DNA from: Anaerosomatales bacterium
Lineage (GTDB): Bacteria > Actinomycetota > Coriobacteriia > Anaerosomatales > Anaerosomataceae
Direction of reading: 5' to 3'
Assembly (NCBI GenBank): GCA_030019445.1
Contig: JASEEU010000003.1
Location: 124,001 to 188,000 of the forward strand
DNA length: 64,000 nucleotides
The translations under genes were made by a program, and so were the position numbers. The notes under the pieces were generated by a model. That model was not told where the DNA came from. It searched no databases and saw nothing but the letters and a program-made list of their open reading frames with translations. Positions 1-64,000 of the stretch are shown piece by piece. How positions within the stretch are numbered: position 1 is the first letter of the stretch; each line of letters starts with the position of its first letter.

Positions 1-696
1 CTCGACCGGCTCGTCGGCGTCACGACGTTCGATGACTACCCTGTCGAGGTCGCCGACATCGAGAAGGTGGGCGACTTCATCACGCCCAACCTCGAGGCGA
101 TCGCGGCGCTCGAGCCCGACCTGGTGCTCGCGACCACCGGAGTGCAGGCCGACGTCATCGAGCGCATAGAGGCCACGGGCGCGACCGTCGTGGCGGTCGA
201 CCCGCAGACGCTCGACGAGCTGCTCGACTCGATCGAGATGGTCGGCGCGGTGACCGGCGTCCCGGAGGCGGCGGCGGACGTGGTCGAGTCCATGGAGATC
301 CAGATCGAGGACATCGCCGAGCAGGTCGAGGGTGCGCCGGTACGCTGCTTCATCGAGATCGCGCAGGACCCGCTCTTCACGGCGGGGCAGGGGACGCTCC
401 TGAACGACCTGATCGAGCACGCGGGCGGCGAGAACGTGGTCACGCAGGAGGGGTATGTCGGCTACTCGCTCGAGCAGCTGCTCTCCGATGACCCGGCGGT
501 CTATCTGGCGACGCTCGGCTCGATGAGCGACCCGGCCGACCTGGCGGGACGCCCCGGCTACGGGGCGCTGACGGCCGTCAGGGAAGGACGGGTGTACGTG
601 CTCGAGGACAACCTCGTCAGCCGCCCCGGTCCGCGCGTGGTCGAGGGCATCCGCCAGATCGCCGCGGCGCTGCACCCGGACGTCTTCGAGGAGTAG
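1..696 (+). CDS. btuF: Corrinoid/metal-chelate ABC transporter substrate-binding protein, 5'-truncated
   Basis: The reading frame is open from the first base, so the N-terminus and any signal peptide lie outside the window; about 231 residues are visible. It is a periplasmic-binding-protein (BtuF/FepB, cluster A-II) type domain: a segment PNLEAIAALEPDLVLATTG in the N-terminal lobe, a long linking helix, and a C-terminal lobe with the typical RPGYGALTAVREGRVYVL region. It should capture vitamin B12 or a related corrinoid outside the cell and deliver it to the permease encoded 4 bp downstream. The cobO gene at the end of the operon favours a corrinoid over an iron-siderophore substrate, but the ligand cannot be read from the sequence. 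Confidence 0.85.
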   Translation, partial: LDRLVGVTTFDDYPVEVADIEKVGDFITPNLEAIAALEPDLVLATTGVQADVIERIEATGATVVAVDPQTLDELLDSIEMVGAVTGVPEAAADVVESMEIQIEDIAEQVEGAPVRCFIEIAQDPLFTAGQGTLLNDLIEHAGGENVVTQEGYVGYSLEQLLSDDPAVYLATLGSMSDPADLAGRPGYGALTAVREGRVYVLEDNLVSRPGPRVVEGIRQIAAALHPDVFEE

Positions 697-700
697 GGCG

Positions 701-1726
701 ATGCACGCGACAGCCACGAGCGCGACACGCCGCCGTCTGACCCTCGTCGGTCTGGCGGTGACGCTCGTGGCTGTCGTCATCGCGGGCATCGCGTTCGGTG
801 CGGTCCCGGTCTCCGTTGCCGACATCCTCGGCGCCATCCAACGAGCCCTTGGTGGCGCGGAACGCTCGGCTGCCGACGCTCTCATCGTGGACCTGCGTCT
901 GCCGCGCGTGCTGCTCGCAGGCCTCGTCGGGGCTTCGCTCGCGCTCGCGGGCGTGCTCTACCAGGCGCTCTTCAAGAATCCGCTCGCCGATCCGTACATC
1001 CTGGGCGTGTCATCGGGCGCGGGCCTCGGCGCCACGCTGGCGCTCGTCGCCGTCGGCACCGCGTACGCGGGCCGCGCGTTCGGCGTGCCGGCGGGCGCTT
1101 TCACGGGCGCGCTCCTGACGATCGCGCTCGTGGTGCGCCTCGCGTCCCGGGGTGGCCGGGTGGAACCCACGTCGCTGCTCCTGGCAGGCGTGGCGATCTC
1201 CTACACGCTCGCGGCGGTCACGTCGTTCATCATGGTCGTCTTCAGGAGCTCGATGGCCTCGGTCGTCTTCTGGATGATGGGCGGGCTCACGAGCGCATCC
1301 TGGGAGTACGTGGGGGTGGTAGGCGGCATGCTCGCGCTCGGAGCGCTCGTGCCGCTGCTGTACGCGCGGGAGCTCGACATCATGCTCCTCGGCGACGAGC
1401 GCGCGGGGCAGCTCGGCGTGAACGTGGAGCGCTTCAAGCTGGTCGTGCTCGCCTCGGCCTCGCTCGTCGTCGCCGGCGCTGTCTCGGTGTCGGGGCTCAT
1501 CGGCTTCGTGGGGCTCATGACGCCTCACATGACGCGTTTGGTGCTCGGCCCTGACCACCGCCTGCTCGTGCCGGCCTCGGCGCTTGCGGGCGCCATCGTG
1601 ATGGTCGCCGCCGACCTCGTCGCGCGGATCGTGCTGGCGCCGGTGGAGATCCCCGTCGGCATCGTGACCGCGGTGCTCGGCGGTCCGTTCTTCGTCTGGC
1701 TGCTCGTGCGTGGTGAGCGCCGATGA
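701..1726 (+). CDS. btuC: Corrinoid ABC transporter permease (FecCD family)
   Basis: A 341-residue FecCD/BtuC permease, the usual length for the family, with about ten hydrophobic helices. Family hallmarks are LPRVLLAGLVGASLALAG near residues 65-85, GAGLGATLALV, and GLIGFVGLMTPHMTR near 265-280, which is the coupling loop that contacts the ATPase. It starts with ATG after a GGAG-like site overlapping the end of btuF and overlaps the ATPase gene by 4 bp. It forms the membrane channel of the corrinoid importer. An iron-chelate permease is the alternative; the cobO linkage makes B12 likelier. Confidence 0.9.
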   Translation: MHATATSATRRRLTLVGLAVTLVAVVIAGIAFGAVPVSVADILGAIQRALGGAERSAADALIVDLRLPRVLLAGLVGASLALAGVLYQALFKNPLADPYILGVSSGAGLGATLALVAVGTAYAGRAFGVPAGAFTGALLTIALVVRLASRGGRVEPTSLLLAGVAISYTLAAVTSFIMVVFRSSMASVVFWMMGGLTSASWEYVGVVGGMLALGALVPLLYARELDIMLLGDERAGQLGVNVERFKLVVLASASLVVAGAVSVSGLIGFVGLMTPHMTRLVLGPDHRLLVPASALAGAIVMVAADLVARIVLAPVEIPVGIVTAVLGGPFFVWLLVRGERR

Positions 1727-2991
1727 GCGCGACGCTGTCCTTCTCGGCCGCACGGGTCGGCTATTCCGGACGAGCCGTGCTCTCCGACGTGACGTTCGAC
1801 GTGCGTCCGGGCGAGTTCGTCGGGCTCGTCGGCCCCAACGGCGCGGGGAAGTCGACGCTGCTGCGCTCGGTGACCGGTGCTGCCGAGAAGCTCGGCGGGT
1901 CGATCAGCGTGCTCGGCGCCGACGTCGAGCGCATGGCGCCCAGACAGCGCGCCCGGCTGGTGGCGGTCGTGCCGCAGAACCCGCCGATCGCGTTCGCGTT
2001 CAGCGCACGCGCGTTCGTCGAGATGGGTCGCCATCCGTGGCTCGGCAGGTTCCAGGACCTCGGTCCGGACGACGACGCCGTCGTGAGCGACGTCATGGAG
2101 CTCACCGACACCGCGCGGCTCGCGGCCGAACGCGTAGACACCCTGTCCGGCGGTGACCTGCAACGCCTGACGGTCGCGCAGGCGCTGGCGCAGCAGCCGC
2201 GACTGCTGCTGCTCGACGAGCCGATCAGCCACCTCGACCTCAACCATCGCCTACAAGTGCTCGACCTCGTGCGCAGCCGTGCCGAGGAGGGCATCGCGGT
2301 GCTCGCGGTCTTCCACGACCTCGACCTGGCCGCCCGTTACGCGGACCGGGTGGCGGTGGTCGCGGACGCCCGCGCCAGCGAGCCGCTGCCGCCGCCACAG
2401 GCGCTCGATGCCGGGGTCCTCGACCGCGTCTTCGGCGTGCGCGCCGTGGTGCGGACCGATCCCGTGACGGGGGCCGTGGCGATCACGCCCGTGGCCCGGC
2501 GTGCCGATATCGACATACCGCGCCGCGGCCGCATCGGGATGGTGTGCGGGTCGGGTGCGGGCGCGGGCCTCATGCGACGGCTCGCGCTGGCCGGTGTGGG
2601 GCTGCACGTCGGGGCGCTCAACCGCGGCGATGTCGACCGTGCCGTGGCCGAGGCGCTCGGCGTCGACCACCTCGATCTCCCGCCCTTCGGCGAGGTCGAC
2701 GAAGCGGCCGAGCGCGCGGTGCGCGCGGCGTACTCCTCGGCGGATGCCTGCGTCGTGTGCGCGACACCCTTCGGGCGTGCGAACCTCGGCAACCTGCGCG
2801 CGGCTACCGAGGCCGGGCGGCCGCTCGTGCTCATCGGCGACATGGGGCCCGAGCGTGACTATGCGGGGGGCGAGGCGACGCGCCTGTGGGAGCGCGCGAC
2901 CGACGCGGGCGCGCTGCGGGTACACTCAGACGACGATGCGTTCGAGGCGCTTCGCTCGCTGCTCGACGACGAAGGGACTCCGGGTGACTGA
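1723..2991 (+). CDS. btuD: Corrinoid ABC transporter ATPase with C-terminal extension
   Basis: The first ~255 residues are a FecE/BtuD-type ABC ATPase: Walker A GPNGAGKST (37-45), signature LSGGDLQRL (about 141-149) and Walker B LLLLDEP (about 161-167). It energises corrinoid uptake with the upstream permease. The protein is 422 residues against about 255 for a plain BtuD. From about residue 266 there is a separate alpha/beta-looking region starting GMVCGSGAGAG, with LNRGDVD and RANLGNL segments. From memory, similar tails occur on some haem/corrinoid ABC ATPases of archaea and clostridia; their role is not known to me. The gene overlaps both neighbours, so the three proteins are co-translated. 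Confidence 0.87.
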   Translation: MSATLSFSAARVGYSGRAVLSDVTFDVRPGEFVGLVGPNGAGKSTLLRSVTGAAEKLGGSISVLGADVERMAPRQRARLVAVVPQNPPIAFAFSARAFVEMGRHPWLGRFQDLGPDDDAVVSDVMELTDTARLAAERVDTLSGGDLQRLTVAQALAQQPRLLLLDEPISHLDLNHRLQVLDLVRSRAEEGIAVLAVFHDLDLAARYADRVAVVADARASEPLPPPQALDAGVLDRVFGVRAVVRTDPVTGAVAITPVARRADIDIPRRGRIGMVCGSGAGAGLMRRLALAGVGLHVGALNRGDVDRAVAEALGVDHLDLPPFGEVDEAAERAVRAAYSSADACVVCATPFGRANLGNLRAATEAGRPLVLIGDMGPERDYAGGEATRLWERATDAGALRVHSDDDAFEALRSLLDDEGTPGD

Positions 2992-3514
2992 CGGACGGCG
3001 CGGCTACGTGCAGGTGTACACGGGCGACGGCAAGGGCAAGACGACCGCGGGAGTGGGGCTCGCCGTGCGAGCGGTGGGTGCCGGCCTGCGCGTGGCGTTC
3101 GTGCAGTTCGTGAAGGGCGGCGCGCGCTCGAGCGAGCTCGCGGTCCTCGAGGGGCTCGGGGTGCGCGTGGAGCGGCCGGCGCGCGCGTCCACCGGGCTGC
3201 TCGCCGGCGGGCCGACCGACGAGGACCGCCGGGCGGCAGGCGAGGCGCTCGCGCTGGCGGCAGCGATCCTCTCGGCGGGCGACCATGACGTGGTGGTGCT
3301 CGACGAGGCGAACGTCGCCGTATCATCCGGCCTGGTGGCCGAGAAGCCCCTCCTCGACGCCATCGTCGCCCGGCCTTCGCACGTCGACGTGGTGCTGACA
3401 GGTCGTGGCGCGACCACCGGGATCATGGGCGCCGCGGACCTCGTGACCGAGATGGTCCCGCGCAAGCACTACTTCGACGCAGGCGTGCCCGCACGCAGGG
3501 GTATCGAGTTCTAG
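2984..3514 (+). CDS. cobO: Cob(I)alamin adenosyltransferase (CobO/BtuR type)
   Basis: A 176-residue CobA/CobO/BtuR-type corrinoid adenosyltransferase that transfers the 5'-deoxyadenosyl group of ATP to Co(I) corrinoids, making the coenzyme form of B12. The P-loop TGDGKGKTT (about residues 11-19) is diagnostic, followed by FVQFVKGG and VVLDEANVA. The GTG at 2984 is chosen because it places the P-loop at the family position; the frame stays open far upstream, but that part overlaps btuD. The 8-bp overlap with btuD shows it belongs to the uptake operon, so imported corrinoid is adenosylated directly. Confidence 0.9.
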   Translation: MTDGRRGYVQVYTGDGKGKTTAGVGLAVRAVGAGLRVAFVQFVKGGARSSELAVLEGLGVRVERPARASTGLLAGGPTDEDRRAAGEALALAAAILSAGDHDVVVLDEANVAVSSGLVAEKPLLDAIVARPSHVDVVLTGRGATTGIMGAADLVTEMVPRKHYFDAGVPARRGIEF

Positions 3515-3530
3515 CGCTCGGTGAGAGCGC
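3514..3530. terminator. Small hairpin between convergent cobO and MBL genes
   Basis: GCGCTC (3514-3519) and GAGCGC (3525-3530) form a perfect 6-bp stem with a GGTGA loop in the 19-bp gap between two convergent genes. There is no clear T-run on either side, so termination is inferred from position and structure. Confidence 0.4.
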
Positions 3531-3533
3531 CCA

Positions 3534-4334
3534 TCAGGGGAGCTCGCAGCGGAGTGGTTCGCGCTGCGAGGAGACGTCAACGCGCGTCGCCGCGCCAAGG
3601 CGCTGCACCGCACGCTCGAGCGCTTCGCGGGCGAGCGCTGCGGTGTTGTTCTGCTCGGAGAGGTGGAGCGCGACGAGCGTGTGGAGCGTGTCCGCCATGA
3701 GGGCCTCGACCGCTGCCGCCGCGGCGGCGTTGGACAGGTGGCCCCGGACCGACGCGATGCGCCGCTTCAGGAAGCCGGGGTACGGACCCGCCGCCAGCAT
3801 GTGCGGGTCATGGTTGCACTCGATGCCGATGATGTCGCAGCCATGCAGCGCCTCCAGGATGGCCGGGGTGAGCACGCCCGTATCGCTCACGATGCCGACC
3901 GCGTCGTCCGCCGGGCCGCTGAACCGGTATCCGACGGGCTCGGCCGCGTCATGCTCGGTGCGGAAGGCCCGGATGCGCATCCCGGCGATCGCGAGCTCCG
4001 ATCCGACCCCCAACCGCTCCGTGCATGCGACGTCCCGCAGCGCGCCGCAGGCTGCTCGCAGGGTGCCTTCGCTCGCGTAGACGGGCACGTCCAGGCGTCG
4101 GGCCAGCACGCGGACGCCGGAGACGTGGTCGACGTGCTCGTGGGTGAGCAGGATCGCCCGCACGCCCGAAGGAGCGATGCCGGCAAGCTCCATCCGCCTG
4201 CACGCTTCTTTGGCCGAGACGCCCACGTCGATCAGCACCGTCGCGTCACCACAGGTGACCGCGGTGAGGTTGCCGCGAGAGCCCGAAGAGAGGAAGGCCG
4301 CGCTGAGTCGGGGCGGAGAGCCGTGAGCGTCCAT
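3534..4334 (-). CDS. MBL-fold metallo-hydrolase (YycJ/WalJ-like)
   Basis: A 266-residue metallo-beta-lactamase-fold protein. The metal-binding motif THEHVDH is at residues 64-70 (His65, His67, Asp69, His70), preceded by SSGSRGNLT and DVGVSAKEACRRM. This early pattern is typical of the YycJ/WalJ/PhnP-like subgroup, whose studied members are nucleases. A later GIECNHDPHML segment and GHLSNAAAAAAV carry further metal or active-site histidines. The ATG at 4334 is used. It stands alone, convergent with cobO and divergent from the membrane protein at 4436. The substrate cannot be assigned; a cytoplasmic phosphodiesterase or exonuclease is likely from the subgroup. Confidence 0.75.
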   Translation of the reverse strand: MDAHGSPPRLSAAFLSSGSRGNLTAVTCGDATVLIDVGVSAKEACRRMELAGIAPSGVRAILLTHEHVDHVSGVRVLARRLDVPVYASEGTLRAACGALRDVACTERLGVGSELAIAGMRIRAFRTEHDAAEPVGYRFSGPADDAVGIVSDTGVLTPAILEALHGCDIIGIECNHDPHMLAAGPYPGFLKRRIASVRGHLSNAAAAAAVEALMADTLHTLVALHLSEQNNTAALAREALERAVQRLGAATRVDVSSQREPLRCELP

Positions 4335-4435
4335 GCGGGCATGGTATCACGGCCCGGTCTCCCGCATGGCGGCGTCTGTAGCGCGTCGGAAGGGCATAAT
4401 GGTGCTGACGGACCAGCCGTGACAAGGAGGACCTG

Positions 4436-4792
4436 ATGGCCACAGACCGGTGGTCGCTTCGCAACATCTATCTGTATCTCGTGTGTCTCATCACCCTGAT
4501 CATGATCATCTTCGGCACGGTGGGCATCGTCCGGAACGTCGTCGAGCTCGTCTATCCCGAGCCGCCCTACATCGACTACCCGACCGTCAAGGAGCCGGGC
4601 GTCGAGCAGCCGACGGCCGAGGAGCTCGAGGAAGTGCGCAAGGCCGAGCAAGACCGGCAGCTGCGCTACACCATCATCAACCTGGTCGGCAATGCCGCGC
4701 TGCTCCTGGTGGCCGGTCCGCTCTATGTCTATCACTGGCGCAAGATCGAGACCGAGCACGTCCCCTCGGGGAAGACGACGAGTGAGGAGTGA
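4436..4792 (+). CDS. Small membrane protein of unknown function
   Basis: A 118-residue protein that I do not recognise. It has two predicted membrane segments, about residues 12-33 (YLVCLITLIMIIFGTVGIV) and 83-100 (IINLVGNAALLLVAGPLYV), joined by an acidic Pro/Glu-rich loop. The hairpin topology leaves both ends on the same side. The start is supported by AGGAGG at 4425-4430, 5 bp before the ATG. The stop is 2 bp before the glutaredoxin ATG, so it probably heads an operon with the glutaredoxin and FTR/Rieske genes. A role as their membrane partner is possible but unsupported. Confidence 0.7.
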   Translation: MATDRWSLRNIYLYLVCLITLIMIIFGTVGIVRNVVELVYPEPPYIDYPTVKEPGVEQPTAEELEEVRKAEQDRQLRYTIINLVGNAALLLVAGPLYVYHWRKIETEHVPSGKTTSEE

Positions 4793-4794
4793 CG

Positions 4795-5040
4795 ATGAGC
4801 GTCAAGCTGTACGCGCTGTCGACGTGTCCCTACTGCCGCCGCACGAGGGAGTATCTGGACGACAACGACGTCTCCTATGACCTCGTTGAGGTCGATCTGC
4901 TGGAGGGGCAGGAACGGGCCGACGTGATCGCCGAGGTCAAGGAGGTATCCGGGGGGACCTCGTTCCCCGTGCTCGTCGCGGGTGAGGAGATCGTCGTAGG
5001 CTTCAACAAGAAGAAGATCAAGGAGCTGTTGGGACTGTGA
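4795..5040 (+). CDS. Glutaredoxin-family protein (CPYC)
   Basis: An 81-residue single-domain glutaredoxin with the classic dithiol active site CPYC (Cys11, Cys14) and a C-terminal GGTSFPVLVAGEEIVVGFNKKKIKELL segment, which provides the cis-proline and the glutathione-site-like GF motif. ATG 4795 has GAGGAG 5 bp upstream; a GTG at 4789 in the same frame is less likely. It overlaps the FTR/Rieske gene by 4 bp. Many glutathione-lacking anaerobes carry such NrdH/Grx-like proteins reduced by other partners. Here the FTR-type protein encoded next is the obvious candidate reductase (inference). Confidence 0.88.
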   Translation: MSVKLYALSTCPYCRRTREYLDDNDVSYDLVEVDLLEGQERADVIAEVKEVSGGTSFPVLVAGEEIVVGFNKKKIKELLGL

Positions 5041-5711
5041 GCGAGAGCGGTCCCCGTCGGCGCTTCTCGGCCGGCACGACCATCGAGGACCTCAAGGAGT
5101 ACATGGGTCCGTTCGCGGCGACCCTCGGCTACAAGTTCAATACGGACACGGAGTTCGTGGACGAGGTGCTCGAGTCGGAGATCGCGATCCTGGAACGGGA
5201 CGGCGACGTCTACTGCCCGTGTCGCATGAGGACCGGCGACCCCAAAGAGGATCTGAAGATCGTATGCCCTTGCATCCCGTTCTACCGCGATCAGTTCGCG
5301 GCCATGGACAAGTGCTGGTGCGGGCTGTTCATCAGGACGCACGTCGAGGACGGCTCGGATCTGATGGGCGTCATAGAGGAGCCGGAGCCCGGGACCCTGG
5401 TCGACGTGCCCGTCGCGCGCGCGACCGATATACCTGACGGCCAGGGACGTCATGTGAGGATCGGCCGAGTCGACATCGCCGTCTTCAACGCCGGTGGAGC
5501 GTTCTACGCCCTATCCAACCTGTGCCGCCACGCGTACGGCCCGTTGGCCGAGGGCATCGTGGACGGTCATCACGTCATGTGCCCATGGCACGGCTGGCGC
5601 TACGACGTGCGCGATGGCAGCACCGATCACCCCGATGCGGACGTGAAGACGTATCCGGTCGTCGTTCGTGACGGTGAGGTGCTCGTACGCATCGCGCTGG
5701 GCCGCCGCTGA
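5037..5711 (+). CDS. Ferredoxin:thioredoxin reductase catalytic domain fused to Rieske [2Fe-2S] domain
   Basis: A 224-residue two-domain redox protein. Residues about 15-110 carry the FTR catalytic-chain cysteine pattern: CPC (60-62), CPC (77-79) and CWC (93-95). In the family these bind a [4Fe-4S] cluster beside an active-site disulfide; the spacings here (14 and 13 residues) differ from the plant/cyanobacterial enzyme. Residues about 120-220 form a Rieske ferredoxin: Cys163-x-His165 and Cys182-x2-His185 in the CPWHGW box. There is no FTR variable chain nearby. The Rieske domain could supply electrons to the FTR site, which would then reduce the upstream glutaredoxin. Both domains are clear; the electron route is inferred. 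Confidence 0.88.
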   Translation: MSESGPRRRFSAGTTIEDLKEYMGPFAATLGYKFNTDTEFVDEVLESEIAILERDGDVYCPCRMRTGDPKEDLKIVCPCIPFYRDQFAAMDKCWCGLFIRTHVEDGSDLMGVIEEPEPGTLVDVPVARATDIPDGQGRHVRIGRVDIAVFNAGGAFYALSNLCRHAYGPLAEGIVDGHHVMCPWHGWRYDVRDGSTDHPDADVKTYPVVVRDGEVLVRIALGRR

Positions 5712-5721
5712 CCTGAAGATT

Positions 5722-5760
5722 CCTTGTGCGGCCGGTTGAGCCGGGCCAGCCGCACACAGG
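5722..5760. terminator. Bidirectional hairpin between convergent FTR/Rieske and SPFH genes
   Basis: CCTTGTGCGGC (5722-5732) pairs with GCCGCACACAGG (5749-5760), with one bulged base, in the 63-bp gap between two convergent stop codons. A nested CCGG/CCGG pairing is possible inside the loop. There is no long T-run. Position and stem strength support a terminator for both strands. Confidence 0.6.
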
Positions 5761-5774
5761 ATGCCGTGGGGCGG

Positions 5775-6704
5775 CTACTCCTCGGCGGCCTGCTTCTCGC
5801 GGAAGAGCTCGGCGATCCCGCCGATGCTGCCCATGATGCCGCTCACTTCCATCGGCAAGAACACCTTGTTGGCGGGGCCGTCCGCGATGGCCTTGAGCGC
5901 CTCCAGGTAGCGGATCGCGATAAGGTCGTTGCTGGGGTCGCCCTCGTGGATGGCTCCGAAGACCGACTTGATGGCGAGCGCCTCGCCCTCGGCGACGGTG
6001 AGCTTCTCGAACTTCTCGGCCTCGGCCACCTCTTTGATGGCGTTCGCGCGGCCCTGGGCTTCGAGGATCGCAGCCTCCTTGGAGCCCTCGGCCCGCGCGA
6101 TCGCGGCCTGCTTGTCGCCGTCCGCTTCGAGGATCTTGGCGCGGCGGTCGCGCTCGGCCTTCATCTGGCGGTGCATGGCCTCGGTCACGTCGATCGGTGG
6201 CTCGATGCGCTGCAGTTCCACGCGCACGACCCGGACGCCCCACTTGTCGGTGGCGTCGTCGAGGATCTGCCGCAGCGCGGCGTTGATCTGCTCACGCGAT
6301 GTCAGCGACTCGTCGAGCTGCATCTCGCCGATTACATTACGCAGGTTGGTCTGGGCGAGCTTCGTCGCGGCGATGTAGAAGTTCGCCACGTTGTACACGA
6401 GCTTCACGGGGTCGGTGGCCTCGTAGTAGACGACGGCGTCGACGGTGACAACGACGTTGTCCTTGGTGATGACTTCCTGCGGAGGCACGTCGACGACGTT
6501 CTCGCGCATGTCCACCTTGGTCATCCGATCGATCACCGGGATGATGATGTGCAGTCCCGAGTCCACCGTGCGCTGGTACTTGCCGAGACGCTCGACGAGG
6601 CCCTTCTCGTACGGGCGGACGATGCGGATGCCCGCCAGCGCGTAGAAGAACAGCACGAACAGGACGACGAGGCCGAAGACGACTGCGAAGACTCCCGCTG
6701 TCAT
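5775..6704 (-). CDS. SPFH/band-7 membrane protein (stomatin/paraslipin-like)
   Basis: A 309-residue stomatin-like protein: an N-terminal membrane anchor (about residues 4-24), then the SPFH domain starting [16 protein letters not shown] and running to about residue 190. A long Ala/Glu/Lys-rich coiled coil follows ([18 protein letters not shown] and repeats) that drives ring or scaffold oligomerisation. The ATG at 6704 overlaps the stop of nfeD. SPFH and NfeD genes are paired throughout bacteria and organise membrane microdomains. The C-terminal conserved segment [17 protein letters not shown] is typical of the paraslipin branch. Confidence 0.9.
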
Positions 6705-7186
6705 GGCCGCTCCTCTCCCTCTTCGGCGACCGGCTGTCCGGGTGACCGGGCCGGTTCCACCGGATCGACGACCACGTGCGTGCCCTCGACCCGCCGCACG
6801 ATCACGCGCGAGCCGACGGGGATGACGTACTCCGCGGGGGAATCCGCCCGCCACTCCTCGCGCTCCAGGCGGACGCGCCCCGCGCCGTCGGCGGGCTCGA
6901 TCGCCTCGATCACCACAGCCTGCTTGCCGACGAGGCGATCGACGCCGACCTTCTCGGGCGGCTCATGCGTGACCCGGTCGGCGAAGCGCCGGAGGCCGAG
7001 GAGCAGCACGGCGGACAGGCCGAGGAAGACCGCCCACTGCCAGCCGAGCGCGAGGTCCAGGTAGTTCGCCGCCGCCGCGGCGGCGGCACCTATCCCAAAG
7101 GGCAGCAGAAAGAAGCCGGCGGTGAACATCTCACCGACGATGAGTACGGCGGCGAGTGCCGCCCACACCCAGAACCAGACGTCCAT
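6701..7186 (-). CDS. NfeD-family membrane protein
   Basis: A 161-residue short NfeD protein. Two or three hydrophobic helices occupy about residues 1-65 ([25 protein letters not shown]), followed by a small C-terminal OB-fold domain (about 85-155) with [10 protein letters not shown] and [17 protein letters not shown]. It lacks the ClpP-like protease domain of long NfeD forms. It is translationally coupled through an ATGA overlap to the SPFH gene, its usual partner. Its role in the scaffold complex is inferred from that linkage. Confidence 0.88.
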
Positions 7187-7260
7187 GCCTCACGCTCCCG
7201 GATCCAATGGCGATGCTACAAGCATATCCCACTGCGACCGGAGTGCCTCACAAGGCAGCG

Positions 7261-8166
7261 TCAGTTGGCGCTCTCCTCGTCCTGGTCGCCGAGCGGCGTG
7301 TACCCGCGTGACTCGGCCACACGGTCGAGCGGCAGCATGACGACCTCCTCCACGGGAGGCCTGATGCCCATGCCGACCTCTCTCTCGAACGCCACCTTGA
7401 CGTAGCCGTGACACGTCTTGCACGTGTGGATGCGGTGGCCGGGATCCGCCTCGTCGAAGAGGTACTCGAGCTTGCTGTGGTCGCGCTCGCCGCAGCGCGC
7501 GCAGCGGACCCGCGCGAATCCCCAGGAGGCACGGCAGAGCGGGCATGAGAGGTGACGCTCGCCGCCCTTGAGCTCGCCCTCGTCGGCGACCCAGCCGGAG
7601 GACGCGGGCGTCCCGCACACCGGGCACAGCCCCGAGTCCCATACGGTCCAGTCGAACGGCGTGCCGAGCGCCTCGACCGCGGCCTTCGCGGCAGCCCGCA
7701 ACAGCGGGGTGGCGGTATTCATCAACACGAACGACACGGTCGACGTCGGCACGGTGATGCCCTTCTCGGCGGCGCGCGCCGTGAGGTCCGTGGCGAGGAC
7801 GTCGAGCTCATCGATCACGCGCTTCGCCTCACCGTCCTTGAGCAACTCACCGAAGTCGAGCGAGCGGAGGGCCTCCGCGTCCTCGGCTGCGAGCCCACCG
7901 TCGTCGGCAAGCAGGGCGGCGACACGCGCGGCCGCATCCGCGAATACCGCATCGTCGATCTCGGGTGCGCCGAGCGAGAAGAGCGTCTGGTGACGGCTGA
8001 TCGCGGCCCGGGCGTCATCGCCGGACGGCGTCTCCCAGTCGGGCGCTCCCTCGGCGATCTCATCTTGCAGGTCCCACAGCCGGGCGAAGAAGTCGAGCGC
8101 GGATGCGCTCTCGGGACGCCGCTCCGAGTAACGGGAGATGGCGTTCGAACGTGCAGTATCAGTCAT
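7261..8166 (-). CDS. fdhE: Formate dehydrogenase accessory protein FdhE
   Basis: A 301-residue FdhE-family protein needed for activity of exported formate dehydrogenases in bacteria where it has been studied. The C-terminal half has the zinc-ribbon-like pairs CPVC, CPLC, CARC and CKTC (about residues 180-265) seen in the family. An N-terminal helical half begins MTDTARSNAISRYSERRP. It is 1.3 kb from the formate dehydrogenase operon on the same strand, separated by two plus-strand lipoprotein genes, and its 5' end faces the selenoprotein gene across a 155-bp divergent gap. It acts in the cytoplasm before Tat export of the catalytic subunit. Confidence 0.87.
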   Translation of the reverse strand: MTDTARSNAISRYSERRPESASALDFFARLWDLQDEIAEGAPDWETPSGDDARAAISRHQTLFSLGAPEIDDAVFADAAARVAALLADDGGLAAEDAEALRSLDFGELLKDGEAKRVIDELDVLATDLTARAAEKGITVPTSTVSFVLMNTATPLLRAAAKAAVEALGTPFDWTVWDSGLCPVCGTPASSGWVADEGELKGGERHLSCPLCRASWGFARVRCARCGERDHSKLEYLFDEADPGHRIHTCKTCHGYVKVAFEREVGMGIRPPVEEVVMLPLDRVAESRGYTPLGDQDEESAN

Positions 8167-8234
8167 GCGTGTGTGCCTCCATGACTCGCCGGGAACGGAC
8201 TCACTTACCCCAGCATCTAGCGTACCGGATTGCC

Positions 8235-8249
8235 CCTGGTGGCACCAGG
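8235..8249. promoter_or_regulatory. Perfect 15-bp palindrome in the fdhE/peroxiredoxin divergent promoter region
   Basis: CCTGGTG-g-CACCAGG is a perfect 7-1-7 inverted repeat in the 155-bp gap between fdhE (minus) and the peroxiredoxin (plus). A -10-like TATGAT sits at 8272-8277, so the palindrome overlaps the place where a -35 element would lie. That is the geometry of an operator for a dimeric regulator. No regulator gene is adjacent. The operator role is inferred. Confidence 0.45.
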
Positions 8250-8321
8250 TCGCGCGGGCGTCGCAGGGGGGTATGATACTGGTACGAGATTCCTCGCCGG
8301 CAAGGGGAAGGGTGTGGGGGT

Positions 8322-8915
8322 ATGAGAAGACATCGGCTTGCTGTCGGCCTTACGGCGGCGCTGCTCGCGATGTTCGTCCTGGGGGGCTGCAACGGCGGTG
8401 GCGGAGAGGCCTCGAACGGCGATGGGGGGGATGAGCAGCCAACGCCTCAGGAGGGCCTGGAGGTCGGCGTCGATGCGCCCGATTTCCGCCTCGACAACCA
8501 GGACCAGGAGAAGGTGCAGCTCTCGAGTTTCGAGGGCGAGAAGAACGTCATCCTGGTGTTCTACCCTATGGCGTTCACGCCCGTTTGAGAGGGAGAGCTG
8601 TCCGGGTACCGTGACAACTACGAGTTCTTCCAGGAGCGTGACACCGAGGTCTTCGGCATCAGCGTGGACAGCTGGGCCTCGGCTGCGGAGTTCCGACGCC
8701 AGCTTGAGCTCCCCTTCGACCTGCTCTCCGACTGGGGCCGGGACGTGACGCCGGAGTACGGGGCGTACAACGGGACCATGATGATCGCGAACCGCTACAG
8801 CTTCCTCATCGACAAGGAAGGCGTCGTGCGGTACGTGCAGCACTCGAGCCTCAACGAACCGCGCGATCTCGAGGGCATGAAGCAGGCCGTTGAAGAAGTG
8901 TACGCCGAACAGTAG
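8322..8915 (+). CDS. Selenocysteine-containing peroxiredoxin lipoprotein (TGA at 8586-8588 read as Sec)
   Basis: Reading TGA 8586-8588 as selenocysteine gives one 197-residue AhpC/TSA-type peroxiredoxin. Residues 1-22 are a signal peptide ending in the lipobox LGGC, with Cys23 as the lipidation site, so the enzyme is anchored outside the membrane. The peroxidatic motif reads MAFTPV-Sec-EGELSGYRD, with Sec89 exactly where AhpE-like and bacterioferritin-comigratory peroxiredoxins have the catalytic Cys. The frame is kept on both sides, and downstream hallmarks (FGISVDSW, LPFDLLSDWG, SFLIDKEGVVRYV) are intact. No other Cys remains after the lipid anchor, so this is a 1-Cys type needing an external thiol. 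A TGA inactivating mutation or sequencing error is the alternative, but its position and the hairpin at 8596-8619 argue against it. Confidence 0.85.
8596..8619 (+). promoter_or_regulatory. Candidate bacterial SECIS hairpin
   Basis: AGCTGTC (8596-8602) pairs with GACAACT (8613-8619) except for one C-A mismatch, starting 7 nt after the TGA. The interior CGG/CCG (8603-8605 and 8609-8611) can extend the stem to a GTA loop with T8612 bulged out. A stem-loop within about 10-25 nt of the UGA, with G and U near its tip, is the known geometry of bacterial SECIS elements bound by SelB. The exact fold is not certain. Confidence 0.55.
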
Positions 8916-8936
8916 ACCCAGATAGGAGACGAGAGC

Positions 8937-9371
8937 ATGAAGCGTTTGACCGTACTGATCGCGCTTGTAGCGCTTGCCGCGGCGATGCTCGCGGTCCTTC
9001 CCGGCTGCGACGGGGCGCCGGAGGAGAAGGCCCCGCTGACGTTCATCCAGTTCTACGATCCCGAGTGCCCCTTCTGCCAGCAGATGGAGCCCATAGTCGA
9101 AGACCTGCGCAGCGAGTACGAGCCGAAGATCGAGAAGTTCGAGATCATCAACGTCACGACCGACGAAGGCCTTGCGAAGGCCGAGGAGTACGGTGTGTTC
9201 ATCACGCCGACCTTCTTCATCCTCGACCAGGACGGCGAGATCATCGACAAGATCTCCGGCGCCACCACCGAGGAGAACATGGTGGACTTCATGGAGTACG
9301 GCATCTCCTACGTCGAGGGCGAGGATGCCGAGGCTCCCGACATCGAGACCGAAGGCGGCACGCAGCAGTAG
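8937..9371 (+). CDS. Thioredoxin-like lipoprotein (CPFC)
   Basis: A 144-residue exported thioredoxin-fold protein. The signal peptide ends in the lipobox LPGC (Cys24 lipidated), so it is membrane-anchored on the outside. The active site CPFC is at Cys44 and Cys47 within FYDPECPFC. ITPTFFILDQDG (about residues 88-99) supplies the cis-Pro region. A Glu-rich C-terminal tail follows. GGAGACGAG precedes the ATG. It lies 21 bp after the peroxiredoxin gene, so the two are likely cotranscribed. It is the obvious candidate to reduce the oxidised selenocysteine of the neighbour (inference). Confidence 0.88.
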   Translation: MKRLTVLIALVALAAAMLAVLPGCDGAPEEKAPLTFIQFYDPECPFCQQMEPIVEDLRSEYEPKIEKFEIINVTTDEGLAKAEEYGVFITPTFFILDQDGEIIDKISGATTEENMVDFMEYGISYVEGEDAEAPDIETEGGTQQ

Positions 9372-9397
9372 CCGCGATTCGGGCACCGCAGACAGGG

Positions 9398-9428
9398 AAG
9401 GGGCCGAACCCGTCGGGTTCGGCCCCTT
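9398..9428. terminator. Perfect 14-bp hairpin terminator between convergent genes
   Basis: AAGGGGCCGAACCC (9398-9411), loop GTC, and GGGTTCGGCCCCTT (9415-9428) pair perfectly in the 83-bp gap between the thioredoxin-like gene and the end of the formate dehydrogenase operon. The A-rich start and T-rich end make it usable from both strands. The downstream tract is CTGCG rather than a T-run. Confidence 0.8.
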
Positions 9429-9454
9429 CTGCGTGAGTGCAAGACGGAGGGAGG

Positions 9455-10135
9455 CTACTCCACTGTCACCTTGTCACCCTTGCGCAGCTCTTCCTTGGCC
9501 CACGTGCCCCAGTGATAGAGCGCGTCGGACTCGGAGACCTTGCCATCGCCGAACATGAGGCGGATGGAACCGCGGTACGGCTGGAAGACGCCGGCGCCGA
9601 GGTAGATATGCGCGAGCATCATCACGCCGAGCAGGACCATCGAGACGTCATGCACGACATACATCCACCTGGTGAGACCCACGGACAGCGCAGCCGAGTT
9701 GGCGGCGGCGATCCACAGGAACACGCCCGAGATGGAGATCAGGATCGCGAACGAGATGAGCATCCAGTCCGCAAGCGCCTGACCGGACTTGAGTTCCCTC
9801 TGTTCCGGCATGTGCTGCTTCGCACCGAAGAGCAGGTACGGCAGGAACTTCTTCATGAACTCTGCGTCCTTGCTGTCCCACTTGTAGAACATGCTGTTCC
9901 AGAAGTGCTTGAACCCCTTGGGGTTCACGACGATGGACAGGATCGGCGCGCCGATGAACACGACGGCCATCACCCGGTGGATCGTCCGAGCACCCTGGAT
10001 GGCGCCCACGCCGACGGCCTCAGCCACAGCGGGGATGAAGAGCATCAGACCCGTCACGAAGAGGGAAAGGCACGCGATCGTGTGGGCCCAGTGCAGACCA
10101 CGCGCGAACGCGCTCTGCCGCTGGATGTACCTCAC
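9455..10135 (-). CDS. fdnI: Formate dehydrogenase gamma subunit, cytochrome b556
   Basis: A 226-residue di-haem cytochrome b of the FdnI/FdoI family with about four membrane helices: LHWAHTIACLSLFVTGLMLF (about 14-34), HRVMAVVFIGAPILSIVVN (about 53-70), a helix near 115-135, and VVHDVSMVLLGVMMLAHIYLG (about 160-182). The haem-ligand histidines fall in these helices (His15, His53 and the VHD and AHIY histidines). It anchors the formate dehydrogenase to the membrane and passes electrons to menaquinone. It overlaps the beta subunit gene by 4 bp and is the last gene of the operon. Confidence 0.9.
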   Translation of the reverse strand: MRYIQRQSAFARGLHWAHTIACLSLFVTGLMLFIPAVAEAVGVGAIQGARTIHRVMAVVFIGAPILSIVVNPKGFKHFWNSMFYKWDSKDAEFMKKFLPYLLFGAKQHMPEQRELKSGQALADWMLISFAILISISGVFLWIAAANSAALSVGLTRWMYVVHDVSMVLLGVMMLAHIYLGAGVFQPYRGSIRLMFGDGKVSESDALYHWGTWAKEELRKGDKVTVE

Positions 10136-10974
10136 TGCTCCACCTCCTTCTTCTTGACCGTGTCCGTCGCCTCGTCATACTCCAGCTCGCCACGCTTGTA
10201 GCCCGTGCCCATGATGAACGACAGGCCAAGCCCACCGACGGTGGCCGCGGCGGCGATGCCGCCAAGCGGCTTGAGGAGCTGCCAGAACGAGGTCTCCGCC
10301 GGCACCTTCGGATCGCGGATGAGCCCGTGGGCCTCAAGGCCCCGGTGCGCCACGACGATGGTGTGCAGACCGCCGAGCTCGTTCTCGCCGTACGCCTCGG
10401 CGTCGGTGAAGCCAAGCTCCTTGAGCTGTGCCACCCGATCGTTGGCTTTGGCGACGATCTCGGCCCGATCGCCGAACTCGAGGGCGTCCGTCGGGCATGC
10501 GGTGACGCATGCCGGGGCACGCTCGTTCGACGTACGGTCGAAGCACTGCCAGCACTTGAACGACTTGCTGTAGTCCGTACCGCCGAGGCTCTTGGCCTGC
10601 GGGATACCGAACGGGCAGGAGTTCACGCAGTAGCGGCAGCCGATGCACTTCTCCTGGTCGATGACCACGGCGCCATTGTCCTTGTGGGAGATCGCGCCCA
10701 CGGGGCAAGCGATCTCACACGCGGCCTCGGTGCAGTGGAAGCATGCGTGCCGGGTGAAGTTCCACTCGATGCCGATCTCCTGGTCGACCTCGCGCATCTC
10801 GATGATGAGCCAGGTGTCAGGGCCGACGTTGAGCGGGCTCTGGAAGCTCTTGGTGAACTCATACTCGTCGGCCGACAGCGGCGAGGGAAGCTGGTTCCAC
10901 TGCTTGCAGGCGACCTGGCAGCCCTTGCAGCCGGTGCACTTGGAGGCGTCGTAGAGAATCGCAGTCTCTGCCAT
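10132..10974 (-). CDS. fdnH: Formate dehydrogenase beta subunit, 4x[4Fe-4S]
   Basis: A 280-residue electron-transfer subunit with four ferredoxin-type cysteine groups: CTGCKGCQVAC (about 15-25), CFHCTEAACEIAC, CIGCRYCVNSC, and CWQCFDRTSNERAPACVTAC. Together they hold four [4Fe-4S] clusters as in FdnH/HybA-type subunits. A single hydrophobic segment near residues 237-258 (GGIAAAATVGGLGLSFIMG) is the C-terminal membrane anchor. The start lies 3 bp after the alpha-subunit stop, and the end overlaps the cytochrome b gene. It links the molybdenum/tungsten active site to the quinone-reducing cytochrome. Confidence 0.93.
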   Translation of the reverse strand: MAETAILYDASKCTGCKGCQVACKQWNQLPSPLSADEYEFTKSFQSPLNVGPDTWLIIEMREVDQEIGIEWNFTRHACFHCTEAACEIACPVGAISHKDNGAVVIDQEKCIGCRYCVNSCPFGIPQAKSLGGTDYSKSFKCWQCFDRTSNERAPACVTACPTDALEFGDRAEIVAKANDRVAQLKELGFTDAEAYGENELGGLHTIVVAHRGLEAHGLIRDPKVPAETSFWQLLKPLGGIAAAATVGGLGLSFIMGTGYKRGELEYDEATDTVKKKEVEQ

Positions 10975-10977
10975 CGA

Positions 10978-13900
10978 TTACACCTCCTGCTTCCGGATAT
11001 CGACAAGGAAGGCCTTGTACTCAGGGATCCACGTGTTCGCGTCACCGACGTTCGGCGTGAGGTCGTTGGCGATGCCGCCGATCGAGCAGCTGCCCGAGTA
11101 ACCCCAGTGCCACGGCGCGTTGATCTGGTGCACCGTCTTGCCTGCGACGTCGAACGGCTTGACGCGGTCCGTCACCAGCGCGTAGGCCTGGATGGCGCCA
11201 CGCTTGTTCTCGATGACGACGTTGTCGCCGCTCACGATGCCCTTCTCCTCCGCGAGTTCCGGAGAGAGCTCCACGAACATCTTCGGCATGGTCTCGACCA
11301 GCCACGGCAGGTTGCGCGTGAGCTGACCGGTCTGCCAGTGCTCGGTGAGCCGGAAGGTCGTCATGACGAGCGGGAACTCCTCGGCGGTGCCGCGGGTCTC
11401 CGCAGCCGTCGGGACGATCGTGACGGCGGGGTTGATCTGCGTGCCGCTCATCTGGTTGTCGACCGGGCTCTCGAAGGGCTCGTAGTGCTCCGGGAACGGA
11501 CCATCAGCCATGCCGCTGGCGAAGAAGCGCGCGGCTCCCTCGGGCAGCATGATGAAGGCGACGTTGCCAGGAGGCGTCCACGTGACCGAGCCGTCCGGAT
11601 TGTCGACCTTGAAGCCGAAGTCCGGGACGTCGTTGCGCAGCCACTTCTCGCCGTCCCACTTGACGACGACCTTGTCTGCGTTCCACGGCTGACCTGCAGG
11701 GTCGGCGGCCGCACGGTTGTAGATGATCCGGCGGTTGACCGGCCAGGCGAACGACCAGCCGAGGTACGAACCGATGGGCTTGTCGAGGCCCTCGCCGGGG
11801 TTGTCCGTGTTGTCACGGGCGCCGGTGGGCTGGTCGGCGGGCTCCATCGAGTCCTCGTTGTTCCAGTAGCCGGAGTAGATCCAGTTGCCGCAGGCGGTCG
11901 AACCGTCAGCGGCGAGCTTGGTGAAGTTCTTGAGCAGCTTGCCATCTGCGACCGTGAAACCGTTGATCGCGCGAGCGGCCAGCGTCGGATCGGCGTGGCC
12001 CTCATCGTTCACGTAGTCCCACGTGAGCTTCGTGATCTGCTCGGGGTTGGCGCCGCCCTCGGCCTCGTAGAGCTCCTTGAGCTTCATGAACAGCTCGGTC
12101 GCGATCTCGAGGTCGTCCTTTGCTTCGCCAGGCGGGTCGACGGCCTTCCAGCGCCACTGGATCCAGCGACCGGAGTTGGCGATCGAACCCTGCTTCTCGT
12201 AGTGGCACGCGGCCGGAAGCATGAAGACCTCGGTCTGGATGTCGGCCGGGTTCACACCGGCGGCCTCGGTCCAGAACGCGGCGGTCTCGGTCTCCCACAG
12301 GTCGATGGCGACCATCCACTTGAGGTTCTCCATCGCCTTGCGCTCCATGCGGCAGTTCGGGCCGCCGACAGCCGGGTTCTGACCCCAGAGGAGCAGACCT
12401 TCCATGCCGCCGTCGTACATGTGCTCGAACATCGCGATGTGGCTGTGGTTCTTGCCGTTGAGCTTGGGGAGCATGTCGTACGCGTAGTCGTTCTCCAACG
12501 TGGCGTAGTCGCCGTACATCTCCTTGAGGAGCGAGATGAAGAACTTCGGCTTGTTGGTCCAGTACCCGCCGGCCGGAGTCTCGACCGTGAGGTAGTCGGC
12601 GAGCGTATCGTGCTTGCCGGCGGTCGGGGTGGCCATGTACCCGGGGATGATGTGGAACAGCATCGCCATGTCTGTGGAACCCTGCACGTTGGACTCGCCG
12701 CGGAGCGCGTTGACGCCACCGCCGGGCATGCCCATGTTGCCGAGGAGCAGCTGCAGCATAGCCATGGCGCGCACGTTCTGCGAGCCGTAGGTGTGCTGGG
12801 TCTGACCCATGGCGTGCAGGATCGTGCCGGACTTGCCCGGCTGGCCCGTCGATGCGTAGAGATCGTAGATCTCCAGCAGGCGGTCCTGCGGCATGCCGGT
12901 GATGCTCGAGACGAGATCAGGCGTGTACCGCGAATAGTGCTTCTTCATGAGCTGGAAGACACAGTTCGGGTCCTGAAGCGACTCGTCCTTGCGCGGGGTC
13001 TTCACCGTGGGGGTGGTGAAAGCGGGGGTTCCAGGAGCGTTGACCCAGGCCATCTTGCCGCCCTCGGCCGTGTCCCACTGGCTCTCGCTCTCGACCTGGT
13101 AGCCCCAGGTGTCCTTGCCATACTTGCCGGTGCTCGCATCGAAGCCGGAGAAGACTCCGTCGTCGAACGAGTAGTCCGCGGACACGATATAGGGTGCCGT
13201 CGTGTACGCCTTCACGTACTCCTCGTGATACAGGTCGTTCTCGAGGATGTAGTTGAACAGGCCGCCGTAGAAGGCGATGTCGGTACCGGAGCGAAGCGGG
13301 CCGTAGACATCGGCCACAGCAGCGCTGCGGTTGAAACGAGGATCGACCACGATGTACTTGGCGCCGGCGTTCTTGGCTTCCTGCACCCACTTCATGGAGA
13401 TGGGGTGGTTCTCGGCGTTGTTGCCGCCGATGGCCATGAGGACGTCAGCGTTCTTCAGGTCCACCCAGTGGTTCGTCATCGCGCCTCGGCCGAACGTGTT
13501 GCCCAAACCTTGGACAGTGGCGCTGTGGCATATGCGGGCCTGATGCTCGATGTAGGTCACGCCGATCGCGCGAGCCAGCTTCTGGATCAGGTAGCACTCC
13601 TCGTCATCGAGGGCAGCGCCACCGAGGTTGCCGATCGCCTCGGTGCGGTTGACGGTGACACCGTTCTCGTCGGTAGTCTCGTAGGTCGCATCGCGAGTCG
13701 CCTTGATGCGCTTGGCGATCTCGGTGATGGCCCAATCCCAATCCTTCTCCTCCCACTCGGCAGCGCCAGGTGCGCGGTACTTCACCTTGGTCTGGCGGGC
13801 GGGGTTGAGGATGAGCTTGCCAGTCTCCGGGTCGTAGACGTTCCGGATGTTGAACTGCGCCGAACCCTTGGAGCACAACGAGCCGCGGTTGATGGGATGA

Positions 13901-14130
13901 TCCGGGTCGCCTTCAAGGTTGACGAGCTCACCGTCGATCACCGAGCAGATGCCGCCGCAACCCACAGAGCAGTAGCAGCAGATCGTCGGTGACTCGGTGG
14001 CTCCCTGAATGCGGAGTTCCGGAACACTCTCAGCCGCAAGCGCGTTGGCAGGGCCAAAGACCTCGGCGAGCGCACCAGCCGCGAACGTCGCGCCGGTCAG
14101 CTTGAAAAAGCCTCGCCTGGAAAGGTTCAC
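10978..14130 (-). CDS. fdnG: Formate dehydrogenase alpha subunit, Tat-exported, Cys form
   Basis: A 1050-residue molybdopterin oxidoreductase. GTG 14130 is chosen because GGAGGT lies 4 bp upstream and it gives a short Tat signal with SRRGFFKLTG; an in-frame ATG exists at 14181. Next is the [4Fe-4S] motif CCYCSVGCGGICS with the fourth Cys in SLCSKG. At the Mo/W ligand position the sequence is ARICHSATV (Cys201), where E. coli FdnG has selenocysteine. The C-terminal molybdopterin-dinucleotide domain is complete (RLTEHWQTGQLTRN). It oxidises formate to CO2 outside the membrane after export with the beta subunit. A related Tat-exported oxidoreductase is less likely given the subunit set and fdhE. 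Confidence 0.92.
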   Translation of the reverse strand: MNLSRRGFFKLTGATFAAGALAEVFGPANALAAESVPELRIQGATESPTICCYCSVGCGGICSVIDGELVNLEGDPDHPINRGSLCSKGSAQFNIRNVYDPETGKLILNPARQTKVKYRAPGAAEWEEKDWDWAITEIAKRIKATRDATYETTDENGVTVNRTEAIGNLGGAALDDEECYLIQKLARAIGVTYIEHQARICHSATVQGLGNTFGRGAMTNHWVDLKNADVLMAIGGNNAENHPISMKWVQEAKNAGAKYIVVDPRFNRSAAVADVYGPLRSGTDIAFYGGLFNYILENDLYHEEYVKAYTTAPYIVSADYSFDDGVFSGFDASTGKYGKDTWGYQVESESQWDTAEGGKMAWVNAPGTPAFTTPTVKTPRKDESLQDPNCVFQLMKKHYSRYTPDLVSSITGMPQDRLLEIYDLYASTGQPGKSGTILHAMGQTQHTYGSQNVRAMAMLQLLLGNMGMPGGGVNALRGESNVQGSTDMAMLFHIIPGYMATPTAGKHDTLADYLTVETPAGGYWTNKPKFFISLLKEMYGDYATLENDYAYDMLPKLNGKNHSHIAMFEHMYDGGMEGLLLWGQNPAVGGPNCRMERKAMENLKWMVAIDLWETETAAFWTEAAGVNPADIQTEVFMLPAACHYEKQGSIANSGRWIQWRWKAVDPPGEAKDDLEIATELFMKLKELYEAEGGANPEQITKLTWDYVNDEGHADPTLAARAINGFTVADGKLLKNFTKLAADGSTACGNWIYSGYWNNEDSMEPADQPTGARDNTDNPGEGLDKPIGSYLGWSFAWPVNRRIIYNRAAADPAGQPWNADKVVVKWDGEKWLRNDVPDFGFKVDNPDGSVTWTPPGNVAFIMLPEGAARFFASGMADGPFPEHYEPFESPVDNQMSGTQINPAVTIVPTAAETRGTAEEFPLVMTTFRLTEHWQTGQLTRNLPWLVETMPKMFVELSPELAEEKGIVSGDNVVIENKRGAIQAYALVTDRVKPFDVAGKTVHQINAPWHWGYSGSCSIGGIANDLTPNVGDANTWIPEYKAFLVDIRKQEV

Positions 14131-14160
14131 CCTTACCTCCTTCACAGGAAATCGCGCTTC

Positions 14161-14180
14161 TGCCGGTCGAATGACCGGCA
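14161..14180 (-). promoter_or_regulatory. Inverted repeat in the formate dehydrogenase leader
   Basis: TGCCGGTC (14161-14168), gaat, GACCGGCA (14173-14180) is a perfect 8-bp inverted repeat ending 31 bp before the chosen GTG start of the alpha subunit. It could be an operator or an RNA hairpin in the leader. It also spans the alternative upstream ATG at 14181, which argues against that start. Confidence 0.45.
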
Positions 14181-14517
14181 CTGTCAGGTGCGCGCTGTCA
14201 GATCACCGTCCTTTCCGCACGCGTGCGGGCGCGGGCTGTCGCCTGCGAACGTTCTTCCGGGCATTCGCAGGGCCAAGCCTTGGCGCAGGCGGACAGGGAA
14301 CACCCCCGGTCGTCTTCAGACGCGGGGACGGGGGGCAATAGAGAGACCGAGCGACGGGTGCGCGCCATGACCGGCCGGTCGTAGCTGCTCCGCCGCGGCG
14401 CTTTCGAGCCTATGCTTCGGTGCGTGGAGAATGCCGGTTCTCTCACGTCTACCCCCTTACAGGTACCGAGCCTAACACACACCCCAGGGCCGTGTGTAGG
14501 GGCACTCGGAGGACTTT

Positions 14518-14531
14518 GTAGCAATTGCTAC
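14518..14531. promoter_or_regulatory. 14-bp palindrome, operator-like
   Basis: GTAGCAATTGCTAC is a perfect palindrome with an AT-rich centre in an otherwise GC-rich gap, about 390 bp upstream of the dehydrogenase start and 240 bp upstream of the transporter start. Its form fits a site for a dimeric helix-turn-helix regulator. The regulator is unknown. Confidence 0.4.
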
Positions 14532-14769
14532 TAAGTGGTTCAGCTCACCGGAACGGGGGTTCAGGTTGCGTCATCGGCACCGGCATGGAAACGCGCCGGA
14601 AATGAATGGCGACGGGGCGTCAGCCGGTGCCCGCGCTGCTCGCGGCAAAGACTTCTTCAGGAGTCTGTTGAATAAAGCGGCAATCTGATACACTCCCCAA
14701 TCCTAGGCGGACGCGCGTCATGATCGTGGACTCGCGAAGGTGTAATGGTGTGCGAAACGGAGGAATGGC

Positions 14770-15990
14770 ATGACCATGGCAAAGCGCAGGAAGTTCCTGG
14801 CGCTCGTCGCTGTGATCGCCGCTCTGGCCCTCGCGGTCACGGGCTGCAACGGCGGCGGGAGCGAGGACGCCGACAACGGCGGTAGCGCCGGCGGCGACAG
14901 CGTCACCGTCAAGATCGGCGTCAGCTCGCCCTTCACGGGCGATGTCGCGGCGCTCGGTCTCGGCATCAAGAACGGCGCGACCCTCGCGATCGAAGAGGCG
15001 AACGCCGACCCCGAGCTTGCTGAGCTCGGTGTGTCCATCGAAGGCATGTTCGTGGATGACGCAGCCGACCCCAAGACCGGCGTGCAGGCCGCCCGTCAGA
15101 TGGTCTCCGACCAGTCTCTCGTCGGCGTTGTCGCTCACCTGAACTCGGGTGTGTCGATCCCCGCCTCCGAGATCTACAACCAGGCGGGCATCGTGCAGGT
15201 CTCGCCCGCGTCGACCAACCCGGCGCTGACCCAGCAGGGCTTCGCCAATGTGTTCCGCGTCTGCACCATCGACACCGTGCAGGGCTCCTTCGCCGGTGAC
15301 TTCGCGATCGACACGCTCGGCGCGAAGACCGTCGCTGTCATCGATGACTCGACGCAGTACGGCGCCGGCCTTGCCGACGAGTTCGCCAAGCAGTTCGAGG
15401 CCCGTGGCGGCACCGTCGTGGCCCGCGAGAAGATCCAGGTCAAGGACCAGGACTTCAAGGCCCTCGTGACCAAGATCAACGGTCTGGGCCCGGACATGAT
15501 CTACTTCGGCGGCATGTACACCGAGGCCGCCCTCATCTCCAAGCAGGCCAAGGAAGCCGGCCTCAAGGTCCCGGTCATGGGCGGTGACGGCCTGTACACG
15601 CAGCAGTTCGTCGACATCGCCGGCGCCGCGAACGCCGAAGGCGACTTCGCCACGTCGGTCGGCCTGCCGCTGTCCCTGCAGCCCAAGGGCCAGGAGTTCT
15701 CGTCCGCCTTCGAGGGCATGTTCCCTGACCAGGCGATCGAGGCCTATGACACCTACGCCTACGATGCCACCATGGTCATCGTCGAGGCGATCAAGAAGGT
15801 CGCTGCCGACCTCGGCGCCGAGGCGCTGACGACGGCTGCCGGCAAGGAGGCCATCGTGGCCGCTGTCGCCGAGACCAGCTACGCCGGCGTCACCGGCGAG
15901 GTCGCCTTCGACGAGAACGGCGACACCACCAACAAGGCCATCACCGCGTACACGGTGAAGGGCGGAGCCTGGGTTCCGTTCGAGGAGTAA
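14770..15990 (+). CDS. livK: Branched-chain amino-acid ABC transporter substrate-binding lipoprotein
   Basis: A 406-residue type I periplasmic binding protein (LivJ/LivK, Peripla_BP_6). The signal peptide ends in the lipobox VTGC (about residue 26), then a Gly/Asp-rich linker. The mature domain starts TVKIGVSSPFTGDVAALG and includes VVAHLNSGVSIPASEIYNQAG, the family ligand-binding hinge. ATG 14770 has GGAGG 6 bp upstream. It feeds the LivHMGF complex encoded downstream. A strong hairpin after its stop probably keeps its expression above that of the membrane components. Leu/Ile/Val is the default ligand; other amino acids or amides are possible. Confidence 0.9.
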   Translation: MTMAKRRKFLALVAVIAALALAVTGCNGGGSEDADNGGSAGGDSVTVKIGVSSPFTGDVAALGLGIKNGATLAIEEANADPELAELGVSIEGMFVDDAADPKTGVQAARQMVSDQSLVGVVAHLNSGVSIPASEIYNQAGIVQVSPASTNPALTQQGFANVFRVCTIDTVQGSFAGDFAIDTLGAKTVAVIDDSTQYGAGLADEFAKQFEARGGTVVAREKIQVKDQDFKALVTKINGLGPDMIYFGGMYTEAALISKQAKEAGLKVPVMGGDGLYTQQFVDIAGAANAEGDFATSVGLPLSLQPKGQEFSSAFEGMFPDQAIEAYDTYAYDATMVIVEAIKKVAADLGAEALTTAAGKEAIVAAVAETSYAGVTGEVAFDENGDTTNKAITAYTVKGGAWVPFEE

Positions 15991-16020
15991 GCAGTAGAGA
16001 CTGCTGAAGCGATCCTCTGA

Positions 16021-16070
16021 GGCACGGCACCCGGGCGGGCAGGTTCTCACCTCCCGCCCGGGTGCGTGCC
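16021..16070 (+). terminator. Strong hairpin between binding-protein and permease genes (attenuator-like)
   Basis: GGCACGGCACCCGGGCGGG (16021-16039) pairs with CCCGCCCGGGTGCGTGCC (16053-16070): an 18-bp stem with one bulged G and a 13-nt loop, 30 bp after the binding-protein stop. No T-run follows. Partial termination or 3'-end protection of the binding-protein message is the usual reason for such stems in this position. Confidence 0.65.
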
Positions 16071-16146
16071 CGGAGTCGCAAAGCTGCCAGGAACGGGTGA
16101 GGTCCGCCCCGCGGACCACTCCGTATGACCTTGGATGGAGCGTAGC

Positions 16147-17148
16147 GTGTCTATCGACCTGAGTACCGTCCCCCAGCAGATCGTGAACGGGGTCACCCTG
16201 GGCGGGATGTATGCGCTTATCGCGCTCGGGTACACGCTGGTGTACGGCATCCTGCTTCTGATCAACTTCGCGCACAGCGAGATGTTCATGGCCGGAGGCT
16301 ACTTCGGCCTCTTGTGGTTGAACATACTCAGCAAGCTGAGCTTCTTCACGGAATCGGCCGTGGGCCTCATCTTGCTGTACGTCATAACGTTCCTGCTCTC
16401 GATGGCGATGACCGGCGTGGTCGGCATGATCACAGAACGCTTCGCCTATCGACCGCTACGGAACGCACCGAGACTCGCCCCGCTGATCTCGGCCATCGGC
16501 GTTTCGCTCTTCTTGCAGAACGCCGTTCTGCTCTGGGTCTCGTCCCGCTCGATACCCTTCCCGGTGCTCTTCGACGTGAGCCAGTACACGCTGGCACGCG
16601 ACGCAGGGGGCGCGCTGAAGTTCACCGTGCTCAAGGGGTTGGAGTCGCTGCCTGATGGCTGGAGCAGCATCGTGCAGGTCAGCACGTTGCAGTTCCTCAT
16701 CGTCGGCGTGACGATCGCGTTGCTCGTGCTGCTCGACACCTTCGTCGCCAGGACGAAGATGGGCAAGGCCATGCGGGCGACCTCCCAGGACCGTGACGCG
16801 GCGGGCCTCATGGGCATCAACATCAACCGCGTCATCGCGTTGACATTCTTCATCGGCCCTGCGCTTGGCGCAGCGGCGGGCATGTTCTCCGGCATGTACT
16901 ACGGCAACGTCAAGTACAACATGGGATTCATCCCGGGGATCAAGTCGTTCACCGCAGCCGTTATCGGCGGTATCGGCAACCTGCGGGGAGCGATGCTCGG
17001 CGGGTTCATCCTCGGCTTCGTCGAGGCGATCGCCGCAGGCTTCATCAGCACGGGCTACAAGGACGTCATCGCGTTTCTCATCCTCATCCTCGTGCTGATC
17101 TTCAAGCCTGGCGGGCTGCTGGGCGAGTCCGTCGTGGAGAAGGTGTAA
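16147..17148 (+). CDS. livH: Branched-chain amino-acid ABC transporter permease LivH
   Basis: A roughly 333-residue LivH-type inner-membrane permease with about eight helices. It begins with the family motif QQIVNGVTLGGMYALIALGYTLVYG and has ATSQDRDAAGLMGININRVI (about residues 210-230), the EAA-like loop that contacts the ATPases. GTG 16147 is preferred because GGAG lies 6 bp before it; the in-frame ATG at 16135 lacks a site. It forms the channel with LivM. The gap of 3 bp to livM shows one operon. Confidence 0.9.
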   Translation: MSIDLSTVPQQIVNGVTLGGMYALIALGYTLVYGILLLINFAHSEMFMAGGYFGLLWLNILSKLSFFTESAVGLILLYVITFLLSMAMTGVVGMITERFAYRPLRNAPRLAPLISAIGVSLFLQNAVLLWVSSRSIPFPVLFDVSQYTLARDAGGALKFTVLKGLESLPDGWSSIVQVSTLQFLIVGVTIALLVLLDTFVARTKMGKAMRATSQDRDAAGLMGININRVIALTFFIGPALGAAAGMFSGMYYGNVKYNMGFIPGIKSFTAAVIGGIGNLRGAMLGGFILGFVEAIAAGFISTGYKDVIAFLILILVLIFKPGGLLGESVVEKV

Positions 17149-17151
17149 GCC

Positions 17152-18438
17152 ATGGGTGGATCAAAGATGGATGTCAAGACGAAGGTAGACAGCGGGCGCT
17201 GGACGCCGAAGAAGATCGGCCTCTGGGTCGCGATCGGGCTCCTGCTCGTCTTGCTGCCGATCTACTTCCAGGGACAGGGCAACGCCTTCATGGTGGGCGT
17301 CATGGTGCTCGCCGGCATCTACGTGATGCTGTCGCTCGGGCTCAACATCGTCGTCGGCATGGCGGGCCTCCTCGACCTGGGCTACATCGCGTTCTACGCG
17401 ATGGGGGCGTACGCGGGCGTGATGCTCGGCTTCGCCTATCAGGGGCTCGTGGGCGGCGCAGAGGCCGGCGCGGCGCAGTGGAGCTACTGGGTGCTGTTGG
17501 TCCCCGCGGCGTTCGCTGGTGCGATCACCGGCATCGCGCTCGGCACGCCGGTGCTCAGGCTCAGGGGCGACTACCTCGCCATCGTGACGCTCGGTTTCGG
17601 CGAGATCGTGCGCATCGCGCTCACCAACGACTTCCTCGGGCTGTCGGGTGGCGCGGCGGGCGTGCCGCGCGTGGGTGAGAAGATCGTCCAGCCGGCAGGC
17701 CAGGCCTGGCTCATGCGGAACTTCACGCCGAGCAACGCCCTGTTCCCCGCCGGCCACGAGAAGGCGCCCGACGCGGTCTTCCGGTGGCTGTGGGAGACGC
17801 TCGACCTCACGACGTCGACGTTCACGTTCTCGAAGGACCTGTTCTGGTACATCGTCGTGGTCGCGCTCTGCGCACTGACGATCTTCGTCATCCGCCGCCT
17901 GGACAACTCGCGGCTGGGACGTGCCTGGGTCGCGATGCGCGAGGATGAGGTCGCCGCTGCCGCGATGGGCATCAACATCATGCAGACCAAGCTCTGGGCG
18001 TTCTCTCTCGGCGCCATGTGGGGCGGCTTCGCCGGCATCACGTACGCGTACTGGGTGGGATTCATCAGCCCCGAGTCGTTCAACTTCATGGAGTCGGTGC
18101 TCGTCGTCTGCATGGTGGTCCTCGGTGGCATGGGCTCGATACCCGGCGCCGTGCTTGGTGCGATCATCATCGCCGGCCTGCCGGAGTTCATCCGCGGTCT
18201 CGCGCAGTCCGACCTGCTCGCAGGGTTCCTCACGGCCGAGCAGGCATCGCGCGTGGCCGATTACCGATTCCTCATCTTTGGCGGCCTCATGGTCGTCATG
18301 ATGGCGCTGCGACCACAGGGCATCCTGCCCTCTCGTCGCCGCGCGCGGGAACTCACAGCGGCCGCACCGCTCGTGGAGGAAGAGAACGAGAGCCTGTGGG
18401 AAGTGGAGCACAAGCACGATACTCCCCACGAGTTGTAG
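17152..18438 (+). CDS. livM: Branched-chain amino-acid ABC transporter permease LivM
   Basis: A 428-residue LivM-type permease, longer than the common 300-350. It has the conserved SLGLNIVVGMAGLLDLGYIAFYAMGAYAG region and LRLRGDYLAIVTLGFGEIVRI. An insertion of roughly 60 residues between helices (about 175-235, LSGGAAGVPRVGEKIVQ to TSTFTFSKDLFW) is an extracytoplasmic loop. The ATPase-contacting loop AMREDEVAAAAMGIN is near residue 262. The charged C-terminal tail ends in EHKHDTPHEL. A second ATG at 17167 is also possible. Confidence 0.9.
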   Translation: MGGSKMDVKTKVDSGRWTPKKIGLWVAIGLLLVLLPIYFQGQGNAFMVGVMVLAGIYVMLSLGLNIVVGMAGLLDLGYIAFYAMGAYAGVMLGFAYQGLVGGAEAGAAQWSYWVLLVPAAFAGAITGIALGTPVLRLRGDYLAIVTLGFGEIVRIALTNDFLGLSGGAAGVPRVGEKIVQPAGQAWLMRNFTPSNALFPAGHEKAPDAVFRWLWETLDLTTSTFTFSKDLFWYIVVVALCALTIFVIRRLDNSRLGRAWVAMREDEVAAAAMGINIMQTKLWAFSLGAMWGGFAGITYAYWVGFISPESFNFMESVLVVCMVVLGGMGSIPGAVLGAIIIAGLPEFIRGLAQSDLLAGFLTAEQASRVADYRFLIFGGLMVVMMALRPQGILPSRRRARELTAAAPLVEEENESLWEVEHKHDTPHEL

Positions 18439-18462
18439 AGACCGGAAAGGTCAGGAGCTCGC

Positions 18463-19248
18463 ATGGAGCGTTTGATAGAGGCACGAGACGTGACGATGAT
18501 GTTCGGTGGGCTCAAGGCGCTCGCCGACATCGACTTCCACATCGATGAAGGCGAGATCGTCGCCCTCATCGGGCCGAACGGCGCCGGCAAGACGACGTTC
18601 TTCAACGTCGTGACGGGCATCTACAAGCCCACGCACGGCACCGTCACCTTCCGCGGTGAGTCCATCCCGGGGAAGAAGCCGCACACGCTGTGCAAGATGG
18701 GCATCGCGCGCACGTTCCAGAACATCCGGCTCTTCGCGAACATGACGACGCTCGAGAACGTCATGGTCGGGCGTCACACGCGGACGAGGACGGGTCCGCT
18801 GCGCGCGGTGATGCGTACGCCGGGCTTCCGCCGAGAAGAGCAGCACACGCAGGACGAGGCGCACAAGTGGTTGACGTTCGTGGGGCTCGACGACAAAGCC
18901 AACGAGCTCGCGAAGAACCTGCCCTACGGCGACCAGCGCCGCCTGGAGATCGCACGCGCGCTCGCTACGGAGCCCAAGCTCATCCTGCTGGATGAGCCGG
19001 CCGCAGGCATGAACCCGCAGGAAACGGCGTCGCTGACCAAGCTCATCGGCAGGGTTCGCGATGCCGGTATCACCGTGCTGCTCATCGAGCACGACATGAA
19101 GGTCGTCATGGGGATCGCAGACCGGATCTTCGTGCTCGACTTCGGCGAGAAGATCGCCGAGGGCCTGCCCGCCGAGATCCAGCGCGACCCGAAGGTCATC
19201 GAGGCGTACCTTGGTTCGGGCGCCGAGGCGATACTGGCCGAAGGTTAG
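18463..19248 (+). CDS. livG: Branched-chain amino-acid ABC transporter ATPase LivG
   Basis: A 261-residue ABC ATPase of the LivG type. Walker A GPNGAGKTT (about 38-46), signature region LPYGDQRRLEIARAL (the LivG form of LSGGQ), Walker B LILLDEPAAGMNP, and the LivG C-terminal extension FGEKIAEGLPAEIQRDPKVIEAYLG. GGAG occurs upstream of the ATG. It forms an ATPase heterodimer with LivF. Overlapping expression with livF is expected from the 11-bp gap. Confidence 0.93.
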   Translation: MERLIEARDVTMMFGGLKALADIDFHIDEGEIVALIGPNGAGKTTFFNVVTGIYKPTHGTVTFRGESIPGKKPHTLCKMGIARTFQNIRLFANMTTLENVMVGRHTRTRTGPLRAVMRTPGFRREEQHTQDEAHKWLTFVGLDDKANELAKNLPYGDQRRLEIARALATEPKLILLDEPAAGMNPQETASLTKLIGRVRDAGITVLLIEHDMKVVMGIADRIFVLDFGEKIAEGLPAEIQRDPKVIEAYLGSGAEAILAEG

Positions 19249-19259
19249 GAGGACGAACC

Positions 19260-19967
<708 letters not shown>

Positions 19968-19971
19968 CGTC

Positions 19972-21279
19972 TCAGCTGACAGCACGATCGATCGCCCGGG
20001 CCGCCTTATCGGCTGCCCGGGCGATCTTCGTGTCAAGGCCGGCGGTCCTGAATGCGATCTCTCCGTCCACCACGCGCCAGATGCCGGCGGAGATCACGGA
20101 CCGGACGGCGTTACGGCCGCCGTCTGCGATCAGCGCTCCGAGCGGGTCGTCGGTGACGCCGACCTCGCTCACGACGACATCGGCGTAGGCGCCCTCGGCC
20201 AGCGTCCCGAAACGCTCCCCGAGGCCGAGCACGTGCGCACCATGCTCGGTAAGCATCAGGATGAGGTCGCGATCGGTGAGGGCCGGGTCGAGTTCGCGCA
20301 GCGCCCGTGCTTCGTTGAAGACGTCGAGGTCGGCATTGGAGGCGAGCGAGTCGGTGCCGATGGCGAGCCGTGCTCCGGCGAGCCGCAGCGCCTCGACGTC
20401 CGCATCGCCGTTGTGGAGGAAGCGATTCGACCGGGGGCACAGCACGACGCCGGCGGCCGAGCGAGCGAGCAGCTGAGGGCTGCCGTCTTCAAGGTGCACG
20501 CAGTGCACCGCGATCATGCCGTCGAGCGCGCCGAGGCGGGCCACGTAGTGGACCGCATCGTGTCCGGGCGGGCGGAATCCTCGAGCGAGCTTCTCGGCCA
20601 GGCCCACAAGCGGACCCGTGCCGGAGGAGAGCAGCTCCGCCTCGGCAGGGGACTCGGCGAGATGCATGGCGAACGGCACGCCGTGCCGACGCGCGAGCTC
20701 GGCCACCCCGGTGATGAGCCCGGGGCCCGCGGTGTAGGGCGCGTGCGGGCTCAGCCCGCACCTGGTCCGGCCCACGCACTGGGTGCCGGGATCGTCGGGA
20801 TAGTCGTGGTCGGCGAGGTGCGCGGAGAGGTCCGCACCGTCGAGGCCCAGGGCCTCCCAGAAGAAGGCGCCCCCGAGCCCGATGTCTCCCGCTGCAGCCG
20901 GCGACTCGGGACCGTAGGCGACGTCACCGACGACGGTCACGCCGCAGCGGAGGCACTCTACCGCCCCGGCGCTGACCGCCACTTCGAGGTCGTCAGCGTC
21001 CATCGAGCGCGTGGCCCGGGCGACGCGCGACAACCACTCGGGGAAGGGCGCCGGGGGGATGAGGCCGCTGAGCGCGGTCAGACAGAGGTGTGTGTGGGCG
21101 TTCACGAAACCGGGCGTCACGATGCACCCGGGATGGTCCCGGACGATCTCGCGCGGCCGCTGCCGGAGCATCTCGGCGCGGGTCCCTACCGCGACGATCC
21201 GTGCTCCGTTGATGAGAACGGCGCCGTTGGGGACCAGGCGGGCGCCGGGCGCGAGGAGCCAGTCGCCCGCGATGATCAT
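19972..21279 (-). CDS. Amidohydrolase, adenosine-deaminase-like (aminodeoxyfutalosine or methylthioadenosine deaminase candidate)
   Basis: A 435-residue amidohydrolase-superfamily enzyme of the MtaD/TrzA/SsnA group. Metal-site motifs are visible: NAHTHL (the HxH pair), the His in HAPYTAGP, HCVHL, and the catalytic Asp in GTDSLASN. The start ATG 21279 overlaps the upstream phosphorylase stop (ATGA). Family members deaminate adenosine-type nucleosides. The mqn genes just upstream suggest aminodeoxyfutalosine deaminase, a known step of the futalosine pathway. Pairing with an MTA-phosphorylase-like gene equally suggests 5'-methylthioadenosine or S-adenosylhomocysteine deamination. The sequence does not decide between them. 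Confidence 0.75.
   Translation of the reverse strand: MIIAGDWLLAPGARLVPNGAVLINGARIVAVGTRAEMLRQRPREIVRDHPGCIVTPGFVNAHTHLCLTALSGLIPPAPFPEWLSRVARATRSMDADDLEVAVSAGAVECLRCGVTVVGDVAYGPESPAAAGDIGLGGAFFWEALGLDGADLSAHLADHDYPDDPGTQCVGRTRCGLSPHAPYTAGPGLITGVAELARRHGVPFAMHLAESPAEAELLSSGTGPLVGLAEKLARGFRPPGHDAVHYVARLGALDGMIAVHCVHLEDGSPQLLARSAAGVVLCPRSNRFLHNGDADVEALRLAGARLAIGTDSLASNADLDVFNEARALRELDPALTDRDLILMLTEHGAHVLGLGERFGTLAEGAYADVVVSEVGVTDDPLGALIADGGRNAVRSVISAGIWRVVDGEIAFRTAGLDTKIARAADKAARAIDRAVS
19990..20026 (+). terminator. 12-bp perfect hairpin downstream of livF, inside the opposing gene's 3' end
   Basis: GATCGCCCGGGC (19990-20001) pairs perfectly with GCCCGGGCGATC (20015-20026), followed by TTCGTG. 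It starts 22 bp after the livF stop but lies within the last 20 codons of the minus-strand amidohydrolase. It can end the liv operon transcript while also encoding the C-terminal ARAADKAARA-like tail of the other gene. Confidence 0.6.
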
Positions 21280-22127
21280 GCGTCGCCCTCGGGCAGGTCG
21301 AGGAGGCTCGGTTTGCGGAGCTCGGCGCACCCGCACGCGGCGTGCAGGTCAGACTCCGCGATGACGTCGAGCACGCAACGGGCGATCGTCTCGGCCTCAT
21401 CGAAGAAGATCGCCTTGAGCTCCTCGTGCTCCCACTCCCGGACGACGCCCTCGGCGTAGTTCACGACCATGTAGATGCCGGCGTAGCATGCGCCGATGTC
21501 GCGTGCGAGGACGACTTCCGGTGCGAGCGACTGGCCGATGACGTCACCGCCGAGGCGCCGCATGTAGTCGACCTCGGACACGGTCTCGAACCGAGGGCCG
21601 TCAGTCACGAGGTAGACGCCGCGCCGGAAGATCCGGCTGAAGTGCGGGCTCGCGGCCAGGTAGAGGTGGCGCGCAAGGTCAGGGCAGATCGGCTGTCGCA
21701 TGATGAGCAGGTGATCGCCGCGGACGTAGATGTCCTGGCGCATGGTGAGGTCGATGAAGTCGTGAGGGATCACGACGTCGCGCGGGTCCAGCAGCGCGTT
21801 CAGGCTCCCGACTCCGCCATCGGCGAGCACCTTCTTCACACCGGCCTGGTGGAACACCCAGAAGGTCTGCAGGCTGGCGTCAGCGCGCTTGATGCCTCTG
21901 CGCCAGCCGTGCATCTTGACCGCGAGGGCGTGGCGGATGCCGTCAGGCCCCTCGACGCTGAAGTGCGTGAACGCGGGGGAGCGGCCGAAGGGCGTGTCGA
22001 AGACGAGACGGTCGGCGATGACGGTGACGCGTGCGTCGGCGAGACCGGCGGGAAACGCGAGTGAGAGCGTGCCTGAACCGCCGCACACGCCGAACTCGGC
22101 TCTGGGGACCGTCGTGCTCTTGGGCAT
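21276..22127 (-). CDS. MTAP/PNP-family nucleoside phosphorylase
   Basis: A 283-residue purine-nucleoside-phosphorylase-fold enzyme of the methylthioadenosine phosphorylase subfamily. Motifs: GVCGGSGTLSL (phosphate-binding start), DFIDLTMR, VYLVTDGPRFETVSEVDYMRRLGGDVIGQSLAPEVVLARD. ATG 22127 with GGAG 4 bp upstream is used; the in-frame ATG at 22196 would add a tail that the family does not have. It splits a 5'-modified nucleoside with phosphate. Coupled to a deaminase, it may act on methylthioinosine, or it may supply the nucleosidase step of futalosine metabolism. Which one is not decided by sequence. Confidence 0.8.
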   Translation of the reverse strand: MPKSTTVPRAEFGVCGGSGTLSLAFPAGLADARVTVIADRLVFDTPFGRSPAFTHFSVEGPDGIRHALAVKMHGWRRGIKRADASLQTFWVFHQAGVKKVLADGGVGSLNALLDPRDVVIPHDFIDLTMRQDIYVRGDHLLIMRQPICPDLARHLYLAASPHFSRIFRRGVYLVTDGPRFETVSEVDYMRRLGGDVIGQSLAPEVVLARDIGACYAGIYMVVNYAEGVVREWEHEELKAIFFDEAETIARCVLDVIAESDLHAACGCAELRKPSLLDLPEGDA

Positions 22128-22186
22128 GATGCTCCTCACGATCGATGCGCAGCGCGCAGCCTCCGAAAACCCCCCGAACAGAGGGT

Positions 22187-22201
22187 ACCCCATCATGGGG
22201 T
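22187..22201. promoter_or_regulatory. Perfect 15-bp palindrome upstream of the phosphorylase gene
   Basis: ACCCCAT-c-ATGGGGT is a perfect 7-1-7 palindrome in the 96-bp gap between the NDH-2-like gene and the phosphorylase gene, 60 bp before the phosphorylase ATG. It could be an operator for an internal promoter, or a short hairpin. No -10/-35 pair is obvious. Confidence 0.35.
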
Positions 22202-22223
22202 CGATGCCAGTGGCGCCGATCGC

Positions 22224-23498
22224 CTAGCGCTGCATCGCGAGCATCTCGCGCGTTCGCCTCCAGGCGAGCGGGATGCCGCCGACGATCCACCAGTAGAGCG
22301 CGTAGGTGAGTCGCTTCATCACGATGGCGGGGAGACCGGTCAGGTGCCATCGCAGCGCCCAGCCGACTCCCCAGCTGGGGCCGATGCTCACGAACTCCCC
22401 GTGCATGTGCGGGTGGAAGGGCTCGGGCGGCTCGCCGCGTGCCTCGCGCAGGATGCTCTCGGCAAGGTGCTCGGCCTCGCGGATCGCGAACTGAGCGAGC
22501 ATGGGGAGCGTACGGTTGTCGGCGGGGTCGCGGAACGCGGCGACGTCGCCGACCGCGTAGACATCGTCGTGACCGGGGACCTTGAGATCGGGTCCAGAGA
22601 CGAGCCTGCCGGACGGGTCGGCCTCAAGACCCCAGCCGATGGCATCGGGGTCGGCCTTGGCGCCGCCGCAGAACACGAGGACCGGCGCGTCGATGACGCT
22701 GCCGTCCGCGAGCTTGAGCAGACCGTCTTCCACGGCGCTCACCATCGAGCCGAGGCGGAGCTCGACACTGAGCCGAGCGAGGCGGCGCTTGGCCTTTTCG
22801 CGCAGCGACTGCGGGAGGTCGTAGAGGATGTCCGGACGACCCTCGACCAGCACGACCCTGAGGTCGGCGGGATCGAGTCCGAAGCTGCGCATCCGCTTGG
22901 GGAGCATCTGGCCGAGCGTCCCCACGATCTCGATGCCGGTCGCGCCTCCGCCGACCACGACGAACGTGAGCGCCCTGCGCCGCGACGCGGCGTCGGGGAG
23001 GCGGGCGGCGATGCGGAACTGCGCCTCGATGCGCCGCTGGAGCTCCTGCGCGTCGGCGACCGACCACATCGTGACCGCGTGCTCGGCGAGACCCGGCACG
23101 GGCGGCACGAACGCGATCGCCCCCGTTGCGATCACGAGTCGCCAGTAGCCGACCTCGCGCTTCTCGCCGTCCCTCGGCCCGACGAGCACCACGTGCTCCT
23201 TGGCACGCACGTCGTCGACCCGGTCGTAGCAGACGGTCACCGGCAGGTCCTTGAAGACGGTCGGGTGCCACAGTTCGCAGAATTCGGGGCGGGGAGGGCC
23301 GACGGCGACGAGGTCGAGCTCTGACAGCGCCTGCTGGCAGGGGTTCGGCTCGATCAGCATGATCTCGAGGTCGTCATCGGGGCGCATCGCCTTCGCGAGT
23401 TTCACGGCGAGCGTCGTACCGGCGTATCCGCCGCCGGCGATGACCACCCGGCGGCCGGCGCCTTCGGTCGCGCACCCCGTGTTCAGGCCAGCATCCAT
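22224..23498 (-). CDS. NAD(P)H dehydrogenase-like FAD flavoprotein (type II NADH dehydrogenase family)
   Basis: A 424-residue pyridine-nucleotide-disulfide oxidoreductase family flavoprotein. The N-terminal FAD dinucleotide fold is VVIAGGGYAGTTLA (about 18-31). The NADH fold is VVVGGGATGIEIVGTLGQML (about 176-195). A C-terminal FAD contact is DDVYAVGDVAAF. The last 45 residues (RWHLTGLPAIVMKRLTYALYWW) look like the amphipathic membrane-binding tail of NDH-2 enzymes. It likely passes electrons from NADH to menaquinone without pumping. It sits directly after three menaquinone-synthesis genes on the same strand, 61 bp from mqnC. Confidence 0.82.
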   Translation of the reverse strand: MDAGLNTGCATEGAGRRVVIAGGGYAGTTLAVKLAKAMRPDDDLEIMLIEPNPCQQALSELDLVAVGPPRPEFCELWHPTVFKDLPVTVCYDRVDDVRAKEHVVLVGPRDGEKREVGYWRLVIATGAIAFVPPVPGLAEHAVTMWSVADAQELQRRIEAQFRIAARLPDAASRRRALTFVVVGGGATGIEIVGTLGQMLPKRMRSFGLDPADLRVVLVEGRPDILYDLPQSLREKAKRRLARLSVELRLGSMVSAVEDGLLKLADGSVIDAPVLVFCGGAKADPDAIGWGLEADPSGRLVSGPDLKVPGHDDVYAVGDVAAFRDPADNRTLPMLAQFAIREAEHLAESILREARGEPPEPFHPHMHGEFVSIGPSWGVGWALRWHLTGLPAIVMKRLTYALYWWIVGGIPLAWRRTREMLAMQR

Positions 23499-23559
23499 CG
23501 GACTCCTTCCACGTCACGGAAGTAGGTACCCGGAGGGGCGGGAGCCCCGCCGCCGGGCG

Positions 23560-24675
23560 CTAGAAACGCCTGACTTCCCGGTACAGGGTATCGCGCTGCA
23601 CGGGCGTGAATCCGGCGTCCCTGATGAGGCGTACGAGCTCCTCCCGGGCAAGCATGAACCGCGTGCCTGCCGAGGCGACAACGTTCTCCTCGATCATGGT
23701 CGAACCCATGTCGTTCGCCCCGAAGCACAGCGCGACCTGACCCACCTTGGGCCCCTGCGTGACCCACGAGGCCTGGATGTTCGTGACGTTGTCGAGGAAC
23801 AGGCGCGAGACAGCGAGCGTGCGCAGGTATTCCCACCCGCTAGCCGCCTGGCCGGCGAACTCGCCCTCGGCAAGCTCCGTGTTGCCCGGCTGGAAGCTCC
23901 AGGGGATGAACGCCCGGAAGCCCACGGCGTCCTTCTCGGCGGCCTCGTCCTGCACCTCGCGGATGCGCATCATGTGCGCCACGCGGTCCTGCACGCTTTC
24001 GGTGCCGCCGAACATCATCGTCGCGGTCGTGGAGATGCCGAGGTCGTGCGCCTCGCGCATCACATCGAGCCACTGGTCGCTCGTCGCCTTGCGGGGCGAC
24101 ACGTGCGCGCGCACGCGGTCCACGAGGATCTCCGCGCCGCCGCCGGGCAGCGAGTCGAGACCCGCGTCGCGCAGGCGGGCGAGAACCTCGCGCGTGCTGA
24201 TGCCCGAGACGCGCGCGATGTGCACCATCTCCGGCGGGCCGAAGCCGTGCACGTGGATGGGGAATCGCTCCTTGAGCGCGCGCAGCATCTGCTCGTACCA
24301 CTCGATGCCGAGGTCGGGGTGCAGGCCGCCCTGCAGCAGGATGGCGGTGCCCTCGAGCGCGAGCGTCTCCTCCACTTTGGCGTAGAGCTCGTCGGGCGCG
24401 AGGACGTAGGCATCGGCGTCGTGGGCGTCGCGGTAGAAGGCGCAGAAGCGGCAGCCGCTCACGCAGACGTTCGTGTAGTTGACGTTGCGGTCCACGATGA
24501 ACCTGATCTCACGCTCCGGGTGCAGCCGGTCGCGCATCGCGGTGGCGGCGGCGCCCAGCTGCAGGATATCGGCGCCTTCGAGCAGCACGAGCGCGTCTTC
24601 TGCCGAGAGGCGATGCTCGCCGCTCGCGGCAGCGAACGCGAGCTCTGCCGACTCCTTGCGCTCGCGTTCGCTCAT
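23560..24675 (-). CDS. mqnC: Cyclic dehypoxanthine futalosine synthase MqnC (radical SAM)
   Basis: A 371-residue radical SAM enzyme. The cluster motif CVSGCRFCAF (CxxxCxxC, about residues 70-80) follows NYTNV. MqnC-type features are ILLQGGLHPDLGIEWY, HGFGPPEMVH, LPGGGAEILVDRVR and the C-terminal FGANDMGSTMIEENVV. It cyclises dehypoxanthine futalosine in the futalosine route to menaquinone. The start overlaps the mqnA stop by 4 bp. It is told apart from the neighbouring paralogue mqnE by these C-terminal motifs. Confidence 0.92.
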   Translation of the reverse strand: MSERERKESAELAFAAASGEHRLSAEDALVLLEGADILQLGAAATAMRDRLHPEREIRFIVDRNVNYTNVCVSGCRFCAFYRDAHDADAYVLAPDELYAKVEETLALEGTAILLQGGLHPDLGIEWYEQMLRALKERFPIHVHGFGPPEMVHIARVSGISTREVLARLRDAGLDSLPGGGAEILVDRVRAHVSPRKATSDQWLDVMREAHDLGISTTATMMFGGTESVQDRVAHMMRIREVQDEAAEKDAVGFRAFIPWSFQPGNTELAEGEFAGQAASGWEYLRTLAVSRLFLDNVTNIQASWVTQGPKVGQVALCFGANDMGSTMIEENVVASAGTRFMLAREELVRLIRDAGFTPVQRDTLYREVRRF

Positions 24676-25502
24676 TCGCCGAACACCTCGATGGCGGGCA
24701 CGCGCTCGAGCTGGCCGATCGCGGCGGCCTCGGCAAGATAGCGCGCGAGGCCGTCACGGTACGCCGGCTCGAAGCGGAACTGCAGGGCGTCGAAGTAGCT
24801 GCGGAACTTCTCGGCGGGGAACTGCTCCCAGCGCGCCGCGTACGCGCTGATGTCGTCCAGATGCGCGCGGCAGTAGGCGAGCGAGCCGGACAGCGCCTCG
24901 GACACCGCCTGCACGGCGGCGGGGTCGTTCTCGGCGTACGCACGACGCACCGCCCAGACGGCGTAGACCATCGGCAGGCCGGTCCAAGCGGTCCACACAG
25001 TGCCGAGGTCGTAGGCGTGCAGCCCCTCGGGCTGGTCCCAGTACGCGCGCAGGGCCTCGTCGCCGATGAGCAGCGCGGCGTCGGCGTCGCGCAGCATCGC
25101 CGGGAGGTCGGGCGGCATCTCGACGTAGCCGGGCCTCGCGCGCCAGCGCTTGTCGATCAGGATGCGTGCGAGCACCTGCGAAGTGCGTGAAGTGTCGGTG
25201 AGCGCGACGGTGCGGCCGGAGAGCTCCTCGGCAGCCACCTTCGAGACGAGCAGGATGGATTGCACCTCGCCGTTGGAGGAGATCGCGATGTCCGGCAGGA
25301 GGACGAGGTCGTCGGCGTGGCGCGCGTACTCGATGGCGGGGACCGGCGCCATATCGAGCGTGCCGTCCAGAAGCTCGCGCGCGAGGTCGGCGGGATTCGC
25401 CCGCACGAGGTCCACGTCGAGGAGCACGTCGTTCTTCACCATGCCGTAGTAGAGCGGAAGGCAGTTGAGGAACTGGATATGGCCGAGCCTCGGGCGGGCC
25501 AT
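24672..25502 (-). CDS. mqnA: Chorismate dehydratase MqnA
   Basis: A 276-residue MqnA/MqnD-fold protein. It opens RLGHIQFLNCLPLYYG, the MqnA signature, and has ISSNGEVQSILLVSK, TSRTSQVLARILI and LLIGDEAL. It converts chorismate to 3-enolpyruvylbenzoate, the first committed step of the futalosine menaquinone pathway. It lies between mqnE (3-bp gap) and mqnC (4-bp overlap), which confirms the pathway. mqnD is not in the window. Confidence 0.93.
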   Translation of the reverse strand: MARPRLGHIQFLNCLPLYYGMVKNDVLLDVDLVRANPADLARELLDGTLDMAPVPAIEYARHADDLVLLPDIAISSNGEVQSILLVSKVAAEELSGRTVALTDTSRTSQVLARILIDKRWRARPGYVEMPPDLPAMLRDADAALLIGDEALRAYWDQPEGLHAYDLGTVWTAWTGLPMVYAVWAVRRAYAENDPAAVQAVSEALSGSLAYCRAHLDDISAYAARWEQFPAEKFRSYFDALQFRFEPAYRDGLARYLAEAAAIGQLERVPAIEVFGE

Positions 25503-25505
25503 ACG

Positions 25506-26612
25506 CTACTCCCCGTAGACGCGCACGACGTTGTAGAGCGTGTCGCGCTCCACGGCCACGTGGCCGGTCTCCTCGATCATCGCCACGAGGTCCTCCTTGG
25601 AGAGGGCTTCGGGCGTCGTCGCGCCTGCCATGTGCGTGATGCGCTCCTCGACGACGGTCCCGTCGAGGTCGTCCACGCCGAAGGCGGTCGAGAGCTGCGC
25701 GACCTTCAGCCCCAGCATGATCCAGAACGCCTTGATGTGCGGGATGTTGTCGAGCATGAGGCGACCGATGGCGAGCGTCTTGAGGTCATCGAAGCCCGTG
25801 GTAGCGGGCAGGTCCGCGAGCTCCGTGTTGGCGGGATGGAACGCGAGCGGGATGAACGCCAGGAAGCCGCCGCTCGCATCCTGCTGTTCGCGCAGCCGGA
25901 TCATGTGATCGACGCGCTCCTCGACCGTCTCGATGTGGCCATACAGCATGGTGCAGTTGGTGGCGATGCCGAGCGCGTGTGCCTCGCCGTGGATGCGCAG
26001 CCACACATCGCTCGACGTCTTCTTGTCCCACGCGGCGGCGCGCGTCCTGTCCGAGAAGATCTCGGCCCCGCCGCCGGGCAGCGCGTCGAGCCCGGCCTCC
26101 TTGAGGTCGGCGAGCACCTCGCGTGTGGTCTTGCCGCTGATGATCGCCATGTGCTCGATCTCCACGGCGGTGAACGCCTGCACGATGACGTGCTTGGGGG
26201 CGACCTCGCGGACCTTGCGCACCATGTCGACGTAGAACTCGTAGCTCCACTCCGGATGCAGGCCGCTCACGATGTGGATCTCGTACGCGCCGTCGGCGAC
26301 GCCTTCGCGCGTTGCCTCGACGATCGCATCCAGCGTCATCTCGTACGCGCCCTCTTCGCCCTCGCTGCGGGCGAACGCGCAGAACTTGCAGCGGTTGCGG
26401 CAGATGTTGGTGGGGTTGATGTGGCGATTCACCATGAAGTGCACGCGGTCGCCGTTCGTGGCGCGCCGCACGCGATCGGCCATCTGCGCGATGCCGAGAA
26501 GGTCGTTGCTCCGGTAGAGCGTCACTCCGTCCTCGCGGGTGAGGCGCTCGCCGGCCAGTACCTTCTCGGCGATGGGCTCCAGCGCGGGGTCGATGAGGTG
26601 GAATGGGTGCAT
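25506..26612 (-). CDS. mqnE: Aminofutalosine synthase MqnE (radical SAM)
   Basis: A 368-residue radical SAM enzyme. The motif is CRNRCKFCAF (CxxxCxxC) after INPTNI, then SGLHPEWSYEFYVDM, VQAFTAVEIEHMA, LPGGGAEIFSDRTR and ERITHMAGA. It adds an adenosyl radical to 3-enolpyruvylbenzoate to give aminofutalosine. ATG 26612 (MHPFHLIDP) is used; the frame is open upstream but encodes low-complexity sequence in the divergent promoter region. It is the first gene of the minus-strand menaquinone operon. Confidence 0.92.
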   Translation of the reverse strand: MHPFHLIDPALEPIAEKVLAGERLTREDGVTLYRSNDLLGIAQMADRVRRATNGDRVHFMVNRHINPTNICRNRCKFCAFARSEGEEGAYEMTLDAIVEATREGVADGAYEIHIVSGLHPEWSYEFYVDMVRKVREVAPKHVIVQAFTAVEIEHMAIISGKTTREVLADLKEAGLDALPGGGAEIFSDRTRAAAWDKKTSSDVWLRIHGEAHALGIATNCTMLYGHIETVEERVDHMIRLREQQDASGGFLAFIPLAFHPANTELADLPATTGFDDLKTLAIGRLMLDNIPHIKAFWIMLGLKVAQLSTAFGVDDLDGTVVEERITHMAGATTPEALSKEDLVAMIEETGHVAVERDTLYNVVRVYGE

Positions 26613-26632
26613 GATGTGGCTCCTGTCGGACG

Positions 26633-26652
26633 GGATGCCTCCTCGGGCATCC
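26633..26652 (-). promoter_or_regulatory. Inverted repeat just upstream of mqnE
   Basis: GGATGCC (26633-26639), a 6-nt spacer, and GGCATCC (26646-26652) form a perfect 7-bp repeat 20 bp before the mqnE start, extendable by a G-T and a C-G pair. It would form a hairpin in the mRNA leader or serve as an operator in the 194-bp divergent gap. Function unknown. Confidence 0.35.
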
Positions 26653-26806
26653 TGCGAGATTCTACCACCGGTCAGCGCCGACGAGACCGCGGTGTCGACC
26701 GTCGATGCCGGGCAGGTCGCGCCGCCCACGGCGTCCTGCCACGCGTCTCGGGGTATGAAGAACCCTGACAGTCCGGCGGCCGTCACGGCCGATGACGGAG
26801 GGAGCG

Positions 26807-27778
26807 ATGATGCGCAAGCTACGCGCGGGCGTGCTCGTGCTCGTGGTGGTCCTGGCGCTCGTCCTCGGAGGATGCGCGAACGGTGAGGACGGGTCACCGG
26901 ACGGCGACGGGACGGAAGCGAAGGGCCCCGTCTCGGTCGGCTCCAAGATCGACACAGAGGGTGGCGTCCTGGGGCAGATCATGATCGCGGTGCTCGAGGA
27001 CGACGGCTTCGAGGTCGTCGACAAGACGAAGACCGGGACCACCGAGGTCGTGCGCGCCGCGCTGACCTCGGGGGAGATCGATATGTACCCCGAATACACG
27101 GGTACGGCCATCACGCAGTTCTTCCCGGGTGAGGACATCGACCCGTCGGTGACCAAGGACGCGGACGCGTGCTACGACACCGTCAAGGAGCTCGACGCCG
27201 AGCTCAACGACATCGTCTGGCTCGATCGCTCCTCGGCCAACAACACGTGGGCCATCGCGATCCCGCGCTCGCTCGCCGAGGCCGAGGGGATAGCGACGCT
27301 CGCTGACTGGGCGGCGTACATCAACGACGGCGGCGAGGTGAAGCTCGTGGGTTCGCAGGAGTTCGTCGACCGCGAGGATGCCCTGCCCGCGTTCGAGCAG
27401 GCGTACGGCTTCGATCTCACCGACGAGCAGCTCATCATCTTGTCGGGTGGAGACACGGCGCAGACCGAGGCCGCTGCGGCGCAGGGCACCAACGGCGCCA
27501 ACGCCGCGATGGCGTACGGCACCGACGGCAGCCTTGCCGCGCTCGACCTCGTCGTCCTCGACGACCCGATGGGCGTGCAGCCGGTCTACCAGCCGGCGCC
27601 CACGGTGCGCGCCGAGGTCATGGATGCCTACCCGGAGATCGCTGACCTGCTCGGCCCGGTGTTCGCCGCGCTCGACCTCGAGACGCTGCAGGACCTCAAC
27701 GGCAAGGTCGCGGTGGAGGGCCAGGATCCTGCGTCGGTCGCGACCGACTGGCTGAGAGCGGAAGGGTTCATCGAGTAG
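26807..27778 (+). CDS. opuCC: Osmoprotectant ABC transporter substrate-binding lipoprotein
   Basis: A 323-residue OpuAC/OsmF-type binding protein for glycine betaine, choline or carnitine. The signal peptide ends in LGGC (lipobox, about residue 24). The mature part starts PVSVGSKIDTEGGVLGQIMIAVLEDDG and has MYPEYTGTAI, typical of this class. GGAGG at 26797-26801 supports ATG 26807 (or 26810). It is first in a four-gene operon with two permeases and an ATPase. Exact substrate not readable. Confidence 0.87.
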   Translation: MMRKLRAGVLVLVVVLALVLGGCANGEDGSPDGDGTEAKGPVSVGSKIDTEGGVLGQIMIAVLEDDGFEVVDKTKTGTTEVVRAALTSGEIDMYPEYTGTAITQFFPGEDIDPSVTKDADACYDTVKELDAELNDIVWLDRSSANNTWAIAIPRSLAEAEGIATLADWAAYINDGGEVKLVGSQEFVDREDALPAFEQAYGFDLTDEQLIILSGGDTAQTEAAAAQGTNGANAAMAYGTDGSLAALDLVVLDDPMGVQPVYQPAPTVRAEVMDAYPEIADLLGPVFAALDLETLQDLNGKVAVEGQDPASVATDWLRAEGFIE

Positions 27779-27779
27779 C

Positions 27780-29003
27780 GTGACCGACAGCACCGCTTCG
27801 CCGACGCGCTTCGACCGTGTCGCGCTCACCGGGGCGCTCGTGACCCTGGTGGGCGCGGCTGTGCTCCCGTTCGTCGAGCTTCGCGCGAACCGGCTCGTGC
27901 CGGGAAGCGGCCACAGCCTCGCCGCCGCCGGCCCCTGGGCGTTCGTCGTGTGGGGCGTGATCGCCCTCGCATTCGTGTCCGCGGTGGGCCCGAGCGCCAA
28001 GGCGCGGTCCGCGGCGTCCACCGCCGGCGCGTACGGGCTCGTGGCGGCGATCGCCTGGGCGCTCGGGGCGGCAGCGGAGGGCCTCCTTGCGGACATGTCC
28101 CCGGTCGCTCGTGTATCGGTGGGAGGCGGGGCATGGGTGATGCTCGTGGGCGCGGCGATCCTCGGCTTCGCCGGCGCCGAGGAGCGCTCCCGCTTCGTGG
28201 TGCGGCGCGCCGGGCCGGTCGTGCTGCTGGTGGTCGCCGTGGCCGGCGCCCTCGTCAGCGGAGGGCTCGACCGTATCTCCCTCGCGCGCGAGTTCGCCGT
28301 CCGGCAGGAACAGTTCGTCAGCCTCATCCTCGGCCACCTCGCGATCACCGGCGCCTCGCTCGCCGCGGGAGCGGCGATCGGCGTCCCGCTCGGCCTGCTC
28401 GCCGCCCGCAACCGGCGTGTGCGCGGGGTGGCGCTCGCGGTCACCGGCGTCATCGAGACCATCCCGAGTCTCGCGCTTCTCGGCCTGCTCGTCGTGCCGC
28501 TCGCCGCGCTCGGCGCCGCTGTGCCCTGGCTCCGCGATCTCGGGGTGCGTGGCATCGGGCCCGCACCGGGCTTCATCGCGCTGGCCCTCTACTCGCTGCT
28601 CCCCGTCGTCCGCAACACCTACGTAGGTCTCACGAGCGTCGACGCCGCCGCCATCGACGCCGGCCGGGGCATGGGCATGAGCCGCCGGCAGCTCCTCTTC
28701 CGGGTCGAGCTTCCGCTGGCTGCCCCGCTCGTGATGGAGGGCCTCCGGGTGGCGGCCGTGCTGCTCACCGGGATCGCCACGCTGACCGTCTTCGCGGGTG
28801 CGCGCACGCTCGGCATCCTCATCTTCGAGGGGCTCGGCCAGTTCGCGCCCGATCTGATCCTGCTCGGCGCCCTGCCGACCATCGCGCTGGCCGTGATCGC
28901 CGACATCGGCATGTCGGCGCTTGCCCGCGCCGTCACGCCACGCGGTGTCCGGGTGGCCGTACAGACGCCCGCTCCGACCTTCGCAGAGGAGGCCGCCGCA
29001 TGA
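27780..29003 (+). CDS. opuCB: Osmoprotectant ABC transporter permease with extra N-terminal membrane domain
   Basis: A 407-residue permease, against about 210-250 for a plain OpuCB. Residues about 1-165 hold four to five extra hydrophobic segments (VALTGALVTLVGAAVLPF, AFVVWGVIALAFVSAVG and others). The BinPDT-type permease domain follows (about 180-390) with IPSLALLGLLVVPL and the EAA-like loop DAAAIDAGRGMGMSRRQLL. It starts with GTG one base after the binding-protein stop and overlaps the ATPase gene by 4 bp. The role of the added helices is unknown. Confidence 0.87.
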   Translation: MTDSTASPTRFDRVALTGALVTLVGAAVLPFVELRANRLVPGSGHSLAAAGPWAFVVWGVIALAFVSAVGPSAKARSAASTAGAYGLVAAIAWALGAAAEGLLADMSPVARVSVGGGAWVMLVGAAILGFAGAEERSRFVVRRAGPVVLLVVAVAGALVSGGLDRISLAREFAVRQEQFVSLILGHLAITGASLAAGAAIGVPLGLLAARNRRVRGVALAVTGVIETIPSLALLGLLVVPLAALGAAVPWLRDLGVRGIGPAPGFIALALYSLLPVVRNTYVGLTSVDAAAIDAGRGMGMSRRQLLFRVELPLAAPLVMEGLRVAAVLLTGIATLTVFAGARTLGILIFEGLGQFAPDLILLGALPTIALAVIADIGMSALARAVTPRGVRVAVQTPAPTFAEEAAA

Positions 29004-30127
29004 TCCGTCTGGAGAACGTCACGAAGCGCTTCAGCGAGAAGACCGCCGTTGACGGCCTCACGCTCGAAGTGCCCGAAGGCGAGGTCTGCGTGCTCATCGG
29101 CCCGTCCGGCTGCGGCAAGACGACCACGCTGCGGATGGTCAACCGCCTCATCGAGCCGACCTCGGGGCGCATCCTCGTCAACGGTCGGGACGTGATGTCG
29201 ATGCGCCCAGAGGAGCTCCGTCGTGGGCTCGGCTACGTCATCCAGTCCATCGGCCTGTTCCCGCACCTGACGGTCGCGGAGAACATCGGCGTCGTGCCGA
29301 GGTTGCTGGGTTGGGAGAAGCCGCGCATCGCCGACCGCGCGCGCGAACTGCTCTCCCTCGTCGGGCTCGAGCCGGACTCCTACCTCCGCGCGTACCCGCG
29401 TCAGCTCTCCGGCGGCGAGGCGCAGCGTGTGGGCGTGGCCCGGGCGCTCGCGGCCGACCCGCCCGTGCTGCTGATGGACGAACCGTTCGGCGCCGTGGAC
29501 CCGCTCAACCGCGAGCGGCTGCAGGCGGAGTTCGGACGCATCCAGCGAGAGCTGCACAAGACCGTCGTGTTCGTGACCCACGACATCGACGAGGCGATCC
29601 GCCTTGCCGACCGCGTCGCGATCATGCGCGACGGTCGCCTGCAGCAGTACGACACGCCGGAGAACGTGCTGAACCGGCCGGCCAACAAGTTCGTGCACGA
29701 CTTCGTCGGCGCCGACCGGGCGCTCAAGCGGCTCGTACGCATCAAGGTCACCGAGGTGATGCGGCCGGCCCCGCAGGCGGCGATCGACGACGCGCCCGAG
29801 GCGATGCGGGAGCGCGCCGGGGCGGGGCGCTTCGTCTACCTCACCGACGATGAGGGTCGCCTGGCGGGATGGCTCGACACCGACGACATCCGTGACGACG
29901 CTGTCGCCGACGCCATCACGACCGTCGATCGGCTGCAGGCGACGGTCGCCCGGGATGCGAGCCTGCGGGACGCGCTGTCGCGCATGCTCGGTCTCGGCTT
30001 CCGGAGCATCGCCGTGACCGATGACGAGGGTCGGATCATGGGCGAGGTCACGTTCGCTGCCATCGAGGCCGTCATGTCAGAGGCCGAGGAGCACCGCGGT
30101 CCTACGGCCGACGGGGAGGGCGCGTGA
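29000..30127 (+). CDS. opuCA: Osmoprotectant ABC transporter ATPase with CBS domains
   Basis: A 375-residue ProV/OpuCA-type ATPase. Walker A GPSGCGKTT (about 35-43), signature LSGGEAQRVGVARAL, Walker B VLLMDEPFGAVDPLNR, then two C-terminal CBS-type segments (about 250-365; VYLTDDEGRLAGWLD and IAVTDDEGRIMGEVT). In OpuA-type transporters these sense ionic strength or c-di-AMP. ATG 29000 overlaps the permease stop. It powers both permeases flanking it. Confidence 0.92.
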   Translation: MIRLENVTKRFSEKTAVDGLTLEVPEGEVCVLIGPSGCGKTTTLRMVNRLIEPTSGRILVNGRDVMSMRPEELRRGLGYVIQSIGLFPHLTVAENIGVVPRLLGWEKPRIADRARELLSLVGLEPDSYLRAYPRQLSGGEAQRVGVARALAADPPVLLMDEPFGAVDPLNRERLQAEFGRIQRELHKTVVFVTHDIDEAIRLADRVAIMRDGRLQQYDTPENVLNRPANKFVHDFVGADRALKRLVRIKVTEVMRPAPQAAIDDAPEAMRERAGAGRFVYLTDDEGRLAGWLDTDDIRDDAVADAITTVDRLQATVARDASLRDALSRMLGLGFRSIAVTDDEGRIMGEVTFAAIEAVMSEAEEHRGPTADGEGA

Positions 30128-30867
30128 AGCATCCGACGCGCATACGCTGGGCTGTCATCGCAGTGGCTCTCGTCGGGTTCGCGCTGCTCGTCAGCGCTGA
30201 AGGGATGTGGCGGGACCTGCTCGGCGCGCTGTTCCCCGACTACCGGACGGTCGTGCACCCGCGGGGAACGCTCGTGGACTTCACGCTCGAGCACCTGGCG
30301 CTCGTCGGCGTGTCGAGCGCGCTCACCATCGCGGTGGGCGTCCCGCTCGGGATCTGGGTCACCCGGCGCAGCGGGCGTGAGTTCCGTCCGCTCGTCTCGG
30401 CCGGTGTCGACCTCGGTCAGACGTTCCCTCCGGTCGCGGTGCTCGCGCTCGCGATGCCGGTGCTCGGTTTCGGGTTCTGGCCAACGATCGTCGCCCTCTT
30501 CCTGTACGGCCTCTTCCCCGTCGTGAGCGGCACGATCGCGGGGATCGAGTCAGTGCCGCCTGCGGTGACCGAAGCCGCGGTCGGTATGGGCATGAGCCGC
30601 TGGCAGGTGCTGGCGCGCGTCGAGCTGCCGCTCGCGGCACGCGTGATCATGGCGGGCGTACGCACGTCGGTGGCGATCAACATCGGCACGGCCACGGTCG
30701 GCGCCGCGATAGGCACGGGCGGCCTGGGCGTCCCGATCATCGGCGGGTTGGCCGTGCAGAACATGGCCTACGTCCTCCAGGGCGCGATCCCGGCGGCGTT
30801 GCTCGCGGTGCTCGCCGACGCGCTGCTCGCGCAGGCCGAGGAGGGACTCGGCGTCGCGACGGGATAG
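30124..30867 (+). CDS. opuCD: Osmoprotectant ABC transporter permease
   Basis: A 247-residue permease with about six helices. It has the domain core LVSAGVDLGQTFPPVAVLALAMPVLGFG and the EAA-type loop VTEAAVGMGMSRWQVLARVELPLAARVIM. GTG 30124 overlaps the ATPase stop by 4 bp. It pairs with the longer permease upstream. It ends the operon; tilS begins about 45 bp later. Confidence 0.9.
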   Translation: MKHPTRIRWAVIAVALVGFALLVSAEGMWRDLLGALFPDYRTVVHPRGTLVDFTLEHLALVGVSSALTIAVGVPLGIWVTRRSGREFRPLVSAGVDLGQTFPPVAVLALAMPVLGFGFWPTIVALFLYGLFPVVSGTIAGIESVPPAVTEAAVGMGMSRWQVLARVELPLAARVIMAGVRTSVAINIGTATVGAAIGTGGLGVPIIGGLAVQNMAYVLQGAIPAALLAVLADALLAQAEEGLGVATG

Positions 30868-30912
30868 CCCGTGCGCGTTGCGCGCCCGGCGCTCTCGACC
30901 TACTCTCGCTCT

Positions 30913-32313
30913 ATGCCAGCGTTGCCCGACATCGCGCGCGTCACCGTCGCCGAGCATGCCCTGCTTCCCCCGGGATCGGTCGTGCTCGCGATGGTCTCGG
31001 GTGGAGCCGACAGCGTGGCGTTGCTCTCGCTGCTCGCGAGCGGCGACCTCGGCCGGGTCGAGGACCTCTCGGTCCTGCATGTGGACCACATGCTGCGCGA
31101 TGACGATTCCGCGGCCGACGCGGTGTTCGTGCGCGAGCTCTGCGATGAGCTCGGCGTGGCGTGCACCGTCGTGCGGTACGACGTCGCGGCGTACGCGGCC
31201 GAGGAAGGACTCAACCTCGAGGACGCAGGGCGCCGGATCCGTTACCGGTTCTCCACGAGCGAGCTCGACGCGCGGTGCGTCCGTCTCGGCGTCTCTCCTC
31301 TGCGCGGTCGGATCGCCGTCGCGCACACGCTCGACGACCGGCTCGAGACGTTCCTGATGCGCCTCGCCGCGGGCAGCGGGGCAAGGGGGCTGCGGGCGAT
31401 CGCGTACGCGCGCGACCGCATCGTGCGGCCGTTGCTGGACGCCCGCCGCGCCGACGTGGAGGACTACCTGCGCGCGCTCGGCCGGACGTGGCGCGACGAC
31501 GCCACGAACGCCGACACCGCACGTTCACGCGCCTGGGTGCGCCACGAGCTCCTCCCGCTGCTCGAGTCGCGCAACCCGCGCTTCACCGACGCGCTGACGC
31601 GGACGATCGGCATCCTGTCCGAGGAGGACGAGCTGCTCGCCGAGATGGCCGAGGCGTTCGCCCGGGACTTCGCATACCGGGAGCGCGGCCGCCTGTGCTT
31701 CCGGCGCGACCTGATGGCGACCCTGTCGCGGCCGATGGCCCGGCGTACCGTGCGAGCGGCGCTCTTCTCGGCCTTCCCTCAGGCGTCCCGCATCGAGTTC
31801 GAGCACGTGGAGGCGGTCGTGGACGGCATGACGGCAGACGGCTTCGCCCGGGACCTGCCGTTCGGTCTGCAGGCACGAGCCGAGTACGGTACACTCGTTG
31901 TCTCCCGCAGGGGGGACGAGCCGACGCCGATCGAGCCGTGTCCGCTCGACGTTCCTGGTACCTGTGACCTGGGCGCTTCGGGCAGGGTCGAGGCGCGGCT
32001 CGTGGCATCGGAGGCTGTGTGCGACGACCCGCTGCGCGCGTACGCGGACGCCCGTGCCATCGCCGGCCCGCTCGTCGTGGACCGGTGTCGCGAAGGCGAC
32101 AGGATGCGACCGTTCGGCATGCACGGCACCAGGAAGCTGTCCGACCTGTTCACGGATGTGAAGGTGCCGAAGTCCGAACGCGCGACGACGCCGGTCGTGC
32201 GATGCGGCGAAGCGATCGTGTGGGTCGCCGGGGTGCGCGCGTCGGAGGACTTCCGGGTCCGCGCCGACGCGTCCGCCGCGGTGGAGCTCATTTGGCATAG
32301 GGAACAACAGTAG
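30913..32313 (+). CDS. tilS: tRNA(Ile)-lysidine synthetase TilS
   Basis: A 466-residue N-type ATP pyrophosphatase that adds lysine to C34 of tRNA-Ile(CAU), switching it to read AUA. PP-loop SGGADSVAL (about 29-37), HVDHMLRDD, and [24 protein letters not shown] (the HTxDD motif). The C-terminal tRNA-binding domain has [22 protein letters not shown] 30913 is used; an in-frame GTG at 30871 would add 14 residues, and neither has a strong ribosome site. The tilS-hpt-ftsH order is a classic bacterial block. Confidence 0.93.
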
Positions 32314-32351
32314 GGAGGCCCGCGGGCCGAAGACCGGAAAGGCGGGAACGG

Positions 32352-32891
32352 ATGCACCCGGATGTCGAGCGCATCGTCCTTACCGAGGAGGACATCCAGC
32401 GACGCGTGCACGAGCTCGGCGCACAGATCGCGGCCGACTACGACGGACGTTCCTTGTTGCTGGTGGCCGTCTTGCGCGGCGCCGCGCTGTTCGTCGCCGA
32501 CCTCGCCCGGGCGATCGACGGTCCCGTGGAGATCGACTTCATGGCCGTCTCGTCGTACGGATCGTCGACCAAGTCGTCGGGCGTGGTGCGCATCCTGAAG
32601 GACCTCGATGAGACGATCAGCGACCGTGACGTTCTCGTCATCGAGGACATCCTGGACACGGGTCTCACGCTCAAGTACCTCCTGCGCAACCTCGCTTCGC
32701 GCAAGCCGCGCAGCCTTGAGGTATGCACTTTGCTGTCTAAGGAAGGCAAGCAGCGCGTGCCGATCGATTGCCGGTACATCGGCTTCGAGATCCCGGACGA
32801 GTTCGTTGTCGGTTATGGATTGGACTACGCCGAGCGCTACCGTAATCTCCCGTACATCGGCGTCTTGAGACCGGCGGTCTACCTGTCGTAG
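32352..32891 (+). CDS. hpt: Hypoxanthine phosphoribosyltransferase
   Basis: A 179-residue purine salvage enzyme making IMP/GMP from hypoxanthine/guanine and PRPP. PRPP motif [17 protein letters not shown] (about 97-113), [22 protein letters not shown] near the N-terminus, and the C-terminal [22 protein letters not shown] base-binding segment. GGAAAGGCGGGAACGG precedes ATG 32352. It follows tilS by 38 bp and precedes ftsH, the conserved order. Confidence 0.93.
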
Positions 32892-32903
32892 CCCGCCCAA
32901 GGG

Positions 32904-34895
32904 GTGAACGTCTTGAACAAGAACTTGAGGACCGCGATCCTCTACCTTCTGCTCATCGCTGCGGCGCTCTTCTTCGTGGCGAACAGCTTCGATGCGCAGT
33001 CGCAGACGGTCGAGCTGGCGTCCAGCGACTTCGTCGGCGCATTGAAGGACGGGCGCGTGGTGAGCGCCGAGGTCTTCGTGCGCAACAAAGAGGTGCAGGG
33101 ATCGTTCTATCCCGATGACGCCGCGCAGTCCGAGGGTGAGCCGTCAGACTACGTGACGACCTACCTGAGCGACGACAACATCACCGAGCTCCTGCAGGAG
33201 AACGAGCCCATCGAAGGCTACACGGTCAACACCGCCGACCAGTCGGCGTGGGCGAACATCCTCATCCAGCTCATCCCCGTGGTGCTCATCGTCGGCATCA
33301 TGTTCTTCTTCATCAACCAGATGCAGGGATCGAACTCCAAGGTGATGTCGTTCGGCAAGGCGAAGGCGCGGCGCGTGACGCGCGACCAGCCGCGCATCAC
33401 TTTCAAGGATGTCGCAGGCGTCGACGAGGCCGTGGAGGAGCTGCAGGAGATCAAGGAGTTCCTGGCGAACCCCGGCAAGTTCCAGGCGCTCGGCGCCAAG
33501 ATCCCCAAGGGCGTGCTGCTCGTCGGCCCTCCGGGCACCGGCAAGACGCTGCTCGCGCGCGCCGTCGCGGGCGAGGCGGGCGTGCCGTTCTTCTCGATCT
33601 CGGGCTCGGATTTCGTCGAGATGTTCGTCGGCGTCGGCGCAAGCCGCGTTCGGGACCTGTTCGAGCAGGCGAAGGCCGCGTCTCCCTGCATCGTCTTCAT
33701 CGACGAGCTCGACGCCGTCGGCCGCATGCGCGGAGCCGGACTCGGCGGCGGGCATGACGAGCGTGAGCAGACGCTCAATCAGCTGCTCGTGGAGATGGAC
33801 GGCTTCGACATCAAGGACAACGTCATCATCATGGCGGCCACCAACCGTCCGGACGTGCTGGACCAGGCGCTGCTGCGTCCCGGCCGTTTCGACCGGCAGA
33901 TCGTCGTGGACCGGCCGGACCTCAAGGGGCGCGCCGAGATCCTGCGTATCCACACCAAGGGCAAGCCGGTCTCGGCGGATGTCGACCTTGAGGTACTGGC
34001 GCGTCGGACGCCGGGCTTCACCGGCGCCGACCTGGCGAACCTCGTGAACGAGGCGGCGCTGCTCGCCGCCCGTCACGGCAAGAAGGAAGTCGAGATGTAC
34101 GAGCTCGAGGAGGCGATCGAGCGCGTCATCGCCGGGCCCGAGCGCAAGAGCCGCATCATCTCCGAGAAGGAGAAGCGCGTGATCGCCTATCACGAGGCGG
34201 GACACGCGCTCGTCGGGCACGTCCTGCCCAACACCGACCCCATCCACAAGATCAGCATCATCTCTCGCGGACGGGCGCTCGGATACACGCTGGCGCTGCC
34301 GACCGAGGACAAGTTCCTCAACGCGCGGGGCGAGATGCTGGACGAGATCGCGATGATGCTCGGCGGTCGCGTGGCCGAGGAGATCGCTATCGGCGACATC
34401 ACGACGGGCGCCAGCAACGATATCGAGCGTGCCACCAAGATGGCCCGCCAGATGGTCACGCGGTGGGGCATGTCGGACAAGCTCGGACCCATGACGCTCG
34501 GCGAGGACCAGCACGAGGTCTTTCTCGGCAGGGACTTCTCGTCGACGCCCAACTACAGCCAGGAGATCGCGTACGAGATCGACAAGGAAGTCCGTCGGAT
34601 CATCGATGAGGCGTACGACGTCGCGCACAAGATCCTGACCGAGCAGCGCGAACAGCTGGACCTCATGGCCGATGTCCTGGTCGAGCGCGAGACGATCGAT
34701 CGCGACGAGTTGACGGCGCTGCTCGAAGGCCGGTGGGACGCGTATCTCGAGGATGAGAAGCGGCGCGCGGCCGAGGAAGCGAAGAAGGGCAAGAAGAAGG
34801 ACCGACGCGCGGCGGCCGAAGAAGCGGACGACCGACCGCGCGTGGAACTCCCCGCCGACTCCCCGAGCGGCCAGGGAGGCGTCGCCCCCGCGTAG
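32904..34895 (+). CDS. ftsH: ATP-dependent zinc metalloprotease FtsH
   Basis: A 663-residue membrane AAA protease. Two N-terminal helices (about 12-28 and 115-133) flank an extracytoplasmic domain. The AAA module has Walker A GPPGTGKT, Walker [13 protein letters not shown] and the second-region [19 protein letters not shown]. The zinc site is HEAGH with a downstream acidic ligand. The C-terminal tail is Lys/Ala-rich ([12 protein letters not shown]). It degrades misfolded membrane proteins and short-lived regulators. GTG 32904 is taken as start. A hairpin terminator follows the stop. Confidence 0.95.
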
Positions 34896-34920
34896 CGCGC
34901 GTGGCAACAGTAGATCGATG

Positions 34921-34946
34921 AAGGCGTCGCCCGGTGGCGGCGCCTT
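34921..34946 (+). terminator. Hairpin terminator after ftsH
   Basis: AAGGCGTCGCC (34921-34931), loop CGGT, GGCGGCGCCTT (34936-34946): 11 bp with one G-T pair, 26 bp after the ftsH stop. It ends in CCTTCTGCGT like the terminator at 9398-9428. No T-run. Confidence 0.7.
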
Positions 34947-35019
34947 CTGCGTCCCGTGTGACCCGGACACCCTACGGGTAGAAACGACGTGTTCACCACG
35001 ACGCCATGAGGGGAGCGTC

Positions 35020-36156
35020 GTGTTCGGGCAGACACGCAGGGGCATCCTGGACGACGACCTCATCGGATCGTTGCATGAGGTCGCGGCAGCCGTGTCCTCC
35101 TACAGCTCCGTGGACGACATCCTCGACGCGGTCGTCGACCGCGCCAAGCGCATCACGAGCACGGAGAAGGCCGTGCTCTGCCTCATGGGGGACGCCGACC
35201 CGCTGACCGTGGACCGGGAGCGCCTCAGCGTGCGCGGCAGCCGGGACCGTCACGACGAGGCGTGGTGGGCGGCGCAGCTCGAACTCGTGGCGAGCGACGT
35301 GCTCGACAGCGGCCACGGGACGCTCGTGCGCGACCGGCGGGCGGACGCATCGCTGTTCTGCGTGCCCGTCAAGCTGGCCGATCGGCCGATCGGCCTGCTG
35401 GCCGCGATCAACTCGTACGAGCGGTCGTTCTCCTCGGCCGAGACGAGCTTCCTCGCGATACTCGGAACGTTCGCGGCGATGTCGATCGAGAACGCCCGGC
35501 TGGCGGAGCGGACGCGCTACGCGTTGCTGGCCGGGGAGCGGGAGCGCATCGCGAACGAGATGCACGACGGGCTCTCACAGTCGCTGTTCGGCGTCTCGTT
35601 GGGGCTGGAGACGTGCAAGCGCCGCGTCCTCACCGACCCGGCGGCCGTGCTGGACCGGCTCGGCGACCTGCAGGACCAGCTGTCATCGAGCATGGTCGAG
35701 CTGCGCCGCTACATCTACGACCTGAAGCCGAGTCGCCTGCAGCAGCTGGGCATGCCGGGGGCGATCGAGCAGTGGGTGCACGAGCTCACCGTCGCCGGCC
35801 CGCCGAGCGGTCACGTGGTCGTGCTCGGCGAGGAGCGGCGTCTCGACCCGCTCTGCGACACGGCGCTCTACGCGATCGCCCGCGAGGCGGTCACCAACGT
35901 CGTCAAGCATGCTGACGCGCACGCGTTCATCGTGACGATCTCCTATGAGGCCCGCCTGGTCGAGCTGCGCGTCGAAGACGACGGGAGCGGTTTCGAGCCG
36001 GACGTCCAGCAGGCCGCCGCGGAAGAGGGCGGCTCGCTCGGACTGCACACCATCTCACAGCGCGCCAGGGAGCTCGGCGGAACCTGCACGATCGTGTCGG
36101 CGCCCGGCGCCGGCACCGAAGTCCGCGCGCGCATCCCGTCGGGAGGCGATCGCTGA
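35020..36156 (+). CDS. GAF-domain sensor histidine kinase (NarL-type partner)
   Basis: A 378-residue cytoplasmic kinase with no membrane segment. A GAF domain occupies about residues 15-165. A HisKA_3 dimerisation helix follows with ERERIANEMHDGLSQSLFG (phospho-acceptor His in EMHDG, near residue 183). Then comes the HATPase domain: EAVTNVVKHADA (N box), VEDDGSGFEP (G1) and GLHTISQRARELGG (G2). GTG 35020 has GGAG 4 bp upstream; the frame is open into ftsH but unlikely to be used. It overlaps the response regulator start by 1 bp. The signal bound by the GAF domain is unknown. Confidence 0.88.
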   Translation: MFGQTRRGILDDDLIGSLHEVAAAVSSYSSVDDILDAVVDRAKRITSTEKAVLCLMGDADPLTVDRERLSVRGSRDRHDEAWWAAQLELVASDVLDSGHGTLVRDRRADASLFCVPVKLADRPIGLLAAINSYERSFSSAETSFLAILGTFAAMSIENARLAERTRYALLAGERERIANEMHDGLSQSLFGVSLGLETCKRRVLTDPAAVLDRLGDLQDQLSSSMVELRRYIYDLKPSRLQQLGMPGAIEQWVHELTVAGPPSGHVVVLGEERRLDPLCDTALYAIAREAVTNVVKHADAHAFIVTISYEARLVELRVEDDGSGFEPDVQQAAAEEGGSLGLHTISQRARELGGTCTIVSAPGAGTEVRARIPSGGDR

Positions 36157-36809
36157 TGGCGCGTATCCGGGTGCTCATCATCGATGACCACGAGCTCGTC
36201 CGCGTCGCGCTCCGCTCCGTCTTCGAGCAGGAGCAGGACATGGAGGTCGTGGGCGAGGCCCCCGACGGCGCGAGCGCCATCGAGGCGTGCGAGGCGCTCG
36301 CTCCGGACGTGGCCCTGCTCGACCTCCGGTTGCCCGACCAGAACGGGGCGCAGGTGTGCGCGGCGCTCCGCAAGCTTCCGAACCCGCCGCGCGTGCTCAT
36401 CCTCACGAGCTATGACGAGGACGAGGAGGTGTTCGGCGCGCTGCAGGCGGGCGCGAGCGGCTACATCATGAAAGACATCGCGCCGGGCTCGCTCGTCGGT
36501 GCGGTCGCTTCGGTGGCCGAGGGCCAGACCGTGCTGGACGCCGCGGTCGCTGGTCGCGTGATCAAGGCCGGGCAGGCGGCATCTCGACACAACCCGCGGG
36601 GCGGGCTCTCGGCGCGCGAGATCGAAGTCCTCGGACTGATGGCGCGCGGCATGTCCAATCGCGAGATCGCCAAGGCGTTGTGGATCAGCGAGGCGACGGT
36701 CAAGACGCACGTCAGCCATCTGATGCACAAGCTCGATGCGGGGGACCGCACGCAGGCGGTCCTCGTCGCGATCCGCCGCGGGCTCATCGACATGGACGCC
36801 GAGGAGTAG
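36156..36809 (+). CDS. NarL/FixJ-family response regulator
   Basis: A 217-residue regulator: receiver domain (about 4-120) with acidic pocket IIDDHE and phospho-acceptor Asp in VALLDLRLPD (about residue 55), and LTSYDEDEEVF. The C-terminal LuxR helix-turn-helix (about 148-212) contains LSAREIEVLGLMARGMSNREIAKALWI and ATVKTHVSHLMHKL. It is phosphorylated by the kinase encoded immediately upstream. The Flp pilin gene begins 161 bp downstream, so pilus control is possible but unproven. Confidence 0.93.
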   Translation: MARIRVLIIDDHELVRVALRSVFEQEQDMEVVGEAPDGASAIEACEALAPDVALLDLRLPDQNGAQVCAALRKLPNPPRVLILTSYDEDEEVFGALQAGASGYIMKDIAPGSLVGAVASVAEGQTVLDAAVAGRVIKAGQAASRHNPRGGLSAREIEVLGLMARGMSNREIAKALWISEATVKTHVSHLMHKLDAGDRTQAVLVAIRRGLIDMDAEE

Positions 36810-36922
36810 GCTCTCCATCCCCCGTTGGTATGAGACTCACCCTACCGTCGGAGCACGATTCTCAACCGCGTTCATCCCCGATAACCCGCTGGCGCGCCTT
36901 CGTGACGGGCACGTTAGGGATA

Positions 36923-36939
36923 CCGGCCCTGCGGGTCGG
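36923..36939 (+). promoter_or_regulatory. Short hairpin in the Flp pilin leader
   Basis: CCGGCCC (36923-36929), loop TGC, GGGTCGG (36933-36939) makes a 7-bp stem with one G-T pair, 31 bp upstream of the pilin start. The 161-bp gap between the response regulator and the pilin holds no gene. The stem may stabilise the pilin mRNA or end readthrough from the regulator. Confidence 0.35.
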
Positions 36940-36970
36940 AGGGACTGACGTCATGGGGAGGTGCGTCGAA

Positions 36971-37150
36971 GTGTTGAGCAAGCTGTACGTGTGGGCGCGG
37001 GTTCGCCTGACAAGCGACGAGGGTGCGACGGCGGTCGAGTACGGTCTCATGGTCGCGCTCATCGCGATCGTCATCATCACTGCGGTGACGCTGGTCGGCA
37101 CGAACCTGGAGACGCTCTTCAACGAGATCGCGGAGGCGCTCGGTATCTAG
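36971..37150 (+). CDS. flp: Flp/Fap-type pilin
   Basis: A 59-residue Flp pilin precursor. A short positive leader (VLSKLYVWARVRLTSDEG) ends at the prepilin cleavage Gly, followed by ATAVEYGLMVALIAIVIITAV, the hydrophobic helix with the family EY pair. GTG 36971 has GGAGG 9 bp upstream; an in-frame ATG at 36953 is possible but gives a long leader. It polymerises into the Tad pilus. A very strong hairpin 10 nt after the stop probably limits readthrough so that pilin is made in excess. No prepilin peptidase gene is in the window. Confidence 0.9.
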   Translation: MLSKLYVWARVRLTSDEGATAVEYGLMVALIAIVIITAVTLVGTNLETLFNEIAEALGI

Positions 37151-37159
37151 CCTGAAGAT

Positions 37160-37194
37160 CATCGGGGGTCGACGGACATCGTCGGCCCCCGATG
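37160..37194 (+). terminator. 15-bp hairpin directly after the Flp pilin (attenuator)
   Basis: CATCGGGGGTCGACG (37160-37174), loop GACAT, CGTCGGCCCCCGATG (37180-37194): 15 bp with one G-T pair, 10 nt after the pilin stop. It overlaps the ATG at 37192, so the following gene more likely starts at 37210. It probably partially terminates transcription or protects the pilin mRNA. Confidence 0.75.
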
Positions 37195-37209
37195 GCGCAG
37201 GGGGTCGTG

Positions 37210-37620
37210 ATGTTCTCGGCGATGCATGCCGCACGTCGTGATGACGGCGCGAGCGCGGTGGAGTTCGCCCTCGTAGCGATGATCCTCGTGCTCTTCTTGC
37301 TCGGCATCACGCAGTTCGGCGTCAACTTCTACCAGTGGATCGAGCTCGAGCATGCCGCGCGCGAAGGCGTGCGGTGGGCCGCGCTCTGCAACCCGGATGA
37401 CGACACCAAGGCGCGCGTGATCGCCGCGGCACCGGGTATCGACATCGACCCCGCCGACATCACCATCGAGCCCTCGAATCCCACGGCGGCCATGGCGGGA
37501 CTGCCCGTCGAGGTCTCCGTCACCTACGAAAGTCCCGTCTTCACTCCGCTCATGCAGGCGTTCTTCGGCGGAGAGGACGCCATCACGCTGACCGCCTCCG
37601 CCACGCAGAAGATCGAGTGA
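37210..37620 (+). CDS. tadE: TadE-like pilus protein (pseudopilin)
   Basis: A 136-residue TadE-like protein. It has DDGASAVEFALVAMILVLFLLGITQFG (about 11-37), the prepilin-like helix with conserved E, then an extracytoplasmic part with one Cys (ALCNPDDD). Start 37210 is chosen because the upstream ATG at 37192 is buried in the hairpin. It is processed like a pilin and acts as a minor subunit in Tad assembly. Confidence 0.8.
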   Translation: MFSAMHAARRDDGASAVEFALVAMILVLFLLGITQFGVNFYQWIELEHAAREGVRWAALCNPDDDTKARVIAAAPGIDIDPADITIEPSNPTAAMAGLPVEVSVTYESPVFTPLMQAFFGGEDAITLTASATQKIE

Positions 37621-37625
37621 TCGCC

Positions 37626-39188
37626 ATGAAGCGCATGTTCCGGGACGATACGGGCGCGAGCGCCGTCACCGTCGCCATCTTCGTCATCATGTTCGTCGCG
37701 CTGAGCGCCGTCGTCGTGGACGCGGGCTACCTGTATTCGGTCCGGCGCCAGCTTCAGGCGGCCGCGGACGCTGCTGCGCTGTCCGGCTGCCAGGAGCTCA
37801 TCAACGGCGAGGGTGCCGGCTTCATCGATTCGGAGGCGCGCGCGTATGCGGCGATGAACGCGGTCGTGCCCGCTGACGGCCTGGTCGTGGAGTCGGTAGA
37901 GATCGGCGACGACTACGTCAGGGTCGTGGTCGCGCAGGAGACGGGGCTCTTCTTCGGGCGGGCGCTCGGGACCGCGCAGACCACGGTGCGCGCGGCGGCC
38001 AAAGCGGTCGCGGCGGATGTCGCCGGGGCGCGGATGCTCACGCCGTGGGCGATCCCCGTCGTCGACACCGTCGATCACATCGAGGTCTTCATCACGGACG
38101 CCGACGGCGACGTGGTGGGGACCTGGAACCTCTCGGCGGAATCGGACGCCCGCTACACGGGCGCCATCACCGCTCCCGCGGCCGACGGCGGCTACGACGT
38201 GTGGGTGCGCATCTACAACCAGTACGGGATCTACGAGACGCTGCGCGAGTCCCAGACGTTCAAGGAGGTGCCCGGCTCGAGGCTCGTCGTCGGCGACCTC
38301 GAGGGCATCGCCGACGTGCACCTGTCGCACACGTTCCTGACCGCGGAGTCACCGGACCTGCCCGTCGAGATCACGGCGCGCACCAGCGCGCCCGAGACAC
38401 GTGTCGGCGTCTCGGTCGACGGGATGAAGCGCGACATGCAGCAGGCCGATGCGAGCGGCACGCTCTGGACCCTCTCGGCGGGCTCCCAGCAGATTCCCGA
38501 GAGCAACGACTTCTTCCACGCATATCCGGTGGACGTCTACGTGGGCGCCAAGCCCGACAAGGCGATCGACGCGTATATCGGCGTGCGCAGGAGCTCGCAC
38601 GTGATCGAGTCGTTCGCCCTGGATGACACCCACGTGGACCCCGGTGCGTCCGTGTGGGTCACGCTCGATCTGCACGACTGGGCGGCGCACATCAACGACG
38701 GGACCATCTATACGTTGCGCGTCGAGGGCGGCTCGGGCGAGGTCGGCAACTTCTGCGAGCTCAACTTCAAAGACATCACGCACCATGACGATTGCCTGCC
38801 GGACCCGGACGGGGTCGACCTGGGCAACACGTACTACGACTGGACGCGCTACGGGTTCGGCGGCGGAATCCACGTCGGCGACATCATCGGGACCAGCCCG
38901 GGCAGCAGCGGCATCAACACCAAGAAGGCGCTCGACGCGCGCTGGGCGGGGGTGCCCCCCGAGCTGCACATCGTGCACGTGCCCATCGTCGAGAAGTACG
39001 AGGACAAGGGTGGGACGTACGACGTCGTCGTCGTGGACTTCGGGGCGTTCCTGGTGACGGGCTACGACCGACTCGGAGAGGTACGCGGGACGTTTCTCGA
39101 GTACGTGACGATACCGAGCGGCTTCGAGCCGGGCGAGGATCCCACGCCGGACTATTGGAGCCTCAGCCCCAGACTCGTGAACCCGTGA
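37626..39188 (+). CDS. tadG: TadG-like pilus assembly protein
   Basis: A 520-residue protein with an N-terminal TadE/TadG-type segment RDDTGASAVTVAIFVIMFVALSAVVVDAGYLYSVRRQLQAAADAAALSG, the family signature that includes a transmembrane helix. It is followed by a long extracytoplasmic domain that I do not recognise (about 100-520). ATG 37626 is used; a GTG at 37617 overlapping tadE is an alternative. It is part of the Tad cluster, probably a cell-envelope anchoring component. Confidence 0.78.
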   Translation: MKRMFRDDTGASAVTVAIFVIMFVALSAVVVDAGYLYSVRRQLQAAADAAALSGCQELINGEGAGFIDSEARAYAAMNAVVPADGLVVESVEIGDDYVRVVVAQETGLFFGRALGTAQTTVRAAAKAVAADVAGARMLTPWAIPVVDTVDHIEVFITDADGDVVGTWNLSAESDARYTGAITAPAADGGYDVWVRIYNQYGIYETLRESQTFKEVPGSRLVVGDLEGIADVHLSHTFLTAESPDLPVEITARTSAPETRVGVSVDGMKRDMQQADASGTLWTLSAGSQQIPESNDFFHAYPVDVYVGAKPDKAIDAYIGVRRSSHVIESFALDDTHVDPGASVWVTLDLHDWAAHINDGTIYTLRVEGGSGEVGNFCELNFKDITHHDDCLPDPDGVDLGNTYYDWTRYGFGGGIHVGDIIGTSPGSSGINTKKALDARWAGVPPELHIVHVPIVEKYEDKGGTYDVVVVDFGAFLVTGYDRLGEVRGTFLEYVTIPSGFEPGEDPTPDYWSLSPRLVNP

Positions 39189-39213
39189 TGCGCGACCGTT
39201 GGGAGGAGCAGAC

Positions 39214-39981
39214 ATGCGCGTAAGAGTCGTTATGCTCGTGGCGGCGCTCGTACTGGGCGGTCTGGCGGCCGTCATGGCGGTGCGCTACCTGGACTCGGCA
39301 CGGAGCGAGATCGAGGCGACTGGTGAGACGGTCGCGGTACTCGTTGCCACCCAGGACATCCCGCGCGGCATGACCGCCGAGGAGCTCATCGCGCGCGGCA
39401 TCCTCGCCGAAGAGGAGATCCCGCGCGAGTGGGTGTCGGCGGGCGCCGTCTCCTCCGAGCGTGCGCTGGAGGGCCAGGTGCTCGCCGCGCCACTCACGGC
39501 CGGCGAGCAGGTCACACGCGCGCGCTTCCAATACCCTGACGAAGCGGGGCTCAGCTACACCGTGCCGGAGGGGTATGTGGCGGTCGCGGTGGCCAACGAC
39601 GAGGTCATCGGTGTCGGCGGCCTGATCAAACCCGGCGACACCGTGATGGTCGTCGCGACCATCGACCCCACGGGATCGGAGGGGGAGCCCGAGTCGCGCA
39701 TCCTGCTGCCGTCGGCGCGGGTGCTCGCGGTCGGGCGGAGCCTCGGGGCGGAGCCGACGCCGAGCGAAGAGGACGAAGGACAGGGCGTGCTGGCGTCGAA
39801 CCGCACCAGTGCCGGCGATGAGCCGACGCCGACGACGGTGACGCTCGCCGTCACCCCCGCCGATCTGGAGCGGCTCGTGTTCGCTTCCGAGAAGGGCACG
39901 ATATGGATGGCGCTCACCGCGCCGACCGAGCCGCTCGAAGTCACGACGACCGGGCGCACCTACTCGACGCTCTTCGAATAG
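39214..39981 (+). CDS. cpaB: Flp pilus assembly protein CpaB/RcpC
   Basis: A 255-residue SAF-domain protein. One N-terminal membrane helix (about 3-23), then ATQDIPRGMTAEELIARG (SAF domain, about 47-110) and GLIKPGDTVMVVATID, which are family hallmarks. GGAGG lies before ATG 39214. In diderm bacteria RcpC works with a secretin; here no secretin gene is present, consistent with a monoderm Tad system. Confidence 0.88.
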   Translation: MRVRVVMLVAALVLGGLAAVMAVRYLDSARSEIEATGETVAVLVATQDIPRGMTAEELIARGILAEEEIPREWVSAGAVSSERALEGQVLAAPLTAGEQVTRARFQYPDEAGLSYTVPEGYVAVAVANDEVIGVGGLIKPGDTVMVVATIDPTGSEGEPESRILLPSARVLAVGRSLGAEPTPSEEDEGQGVLASNRTSAGDEPTPTTVTLAVTPADLERLVFASEKGTIWMALTAPTEPLEVTTTGRTYSTLFE

Positions 39982-39990
39982 GGGGTCGCC

Positions 39991-41163
39991 GTGCTCATCG
40001 TCAGCATCGACACGAGCGGGCTCTGCGGTGCGGCTCTCGCGTCGCTCGAGACCTCCGAGGGCGTCACCCTTGCGAGTGCGGGAACGCTGGAAGAGGCATC
40101 AGCGAGCTGGGCGACGGATGAGGCGTGTGTGGTCGTGACCGGACCGACCGTCGCCCCCGACGAGGTCTTCGCGGCGACGTCGCGCTGGAGCGCGGACCAG
40201 GAGCCCGTGGCCGTCATCATGGTGACCCCCGAGCCCTCGGCCGAACTGCTGCGCCGCGCGCTGCGCGCCGGTGTGCGCGACGTGCTCGGTGTCGGCGAGG
40301 CCGAGGAGGCGCTCAGCGAATCCGTGTCGGCTGCAGTGACGTCGCTCGCGCCACGCGTCGAGAGCGGAGACCGCGCCCCAGCCGGCGCACGGGTGGTCTC
40401 GGTGTTCAGCACCAAGGGCGGAGTCGGCAAGAGCGTCATCGCCACCAATCTCGGCGTCGCGCTCGCGGGGCCGTTGAAGCGGCCCACCGCGATCGTCGAC
40501 CTCGACCTCCAGTTCGGCGATGTCGCCATCATGCTGCAGCTTGCACCCGAGCGCACCATCTACGAGGCGGTGCAGGTCTTCGACCGCCTTGATGCCGAGA
40601 TGCTCCGCGCGTACCTCACGCCGCATGACTCCGGGCTGCGCGCGCTGCTCGCGCCCGTTAGTCCGGAGGATGCCGAGGCGGTCACCGTCAACCGCATCGG
40701 CGCCATCATCGAACTGCTCCGCGGCATGGTGGACTTCGTCGTCCTCGATACCCCGGCGACGTTCGATGACGTCGTCCTCACGGCCATCGACCACAGCGAC
40801 GACGTGTACGCCGTCGCGACGATGGACGTCGCAAGCATCAAGAACACGCGCATCTCGATGCAGAAGCTGCGGCAACTCGGCTATGACGACGGTCTCCTCC
40901 ATCTGGTCTTGAATCGAGCTGACAGCAAGGTCTGGCTCGATGCCGCCGAGGTGGAGAAGGCGATCGAGGGCCGAATCGTCGCGAAGATCCCGAGCGACCG
41001 CCTCGTGCCGCGCTCGGTGAACAAGGGAGTCCCGGTCGTGCTCGACGCGCCGCGCTCGGTCGTGGCCAAGAGCATGCTGGACCTGGCCCGGTCCATTGCC
41101 GACTCGAAGGGGGTGAGCGGCGATGTCGCTCAAGGAACGGCTCGAGCAGGCGTCGGCGCCTGA
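39991..41163 (+). CDS. cpaE: Tad pilus MinD-like ATPase CpaE/TadZ
   Basis: A 390-residue protein. An N-terminal receiver-like domain (about 1-125) is followed by a ParA/MinD ATPase with the deviant P-loop FSTKGGVGKSVIATN (about 138-152), DLDLQFGD and VVLDTPATFDD. It localises the Tad machinery to its site in the cell. GTG 39991 start. It overlaps cpaF by 41 bp in a different frame, showing tight coupling. Confidence 0.88.
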   Translation: MLIVSIDTSGLCGAALASLETSEGVTLASAGTLEEASASWATDEACVVVTGPTVAPDEVFAATSRWSADQEPVAVIMVTPEPSAELLRRALRAGVRDVLGVGEAEEALSESVSAAVTSLAPRVESGDRAPAGARVVSVFSTKGGVGKSVIATNLGVALAGPLKRPTAIVDLDLQFGDVAIMLQLAPERTIYEAVQVFDRLDAEMLRAYLTPHDSGLRALLAPVSPEDAEAVTVNRIGAIIELLRGMVDFVVLDTPATFDDVVLTAIDHSDDVYAVATMDVASIKNTRISMQKLRQLGYDDGLLHLVLNRADSKVWLDAAEVEKAIEGRIVAKIPSDRLVPRSVNKGVPVVLDAPRSVVAKSMLDLARSIADSKGVSGDVAQGTARAGVGA

Positions 41164-42466
41164 GGCGCAAGTGCCCGCGCCGCTCGGACGCGATGCGAGG
41201 GATGCGATCAAGCGGGAGCTCCACCTGCTGCTGGTGGAGGAGCTCGGACCGGATCTCGCCGGGCAGGACGTCCTCGCCCTGCGCCGACGCGCCGAGAAGC
41301 GCCTCGGCGAGCTGCTCGACCAGGAGACCACGCCCCTCTCGGCCGCCGATAAGCGCGAGATCGTGCTCGATGTCCTCGACAACATCCTCGGCTACGGGCC
41401 GATCCAGTCGCTGCTCGAGGATCCCGATGTCACTGAGATCATGGTGAACAACCCCGAGACCATCTATGTCGAGATCGGCGGCCGCATCCACGAGACGGAC
41501 CGGCGCTTCTACGACGAAGGCCACCTGTTGCGCGTGATCGACAAGATCGTCGCCCGGGTGGGGCGCCGGATCGACGAGAGCTCGCCGATGGTCGACGCGC
41601 GGCTCCCTGACGGCTCGCGCGTCAACGCGATCATCCATCCGCTGGCCATCAACGGCCCGATGCTCACGATCCGGAAGTTCTCCCACGATCCGTACACCGC
41701 GCAGGACCTGATCGGCTTCGGGACGCTCACGCCACGCGTGGCGGACTTCCTGTCCGCTTGCGTGCGCGGGCGGCTCAACGTCCTGATCTCGGGCGGGACG
41801 GGAACCGGCAAGACGACGCTGCTGAATGTCCTCTCGGCGTACGTCCCCGGCGACGAGCGCATCGTCACCATCGAGGACGCTGCCGAGCTCAGGCTCGGCC
41901 AGGAGCACGTGCTGCGCCTCGAGTCGCGGCCGCCGAACATCGAGGGCAGGGGCCAGGTCACGATCCGGGACCTCGTGCGGAACTCGCTGCGCATGCGGCC
42001 GGACCGCATCATCGTCGGCGAGGTCCGCGGCGCTGAGGCGCTCGACATGCTGCAGGCGATGAACACCGGGCACGAGGGATCGCTCTCCACGATCCACGCG
42101 AACTCCCCACGGGACGCGATCTCACGGCTCGAGACGATGGTGCTCATGGCCGGCTTCGACCTGCCTGTCCGGGCCATCAGGGAGCAGATCGCCTCCGCGC
42201 TCGACGCGATCGTCCAGATCGCGCGCTTGCGCGACGGGTCACGTCGCATCGTGCAGATCACCGAGGTCGAGGGGATGGAGGGCGAGACCGTCGTCTTGCA
42301 GGACATCTTCTACTTCGACCACTCCATGGGCATCGGTCCCGATGGTCGCTTCCTCGGCCGCCTGAAAGGGACCGGTCTCAGGCCGTCGTTCACGCGCAAG
42401 CTCGAGCACCTCGGCATCGCCACGCCCGGCGACCTCTTCGCTTACGAAGCGCCCGAGAGGAGATGA
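41123..42466 (+). CDS. cpaF: Tad pilus secretion ATPase CpaF/TadA
   Basis: A 447-residue hexameric secretion ATPase of the VirB11/CpaF type. N-terminal domain VTEIMVNNPETIYVE (about 100-115), Walker A SGGTGTGKTTLLN (about 227-239), Asp box ERIVTIEDAAELRL, Walker B RMRPDRIIVGEVRGAEALDML, His box GHEGSLSTIHANS. It powers Flp pilin assembly. The ATG at 41123 lies inside cpaE. Confidence 0.94.
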   Translation: MSLKERLEQASAPEAQVPAPLGRDARDAIKRELHLLLVEELGPDLAGQDVLALRRRAEKRLGELLDQETTPLSAADKREIVLDVLDNILGYGPIQSLLEDPDVTEIMVNNPETIYVEIGGRIHETDRRFYDEGHLLRVIDKIVARVGRRIDESSPMVDARLPDGSRVNAIIHPLAINGPMLTIRKFSHDPYTAQDLIGFGTLTPRVADFLSACVRGRLNVLISGGTGTGKTTLLNVLSAYVPGDERIVTIEDAAELRLGQEHVLRLESRPPNIEGRGQVTIRDLVRNSLRMRPDRIIVGEVRGAEALDMLQAMNTGHEGSLSTIHANSPRDAISRLETMVLMAGFDLPVRAIREQIASALDAIVQIARLRDGSRRIVQITEVEGMEGETVVLQDIFYFDHSMGIGPDGRFLGRLKGTGLRPSFTRKLEHLGIATPGDLFAYEAPERR

Positions 42467-42467
42467 C

Positions 42468-44375
42468 ATGCGCCCGCGCATCCTGGTAGCGCTCGTCGTC
42501 CTCCTCATGGTCCTCGCAGCGCCCGCATGGGCGGCCGAGGGTGAGCTCGTGGTGCGCTCGGCCGACACTGCCGACTTCCCCGAGATCGAGCTCACGATGA
42601 TGCTGCCGCCGGGTAGCGCGGCGGGGTCGACGCCCGCGTTCGCCGTGACCGAGAACGGCGTGGAGGCCGAGGTCGTCTCGGCGCAACCGCTCGGCGAGGA
42701 CCGCGAGTCGGCCGCGGTGCTGCTGTTGATCGACACGAGCGGCAGCATGAGCGGCGAACCGCTCGCCAACGCCCGCGACGCGGCGGCGCGCTTCATCGCC
42801 GCAATGGGCGTCCAGGACGTCGTGATGGTGGCGGGTTTCGGCGAGAAGAGCACGGTCGTATTGCCGTTCTCCCGCGACGAGGCCGAGTTGCGTTCCGCGC
42901 TCGCCGGGCTCGAGGCATCGGGCGAGACCGCGCTCTACGACGCGCTGCTCGTCTCGGCCAAGTCGCTCGGTGCGGTGCCGCAGTCGCACCGCATCATCGT
43001 GCTGCTGTCCGACGGCGGCGACACGGTCAGCCGCTCCAGTCTCGACGATGCGGTCACGGCGTTGCGCGACGCGGGCATCACGGTGTTCGCGGTGGGGCTG
43101 GAGTCGCCCGAGGCGAGCCCGGCGCCGCTCGCGTCGATCGCCGAGGGGACCGGCGGGCGCGTGATGGCGACCGCCGAGCCTGCCGAGGTGGGCACGATCT
43201 TCGAGGGGATCGCCGCCGAGATCCAGAACCAGTACGTCGTGGGCTACCGGAGCAACTCGCCGCAGACCAAGGACCTGGAGATCGACGTCGTCATGACGGC
43301 AGGCGGCTCGACCAACCGCGCCGAGACGGTGCTGCCGAATCCCCGGTACGCACAGACCCCGGTCTTCGGGGAGGGCATCGACCGTGTGCGTGACGAAGTG
43401 TCCGCGAACCCCCTCTACCTGACCGCGGCTGTGGCGTTCGTGTTCTTCTCGGTGGCACTGCTCGTCGGCGGTGTGCTCGCCCTGGCTGTCCGTGGCCGAC
43501 GCCCGCTCGACCAGCTGCGGCTCTACGACCAGATCCGGGACTCCGCCGACGCGCTCGAAGCCCAGTCCGGCCCGGATGCGGCGAGCGGCAAGATGCGCGA
43601 GGCCGTGACGTATGTCGCGGGCAAGCGCGGATTCACCGAGTGGCTCCGGGAGCGGCTCGAACGGGCCGGCCTGCCGCTCCGCCCGGGCGAGTACATCTAC
43701 GCCCACGTGCTCACGGTCGTCGCGGTCGGCGTCGCCGCCCAGCTGCTTGGCGGCCGGTTCCTCATCAGCGTCGCACTGGTCCTGTTGACGGTGGTGGTGC
43801 CGTTGCTCGCGCTCGAGGTCGCGGTCTCGCGCAGGACGCGCGCGTTCGAGGAGCAGCTGCCCGAAGTGCTCTCGCTCGTCGCCGGCTCGCTGCGAGCCGG
43901 CTGGGGTCTCATGCAGGCCATCGACCTGGTCGTCGAGGAGATGGGGTCCCCGGCGTCCGACGAGTTCAGGCGCGTGCAGACCGAGGTGCGCCTCGGTCTG
44001 CCGGTCGAGTCGGCGCTGGAGAAGATGGCCGACCGCCTCGGCAGCGACGACTTCTCATGGACGGTCGCCGCCATCAACATCCAGCGCGACGTCGGGGGCA
44101 ATCTGGCCGAGGTGCTCGACATCGTCTCGGACACCATGCGCGGCCGGACCGAGCTGCGCCGTCACGTGCAGGCGCTGACCGCCGAGGGGCGTTTCTCGGC
44201 GGTGATCCTGCTCGCGCTGCCGTTCCTGGAGGGCGCGGTGCTCATGACGATCAACCCCGGCTACATCGGCCGGCTCTTCACGCACCCCGTGGGCGTCATG
44301 CTCGCGGCGGTGGGAGCGCTGCTGCTGGTCATCGGCGCTGTCTGGCTTGCCCGAATCGCACGGATCGAGGTGTGA
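42468..44375 (+). CDS. tadB: VWA domain fused to Tad platform protein TadB
   Basis: A 635-residue fusion. Signal-like helix (about 5-22), then a von Willebrand A domain (about 80-250) with the metal-ion site DTSGSMSG (DxSxS). A membrane helix follows (about 315-340, LTAAVAFVFFSVALLVGG). The C-terminal TadB part has helices and a type II secretion F domain (about 455-585, VAGSLRAGWGLMQAIDLVV and INIQRDVGGNLAEVLDIV). TadB with TadC forms the inner-membrane platform for CpaF. Plain TadB lacks the extracytoplasmic VWA domain, which may bind pilin or surface ligands. Confidence 0.88.
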   Translation: MRPRILVALVVLLMVLAAPAWAAEGELVVRSADTADFPEIELTMMLPPGSAAGSTPAFAVTENGVEAEVVSAQPLGEDRESAAVLLLIDTSGSMSGEPLANARDAAARFIAAMGVQDVVMVAGFGEKSTVVLPFSRDEAELRSALAGLEASGETALYDALLVSAKSLGAVPQSHRIIVLLSDGGDTVSRSSLDDAVTALRDAGITVFAVGLESPEASPAPLASIAEGTGGRVMATAEPAEVGTIFEGIAAEIQNQYVVGYRSNSPQTKDLEIDVVMTAGGSTNRAETVLPNPRYAQTPVFGEGIDRVRDEVSANPLYLTAAVAFVFFSVALLVGGVLALAVRGRRPLDQLRLYDQIRDSADALEAQSGPDAASGKMREAVTYVAGKRGFTEWLRERLERAGLPLRPGEYIYAHVLTVVAVGVAAQLLGGRFLISVALVLLTVVVPLLALEVAVSRRTRAFEEQLPEVLSLVAGSLRAGWGLMQAIDLVVEEMGSPASDEFRRVQTEVRLGLPVESALEKMADRLGSDDFSWTVAAINIQRDVGGNLAEVLDIVSDTMRGRTELRRHVQALTAEGRFSAVILLALPFLEGAVLMTINPGYIGRLFTHPVGVMLAAVGALLLVIGAVWLARIARIEV

Positions 44376-44378
44376 CCG

Positions 44379-45305
44379 TTGCTGGCGCTCATCGGTATCG
44401 TCACGGCGCTCGTCGTCGGGCTGGCCGCGTTCGCGGGGCTCGACATCGCGTTCGGCGAGGACCGCCGGGTCCGGCGGCAGCTGCGCTCGCTCGACGCGTA
44501 CGAGCGCGAGCAGGCCGTCGTCGCCGAGCCGCTCCTCGCGCCGTTCCGGCAGCGCGTCATGCGCCCGAGCGTGGATGCTGTCGGCCGGACCGCCCAGCGT
44601 CTGAGCCCGGTCGACTACGCCCGCTACCTTGACCGGCAGCTCGCGGCGGCAGGCCACCCGCACGGCCTGCGCGTCGGGCGGCTCATGGCCGGCAAGGTCA
44701 TCATCGCCCTCGGGGGCGCGCTGCTCATCGCTGCCGTCGGGTTGCTCGTCGGCGCCACGGCCGGCCGAGCGCTCGTCGGCGCTGTGGTCGTGTTGATCGC
44801 GGGCTTCTTCGTTCCCGATCTCTGGCTCGCCGATAAGGTCCAGCGCCGGCGGGACGCCATACGCCGCCAGCTCCCCGACATGCTCGACATGCTCACGATC
44901 AGCGTGGAGGCGGGTCTCGGCTTCGACGCCGGCGTCGCCAAGCTGGTCGGCAACACCGAGGGACCACTGGCCGAGGAGTTCGGGCGGGCGCTGCAGGAGA
45001 TCCAGGCGGGGATGGCGCGCCGCGACGCCCTGCGCGGGATCGCCGACCGCGTCGGGCTGCCCGAGCTCTCGGCGTTCATCATGGCGATCGTGCAGGCCGA
45101 CGTCTTCGGCATCAGCGTGTCCAAGGTGCTGCGGACGCAGGCGCGCGAACTGCGGGTCAAGCGCCGCCAGCACGCGGAAGAGCAGGCGCAGAAGGCACCC
45201 GTCAAGCTCGTGTTCCCGCTCGTGCTCTGCGTGCTGCCTGCCACGCTCATCGTCATCGTCGGACCCGCGGTCGTCTCGATCGGCGAGGGCTTCGGCCTGT
45301 TCTAG
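44379..45305 (+). CDS. tadC: Tad platform protein TadC
   Basis: A 308-residue T2SSF-type membrane protein with helices near 1-22, 105-150 and 280-305. Domain motif RRQLPDMLDMLTISVEAGLGFDAGVAKL and MAIVQADVFGISVSKVLRTQARELRVKRRQHAEEQAQKAPVKL, typical of TadC. TTG start 3 bp after tadB. It is the second half of the assembly platform. It ends the Tad cluster; a PadR-regulated promoter follows. Confidence 0.9.
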   Translation: MLALIGIVTALVVGLAAFAGLDIAFGEDRRVRRQLRSLDAYEREQAVVAEPLLAPFRQRVMRPSVDAVGRTAQRLSPVDYARYLDRQLAAAGHPHGLRVGRLMAGKVIIALGGALLIAAVGLLVGATAGRALVGAVVVLIAGFFVPDLWLADKVQRRRDAIRRQLPDMLDMLTISVEAGLGFDAGVAKLVGNTEGPLAEEFGRALQEIQAGMARRDALRGIADRVGLPELSAFIMAIVQADVFGISVSKVLRTQARELRVKRRQHAEEQAQKAPVKLVFPLVLCVLPATLIVIVGPAVVSIGEGFGLF

Positions 45306-45341
45306 CGCGCTTCCTGTCCCCGGTGACTGCCGAAAGTCGCC

Positions 45342-45370
45342 TTGCGACCGTCAGGTATATGTGCTAGACA
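45342..45370 (+). promoter_or_regulatory. Promoter candidate for the PadR operon
   Basis: TTGCGA (45342-45347), 17-bp spacing, TAGACA (45365-45370). The -10 lies inside the PadR-type operator. The predicted start of transcription falls some 35-40 bp before the regulator's GTG. Matches are moderate. Confidence 0.45.
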
Positions 45371-45374
45371 CATA
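45358..45374. promoter_or_regulatory. PadR-type operator upstream of the padR-like gene
   Basis: TATGTG (45358-45363), CTAGA, CACATA (45369-45374) is a perfect 6-bp inverted repeat with ATGT...ACAT half-sites, the form known for PadR-family operators. It overlaps the likely -10 region and lies 43 bp before the regulator start. Autorepression is the natural reading. Confidence 0.65.
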
Positions 45375-45417
45375 GATGCGCACCACACACACAACACATC
45401 ACACACGGGAGGTCGCG

Positions 45418-45819
45418 GTGTCTGGACAGCACGAAGAGCGGGGGCCCGGACGCCGCCGGTGCTGCGGGTCGGCTGCCGCAGGACGGGGGCGCGGCGCGCT
45501 GCTCGAGCCGGCGGTGCTCGCGGCGCTGGCGCGCGGGGAGTCCCACGGCTACGACCTGGTCGCGGCGATCGAGGAGATCACCGGTGGCGCCGTCGTGGCG
45601 GACACCGGCGGCCTCTATCGCGTCTTGCGACGGCTCGAGGACGAAGGCTCGGTCATCTCGCACTGGGAAGAGGGCGAGGCAGGCCCCGCGCGGCGCTCCT
45701 ATCGGCTGACCGACGAGGGCCGGGAGCTCCTCGCGCACTGGCTGCAGCACCTGCGCGAACGCAAGCGGGCGCTCGACGCGCTCGTGGACGTCGTCGACGC
45801 GGCGGCCGGCGACGCGTGA
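45418..45819 (+). CDS. PadR-family transcriptional regulator
   Basis: A 133-residue winged-helix regulator: LEPAVLAALARGESHGYDLVAAIEEI, DTGGLYRVLRRLEDEGSVIS and SYRLTDEGRELLAHW are the PadR domain. GTG 45418 with GGGAGG 5 bp upstream is preferred over ATG 45376, whose frame would start inside the operator with a His/Thr-rich tail. The N-terminus carries a short CC-containing basic segment (RRRCCGSAAAG) of unknown meaning. It likely represses itself and the NifX-like/ATPase genes downstream. Confidence 0.87.
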   Translation: MSGQHEERGPGRRRCCGSAAAGRGRGALLEPAVLAALARGESHGYDLVAAIEEITGGAVVADTGGLYRVLRRLEDEGSVISHWEEGEAGPARRSYRLTDEGRELLAHWLQHLRERKRALDALVDVVDAAAGDA

Positions 45820-45844
45820 CCGCGCGGGGGGCGTGTATCAAGGG

Positions 45845-45864
45845 GGGCCGCCATGCGGTGGCCC
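45845..45864 (+). promoter_or_regulatory. Hairpin between padR and the first NifX-like gene
   Basis: GGGCCGCC (45845-45852), loop ATGC, GGTGGCCC (45857-45864): 8 bp with one G-T pair, 22 bp before the next start codon. It may tune expression of the downstream genes; not a clear terminator. Confidence 0.4.
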
Positions 45865-45886
45865 ATGGCAACGGGAGGCAAGACAG

Positions 45887-46246
45887 ATGAAGGTGGCGGT
45901 GAGTTCGCTCGGCACGGACCCCGACGACCGCGTGGACGACCGGTTCGGTCGCGCGATGCACTTCATCATCGTCGATACCGAGACCGAGGAGGTCCTGCGC
46001 GTCGACAACGATGAGAACCGCAACGCGCTGCAGGGGGCGGGGATCGCCTCGGCGGAGCTCGTCGCCGAGCACGGCGTGGCGGCGGTGATCACCGGGCACC
46101 TCGGCCCGAAGGCGTTCCACGCGCTGCGCATGGCGGGGATCGGCGGGTACCGCGGGTCCGGCATGGCGGTCGACGCCGCAGTCGAAGCATTCGAAGCGGG
46201 GACGCTTGCACTCCTGAGCGAGGCCGACGAGGCGCATGGCGCCTGA
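45887..46246 (+). CDS. NifX/NifB-like dinitrogenase-cofactor-family protein 1
   Basis: A 119-residue single-domain protein of the NifX/NafY/NifB C-terminal fold (COG1433 type): MKVAVSSLGTDPDDRVDDRFGRAMHFII start, then GIASAELVAEHGVAAVITGHLGPKAFHALRMAGI. Such proteins bind iron-sulfur or molybdenum-iron clusters; many occur outside nitrogen fixation in anaerobes. GGGAGG precedes ATG 45887. No nif structural genes are in the window. It is the second gene of the PadR operon. Confidence 0.85.
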   Translation: MKVAVSSLGTDPDDRVDDRFGRAMHFIIVDTETEEVLRVDNDENRNALQGAGIASAELVAEHGVAAVITGHLGPKAFHALRMAGIGGYRGSGMAVDAAVEAFEAGTLALLSEADEAHGA

Positions 46247-46321
46247 GCGAGCGCGTACGGCAAGGCCGCGGACCGGTTCAGACCGCGGATCGGATGAGAC
46301 CGCACACGGGAAGGACCACAG

Positions 46322-46705
46322 ATGACCGAGAACACCAGGACCGTCCTCGCCGTTCCGTCCTCGGGCGCCGGCGGCATGCAGGCCGAGCGATCGGGTCACT
46401 TCGGCCGGTGCGACTGCTTCACGCTCGTCGAGATCGCCGACGGCGTGGTGGCGGACGTGCGTGTCATCGACAACCCGCCGCATGTCGAGGGCGGCTGCCT
46501 GCGGCCGGTGCAGCTGCTGGCGTCGCACGGCGTGAACGCCCTCGTCGTCGGCGGGATCGGCGCGCGCCCACTCGCCGGATTCGCTCAGGCGGGGATCGCG
46601 GTCTATCACGACGTGGAGCGGCCGTTGGTCGCCGAGGTCGTCGACGCGCTCATCGCCGGCGAGGTGGCGCTCATCGATCCGAGCGCTGTCTGCGGCGGCC
46701 ATTAG
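46322..46705 (+). CDS. NifX/NifB-like dinitrogenase-cofactor-family protein 2
   Basis: A 127-residue paralogue of the preceding gene with extra cysteines and histidines: RSGHFGRCDCFTLVEI, NPPHVEGGCLRPVQLLASHGVNALVVGGIG, and a C-terminal CGGH. These make metal or Fe-S binding more likely here than in paralogue 1. It is 75 bp downstream of it and 11 bp upstream of the first ATPase. Function likely in Fe-S or metal-cofactor handling with the two ATPases (inference). Confidence 0.85.
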   Translation: MTENTRTVLAVPSSGAGGMQAERSGHFGRCDCFTLVEIADGVVADVRVIDNPPHVEGGCLRPVQLLASHGVNALVVGGIGARPLAGFAQAGIAVYHDVERPLVAEVVDALIAGEVALIDPSAVCGGH

Positions 46706-46716
46706 GCCGGGCGGTC

Positions 46717-47592
46717 GTGCGCCGTCGAACCATCGCGGTCGCGTCCGGGAAGGGTGGGACCGGCAAGACGCTCGTGGCGACGGGGCTTGCCGCCGAGCTC
46801 GCCGGACGCGGGTTCACGGTGACGCTCGCCGATTGCGACGTGGAAGCGCCCAACGACCACCTGTTCTTCCCGATCGAGCTGCATGGTGCGCCCGTGGAGG
46901 TGCCGCTTGCCGAGGCGGACGCCGCAGCGTGCACGCGCTGCGGCGTGTGTCGTGACGTCTGCGCGTACGGCGCGGTCCGCCTCCTGGGAGACGTCGCCGT
47001 CGTCTTCCCCGAGCTCTGCCACGGGTGCGGCGCGTGCGTGACGGCGTGCCCGGCCGGCGCGATGGGCGAGCGCCGGCGACGGGTGGGCGAGGTCGTTCGG
47101 GGTTCGACCGCCGTCGGCCCGGGGCGCGTCCATCTCGTGGCGGGGACGCTCGATATCGGCGAGGTGAAGGCGCCGGATGTGATCCGGGCCGCCCGGCGGT
47201 CCGCTGAAGAGGCCGGCAGCGACGTCATCGTGATCGACGCGCCGCCGGGGACCTCGTGCTCGGCCGTGGCGGCGACGCGCGGGGCGGACCTGCTCGTGCT
47301 CGTCACCGAGCCCACCGCGTTCGGTGCGCACGACCTCGCGCTCGCGGCCGAGCTCGGTCGGGCGCTCGACATCCCGCTCGCCGTCGTGGAGAACCGCGCC
47401 GGGAGCGGGCCGGTGAGCGTCGCAGCCTGGTGTTCTGCCGAGAAGGTCCCGCTCGTCGCGTCGATCCCGTTCGACCGCGCGGTCGCCGGGGCGTACGCGG
47501 AGGGACGGCTTCCGGGTGGCGAGGTCCGCGCGCTCGCCGACGCGCTGGCGGTCCTCGCCGATCACGTCACGGGGGAGGCGGTGCTCGTGTGA
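46717..47592 (+). CDS. MinD-superfamily ATPase with inserted 2x[4Fe-4S] ferredoxin domain, copy 1
   Basis: A 291-residue P-loop ATPase of the type with an inserted ferredoxin. Deviant Walker [10 protein letters not shown] (about 10-18), then DCDVEAPN, the ferredoxin insert with CTRCGVCRDVC (about 70-80) and CHGCGACVTAC (about 100-110), and VIDAPPGTSC. The fold links ATP hydrolysis to Fe-S clusters, as in nucleotide-dependent Fe-S carriers. GTG 46717; stop overlaps the next gene by 4 bp. It belongs to the PadR operon. Confidence 0.9.
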   Translation: MRRRTIAVASGKGGTGKTLVATGLAAELAGRGFTVTLADCDVEAPNDHLFFPIELHGAPVEVPLAEADAAACTRCGVCRDVCAYGAVRLLGDVAVVFPELCHGCGACVTACPAGAMGERRRRVGEVVRGSTAVGPGRVHLVAGTLDIGEVKAPDVIRAARRSAEEAGSDVIVIDAPPGTSCSAVAATRGADLLVLVTEPTAFGAHDLALAAELGRALDIPLAVVENRAGSGPVSVAAWCSAEKVPLVASIPFDRAVAGAYAEGRLPGGEVRALADALAVLADHVTGEAVLV

Positions 47593-48509
47593 GGACGATC
47601 GCGGTCGCATCGGGCAAAGGCGGAACCGGGAAGACCACCGTGACAGCGCTCTTCGCGCACGAGGCGGCCGCCTCGGGGGGCGCGGTGCTCGCGGACTGCG
47701 ACGTCGAGGCGGCCAACCTCCCGATCGCGCTCGGGGCGCGCGAGCCGCGGTGCTCGCCGTTCGCGGGCGGCGTCACCGCCGAGATCGACCCGCGGACGTG
47801 CTCGGCGTGCGGCGCGTGCGTCGACGCGTGCCGCTTCGGCGCGGTGCTGCCCGCATCGGCCGGGGAGCAGGGCGGCTATCGCGTGGACGCCTGGGCGTGC
47901 GAAGGCTGCACGGCGTGCGCGCGGGTGTGCCCGTCCGGCGCGATCGCGCTGCACCCGTCGCGTGCCGGAGAGGCCTGCATCGCCGGTTCGGCTGCGGGAC
48001 CGATCGCGTACGGGGCGCTCCGCCCCGGCGAGGACCTCTCGGGCAAGCTCGTCACTGAGGTACGTCTGCTGGCGCGGGAGCATGCCGAGACGACCGGTGC
48101 GGCCTACCTCGTCATCGACGGCCCGCCGGGCACCGGGTGCCCGGTCATCGCGGCGATCTCGAACGCCGACCTCCTCGTGGCGGTGACCGAGCCGAGCATG
48201 TCGGGGGAGCACGACCTCGTGCGCCTCGTGGGGCTTGCGCGCCGGCTCGACGTGCCCGTGGCGGTGGTGCTCAACAAGGCGGACCTCTCGGCATCAGGCG
48301 CGGCACGGCTGCGCGCGCTGTGCGATCGTGAGCAGCTGACGCTCCTGGGCGAGGTGCCCTTCGATGCCGAGCTGGCGACGATGCTCGCGCGGATGGCCGA
48401 CTCCGCCGATCCGGCCGCCGCGACGGCCGCCGTCCGAAGCCCCGGTGCGGAAGCGATCCGCGCGGTGTGGCGGCGGCTCGCGACAGCGCACGCGCCCTCG
48501 GTGGGGTAG
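47589..48509 (+). CDS. MinD-superfamily ATPase with inserted 2x[4Fe-4S] ferredoxin domain, copy 2
   Basis: A 306-residue paralogue of copy 1: [19 protein letters not shown] (P-loop), [25 protein letters not shown] and [11 protein letters not shown] ferredoxin motifs, and [16 protein letters not shown]. The two copies probably form a heterodimer, as is common for adjacent genes of this family. GTG 47589 overlaps copy 1. The frame ends 38 bp before folE. Confidence 0.9.
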
Positions 48510-48547
48510 AATCCCGCTATCGCAGCCGACACCTGGAGCGGGCTTTC

Positions 48548-49111
48548 ATGGACCGAGAGAAGATCGAGCAGGGCGTCCGACTCATCCTCGAGGGCGTGGG
48601 CGAGGATCCCGCGCGCGAAGGCCTCCTCGACACTCCACGCCGCGTCGCGGCGATGTACGAGGAGATCTTCGCGGGCCTCGGGCAGGACCCGGCCGAGCAC
48701 TTCTGCGTCACGTTCAACGAGGACCATCAGGAGATGGTGCTCGTCCGTGACATCCCGCTCTACTCGGTATGCGAGCATCACCTGTTGCCGTTCCTCGGCA
48801 GGGCGCACGTAGCCTACATCCCCGGCAAGCACGGGCGCATCTGCGGGCTCTCCAAGCTTGCGCGCGTGGTCGATGTGTACGCGAGGCGGCCACAGGTCCA
48901 GGAGCGGATGACGTCGCAGATCGCCGACACGCTCGTAGAGCACCTTGACCCGCAGGGAGTGCTCGTCGTCATCGAGGCCGAGCACCTGTGCATGTCGATG
49001 CGCGGCGTGCAGAAGCCCGGCGCCATCACCACCACCTCGGCCGTGCGCGGCATCTTCTCGCGCAACCCCGCGACGCGGGCCGAGGCGATGAGCCTCATCA
49101 AGGGGAGCTGA
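48548..49111 (+). CDS. folE: GTP cyclohydrolase I (FolE)
   Basis: A 187-residue type IA enzyme, making dihydroneopterin triphosphate from GTP for folate. Family motifs: [34 protein letters not shown] (zinc Cys/His) and [14 protein letters not shown] (third zinc ligand Cys). ATG 48548 ([10 protein letters not shown]) gives the family N-terminus. It begins the folE-folP-folK block, 1 bp before folP. Confidence 0.95.
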
Positions 49112-49112
49112 G

Positions 49113-49946
49113 ATGGCACGCCGCTGGCGCTGCGGGGACGTCACGTTCACGCTCGACCGCACGCTCGTCATGGGCATCCTGAACGTCACGCCGGACTCGT
49201 TCTCGGATGGCGGTCTGTACGAGGACCCCCTCGACGCCATCGCGCGCGGGAGGCAGATGGTGACGCAGGGGGCCGACATCGTCGACGTCGGGGGCGAGTC
49301 CACACGACCGGGCGCCGAGGAGGTCGCGGTCGCGGCCGAGCTCGCCCGGGTGCGTCCCGTCGTGGGCGGGCTTGCGCGCGACCTGGGCGTCCCCGTCTCG
49401 ATCGATACGCGTCATGCCGAGGTGGCCGAGGGCTGCCTGTCGGTGGGCGCGCGCGTCATCAACGACGTCTCAGGCTTCCGCGACCCCGCGATGGTGGAGG
49501 TCGCCGCGGCGAGCGACGCGGGCGTGGTCGTCATGCACATGCTCGGAGAGCCGCGGACGATGCAGGCCGAGCCGCGCTACGGCGACGTCGTGGCCGAGGT
49601 CAGGGAGCACCTGGCCGGTCAGGCCGAGACGCTCGAGCGGGCGGGTGTCGGACGGGAGCGCATCGCGATCGATCCCGGCATCGGCTTCGGCAAGACGGTC
49701 GAGCACAACCTCGAACTGCTGCGGCGCCTGCCCGAGTTCGCCGAGCTCGGATACGCGGTGCTCGTCGGCGTGTCGCGCAAGAGCGTCATCGGCGCGGTGC
49801 TGCACGAGCCCGATCCGCTGCGACGCGTGCAGGGGAGCGTCGCGGCCGCCGCATGGTGCGCCCTGCACGGGGCCGACATCGTGCGGGTGCACGATGTGCG
49901 CGACACCGTGAGCGCGCTCAAGGTCCTCCGCGCGATCGAGGGCTGA
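49113..49946 (+). CDS. folP: Dihydropteroate synthase (FolP)
   Basis: A 277-residue DHPS joining p-aminobenzoate to hydroxymethyl-dihydropterin pyrophosphate. Motifs: MGILNVTPDSFSDGG (about 23-37), VDVGGESTRPGAE, INDVSGF, VVMHMLGEPRTMQ and IDPGIGFGKT. It follows folE closely and precedes folK by 1 bp. No sulfonamide-resistance change can be judged from sequence alone. Confidence 0.95.
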   Translation: MARRWRCGDVTFTLDRTLVMGILNVTPDSFSDGGLYEDPLDAIARGRQMVTQGADIVDVGGESTRPGAEEVAVAAELARVRPVVGGLARDLGVPVSIDTRHAEVAEGCLSVGARVINDVSGFRDPAMVEVAAASDAGVVVMHMLGEPRTMQAEPRYGDVVAEVREHLAGQAETLERAGVGRERIAIDPGIGFGKTVEHNLELLRRLPEFAELGYAVLVGVSRKSVIGAVLHEPDPLRRVQGSVAAAAWCALHGADIVRVHDVRDTVSALKVLRAIEG

Positions 49947-49947
49947 C

Positions 49948-50808
49948 GTGCACGCCGGCGCCTACATCGGCCTCGGCTCGAACCTCGGCGATCGCATCGC
50001 GACGCTCGGTGCGGCGCTCGACGCGCTCGATGGGCTGCCGAGCACGTCGCTCGTCGCGGTCTCGCAGGTGTACGAGACCGAGCCGTGGGGCGTCGCCGAC
50101 CAGCCGCGGTACGCCAACGCCGTGGCGCGCGTCGACACCGGGCTGGCGGCGGACCAGCTGCTCGCGGCGCTGCACGATATCGAGGACTCGCTCGGCAGGG
50201 TGCGCGGGGAGCGCTACGGCGCGCGGACGATCGACCTCGACATCCTGCTGTTCGGCGACGAGGAGTGGGACGCGCCCGAGCTCGTGATACCGCACCCGCG
50301 TCTGGCCGAGCGGGAGTTCGTCGTCCGTCCGCTGCTCGAGATAGCCCCCCACGTGCGGTTGCCCGACGGGAGCGCGCCCGACCCGCGCGCCGCGCGCGAG
50401 GGGCGCATTGTGACCGCGCTCGGCCCGGTGCCGGGTTTCGAGCATCTGACCGTCTCCCCCGGAGAGCCGGTGGCGGGCGCCGACGCCGACGGCGACCCCT
50501 TCGAGCCGACCGGGTACGCGCTTCGGCCCGGGGAGACGTGGGTCGTGGTGGCCGAGCAGCAGCGGCAGTCCCTTCTCGGCTATGGGCCTGACCTCGAGCT
50601 CCTCTTCCTGGAGACGGTGCTGCGCGAGGAGGGGATCCCGCGAGCGCTCGGCCCCGAGGCGCCCGACGAACAGCACAACCCATGGGGGCTGCGCGGCCTG
50701 TTGCGGCTGTACGTGCCGTCCTCGTTCGAATCCCGGGCGCGACGGCTGATCGAAGACGCGCTGCGTGCGCGTCCCGAGCAGGGGTGGGAGGACAGCGCAG
50801 GGGAGTAG
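49948..50808 (+). CDS. folK: Hydroxymethyl-dihydropterin pyrophosphokinase (FolK) with C-terminal extension
   Basis: A 286-residue protein; the HPPK part is about residues 1-160: YIGLGSNLGDR, VYETEPWGVADQPRYANAVARV and GARTIDLDILLFGDEE plus HPRLAEREFVVRPL. That is a full FolK. The remaining ~120 residues include WVVVAEQQRQSLLGYGPDLELLFLETVLREEGIP, which resembles the small DUF2007-type signal domain. The extension is unusual for FolK. GTG start 1 bp after folP; folB is not seen here. Confidence 0.9.
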   Translation: MHAGAYIGLGSNLGDRIATLGAALDALDGLPSTSLVAVSQVYETEPWGVADQPRYANAVARVDTGLAADQLLAALHDIEDSLGRVRGERYGARTIDLDILLFGDEEWDAPELVIPHPRLAEREFVVRPLLEIAPHVRLPDGSAPDPRAAREGRIVTALGPVPGFEHLTVSPGEPVAGADADGDPFEPTGYALRPGETWVVVAEQQRQSLLGYGPDLELLFLETVLREEGIPRALGPEAPDEQHNPWGLRGLLRLYVPSSFESRARRLIEDALRARPEQGWEDSAGE

Positions 50809-50828
50809 GGAGCGCTGCCTGCTCGGTG

Positions 50829-50834
50829 TATACT
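50829..50834 (+). promoter_or_regulatory. -10-like element before panB
   Basis: TATACT at 50829-50834 lies 69 bp before the panB ATG in the 94-bp folK-panB gap; no good -35 is visible. It may start the panB-nad transcript. Confidence 0.3.
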
Positions 50835-50902
50835 CATGACCCCTACCGCTGATGGCCGCCTGGACCCCGCGTGGGCTGGGACGGTCGGGAAGGAGCCGCA
50901 CG

Positions 50903-51802
50903 ATGAGCGCCGCATCCCCTGAGACCGGGACGCCGGTCACCACCGCGACGTTTCGCGCCAAGAAGGCCGCCGCGGAACCCATCGTCATGATCACGGCGTA
51001 CGACACCCCCGGCGCGCGCCTCGTGGACGCTGCCGGCGTGGACTCCATCCTCGTGGGCGATTCGGTCGGCATGACCGTGCTCGGCTATCCGACGACGCTG
51101 CCGGTGACGATGGAGGACATGCTGCACCACACGGCTGCCGTCGCGCGCGGCGCGTCGCGCGCGCTCGTGGTGGCCGACATGCCCTTCATGTCCTACCAGG
51201 TGACGGCCGAGGAGGCCCTGCGCAACGCCGGGCGCTTCCTCGCCGAGGCGGGCGCGCACGCCGTCAAGCTCGAGGGCGGCCGCGTCGTCGCTCCCCTTGT
51301 GCGACGGATGGTGGCCGCCGGCATCCCTGTGATGGGGCACGTGGGGCTCACGCCGCAGTCGCTGCACGTCTTCGGCGGGTACCGGGTCCAGGCGCGCGAG
51401 AGCGAGGGCGCGCTCGCCCTGCTCACCGACTGCCTTGCGCTCGAGCGAGCGGGCGCGTTCGCGATCGTGCTGGAGCTCGTGCCTGCCGAGGTGGCCGAGT
51501 TCGTCTCGGCCGAGCTCGCCATCCCGACGATCGGCATCGGCGCCGGGCCGGGCTGCGACGGCCAGGTGCAGGTCTTCCACGACCTGCTCGGGCTAGGGGA
51601 CTTTACGCCCAGACACGCCGTGCGCTACGCGGAGCTTGGCGAGGCGGTCCGCACCGCGGTGGCGTCCTATGCGACCGATGTGCGGTCGCGCACCGCGCCG
51701 GCCGAGCGGCACTTCACGCACGCTGACGAGGGGGTCATCGAGGAGCTTGAGGCGTCCGCGTCGCTTGCACGCGCGGCGGCCACGGGGCTCGAGGAGGAGT
51801 AG
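50903..51802 (+). CDS. panB: Ketopantoate hydroxymethyltransferase (PanB)
   Basis: A 299-residue enzyme of the pantothenate pathway that adds a hydroxymethyl group to 2-ketoisovalerate. Motifs: [38 protein letters not shown]-type [55 protein letters not shown] 50903 with GGAAGGAG upstream. It overlaps panC by 1 bp. Confidence 0.95.
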
Positions 51803-52680
51803 TGGAGCGTTCCGGGTCCAAAGAGGAGGTCCGTCAGGCGGTCGGCGCGGCACGGCGCGAAGGCAAGCGCGTCGCGCTCGTCCCCACGATGGGCGCGCTG
51901 CACGAGGGACACCTGTCGCTCGTGCGCGCGGCGTGCGAGCGTGCCGACTACGTGATCGTGTCGCTGTTCGTGAACCCCATGCAGTTCGCGCCCGGGGAGG
52001 ACTTCGAGGCGTACCCGCGCGACCTCGATGGCGACCTGACGCTGCTTGCCGCCGAGGGGGCCGACTTCGTCTTCGCGCCGAGCGCCGAGACGATGTACGC
52101 ACCCGACGCCTCCGTGACCGTCGACCCCGGTCCGCTCGGCGCGGTCTGGGAAGGCGCCTCGCGCCCGACCCACTTCCGCGGCGTGTGCACGGTCGTGGCC
52201 AAGCTGTTCGCCATCACCTCGCCCGCGCTCGGCTTCTTCGGCGAGAAGGACTACCAGCAGCTGCAGGTCGTCCGCCGCATGGCCCGCGACCTCGACCTGC
52301 CGGTCCGCGTGGTCGGCTGCCCGATCGTGCGGCACGCCGACGGGCTCGCGATGTCAAGCCGCAACGCGTACCTCTCGGCCGATCAACGTGCGGCGGCGCC
52401 CGTGCTCTACCACGCGCTCAGGACCGCCGAGACGCTCGCGCTCGGCGGCGAGACCGACACGCGCGCGCTCGCCGGTGCGATGGCCGAGACGATCGCGGCC
52501 GAGCCGCTCGCCCGGATCGACTACGCGGCGGTCGTGCACCCCGAGACGCTCGAGCCGCTCGACGCGCTCGACGGCCCGGCGCGCGCCATCGTGGCGGCAC
52601 ACGTCGGCGCCACGCGGCTCATCGACAACATGGCGCTCGTCGGAGGCGACGGCGGCGAGGCGAAGGCGGGGGACGCATGA
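51802..52680 (+). CDS. panC: Pantothenate synthetase (PanC)
   Basis: A 292-residue adenylate-forming ligase joining pantoate and beta-alanine. Motifs: [16 protein letters not shown] (nucleotide-binding HxGH), [29 protein letters not shown] and [12 protein letters not shown] start overlaps the panB stop. No panD is visible. Its end overlaps nadA by 4 bp, so pantothenate and NAD synthesis are in one transcript. Confidence 0.94.
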
Positions 52681-53594
52681 TCGAGGACCTCACGGCTGTG
52701 CACGAGGAGATCCGCGCGCTGGCGGCGGAGCGTGACGCGGTGCTCCTGGCGCACAACTACCAGCGGCCCGAGGTGCAGGACGTCGCCGACTTCGTGGGCG
52801 ACTCGCTCGGCCTCGCGCGTCAGGCGGCCGCGACCGACGCGGCCGTCATCGTCTTCGCGGGCGTGCACTTCATGGCCGAGACCGCCGCGATCCTCTCGCC
52901 CGACAAGACCGTGCTCCTGCCTGAACCGCGCGCGGGTTGCCCGATGGCCGACATGATCACCGCCGAGCAGGCGCGTGCCTTCAAGGCGGCCCACCCCGGC
53001 CTCCCGCTCGTGACCTACGTGAACTCCTCGGCGGCGGTCAAGGCCGAGACGGACGTCTGCTGCACGTCGGCGAACGCCACCGACGTCGTCCGGTCGCTCG
53101 GCGCCGACCGCGTCCTCTTCGCTCCCGACCGCAACCTCGGCGCCTGGGTCGCCTCGCAGGTGCCCGAGGTCGAGGTCACGGTCTGGGACGGCTGCTGCCC
53201 GATCCACGACGCGGTCACGCCCGCACAGGTCGAGGAGGCGCGCGCCGCGCACCCCGGCGCGCTCGTGCTCACCCATCCCGAGTGCCGACCCGAGGTGAAC
53301 GCGCTCGCCGACGCGGTCCTGTCGACGAGCGGGATGCTCCGCTATGCCGCCGAGACCGACGCCGCGGAGCTCATCGTGGTGACCGAGGAGGGACTGCTGC
53401 ACGGCCTCTCCAAGGCGGCGCCAGGCGTGACGTTCCACCACATCGCCCCGCGGATGCTCTGTCCCAACATGAAGCTCACCACTATCGAGAAGGTGCGCGA
53501 CGCGCTCCGCGACCTGCGCGGCGCTGTCGAGGTGCCCGAGGAGACCCGCGCCCGCGCGCTTGGCGCTGTCGAGCGGATGGTGGCGATTGGCTGA
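52677..53594 (+). CDS. nadA: Quinolinate synthase A (NadA)
   Basis: A 305-residue [4Fe-4S] enzyme condensing iminoaspartate with DHAP to quinolinate. [22 protein letters not shown]; cluster cysteines in [17 protein letters not shown] and [10 protein letters not shown]. It begins [11 protein letters not shown] at the ATGA overlap with panC. Oxygen-labile cluster, consistent with an anaerobic host. Confidence 0.94.
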
Positions 53595-55266
53595 CCTCGG
53601 CGTCCCGTCGCGCGACCGCTACGCGCTCGGCTTCGACACCGGGGCGCTCCCGACCGCGTCCACCGACGTGCTCGTCATCGGCTCGGGCATCGCCGGGCTC
53701 GTGGCGGGCCTGCAGGCGTCACGTCTCGGCAGCGTCACGCTCGTTACCAAGGGCGAGCTGTCCGAGACGAACACGTGGTATGCGCAGGGCGGGATCGCGG
53801 GAGCGGTCGGCGAGGCCGACTCGGTGACGCTCCACCTCGCGGACACGATGGCCGTGGGTCAGGGCCTCTGCGACCCGGCGGTGGTCGAGGCGGTGGTGGC
53901 CGAGGCCGCGGATGCGCTCGCCGACCTCGTCGACCTCGGCGTCGCGTTCGACACCACCGCCGAGGGCGCCATCGCCCTCGCCCGCGAGGGCGGTCACAGC
54001 CTGCCGCGCGTGCTCCACTCGGGCGATGCGACGGGCGCCGCCATCCAGAACACGTTGGCCGCGGCGGTGCGCGCTTCCGGCGCGATCCGCGTGGTCGAGC
54101 GCGCGTTCCTTGTCGACCTCCTCGTGCACGAAGGCGCGTGCGCAGGGGCGCTGCTGCTCGACACCGCCTCGGGCGCGCTCTCGGCCGTCTACGCCGGCGC
54201 CGTCGTGCTCGCGACGGGCGGGTGCGGGCAGGTCTATCGCGTCACCACCAACCCGCTCGTGGCCTCCGGCGACGGGATCGCCGCGGCCTGGCGGGCGGGC
54301 GCGGAGATCGCGGACATGGAGTTCGTGCAGTTCCATCCCACCGCTCTCGACAGCGACGCGAGCCCCAAGTTCCTCATCACCGAGGCGCTGCGCGGGGAGG
54401 GGGCGTATCTGCTCGACTGCGCCGAGCGGCGCTTCATGCCCGGCGTGCATCCGCTGGCCGAGCTCGCGCCCCGGGATATCGTGAGCCGCGAGATCGAGAC
54501 CGTGATGCAGCGCTGCGGGCGGCCCAACGTGTGGCTCGACGCCCGCCACCTCGGCGGGGAGTACCTCGCCAAGCGCTTCCCGACCATCTGGGAGACGTGC
54601 CGTGAGGCGGGCTACGACCTCGGCCGCGACCTCATCCCGGTGGCGCCCGCCGCGCACTACATGATCGGCGGGGTGCGCGTGGACGTCGACGGCCGGAGCT
54701 CGCTGCCGGGACTGTACGCGTCGGGCGAGGTGACCGCCTCGGGCCTGCACGGCGCCAACCGCCTCGCCTCGAACTCGCTGTTGGAGGGGCTCGTGTTCTC
54801 GCGGCGCATCGTGCGCGTGCTTGCCGATGAGGTCCGCCCCGTCGTGCCCGTCCGCATCGCCGCGCCCGGACGCGAGCGAGCAGCGGCGGCCGGACAGGAC
54901 GTGCGCGGAGCGCTCCAGGCGATCATGAGCGCCAACGTGGCGGTACGCAGGTCGGCCGAGGGGCTCTCCGCGGCGCTCGCGGGGCTCGCGGAGCTCGCGC
55001 CGGGCGCGACGCCGCATCCCGGCGATGTCCGCTCGCTCGAGACGTTCAACCTGCACACCGTGGCGACGCTCATCGCCGGCGCGGCGTCGTTGCGGACCGA
55101 GAGCCGGGGTACGCACTACCGTGAAGACCGTCCCGCGCGGGACGACGCGCGCTGGCGCGCGCATGTGGTGTGGCGCCGGGATGCGCCACCGCGACTGGTC
55201 TCCGTGGGGGAGCCGGCGCCGCCGGACGCGCCGACCGGACGCGACGAGGCCCCCGGGGAGGGATGA
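53587..55266 (+). CDS. nadB: L-aspartate oxidase (NadB)
   Basis: A 559-residue FAD enzyme that makes iminoaspartate for NadA. FAD fold [21 protein letters not shown] (about 23-43), [59 protein letters not shown] 53587 is chosen as the start nearest to the family N-terminus; it overlaps nadA by 8 bp. A C-terminal tail of about 45 residues is Pro/Asp-rich. In anaerobes fumarate or a quinone can be the electron acceptor. Confidence 0.93.
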
Positions 55267-55267
55267 C

Positions 55268-56200
55268 GTGCACACGCTGCCCGACATCGACGATATCGTC
55301 GCGAGCGCGCTCGCCGAGGACCTGGGAGTGAGCGTCGCCATGGTCGAGTCCGGCGACGACGACCTGTCGCGGCGCGATGCGACGAGCGCGGCCACCATCC
55401 CGGCGCACGCGAGCTTCTCGGGCGTGATCGTCGCGCGTACGCGCACCGTGGTCTGCGGCCTGCCGCTCGTCGAGCGTGTGTACGACCGCCTCTCGCGTTC
55501 CGTGCCTGCGGGGACGGAGGCGGTCGAGGTCTTCCCGCTCGTCGCCGAGGGCTCGCGTGTGGCGGAGGGGGCGGCGGTGGCCGAGGTACGCGGTCCGGCC
55601 CGGCTCGTGCTCGCCGGGGAGCGGACGGCGCTGGACTTCCTCATGGTGCTCTCAGGCATCGCCGCGGAGGCGGCGCGGTGGCAGGAGGTTGCGGGCCCCG
55701 ATCTTGTGGTGACGGACACCCGCAAGACGATCCCGGGGCTCCGGGCGCTCTCCAAGTACGCGGTCCGCGTCGGCGGCGGCCACAACCACCGCGGAGGCCT
55801 CTGGGACATGGTGCTCATCAAGGACAACCACATCACGGCGGCGGGAGGGATCGCCGCGGCGGTCGCGGCCGCGCGGCGCGTGTACCCCACCCTCGCGGTC
55901 GAGGTCGAAGCGGACACGGTCGAGCAGGCCGTCCAGGCCGCGCGCGCGGGTGCCGACATCGTGCTGCTCGACAACATGGACGACGAGACGCTCGCCGCGG
56001 CCGTCGCCGCCGTTCACGAGGCGGCTCCCCGGGGTCGCACGGTGCTCACGGAAGCATCGGGAGGCATCCGGTTCGAGCGTCTCGACACGCTCCGGGACAC
56101 CGGTGTCGATCGCGTGTCCACGAGCGCCCTCACGATGGCCCCGCCCGCCGACTTCGCGCTTGACGAGGCCCCCGCGGACGCGGTCACCGCCGCCCGGTGA
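55268..56200 (+). CDS. nadC: Nicotinate-nucleotide pyrophosphorylase (NadC)
   Basis: A 310-residue quinolinate phosphoribosyltransferase that completes the nadA-nadB-nadC route to nicotinate mononucleotide. Motifs: FLMVLSGIAAEAARW, VTDTRKTIPGLRALSKYAVRVGGGHNHRGGLWDMVLIKDNH, VEVEADTVEQAVQA, EASGGI and TGVDRVSTSALTMA. GTG 55268 starts 1 bp after the nadB stop. Length normal for the family (280-300). Confidence 0.95.
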   Translation: MHTLPDIDDIVASALAEDLGVSVAMVESGDDDLSRRDATSAATIPAHASFSGVIVARTRTVVCGLPLVERVYDRLSRSVPAGTEAVEVFPLVAEGSRVAEGAAVAEVRGPARLVLAGERTALDFLMVLSGIAAEAARWQEVAGPDLVVTDTRKTIPGLRALSKYAVRVGGGHNHRGGLWDMVLIKDNHITAAGGIAAAVAAARRVYPTLAVEVEADTVEQAVQAARAGADIVLLDNMDDETLAAAVAAVHEAAPRGRTVLTEASGGIRFERLDTLRDTGVDRVSTSALTMAPPADFALDEAPADAVTAAR

Positions 56201-56227
56201 CCGCGCGGGGTGCGACGGCCCGGTCAC
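56197..56227. terminator. Inverted repeat after nadC
   Basis: GTGACCG (56197-56203) and CGGTCAC (56221-56227) form a perfect 7-bp repeat with a 17-nt spacer, overlapping the nadC stop. It could end the pan-nad transcript weakly before the next gene's ATG at 56269. No T-run. Confidence 0.4.
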
Positions 56228-56268
56228 GACTGAGACGCGCGCGGCCCGGAGCGGGTATCATCAGCGGA

Positions 56269-56745
56269 ATGGCGCCTCACCTGACATCACCCTCCGACGT
56301 GCGTATCGCATACCTGACATGGGTCCGTCAGGCGGCGCTGGCGACGCTCGTGCTCCCGGTCCTCATCGCTGCCGAGCAGGTCGCGGCGGCGCGGGGCTGG
56401 TGGGGCGCTCCCGATGCGGGTGCGGGGACGTACATCGTGTGGGCGCTCGCTGCCGGGTGCGTCTTCCTTGCGCGCGGCGAGCGGATGCGCCTCCAGCGCT
56501 CCGAGCGCAATGACGAGGAAGATGACGTTCTCGGCCATGTCAGGTCGGTGTCGTGGCGGCTCGTGCTGCTTCCGCTCGGGCCGGCGTTGCTCGGGTTCGG
56601 GTGGTCGTTCGCGAGCAAGCAAGTCGCGGACTTCGCGGTGATGTTCGTGGTGAGCCTCGTCGTGCTCGCGGTCTACTTCCCGCGCTATGAGCAGTGGCTT
56701 GCGTGGACGGGTGCGAGCGATGCCAGCGGGGGAGGCGCCGGGTGA
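56269..56745 (+). CDS. Membrane protein of unknown function
   Basis: A 158-residue protein with about four helices (about residues 22-40, 53-70, 98-117 and 119-138), separated in the middle by a charged stretch LQRSERNDEEDDV. I do not recognise the family. ATG 56269 (MAPHLTSPSDV) with GCGGA upstream is preferred over a GTG overlapping nadC. A TATCAT element ten bases upstream region (56256-56261) may be its -10, but no -35 is clear. It overlaps the DedA gene by 4 bp. Confidence 0.65.
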   Translation: MAPHLTSPSDVRIAYLTWVRQAALATLVLPVLIAAEQVAAARGWWGAPDAGAGTYIVWALAAGCVFLARGERMRLQRSERNDEEDDVLGHVRSVSWRLVLLPLGPALLGFGWSFASKQVADFAVMFVVSLVVLAVYFPRYEQWLAWTGASDASGGGAG

Positions 56746-57461
56746 ACGTGCCGCAGACCGGGTTCGCGCCCCTCGACTGGTTCCTCGCCCTGCTGGACTC
56801 GTGGGGATACCTCATCGTCACCGGCTTCACGGTCTTCGAGAACCTCTTCGTGGTCGGCTCCTTCACGCCGGGCGAGACGGTCGTGATGGCAGCCGGCTTC
56901 GTGACCGTGAAGGGCAGCCTCAACCTGTGGTTCGTGGGCGCCGCGTCGCTTATCGGCACGCTTGCGGGCACCAACCTCAGCTACTACTTCGGCCGGCGGG
57001 GCGGGCGGCAGGCGCTCATCAGGTACGGCGGCCGCTTCCTGGACGAGGAGCGTATCCTCGCTGCCGAGGAGTACTTCGAGCAGCACGGCTCCAAGACGAT
57101 CCTGCTCTCGCGATTCGCCGCCGGCTTCAAGAACATCGTGCCGATGCTCGCGGGCGCGTCGCGCATGAACCTCCTCGTCTTCGAGGCGTGGACGCTGCTC
57201 GGCGCGCTCATCTACACGACGCTCATGGTCGCGCTCGGCCGTATCTTCGCCGAGAACTTCGACCGCGCGCTCGCCGTCGCCCGCAACATCACCTGGTTCG
57301 GACTCTTCCTCCTCGTCTGCATGGTCGCGTTTCTCATCTGGGGCCGGCGCCGCCTCTTCGAGCGGCGCGTCGAGCGCCTGGCCGAGACAGCCGAGATCGT
57401 CGAGGAGCGCGTCGGCGACGAGGCGTTCGCCGATCGGGTGCCCGATGACGAGCACGCGTAG
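56742..57461 (+). CDS. DedA-family membrane protein
   Basis: A 239-residue DedA/SNARE-associated (VTT) protein. It has the family motif TVFENLFVVGSFTPGETVVMAAGF, then GTNLSYYFGRRGGRQAL, and the membrane-reentrant RFAAGFKNIVPMLAGASRMN, with four to five helices. DedA proteins are thought to act as lipid scramblases or undecaprenyl/phospholipid flippases. GTG 56742 overlaps the upstream membrane protein stop and its end overlaps birA by 17 bp. Confidence 0.88.
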   Translation: MNVPQTGFAPLDWFLALLDSWGYLIVTGFTVFENLFVVGSFTPGETVVMAAGFVTVKGSLNLWFVGAASLIGTLAGTNLSYYFGRRGGRQALIRYGGRFLDEERILAAEEYFEQHGSKTILLSRFAAGFKNIVPMLAGASRMNLLVFEAWTLLGALIYTTLMVALGRIFAENFDRALAVARNITWFGLFLLVCMVAFLIWGRRRLFERRVERLAETAEIVEERVGDEAFADRVPDDEHA

Positions 57462-58407
57462 GATCGAGATCGCTCGCGCGCTCATCCGTGCGCGCGGCGC
57501 CGCGGTCTCCGGCGAGGCGCTCGCCGCCGAGCTCGGCATCAGTCGCGTCGCCGTGCTCAAGCACGTGCAGGCGCTCCGGGAGACCGGGTTCGACATCGAG
57601 GCCGAGCAGGGCAGCGGCTACCGGCTCGTCGAGGAGCCCGCGCTCGCGATCCCCGAGACCGTGGCGCCGCGTGTCACCGACCCGCTCTTGATCGCGTTCG
57701 CCGGCGGCGCCGGGGTCGCTTCGACCAACGATGACGCCAAGGCGGCCGCGCGGGCGGGTGCGGCCGAGGGCACGGTGGTCATCGCGGCGTCGCAGAGCGC
57801 GGGGCGCGGCCGCTTCGGCAGGACATGGGAGTCGCCTTCAGGCGGCGCGTACACGTCGGTGGTGCTGCGCCCGGCGATGCCTCCGGTTGCGGTGTCTCCG
57901 CTCGCGCTCGTCGTGGCATGCGGCATCGCCCGCGGGCTCGATGCGCTCGGCGTACGCCTCGGCATCAAGTGGCCCAACGACCTCGTGCTCGACGGCCGCA
58001 AGGTGGCCGGCGTCCTCTTGGAGATGTCTGCGGAAGCCGATATCGTTGAGTGGGTCGTCGCCGGCTGGGGGCTCAACGTCCGTCGCCCCCTCGGTGCGCC
58101 CGACGGGGCCGCGTTCCTCCAGGACGCGGTGTCGGGTTCGAGCCCCCCGGAGGTCGCGGCGCTCGCTCTCGACGGCGTGGCCGGGGCGTACCGGCGATTC
58201 GCGAGCGATGGCTTCGTATCGCTCGCGGGGGAGTTCGAGGCGCGCGATGTCCTGCGCGGGGCGAGCGTCGTCGTCCGCGACCTGGCTGGGCGGGTGACCG
58301 CCGAGGGCGAGGCGCGCGGGGTGGACGACGCCGGGCGGCTCCTCGTGGGAGGGACCGCCGTGGCGGCCGGCGAGGTCACGTTGGGGAGCGGAGGGAGCGG
58401 CTCGTGA
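57445..58407 (+). CDS. birA: Bifunctional biotin ligase / biotin operon repressor (BirA)
   Basis: A 320-residue protein. N-terminal winged helix (about 5-60: ALAAELGISRVAVLKHVQALRETGFDIE) suits DNA binding. The catalytic domain has SQSAGRGRFGRTWESPSGGAYTSVVLRP, IKWPNDLVLDGRKVAGVLLEMS, and the C-terminal SH3-like cap GRVTAEGEARGVDDAGRLLV. It activates biotin to biotinyl-AMP and transfers it to carrier lysines, and probably represses biotin genes. ATG 57445; the last 4 bp overlap the next gene. Confidence 0.94.
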   Translation: MTSTRRIEIARALIRARGAAVSGEALAAELGISRVAVLKHVQALRETGFDIEAEQGSGYRLVEEPALAIPETVAPRVTDPLLIAFAGGAGVASTNDDAKAAARAGAAEGTVVIAASQSAGRGRFGRTWESPSGGAYTSVVLRPAMPPVAVSPLALVVACGIARGLDALGVRLGIKWPNDLVLDGRKVAGVLLEMSAEADIVEWVVAGWGLNVRRPLGAPDGAAFLQDAVSGSSPPEVAALALDGVAGAYRRFASDGFVSLAGEFEARDVLRGASVVVRDLAGRVTAEGEARGVDDAGRLLVGGTAVAAGEVTLGSGGSGS

Positions 58408-59258
58408 GCGTGAGGTACCGGAAGCGCGATCTGGGCAAGGTGCTCGATGATGCGCTCGGCATGTACCGCGCGAACTTCAAGCCGCTCGCGATCGCGCTGG
58501 CCGTGACCGTCTTCCCGGTCGCGTTGCTGATGGGACTGGCCCAGGACTTCTACTACCGCGGCTACTTCGAGAGCGTGTTGGCCGAGCCGACCGGCGAGTT
58601 CCTCGGCATGCTGCTCGTCTACTACGGCGTGCTGGCGCTCGCGTCGTTGCTCATGTGGTTCGTGCGGGCGTACTTCGAGGCGTCGCTGCTCACCGCCGCG
58701 CCCGCGCTTCTCGGCGGCGCCCGGCTCGAGCCGCGTCCGATGCTCAAGGCGGGGTTGCATCGCTACGGCTGGTACCTGCTCACGCAGTTCTGCGTGGTGA
58801 CCCTGGCGGGCATCGCGGGCGCCTTCAGCTTCTTCCTGCTGTATGCCGGCGCGATCGCCGTCTATGCGCTGCTTGCGGTGGCGCCGGTCATCTCGGTCGT
58901 CGAGGGCGCCGACCTCGGCACCGCGTTCAGCCGGTCGATCAAGCTCGTGCGGGGCAGCTTCTGGCGCGTCGTGGGCTACGTGGTGCTGCTCGCCGTGCTG
59001 TCCTCGGCGTTCCAGGCGGCGCTCTCGTCGCCCGCCATCATCCGGCAGGTCGTCGAGACCGTCCAGAACCCCGAAGCGATCTTCGCGCCGGTGTCGATCG
59101 GCTGGAAGCTGCTCGAAGGACTGCTGCTTGCCCTGGCGATGGCACTGCCCATGCCGTTCGCGACGCTCGCGGCGTTCAACCTCTACATCGACCTGCGGGT
59201 CCGCACGGAAGGCATGGACCTCCTGGCGCGAGCGCGCGAGCTCGCCGAGGCGGCGTGA
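58404..59258 (+). CDS. Multi-pass membrane protein (DUF-type, glycerophosphodiester-like membrane domain)
   Basis: A 284-residue protein with about six hydrophobic segments (about 28-48, 73-95, 120-152, 155-170, 190-215, 232-255). It opens VRYRKRDLGKVLDDALGMYRANFKPLAIALAVTVFPV. That cytosolic start followed by a helical bundle resembles membrane proteins often beside MoxR/DUF58 clusters; I cannot name it further. It has an AFSRSIKLVRGSFWRVVGY segment, common in this fold. GTG 58404 overlaps birA. Confidence 0.72.
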   Translation: MSVRYRKRDLGKVLDDALGMYRANFKPLAIALAVTVFPVALLMGLAQDFYYRGYFESVLAEPTGEFLGMLLVYYGVLALASLLMWFVRAYFEASLLTAAPALLGGARLEPRPMLKAGLHRYGWYLLTQFCVVTLAGIAGAFSFFLLYAGAIAVYALLAVAPVISVVEGADLGTAFSRSIKLVRGSFWRVVGYVVLLAVLSSAFQAALSSPAIIRQVVETVQNPEAIFAPVSIGWKLLEGLLLALAMALPMPFATLAAFNLYIDLRVRTEGMDLLARARELAEAA

Positions 59259-60304
59259 CCGCGCGCCGGACACGCGTGACGTCGCACCGCTTGGTCGCGG
59301 CGCTGCTCGTTCTCGCTTGCATCGCGCTCGCCGGAGCGCTCCTTCCGGCGTCGGCGTCCGCCTCCGTCGCGCCGTATGCCGCACGCGTCGCGCAGGCGCG
59401 CGTCGTGCTCGACGACGCGGGCGCCGACATCGCCCTGCCACAGGTGGCCGAGGAGACCGCCGGGGAGGTCGCCGGGCTGCTGCCCCGTTCGGAGACGGTC
59501 GCGATGCCCGACGGCACGTCGGTGCTCGTCGATAACACGGAGCTCCATGGTCTGCTCGCCGAGCTCGCCCTCGCGGGAACGCCGGCCGAACGCGAGGAGG
59601 TCGCCGGGCTTCTCGGCGGGCACCTCGACGCCCTGGCGCTGCTCGCGGATGGGCGCGGCGGCACCGTCGCCTACGACGCCGCGCTCTTCGAGCGCGTGCT
59701 CGAAGAGACGCGCATCGTGGAGGAGTCAGCGCTCGATCGCTGGGCGCGCGAGCTGCAGCAGCGCGTGACCGAGTGGCTTCGCTCGCTGCTGAGCGCGTCT
59801 TCAGGGGAGGCTGCCGTGCTCCCCCTCGTCGAGTACGCGGTGTGGGCGGTCGCCGCGCTGGCCGTCGCCGCCGCCGCGGTTCTCGTGCTGCGGGCGTGGA
59901 GGCGCGCCACGGTACGGCGCGAATCCGTGGAGGTCGCGGAGCACGAGGCCGAGACGCCCGTGGTGGCGGTCGCCGTCGGGCTGCCGGCCGACGTCCTCGC
60001 CTACGCCGAGCAGGCGGCGGCGCGCGGGGACCGCCGCGAGGCGGTACGCGCGCTGTTCGGAGGCGCCGCCCGGCTCGTCGGGAGGCGGGGCGTGGTCGAA
60101 CGGACGCGGACGCGCACGACCGCAGAGCTCGTGCGTGACGTGACGCGGGCCGCGCCGGCGCTCGGCGACGACCTGTCGGCGCTCGCGCGGCTGTTCGAGC
60201 CGGCGTGGTACGGCCACCGCGATCCGGGCGAGCCGGGCTGGAGCGCCGCCCGGGCAGCGTACGTGCGCCTCAAGCGCGCGCTCGGGACCGGTGGTGCGCG
60301 ATGA
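59255..60304 (+). CDS. DUF4129-domain membrane protein
   Basis: A 349-residue protein. Signal peptide (LVAALLVLACIALAGALLPASASA), an extracytoplasmic helical part (about 35-180), one membrane helix (about 190-210, VEYAVWAVAALAVAAAAVLVLRAW), and a cytoplasmic C-terminal DUF4129-type tail (about 240-345) with ALFGGAARLVGRRGVVERTRTRTTAELVRDV and LFEPAWYGHRDPG. Members occur in the transglutaminase/DUF58/MoxR clusters. GTG start overlaps the previous stop. Confidence 0.82.
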   Translation: MTARRTRVTSHRLVAALLVLACIALAGALLPASASASVAPYAARVAQARVVLDDAGADIALPQVAEETAGEVAGLLPRSETVAMPDGTSVLVDNTELHGLLAELALAGTPAEREEVAGLLGGHLDALALLADGRGGTVAYDAALFERVLEETRIVEESALDRWARELQQRVTEWLRSLLSASSGEAAVLPLVEYAVWAVAALAVAAAAVLVLRAWRRATVRRESVEVAEHEAETPVVAVAVGLPADVLAYAEQAAARGDRREAVRALFGGAARLVGRRGVVERTRTRTTAELVRDVTRAAPALGDDLSALARLFEPAWYGHRDPGEPGWSAARAAYVRLKRALGTGGAR

Positions 60305-61416
60305 AGCGGATCAGGGTCGACGCGCGGCTCGCTGCCTCGGTCGCCGTGGCGGTCCTCGGGCTCGCGCTCTACTGGGCCGCCGTCGTGGCCGCCGACCGCT
60401 ACTACGAGAGCCCGGTCGCGGCGGCGAGCACCTACTCCTCCGCGCCTGAGGGGCTGAGCGTGCTCTACGCGTATCTCGAGCAGTCCGGCGCGGACCCGAC
60501 GCAGCTTACGAGCTTCGACGAGCTGCCCGAGGAAGGCACGCTCGTGATCGCCGCGGACGCGCGGCTCGAGAAGCCCGTCACAGACGTCGAGGCCGAGCGC
60601 GTGGCCGTCTGGGTCCGGGAGGGAGGCCGGCTCATCCTTGCGGGATGGCACGGCGAGGCGTTCGCGCGCGCGCTCGACCTGCACGCGACGCCGTCCGGCG
60701 GGACGCTCGCCGAGCTGTCGCCGCGGCAGCCGGCGGGGAGCTTCGCCGGGGTCGGCCGCGTGGAGGCGGGCGAGCTGCGGCTGCGTGCCGAGGACGCCGC
60801 ATGGGCCGCTCCGCTCGCGGACGCGTCCGGCGCAGCGATGCTCGTGCGCGCCGTCGGGGAGGGCGAGCTCGTCTGGCTCGCCGCGGCGCACCCGTTGACC
60901 AACGACGGGATCGTCTCGGCGGACAACGCCCGTTTCGCGGCGCAGCTCGTGACCACCGGCGGACCGGTGGCGTTCGACGAGTACCACCACGGCTTCGCCT
61001 ACGGAGGAGGCGTCTGGACGAGGATCGGCGCCTCGGGACGGGCAGGAGTCCTGCTCGTGCTGGCGGCGACCGTGGCCGTGCTCTACGCCCTCGGGCGCCG
61101 GATCGGGCCACCGATCCGCGAGGTGGCGACGCCCGAGGCGCGCACGACGACGTACATCGCGTCCCTGGCGCAGCTCTACCGTAAGGCGGGTGCGCGCGCC
61201 GAGGCGCTTGGAGCGCTTGAGGACGGGGTCGCCCGGGCCGCGGCGGCACGGCACGGCTCGGTGGCGTTCGGCCTGACGCGTCATCCCGTCGCCGCGGGGG
61301 CGATGGAGCGGTCGGCCGCGCTGCGTGAGCGTGGAGCGGTGACCGAGGAGGAGTTCGTTTCGGCCGCGGCGGCGCTCGTCGCCGCGAAACGGGAGGTGGA
61401 GGGCATCGATGGCTGA
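60301..61416 (+). CDS. DUF4350-domain membrane protein
   Basis: A 371-residue protein with an N-terminal anchor (about 9-28), an extracytoplasmic ThuA/GATase-like domain (about 40-240; YSSAPEGLSVLYAYLEQSGADPT, VREGGRLILAG, VAFDEYHHGFAYGGG), and one more helix (about 243-262, GVLLVLAATVAVLYALGRRIGP) with a cytoplasmic tail. This is the DUF4350 arrangement typical of the cluster. Function unknown. ATG 60301 overlaps the previous gene by 4 bp. Confidence 0.82.
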   Translation: MKRIRVDARLAASVAVAVLGLALYWAAVVAADRYYESPVAAASTYSSAPEGLSVLYAYLEQSGADPTQLTSFDELPEEGTLVIAADARLEKPVTDVEAERVAVWVREGGRLILAGWHGEAFARALDLHATPSGGTLAELSPRQPAGSFAGVGRVEAGELRLRAEDAAWAAPLADASGAAMLVRAVGEGELVWLAAAHPLTNDGIVSADNARFAAQLVTTGGPVAFDEYHHGFAYGGGVWTRIGASGRAGVLLVLAATVAVLYALGRRIGPPIREVATPEARTTTYIASLAQLYRKAGARAEALGALEDGVARAAAARHGSVAFGLTRHPVAAGAMERSAALRERGAVTEEEFVSAAAALVAAKREVEGIDG

Positions 61417-62368
61417 CATCCAAACCACAGGCAGGCTCGCCGATGCGGTTCGAGGCGAGGTCGCCAAAGCGGTGGTCGGGCAGGACGAGGTGACGGACGC
61501 CCTGTTGATCGGGCTGCTGACCGGCGGTCACATCCTGCTCGAGGGTGTGCCCGGCACCGCGAAGACGCTCATCGCGAGGACCGTCGCGTGCGCGCTCGAC
61601 GCATCGTTCAAGCGCATCCAGTTCAGCCCCGACCTCATGCCGTCGGACGTGGTCGGCACCAACGTCTTCGACCTGGAGACGCAGAGCTTCCGTCTCCGGC
61701 AGGGACCGATCTTCGCCAACATCGTTCTGGCCGATGAGATCAACCGCACGCCTCCCAAGACCCAGGCGGCGCTGCTCGAGGCGATGCAGGAGCGCCAGGT
61801 CACGATCGACGGCGTCTCGCACGCGCTCCCGGCGCCGTTCCTGGTGATCGCCACCCAGAACCCCGTCGAGTACGAGGGCACGTATCCGCTCCCCGAGGCG
61901 CAGCTCGACCGATTCCAGCAGAAGGTCGCTATCGGCTACCCGAGCGAGGCCGAGGAGCTCGCCATCGTACGCCGCCATACCGGCGGCATGGAGATGGTCG
62001 ACCTTGCGGCGCTGGGCGTGCGTCCCGTCGCGAGCGCGGACGACATCGTGGCGGCGCGCGCCGTCCTCGATACGATCGTCGTGGACGAGAGCGTCTCGGC
62101 CTATGTCACGGCCATCGTGCGCGCCACGCGCGAGCACCCGGCACTCTCGCTCGGAGCGAGCCCGCGCGCCGGCGTGAGCCTGCTCGTCGGGGCGAAGGCC
62201 GCCGCGGTTATCGCGGGGCGCGATTTCGTGACGCCCGATGACGTGAAGTCGATGGCGCCGCGCTGTCTCCGCCACCGTCTGATGGTGCGGGCCGAGGTCG
62301 AGATCGAGGGCACGAACGCCGACGTCGTTCTTGCCGACATCCTCGGGCAGGTGCCGGTTCCGCGATGA
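61409..62368 (+). CDS. MoxR-family AAA+ ATPase
   Basis: A 319-residue MoxR AAA ATPase. Walker [10 protein letters not shown] (about 47-55), [12 protein letters not shown], Walker [29 protein letters not shown] (about 105-130), sensor 1 [22 protein letters not shown], sensor 2 SPRAGVSLL. Such ATPases act as chaperones maturing metal enzymes or membrane complexes together with DUF58/VWA partners. ATG 61409, 8-bp overlap with DUF4350 gene. Confidence 0.93.
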
Positions 62369-63708
62369 CCGGCGCGCTCACCCGCTGGCTCGAACGCGTC
62401 CCGTACGTGACGCCGCGCCTCGCCGTCGCGCTCGGCGCGCCTGCGCTCGCCATGCCGCTTCTGCGCGGCCCGGCGGCGTGGGTGCTCGCGGGCGTGTGGG
62501 TGACGGGGTGGCTCGCGCTCGTGCTGGCCGAGCACCGGCGTGCTCCCGGCCCCGGGGCGCTCGCGGTCCAACGCGAGCTTCCGGTGCGGCTCTCGATCGG
62601 CGTCGCGAACCCCGTCGTCGTGCGCATCCGTAACAGCGGGGACGTCGGCGCCGTGGTGGTGGGCCGAGAGACGCCGCCCGCCGGTTTCGCCGGAGAGCGG
62701 CGCTTCGGTCCGCTCGAGGTGCCGGCGCACGACGAGGCCGAGGCGACGCTCAGGTTCACGCCGCCGTCGCGCGGCGCGTACGCGTTCGGCGACGTCGGCC
62801 TGCGCTCTCTGGGCCCCCTCGGCCTGGCGGGGCGGCAGTTCCGTGTCGCGCTTGCCGAGCAAGCCCGTGTCTACCCCGACATCACCGCGGTGAAGCGCTA
62901 CGCGCTCCTCGCGCGCAAGGGCGCGCTCCACGAGCTCGGAGTCAAGGCGGCGCGGTACACGGGCGTCGGCACGGAGTTCGAGTCGCTGCGCGACTACCAG
63001 CCCGGTGACGACTATCGCTCGATCGACTGGAAGGCCACTGCGCGCCGCGCCCGGCCGGTCGTGCGCAGCTACGAGGCCGAGCGGAGCCAGACGATGGTCA
63101 TCGCCATCGACGCGGGGCGTCTCATGGTCCCGGTCGTCGGGGGACTGTCCAAGCTCGACCGCGCGGTGAACGCCGCCCTGTTGCTCGCCTATCTCGGCAT
63201 CGAGAGCGGCGACCTCGTCGGGCTGCTGGTCTTCGGCCGAGATGTCGTGACGTACGTTCCACCGCGCAAGGGACGCCGGCAGTTCCAGGCGGTGCTCGAG
63301 GCGCTCTACGCGGTCGAGGGCCGCGTGGAGGAGCCCGACTACCGCCGGGCGCTCTCGTTCCTCTCGGCCAAGCTCTCGCGCCGATCGCTCGTCGTGCTCT
63401 TCACCGACCTCGCCGGCGTGGAGCCCTCCCGTCGGCTGCTCGGGACGCTCGCAGGCATGATGCCGCGGCACCTGCCGTTCGTGGTCACCCAGCGCAATCG
63501 CGCGATCGAGGAGCGTGCACGGCGGCCGGTCGCCAACGAGTCGGACGCGTTCGAGGTCGCCGTCGCCAATGACCTGCTCGGGGAGAAGGCCGAGGCGCTC
63601 CGCGCGCTTGCCGCCCGCGGCGCGCTCGTGCTTGACGTCGAGCCGGCCGAGATCTCCATCGCGGCCGTCAACCGCTACCTCGAAGTGAAGGCGCGCGGGC
63701 GCCTGTGA
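62365..63708 (+). CDS. DUF58-domain protein
   Basis: A 447-residue membrane-associated DUF58 protein. Two N-terminal helices (about 13-33 and 37-55), then an Ig-like extracytoplasmic or linker region (about 65-160), and a C-terminal DUF58/VWA-like domain (about 195-400) with EFESLRDYQPGDDYRSIDWKATARRARPVVRSYE and the metal-site-like VIAIDAGRLM. DUF58 proteins partner MoxR ATPases, encoded just upstream with a 4-bp overlap. Role not established. Confidence 0.9.
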   Translation: MTGALTRWLERVPYVTPRLAVALGAPALAMPLLRGPAAWVLAGVWVTGWLALVLAEHRRAPGPGALAVQRELPVRLSIGVANPVVVRIRNSGDVGAVVVGRETPPAGFAGERRFGPLEVPAHDEAEATLRFTPPSRGAYAFGDVGLRSLGPLGLAGRQFRVALAEQARVYPDITAVKRYALLARKGALHELGVKAARYTGVGTEFESLRDYQPGDDYRSIDWKATARRARPVVRSYEAERSQTMVIAIDAGRLMVPVVGGLSKLDRAVNAALLLAYLGIESGDLVGLLVFGRDVVTYVPPRKGRRQFQAVLEALYAVEGRVEEPDYRRALSFLSAKLSRRSLVVLFTDLAGVEPSRRLLGTLAGMMPRHLPFVVTQRNRAIEERARRPVANESDAFEVAVANDLLGEKAEALRALAARGALVLDVEPAEISIAAVNRYLEVKARGRL

Positions 63709-63718
63709 CGACGCTCGC

Positions 63719-64000
63719 TCAGGCGCGGGCGCTCTTCTCGGCGGCGGTCTCGCCTCTGCCCGGCAGGAAGATGTAGAGCGCAAGCAGCGCAGCCATCCCC
63801 GCGCCGAACGCGAGCTTGGCGACGGGCGCGAACGGCCGGGGCGTGATGAACCCCTCGATGAGGCCGGCCACCACGAGCAGCGGGATCACGCCCAGCACGA
63901 GGCGAACGGCATCCGCCGAGACAGCCTTCAGCGCCTGTCCGCGCGTGCGATCGCCGGGGAGCAGCAGCGCCCCGGCGAGCTTGAGGCCGGCCGCCCCGGC
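63719..64000 (-). CDS. SpoIIM/DUF95-type membrane protein, truncated by window edge
   Basis: The minus-strand frame is open from the window end to a stop at 63719-63721, giving 93 C-terminal residues. These include KLAGALLLPGDRTRGQALKAV, LVLGVIPLLVVAGLIEGFITP and a last helix FGAGMAALLALYIFLP, matching the SpoIIM/DUF95 C-terminal region. Such proteins are frequent neighbours of DUF58/MoxR genes in actinobacteria and are not specific to sporulation. It converges on the DUF58 gene with a 10-bp gap. Confidence 0.75.
   Translation of the reverse strand, partial: AGAAGLKLAGALLLPGDRTRGQALKAVSADAVRLVLGVIPLLVVAGLIEGFITPRPFAPVAKLAFGAGMAALLALYIFLPGRGETAAEKSARA

Follow-up and report, generated by a model that had tools for sequence, protein, structure and literature searches.

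The plant and cyanobacterial ferredoxin:thioredoxin reductase (FTR; PDB 1dj7, 2pvd) has a variable subunit, a thioredoxin substrate and no fused module. In the ferredoxin:disulfide reductase (FDR) of Methanosarcina (PDB 4tpu), an N-terminal FTR domain is followed by a C-terminal rubredoxin, and the acceptor is methanoredoxin/NrdH. PDB 7pwe is a natural fusion in which glutaredoxin and FTR lie in one chain (glutaredoxin match at 6-84, FTR match at 81-172). The soluble Rieske ferredoxins of ring-hydroxylating dioxygenases (5bok, 1vck, 2e4q) stand alone or are oxygenase-bound, and none was fused to an FTR domain among the matches found.

The locus studied here lies in a window of 64,000 nucleotides, the whole stretch of DNA that was analysed, and encodes an FTR catalytic domain joined to a Rieske domain. 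The initial annotation had described an FTR/Rieske fusion overlapping a CPYC glutaredoxin gene, and this was confirmed, with both Pfam domains matched, at the coordinates below.

4436..4792, + strand: DUF5671 small membrane protein (Pfam PF18920, E 1.7e-8)
4795..5040, + strand: CPYC glutaredoxin ORF (methanoredoxin/YruB-like), ATG start (Pfam Glutaredoxin, E 7e-14)
4825..4836, + strand: glutaredoxin active site CPYC, read from the sequence
5037..5711, + strand: FTR-Rieske fusion ORF, 224 aa, GTG start, stop at 5711
5085..5351, + strand: FTR catalytic domain (FeThRed_B), residues 17-105 (Pfam E 2.3e-19)
5214..5321, + strand: six cysteines, CPC-x14-CPC-x13-CWC, invariant in 44 aligned sequences
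5406..5657, + strand: Rieske [2Fe-2S] domain, soluble Rieske-ferredoxin type, residues 124-207 (Pfam E 6.7e-20)
5523..5591, + strand: Rieske ligands C163-R-H165 ... C182-P-W-H185, all four invariant in 44 sequences

The FeThRed_B score of the fusion was 69.8 bits against a curated cut-off of 22, and the structures nearest to its FTR domain were 4tpu (E 2e-11) and 7pwe (E 5e-10). The catalytic fold and the six-cysteine motif are common to the fusion and the plant and cyanobacterial enzymes, whereas the spacing differs, as first noticed in the initial annotation: alignments gave CPC-x16-CPC-x8-CHC for plant-type FTR and x14/x13 with CWC for the fusion. The latter is close to the archaeal type, being nearly identical to the x14/x12 of Methanosarcina FDR. 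The middle residue of the last CxC is Trp in the fusion, Tyr in FDR and the catalytic His in plant FTR. When the cysteines were aligned to 4tpu and plant FTR, four of the six were predicted by homology to ligate a [4Fe-4S] cluster, and C62 and C95 to form the active-site disulfide; on the same grounds, the fusion is expected to bind the cluster and to catalyse disulfide reduction. No variable subunit was encoded among the annotated immediate neighbours of the fusion gene. Its absence had been regarded as a notable feature, but this subunit is exclusive to oxygenic phototrophs (PMC9025218).

The Rieske domain shares its fold and its CxH...CxxH ligands with dioxygenase Rieske ferredoxins and NirD, and in a Foldseek search of this half of the protein the best matches were the dioxygenase ferredoxins (prob 1.0). 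Its ligand loops are without the extra disulfide cysteines and the Ser of bc1-type Rieske proteins. Absence of these disulfide cysteines points to the low-potential, soluble type. The AlphaFold2 model of the whole protein had a mean pLDDT of 81 and a pTM of 0.75, and loop 63-76, beside the FTR cluster, was poorly predicted.

The contig scan, which used two clade-typical peptides and could miss distant fusions, found 44 named fusions. Their contigs carry the label Actinomycetota, in most cases Coriobacteriia, and in one case Anaerosomatales. Two strict anaerobes from the subsurface, Anaerosoma tenue and Parvivirga hydrogeniphila, belong to that order (PMC9686372). Matches were obtained in 53 of 61 genomes, and in 50 there was a near full-length match to the fusion, counting the window's own genome, in which the fusion is present in one copy. 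The window protein was aligned with 43 relatives; one further relative (L071) was excluded, having an internal stop two codons after the first CPCR. FeThRed_B and Rieske were both matched in all 44 aligned proteins, and the six FTR cysteines and four Rieske ligands were invariant in every row. The initial annotation had named an assembly join as the risk, to be recognised by the lack of the fusion in relatives; 44 named contigs and 50 of 61 genomes refute an assembly or gene-calling artefact, for which no support was found and whose probability we regard as negligible. The FTR-Rieske fusion is genuine and conserved, a form of the FTR/FDR-glutaredoxin system specific to this lineage.

Selenocysteine within the fusion was considered and rejected. 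The in-frame stops of some relatives lie outside the cysteine motifs, and Cys was read at all loci checked.

The GTG start of the fusion overlaps the glutaredoxin stop by 4 bp, an overlap that is usual among Rieske-type loci. A profile of the window glutaredoxin located its counterpart directly upstream of the fusion in 43 of the 44 named Rieske-type loci, and in the remaining one (L060) the contig starts 50 bases before the match. The MBL, DUF5671, SPFH and NfeD neighbours differ between relatives, and the glutaredoxin alone is constant beside the fusion, so the pairing looks selected for. The DUF5671 gene, the glutaredoxin gene and the fusion gene likely form a three-gene operon in that order. 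A neighbourhood tblastn search placed the DUF5671 gene near the pair in 21 of 44 relatives, and its product is thus probably non-essential to the system. Scanning for promoters and terminators gave no useful result. The best PDB matches of the window glutaredoxin were 3ic4, 3nzn, 5cax and the glutaredoxin half of 7pwe, and by the first three it is of one family with the FDR acceptor methanoredoxin/NrdH. The 7pwe chain combines the same glutaredoxin and FTR families as the window pair, though it has no Rieske domain and its glutaredoxin is part of the chain, not the product of a separate, overlapping gene. Homology to these systems makes the glutaredoxin the putative substrate of the fusion, and we predict that it accepts electrons from the FTR-Rieske reductase.

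For comparison, 125 other FTR loci were collected from four phylum samples: 57 from Actinomycetota, 30 from Nitrospirota, 19 from the phylum of a 'Deltaproteobacteria' MAG and 19 archaeal, from the phylum of a 'Thaumarchaeota' MAG. None of the 125 had a Rieske module, which makes this module, rightly recognised in the initial annotation, the unusual feature of the locus. The FTR motif was absent from the flanks of the Rieske-only matches (L076-L109), and the open-licence papers searched contained no report of an FTR-Rieske fusion. The accompanying view that FTR chains are normally stand-alone did not hold generally. With domains called by motif, most FTRs in the Actinomycetota and archaeal samples carried a C-terminal rubredoxin, making such fusions the commonest form there, and stand-alone FTRs predominated in the Nitrospirota and 'Deltaproteobacteria'-MAG samples. 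Across the four samples, a glutaredoxin of the same family lay upstream of 100 of 102 FTRs of CYC, CFC or CYU type, but of just one of 23 of CHC or non-Rieske CWC type. On these counts, pairing of FTR and glutaredoxin genes is common across prokaryotes. Since the coupling is a general system, it is not in itself unusual here; the novelty is the Rieske module, not the glutaredoxin pairing.

Several other architectures were seen in the survey. Two tandem, near-identical rubredoxin domains occur in actinobacterial FTR-rubredoxin proteins L122, L128, L131, L133 and L134. In some Nitrospirota (L203, L204, L205), FTR lies inside a protein of ~627 aa with an uncharacterised C-terminal part of ~440 residues, and a glutaredoxin is encoded upstream. 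A second FTR-like protein (CPCF...CPC...CHC, ~200 aa, with an uncharacterised C-terminal domain) occurs in some genomes of the order to which the window belongs (L166, L167 and L169), and L162 is a further case.

A tree was built from 84 FTR domains over 95 columns, with many forks unresolved; row L039_alone is an off-frame extraction artefact. Rieske-type FTRs were monophyletic (100/97), showing a single origin, and their clade fell outside the rubredoxin FTRs, on a long branch, separate from that of Methanosarcina FDR. They grouped weakly with stand-alone CWC FTRs (87/67), a grouping that joins two long branches. A recent rubredoxin-to-Rieske swap within the rubredoxin clade was unsupported, and from its position and long branch the Rieske type does not appear to be a simple recent domain swap.

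The Rieske domain of the fusion occupies the C-terminal position that rubredoxin holds in FDR, each being a one-electron Fe module, and it most likely has rubredoxin's relay job. The fusion and the glutaredoxin would be a co-translated pair, an FDR-type enzyme and its substrate, with the Rieske domain standing in for the rubredoxin relay module of better-known relatives. An external low-potential donor (ferredoxin or ferredoxin reductase) would deliver single electrons to the C-terminal [2Fe-2S] cluster, from which they would pass to the FTR [4Fe-4S] cluster. Two successive one-electron transfers from there would reduce the C62-C95 disulfide, and the resulting dithiol would in turn reduce the CPYC disulfide of the upstream-encoded glutaredoxin, which could then serve enzymes such as ribonucleotide reductase. 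Taken as a whole, from donor to targets, we consider this relay probable, with the Rieske entry point and the glutaredoxin targets its more conjectural ends. The fusion may work like FDR, yet with Rieske in place of rubredoxin it is not classed as one. The order of donor, Rieske, FTR and glutaredoxin had been proposed initially as a self-contained path; the order remains the best reading and fits FTR-rubredoxin/glutaredoxin systems, but the path is not self-contained, because the fusion protein has no NAD(P)H, nicotinamide or flavin domain and an external one-electron donor is still required.

Dioxygenase-type Rieske ferredoxins lie near -150 mV, above FTR disulfides, and the step from Rieske to FTR could consequently be uphill. 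Such a potential, perhaps too high for efficient relay, would suit a regulatory domain whose cluster responds to redox state or oxygen and controls an FTR whose own cluster is reduced directly by ferredoxin, as in plants. The stand-alone FTRs beside glutaredoxin in Nitrospirota and the 'Deltaproteobacteria'-MAG phylum likewise indicate that a relay is not obligatory. We nevertheless think regulation unlikely, given the invariant Rieske ligands, the resemblance to soluble electron-transfer ferredoxins and the occupation of the same position in FDR by rubredoxin, an electron-transfer domain. An expected potential of about this value would also favour flow in the opposite direction, from reduced glutaredoxin or dithiols through FTR and Rieske to an acceptor. 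Characterised FTR and FDR act as disulfide reductases, however, and the glutaredoxin is the sole window neighbour kept beside the fusion throughout, leaving reverse flow with very little probability. Within the preferred relay, a stronger proposal is that electrons must enter at the Rieske cluster, which would connect a Rieske-type donor chain to cellular thiol reduction via glutaredoxin. It is advanced tentatively, at somewhat under even chances; no such route was found in the literature searched.

The window's genome encodes ribonucleotide reductases of classes II and III. The glutaredoxin may serve these enzymes, in analogy to Methanosarcina barkeri, whose class III enzyme reportedly receives electrons from FDR (Wei et al. 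2015, listed among the references of PMC5704485). An NADPH-type thioredoxin reductase is also encoded, so the FTR-Rieske/glutaredoxin pathway is not the sole one.

In FTR-rubredoxin proteins of other actinobacterial groups, an in-frame TGA takes the place of the last active-site Cys codon (motif CPC...CPC...CYU or CFU; L118, L128, L131, L134, L135, L141, L145-L147, L150, L151, L153-L155, L157, L158, L160 and L161), and it probably encodes selenocysteine. A Sec-containing FTR has been reported (PMC2398784), in passages that make no mention of a rubredoxin form. A second glutaredoxin in the window's genome (L254; G000 C22:52308-52481) has TGA at the first active-site position (TPT-U-PYC), and a tRNA-Sec is present as well (73.9 bits); on this basis the genome probably decodes selenocysteine. 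Its FTR-Rieske protein uses Cys despite this.

From this comparison, FTR-type disulfide reductases seem to have an exchangeable electron-entry module (none, rubredoxin or Rieske) alongside a constant glutaredoxin partner. Given how widespread the FTR-glutaredoxin pairing is in prokaryotes, plant FTR-thioredoxin seems to be a specialised version of a more general system. Subsurface actinobacteria would have a two-gene thiol-reducing system with Rieske where known relatives have rubredoxin or no module, and Anaerosomatales, an order with cultivated members, offers a place for testing module interchange.

Follow-up and report, generated by a model that had tools for sequence, protein, structure and literature searches.

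The window, a stretch of 64,000 nucleotides from the genome of an Anaerosomatales bacterium, carries on its minus strand a run of genes for the futalosine route to menaquinone, followed downstream by a deaminase gene and an MTAP-like gene:

19972..21279, minus strand: deaminase-type amidohydrolase, predicted aminofutalosine deaminase (PF01979; best solved relative DR_0824; ATGA overlap with mqnZ)
21276..22127, minus strand: mqnZ-like gene, MTAP/PNP-fold protein, predicted futalosine-type nucleoside hydrolase (PF01048, fold, active site)
22224..23498, minus strand: FAD/NAD(P) oxidoreductase of the NDH-2 type, Pyr_redox_2 (PF07992)
23560..24675, minus strand: mqnC, cyclic dehypoxanthinyl futalosine synthase (TIGR03699, 487 bits, over the cut-off)
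24672..25502, minus strand: mqnA, chorismate dehydratase (PF02621; sole PF02621 gene found in the genome)
25506..26897, minus strand: mqnE, aminofutalosine synthase (TIGR03700, above the cut-off with 503 bits for residues 108-457)

The stretch of mqnE covered by the TIGR03700 model starts near 26576. The best start of the mqnZ-like gene is the ATG at 22127, preceded by an AGGAG-like site, and that of the deaminase gene is the ATG at 21279, within an open frame extending to a GTG at 21336. The ATGA is the overlap of these two genes, which lie on the same strand downstream of the Pyr_redox_2 gene, mqnC, mqnA and mqnE; the coupled amidohydrolase and MTAP-family pair described by the first-pass annotation is thus found where it was said to be. 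In this lineage the Pyr_redox_2 gene sits between mqnC and mqnZ. It adjoins mqnZ in 4 of 14 order-level mqnZ loci, and in a fifth it lies at a distance, at a contig end. The order mqnE-A-C-Z-deaminase is found again in other classes and phyla.

The MTAP-like gene of the window matches the mqnZ predicted from gene neighborhood, as a replacement of MqnD (1,4-dihydroxy-6-naphthoate synthase), in Mitsuokella, Megamonas, Selenomonas, Syntrophomonas, Pelotomaculum and Thermosinus (Ravcheev and Thiele, 2016; PMC4746308). Like that gene, it encodes a PF01048 protein and lies beside mqnE, mqnA and mqnC in a genome where no mqnD was found. The study proposed a replacement of MqnD alone and saw no sequence support for it (PMC4746308); here, MqnB was not found either, the residues of the phosphate site are seen to be replaced, and the gene is translationally coupled to that of a deaminase. 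Neither this identity nor the absence of MqnD had been noticed in the first-pass annotation. Relatives of MqnZ were found in 411 stretches of one genome collection, the best 80 of which were examined (56-81% identity to the query) and include Sporomusa, Selenomonas, Syntrophomonas, Pelotomaculum and the heliobacterium Heliorestis.

By sequence, MqnZ matches PF01048 with 106 bits (cut-off 25.1), and its best NCBIfam model is that of MTAP (TIGR01694), at 122 bits and below the cut-off of 274.85; the MqnB profile TIGR03664 gave no match to the window protein at E<=0.001. An AlphaFold2 model (pLDDT 87.4) has as its top Foldseek match the methylthioinosine phosphorylase of P. aeruginosa with hypoxanthine (3ozb, E 3.2e-20), MTAPs being the other best fold matches, and the VIA fold match to methylthioinosine phosphorylase/MTAP structures reached Z 25.2. 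MqnZ shares with MqnB/MTAN the PF01048 superfamily and, as proposed here, the chemistry, N-glycosidic hydrolysis of futalosine, but it is MTAP/trimeric-PNP-like in sequence and fold. From methylthioinosine phosphorylase and MTAP, whose fold is alike, it differs by scoring under the NCBIfam cut-offs and by the replacement of the equivalents of R60 and T93.

These replacements were examined in an alignment of 137 rows (124 distinct sequences) in human MTAP numbering, with residue roles taken from the human MTAP list given in PMC5738077. The position of the phosphate-binding Arg (R60) holds Met or Leu and that of T93 holds Gly or Ala, with Asp or Glu as its neighbor, in 124/124 distinct MqnZ sequences; A94 and M196 are conserved among the MTAPs and PNPs that the same source compares (PMC5738077), whereas the aligned MqnZ sequences have Gly and Gln there. 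The genome's own MTAP has Arg and Asn at the R60 and T93 positions. In the base site, all 124 distinct sequences present Glu in place of MTAP S178 (E181) and Asn in place of D220 (N223), the same letters as in the genome's own PNP. We take Glu and Asn, instead of the Ser and Asp of MTAP, to be the mark of 6-oxopurine enzymes such as PNP and MTIP. Since the phosphate-site residues are replaced and the base site holds this pair, hydrolysis of a hypoxanthine nucleoside appears likelier than phosphorolysis. A phosphorolytic futalosine route, as first suggested for this pair, was accordingly rejected as first choice given the universal replacement of those residues; the placement of the pair in the aminofutalosine part of the pathway held.

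The deaminase belongs to PF01979 (142 bits), and its nearest solved relative is DR_0824 (2imr, E 1e-34), 7lkj, a solved structure named as an aminofutalosine deaminase, being a far weaker match (E 1.3e-14). It scores 137 bits with NF006269, under the 320-bit cut-off, and also matches the MTA/SAH- and 5'-deoxyadenosine-deaminase models, all below their cut-offs. DR_0824 was reportedly assayed as a 6-aminodeoxyfutalosine deaminase, and we take DR_0824 and Nis_0429 to be amidohydrolase-type aminofutalosine deaminases. The window enzyme, to which DR_0824 is the closest solved structure, differs from these by its low NF006269 score and by its partner, MqnZ instead of MqnB; from its sequence it is predicted to act on aminofutalosine. 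Within the family and order, an ortholog is present in 35 of 36 MqnZ-positive genomes vs. 3 of 25 others. The deaminase gene adjoins mqnZ in 12 of the 80 named loci, counting adjacent genes only, though the 6-oxopurine-type site is universal.

The association of mqnZ with the pathway was followed in a set of 61 family- and order-level genomes that includes the window's own; 36 of them harbor an MqnZ ortholog (70-81% identity). It occurs in 34 of 35 genomes with mqnC vs. 2 of 26 others (Fisher p = 1.3e-13, uncorrected for kinship), and the gene association is therefore not due to chance. In the one mqnC genome where mqnZ was not found (G049), the contig seems to stop short of the syntenic place, as judged from one 1-kb match. 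The two genomes with mqnZ and without a full mqnC (G026 and G058) are 86-88% complete; mqnZ lies on a 4.2-kb contig in the former, and the latter has a cut-off piece of mqnC at a contig edge. More widely, mqnE-A-C stands beside mqnZ in 48 of the 80 named loci. Besides radical SAM proteins (E/C), MqnA and MqnZ, no family recurs in more than 18 of these 80 loci; the clustering recovered MqnZ itself in 73 of the 80 and hence misses some genes. These data support a role for both genes in the aminofutalosine segment of menaquinone biosynthesis.

Genomes with mqnZ lack MqnD. In the own genome (97.6% complete) the PF02621 search gave a single gene, which is MqnA: by blastp against a control genome its product scored 221 bits with MqnA and 28 bits with MqnD. 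Each of the 36 relatives having any PF02621 match has one. In a sample of 396 Actinomycetota genomes, all 30 that are MqnZ-positive have a single PF02621 gene (MqnA, in fragments in two), while among the 46 MqnZ-negative genomes with PF02621 at least two copies are present in 37 and one only in nine. This, together with the separation of MqnA from MqnD by BLAST, makes PF02621 a good control for a hidden MqnD. No second PF02621 at MqnD strength was found in 21 named MqnZ-positive Firmicutes genomes.

MqnB/MTAN, which the first-pass annotation had proposed to seek elsewhere in the genome, was not found there: TIGR03664 gave no match, and the three PF01048 proteins are a PNP beside adenosylhomocysteinase, a true MTAP (302.5 bits with TIGR01694) and MqnZ, the PNP and MTAP both exceeding their NCBIfam cut-offs. 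A complete mqnB/mqnX set, whose presence along with inactivity of these enzymes on futalosines would, according to that annotation, refute its proposal, is thus not found as far as sequence can tell. At E<=1e-5, TIGR03664 matches none of the 30 MqnZ-positive Actinomycetota genomes and 33 of the 46 MqnZ-negative genomes with PF02621 (20 over the cut-off). The 21 Firmicutes show no match over the cut-off and 16 no match at all; sub-cut-off, MTAN-like matches occur in the other five and in two MqnZ-positive relatives. Eight MqnZ-negative genomes with two PF02621 copies also are without a TIGR03664 match, so MqnB is replaceable in other ways, and the association of MqnZ is stricter with the loss of MqnD than with that of MqnB. 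What is new here is that genomes with mqnZ lack MqnD and, mostly, MqnB/MTAN too.

We therefore propose, with a probability of about 0.6, that this pair completes a form of the futalosine pathway lacking both MqnB and MqnD, in which MqnZ hydrolyses a futalosine-type nucleoside. MqnA and MqnE would yield aminofutalosine, the amidohydrolase would deaminate it to futalosine, and MqnZ, standing in for MqnB, would release the hypoxanthine of such a nucleoside hydrolytically rather than phosphorolytically. Most likely it also makes MqnD unnecessary, because MqnD is missing in every MqnZ-positive genome examined. How it might do so is more tentative, and we rate the following at somewhat less than even odds: MqnC may cyclise intact futalosine, after which MqnZ would remove hypoxanthine from the cyclic nucleoside, so that reordered steps replace both enzymes. 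The freed C1' hydroxyl would let the sugar open and leave by retro-aldol, in the MqnZ site or spontaneously. In a close variant, a bifunctional MqnZ would act before and after MqnC. Such late depurination explains both losses, but the MqnC sequences count against it, or at least do not help. Between 80 rows from MqnZ-positive loci (75 distinct, G049 included) and 21 from MqnZ-negative genomes (one with a single PF02621), no MqnC column separates the two lineages, and a changed MqnC substrate is therefore unsupported; in MqnE, one conservative F/Y column differs (78 rows vs. 14). On the MqnC tree the MqnZ label changes about five times, at least two of these changes being forced by well supported branches.

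Since MqnC is indistinguishable between the two groups, its substrate may be the same in both. This would fit a scheme in which MqnZ takes over from MqnB only, with futalosine turned into dehypoxanthine futalosine ahead of the MqnC step, and some unlinked enzyme of unrelated kind takes over from MqnD. The hypoxanthine-type base site and the lack of TIGR03664 in all 30 Actinomycetota genomes fit this scheme as well, yet MqnD was seen in none of the MqnZ-positive genomes examined despite those repeated label changes, and the operon shows no further recurrent gene that might replace it across the 80 loci, so that we consider it unlikely, if the strongest competitor. More doubtful still is the published proposal in its narrow form, a replacement of MqnD only (PMC4746308). 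In that scheme the base would be removed by the general PNP encoded in the genome or by another nucleosidase, and MqnZ would act on what MqnC then yields, a cyclic product without a base. The strict association with MqnD absence and the Gln and Gly that replace M196 and A94 (both conserved among the MTAPs and PNPs of PMC5738077) would agree with it; the purine-type Glu and Asn kept in every distinct sequence are hard to explain with a baseless substrate, and MqnB/MTAN is mostly absent too.

Salvage of methylthioadenosine or 5'-deoxyadenosine, the other role initially offered for the pair, now seems very improbable, because a separate, true MTAP is encoded in the genome and the occurrence of mqnZ tracks that of mqnC. 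Such salvage would combine deamination with phosphorolysis, like the methylthioinosine route of Pseudomonas. The fold of MqnZ is indeed nearest to methylthioinosine phosphorylase, the MTA/SAH- and 5'-deoxyadenosine-deaminase models do match the amidohydrolase below cut-off, and three relatives keep the deaminase ortholog without mqnC or mqnZ; against this stand the lost phosphate-site residues and a second amidohydrolase, about 31-36% identical to the deaminase, in 57 of the 61 relatives.

Where pathway annotation requires both mqnB and mqnD, these lineages would be scored as having an incomplete futalosine pathway. If MqnZ does both jobs, one enzyme replaces two unrelated steps, and a phosphorylase was turned into a hydrolase by loss of its phosphate site. 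The ten-year-old prediction of mqnZ is thereby made directly testable with purified proteins.

The genes considered here follow one another in the window, in transcription order, as listed below.

25506-26897, minus strand: mqnE, transcribed first
24672-25502, minus strand: mqnA
23560-24675, minus strand: mqnC
22224-23498, minus strand: Pyr_redox_2 oxidoreductase, between mqnC and the MTAP-family gene
21276-22127, minus strand: MTAP-family gene (mqnZ-like)
19972-21279, minus strand: deaminase-type amidohydrolase, transcribed last

An ATGA overlap joins the MTAP-family and deaminase genes in the window sequence, and an AGGAG-like site precedes the MTAP-like start at 22127. The window also encodes a ferredoxin-thioredoxin reductase beta-type domain fused with a Rieske domain (5037-5711) and a formate-dehydrogenase-like cluster (9455-14181) including a cytochrome b561-type subunit (PF01292), the other parts being named from translations; a quinone is the usual partner of such enzymes.

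MqnC acts on dehypoxanthine futalosine, according to the accessible text of PMC8210684, and aminofutalosine, the MqnE product, normally reaches it through a deaminase plus MqnB or through MTAN alone (PMC3937554, accessible part). The first-pass annotation had suggested, as one of two options, that the deaminase and the phosphorylase may fill this gap, and the search for mqnB or MTAN elsewhere in the genome (2.09 Mb, completeness 97.6%) favors this option. No match to TIGR03664, the MqnB/MTAN-type profile, was obtained in this genome, whereas the same profile matched 10 of 14 control genomes, two of them above cut-off. The phosphorylase superfamily (PF01048) is represented by three proteins: a purine-nucleoside phosphorylase (PNP), whose gene adjoins that of adenosylhomocysteinase, a true MTAP and the mqnZ-like product. 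The first two, like adenosylhomocysteinase, exceed their NCBIfam cut-offs, whereas the MTAP-like protein falls under those for MTAP, MTIP and PNP, as do three Firmicutes relatives. PF02621, the profile common to MqnA and MqnD, has a single match. Comparison with a control genome identifies it as MqnA, with 221 bits to MqnA vs. 28 to MqnD. As far as profiles and assembly show, MqnB and MqnD are thus both absent from this genome, the second absence having escaped the first-pass annotation.

Ravcheev and Thiele (2016; PMC4746308) predicted mqnZ as a replacement of MqnD; the accessible text describes a PF01048 gene that adjoins mqnC/E or mqnEAC, in 12 genomes, and was not seen to co-occur with mqnD, and states that its sequence lent the prediction no support. 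Judged by its relatives, the window's MTAP-like gene is a member of this family, since the best 80 of the 411 relatives from the named-genome scan include Selenomonas, Syntrophomonas and Pelotomaculum. The accessible part of PMC6302742 raises a related possibility, a methylthioinosine phosphorylase promiscuous enough to act in the futalosine pathway as well. The literature searched full-text, a coverage that mostly excludes subscription journals, yielded no experimental study of MqnZ.

Among 61 genomes of the family and order, the window's own included, 36 harbor the MTAP-like ortholog, 35 have mqnC above cut-off and 34 have both. PF02621 occurs in 36, each with exactly one match, and MqnB above the TIGR03664 cut-off in none of the 61; sub-cut-off matches occur in two (G023 and G041), both with MqnZ. 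Of 396 sampled Actinomycetota genomes, 30 matched MqnZ (profile A1, E<=1e-40) and 76 matched PF02621 (E<=1e-8). All 30 MqnZ genomes carry PF02621, 28 as a single copy and two as paired fragments matching different parts of the profile, whereas 37 of the 46 PF02621 genomes lacking MqnZ have at least two copies and nine have one. TIGR03664 (E<=1e-5) matched 0/30 of the former vs. 33/46 of the latter, 20 of these above cut-off (Fisher p = 1.7e-13 for PF02621 copies and 3.9e-11 for TIGR03664, kinship uncorrected). Eight genomes (G074, G149, G238, G254, G286, G312, G349, G359) present two PF02621 copies with neither TIGR03664 match nor MqnZ, and another nucleosidase may serve there. Of 21 named Firmicutes carrying MqnZ, 19 have one PF02621 protein, Syntrophomonas zehnderi has one plus a stray 39-bit match, and Paenibacillus xerothermodurans has no match; TIGR03664 gave none above the MqnB cut-off, five below it and no match in 16. 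MqnD was never encountered together with MqnZ among the genomes examined. One in-frame stop interrupts each matched or open stretch of the deaminase in G045, G055, G058 and G060 and of mqnZ in G296 and G339, reflecting either draft-assembly errors or broken genes. As a caution, the accessible text of PMC9686372 reports no quinones detected in two cultivated isolates of Anaerosomatales, an order to which the window may belong.

Neighborhoods were searched with window proteins as queries, the named loci being the best 80 of 411. The mqnE-A-C genes adjoin mqnZ in 48/80 named loci, 11/20 phylum loci and 7/14 order-level loci holding mqnZ, and the deaminase is adjacent in 12/80, 10/20 and 14/14, respectively. 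Radical-SAM, MqnA and MqnZ aside, each protein family is confined to at most 18 of the 80 named loci; UbiA-, UbiD- and UbiX-like families and the deaminase, named from sequence starts, reach 12 each. Five mostly Selenomonas-type loci (L172, L175, L176, L181, L186) have, next to mqnC and mqnZ, a pair of mqnE-like radical SAM genes, and mqnA was not found at the locus in L176, L181 and L186. On an unrooted MqnC tree, thinned to 74 of 101 rows and built by a quick method, genomes with and without MqnZ are interleaved (5 label changes vs. a shuffled mean of 18.4, at least two forced by well supported branches), so that the switch to MqnZ probably occurred more than once.

The deaminase is most similar among solved structures to DR_0824 (2imr, E 1e-34), then to 4dyk, 4gbd and 4m51/3v7p, the last of these being Nis_0429; 7lkj, named aminofutalosine deaminase, is far behind DR_0824 (E 1.3e-14). 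DR_0824 and Nis_0429 reportedly deaminate 6-aminodeoxyfutalosine, a result ascribed to Goble and colleagues in 2013. Orthologs (>=42% identity) occur in 35 of the 36 genomes with the MTAP-like gene vs. 3 of the 25 others. Another amidohydrolase, with about 31-36% identity, occurs in 57/61 relatives with or without mqn genes, and this indifference marks the mqn-linked copy as the special one. Against strict pairing of deaminase and MqnZ count the orthologs of G009, G036 and G054 (44-50% identity; loci L053, L054, L055), found without mqnC or MqnZ, which may have been left behind when the operon was lost or may serve a second role. The NDH-2-like gene, the same as in the window, lies beside the ortholog in L053 and near it in L055.

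The AlphaFold2 model of the MTAP-like protein (47 sequences; pLDDT 87.4, pTM 0.88) has as top Foldseek match 3ozb (E 3.2e-20), the methylthioinosine phosphorylase of P. aeruginosa solved with hypoxanthine. VIA-align, which re-examines Foldseek matches, gave Z of 26.9 (4glf), 26.5 (3t94) and 25.2 (3ozb), gaps below 1 being ties. Active-site residues, with human MTAP numbering and roles from the accessible part of PMC5738077, were located by aligning the protein with solved chains, five of them shown, as well as with the MTAP and PNP of this genome.

Residues of MqnZ at human MTAP positions in 124 distinct sequences (30 of 36 order-level orthologs, 26 other phylum-level and 80 named of 411, repeats merged)
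R60 (phosphate): Met 117, Leu 7
H61: His 124
Residue preceding T93: Glu 90, Asp 34
T93 (phosphate): Gly 117, Ala 7
A94: Gly 124
S178: Glu 124, as in PNP
M196: Gln 124
T197: Ser 121, Thr 3
D220: Asn 124, as in PNP

The phosphorolytic reaction suggested by the first-pass annotation fits poorly with these residues, R60 and T93 being replaced in 124/124 MqnZ sequences. Loss of the phosphate-site Arg and Thr/Asn, with an invariant carboxylate where the phosphate would sit, is what would be expected of a hydrolase, and we infer that MqnZ is one. In the base site, the Glu and Asn pair, the signature of 6-oxopurine enzymes, agrees with an already deaminated substrate. Arg144 and Trp232 (124/124) and Trp75 and Arg76 (122/124) are candidates to hold the carboxyphenyl part. 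A Cys-x-Cys motif at the C-terminus (residues 265-267 of the window protein) is present in 124/124 sequences and also in the genome's own MTAP.

Most likely (probability about 0.6), the deaminase would produce futalosine and MqnZ would remove hypoxanthine by hydrolysis, completing the pathway without MqnB and MqnD. MqnZ would also cover the MqnD step or make it unneeded, which would best explain the absence of MqnD. That MqnZ is one enzyme for both MqnB and MqnD is a tentative reading, to which we give somewhat less than even odds. The MqnD step would require a free C1' hydroxyl, the sugar ring opening before retro-aldol cleavage. If MqnC cyclises futalosine itself, C1' would be unmasked by MqnZ only afterwards. 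The MqnC sequences are compatible with such a changed substrate but lend it no support: no column holds one residue in at least 90% of 80 MqnZ locus rows and at most 10% of 21 rows lacking MqnZ, apart from one column in which each group has a residue in just one row; the same comparison of MqnE gave one F/Y column. With such late depurination, ring opening and naphthoate release could follow the unmasking of C1', and neither MqnB nor MqnD would be needed.
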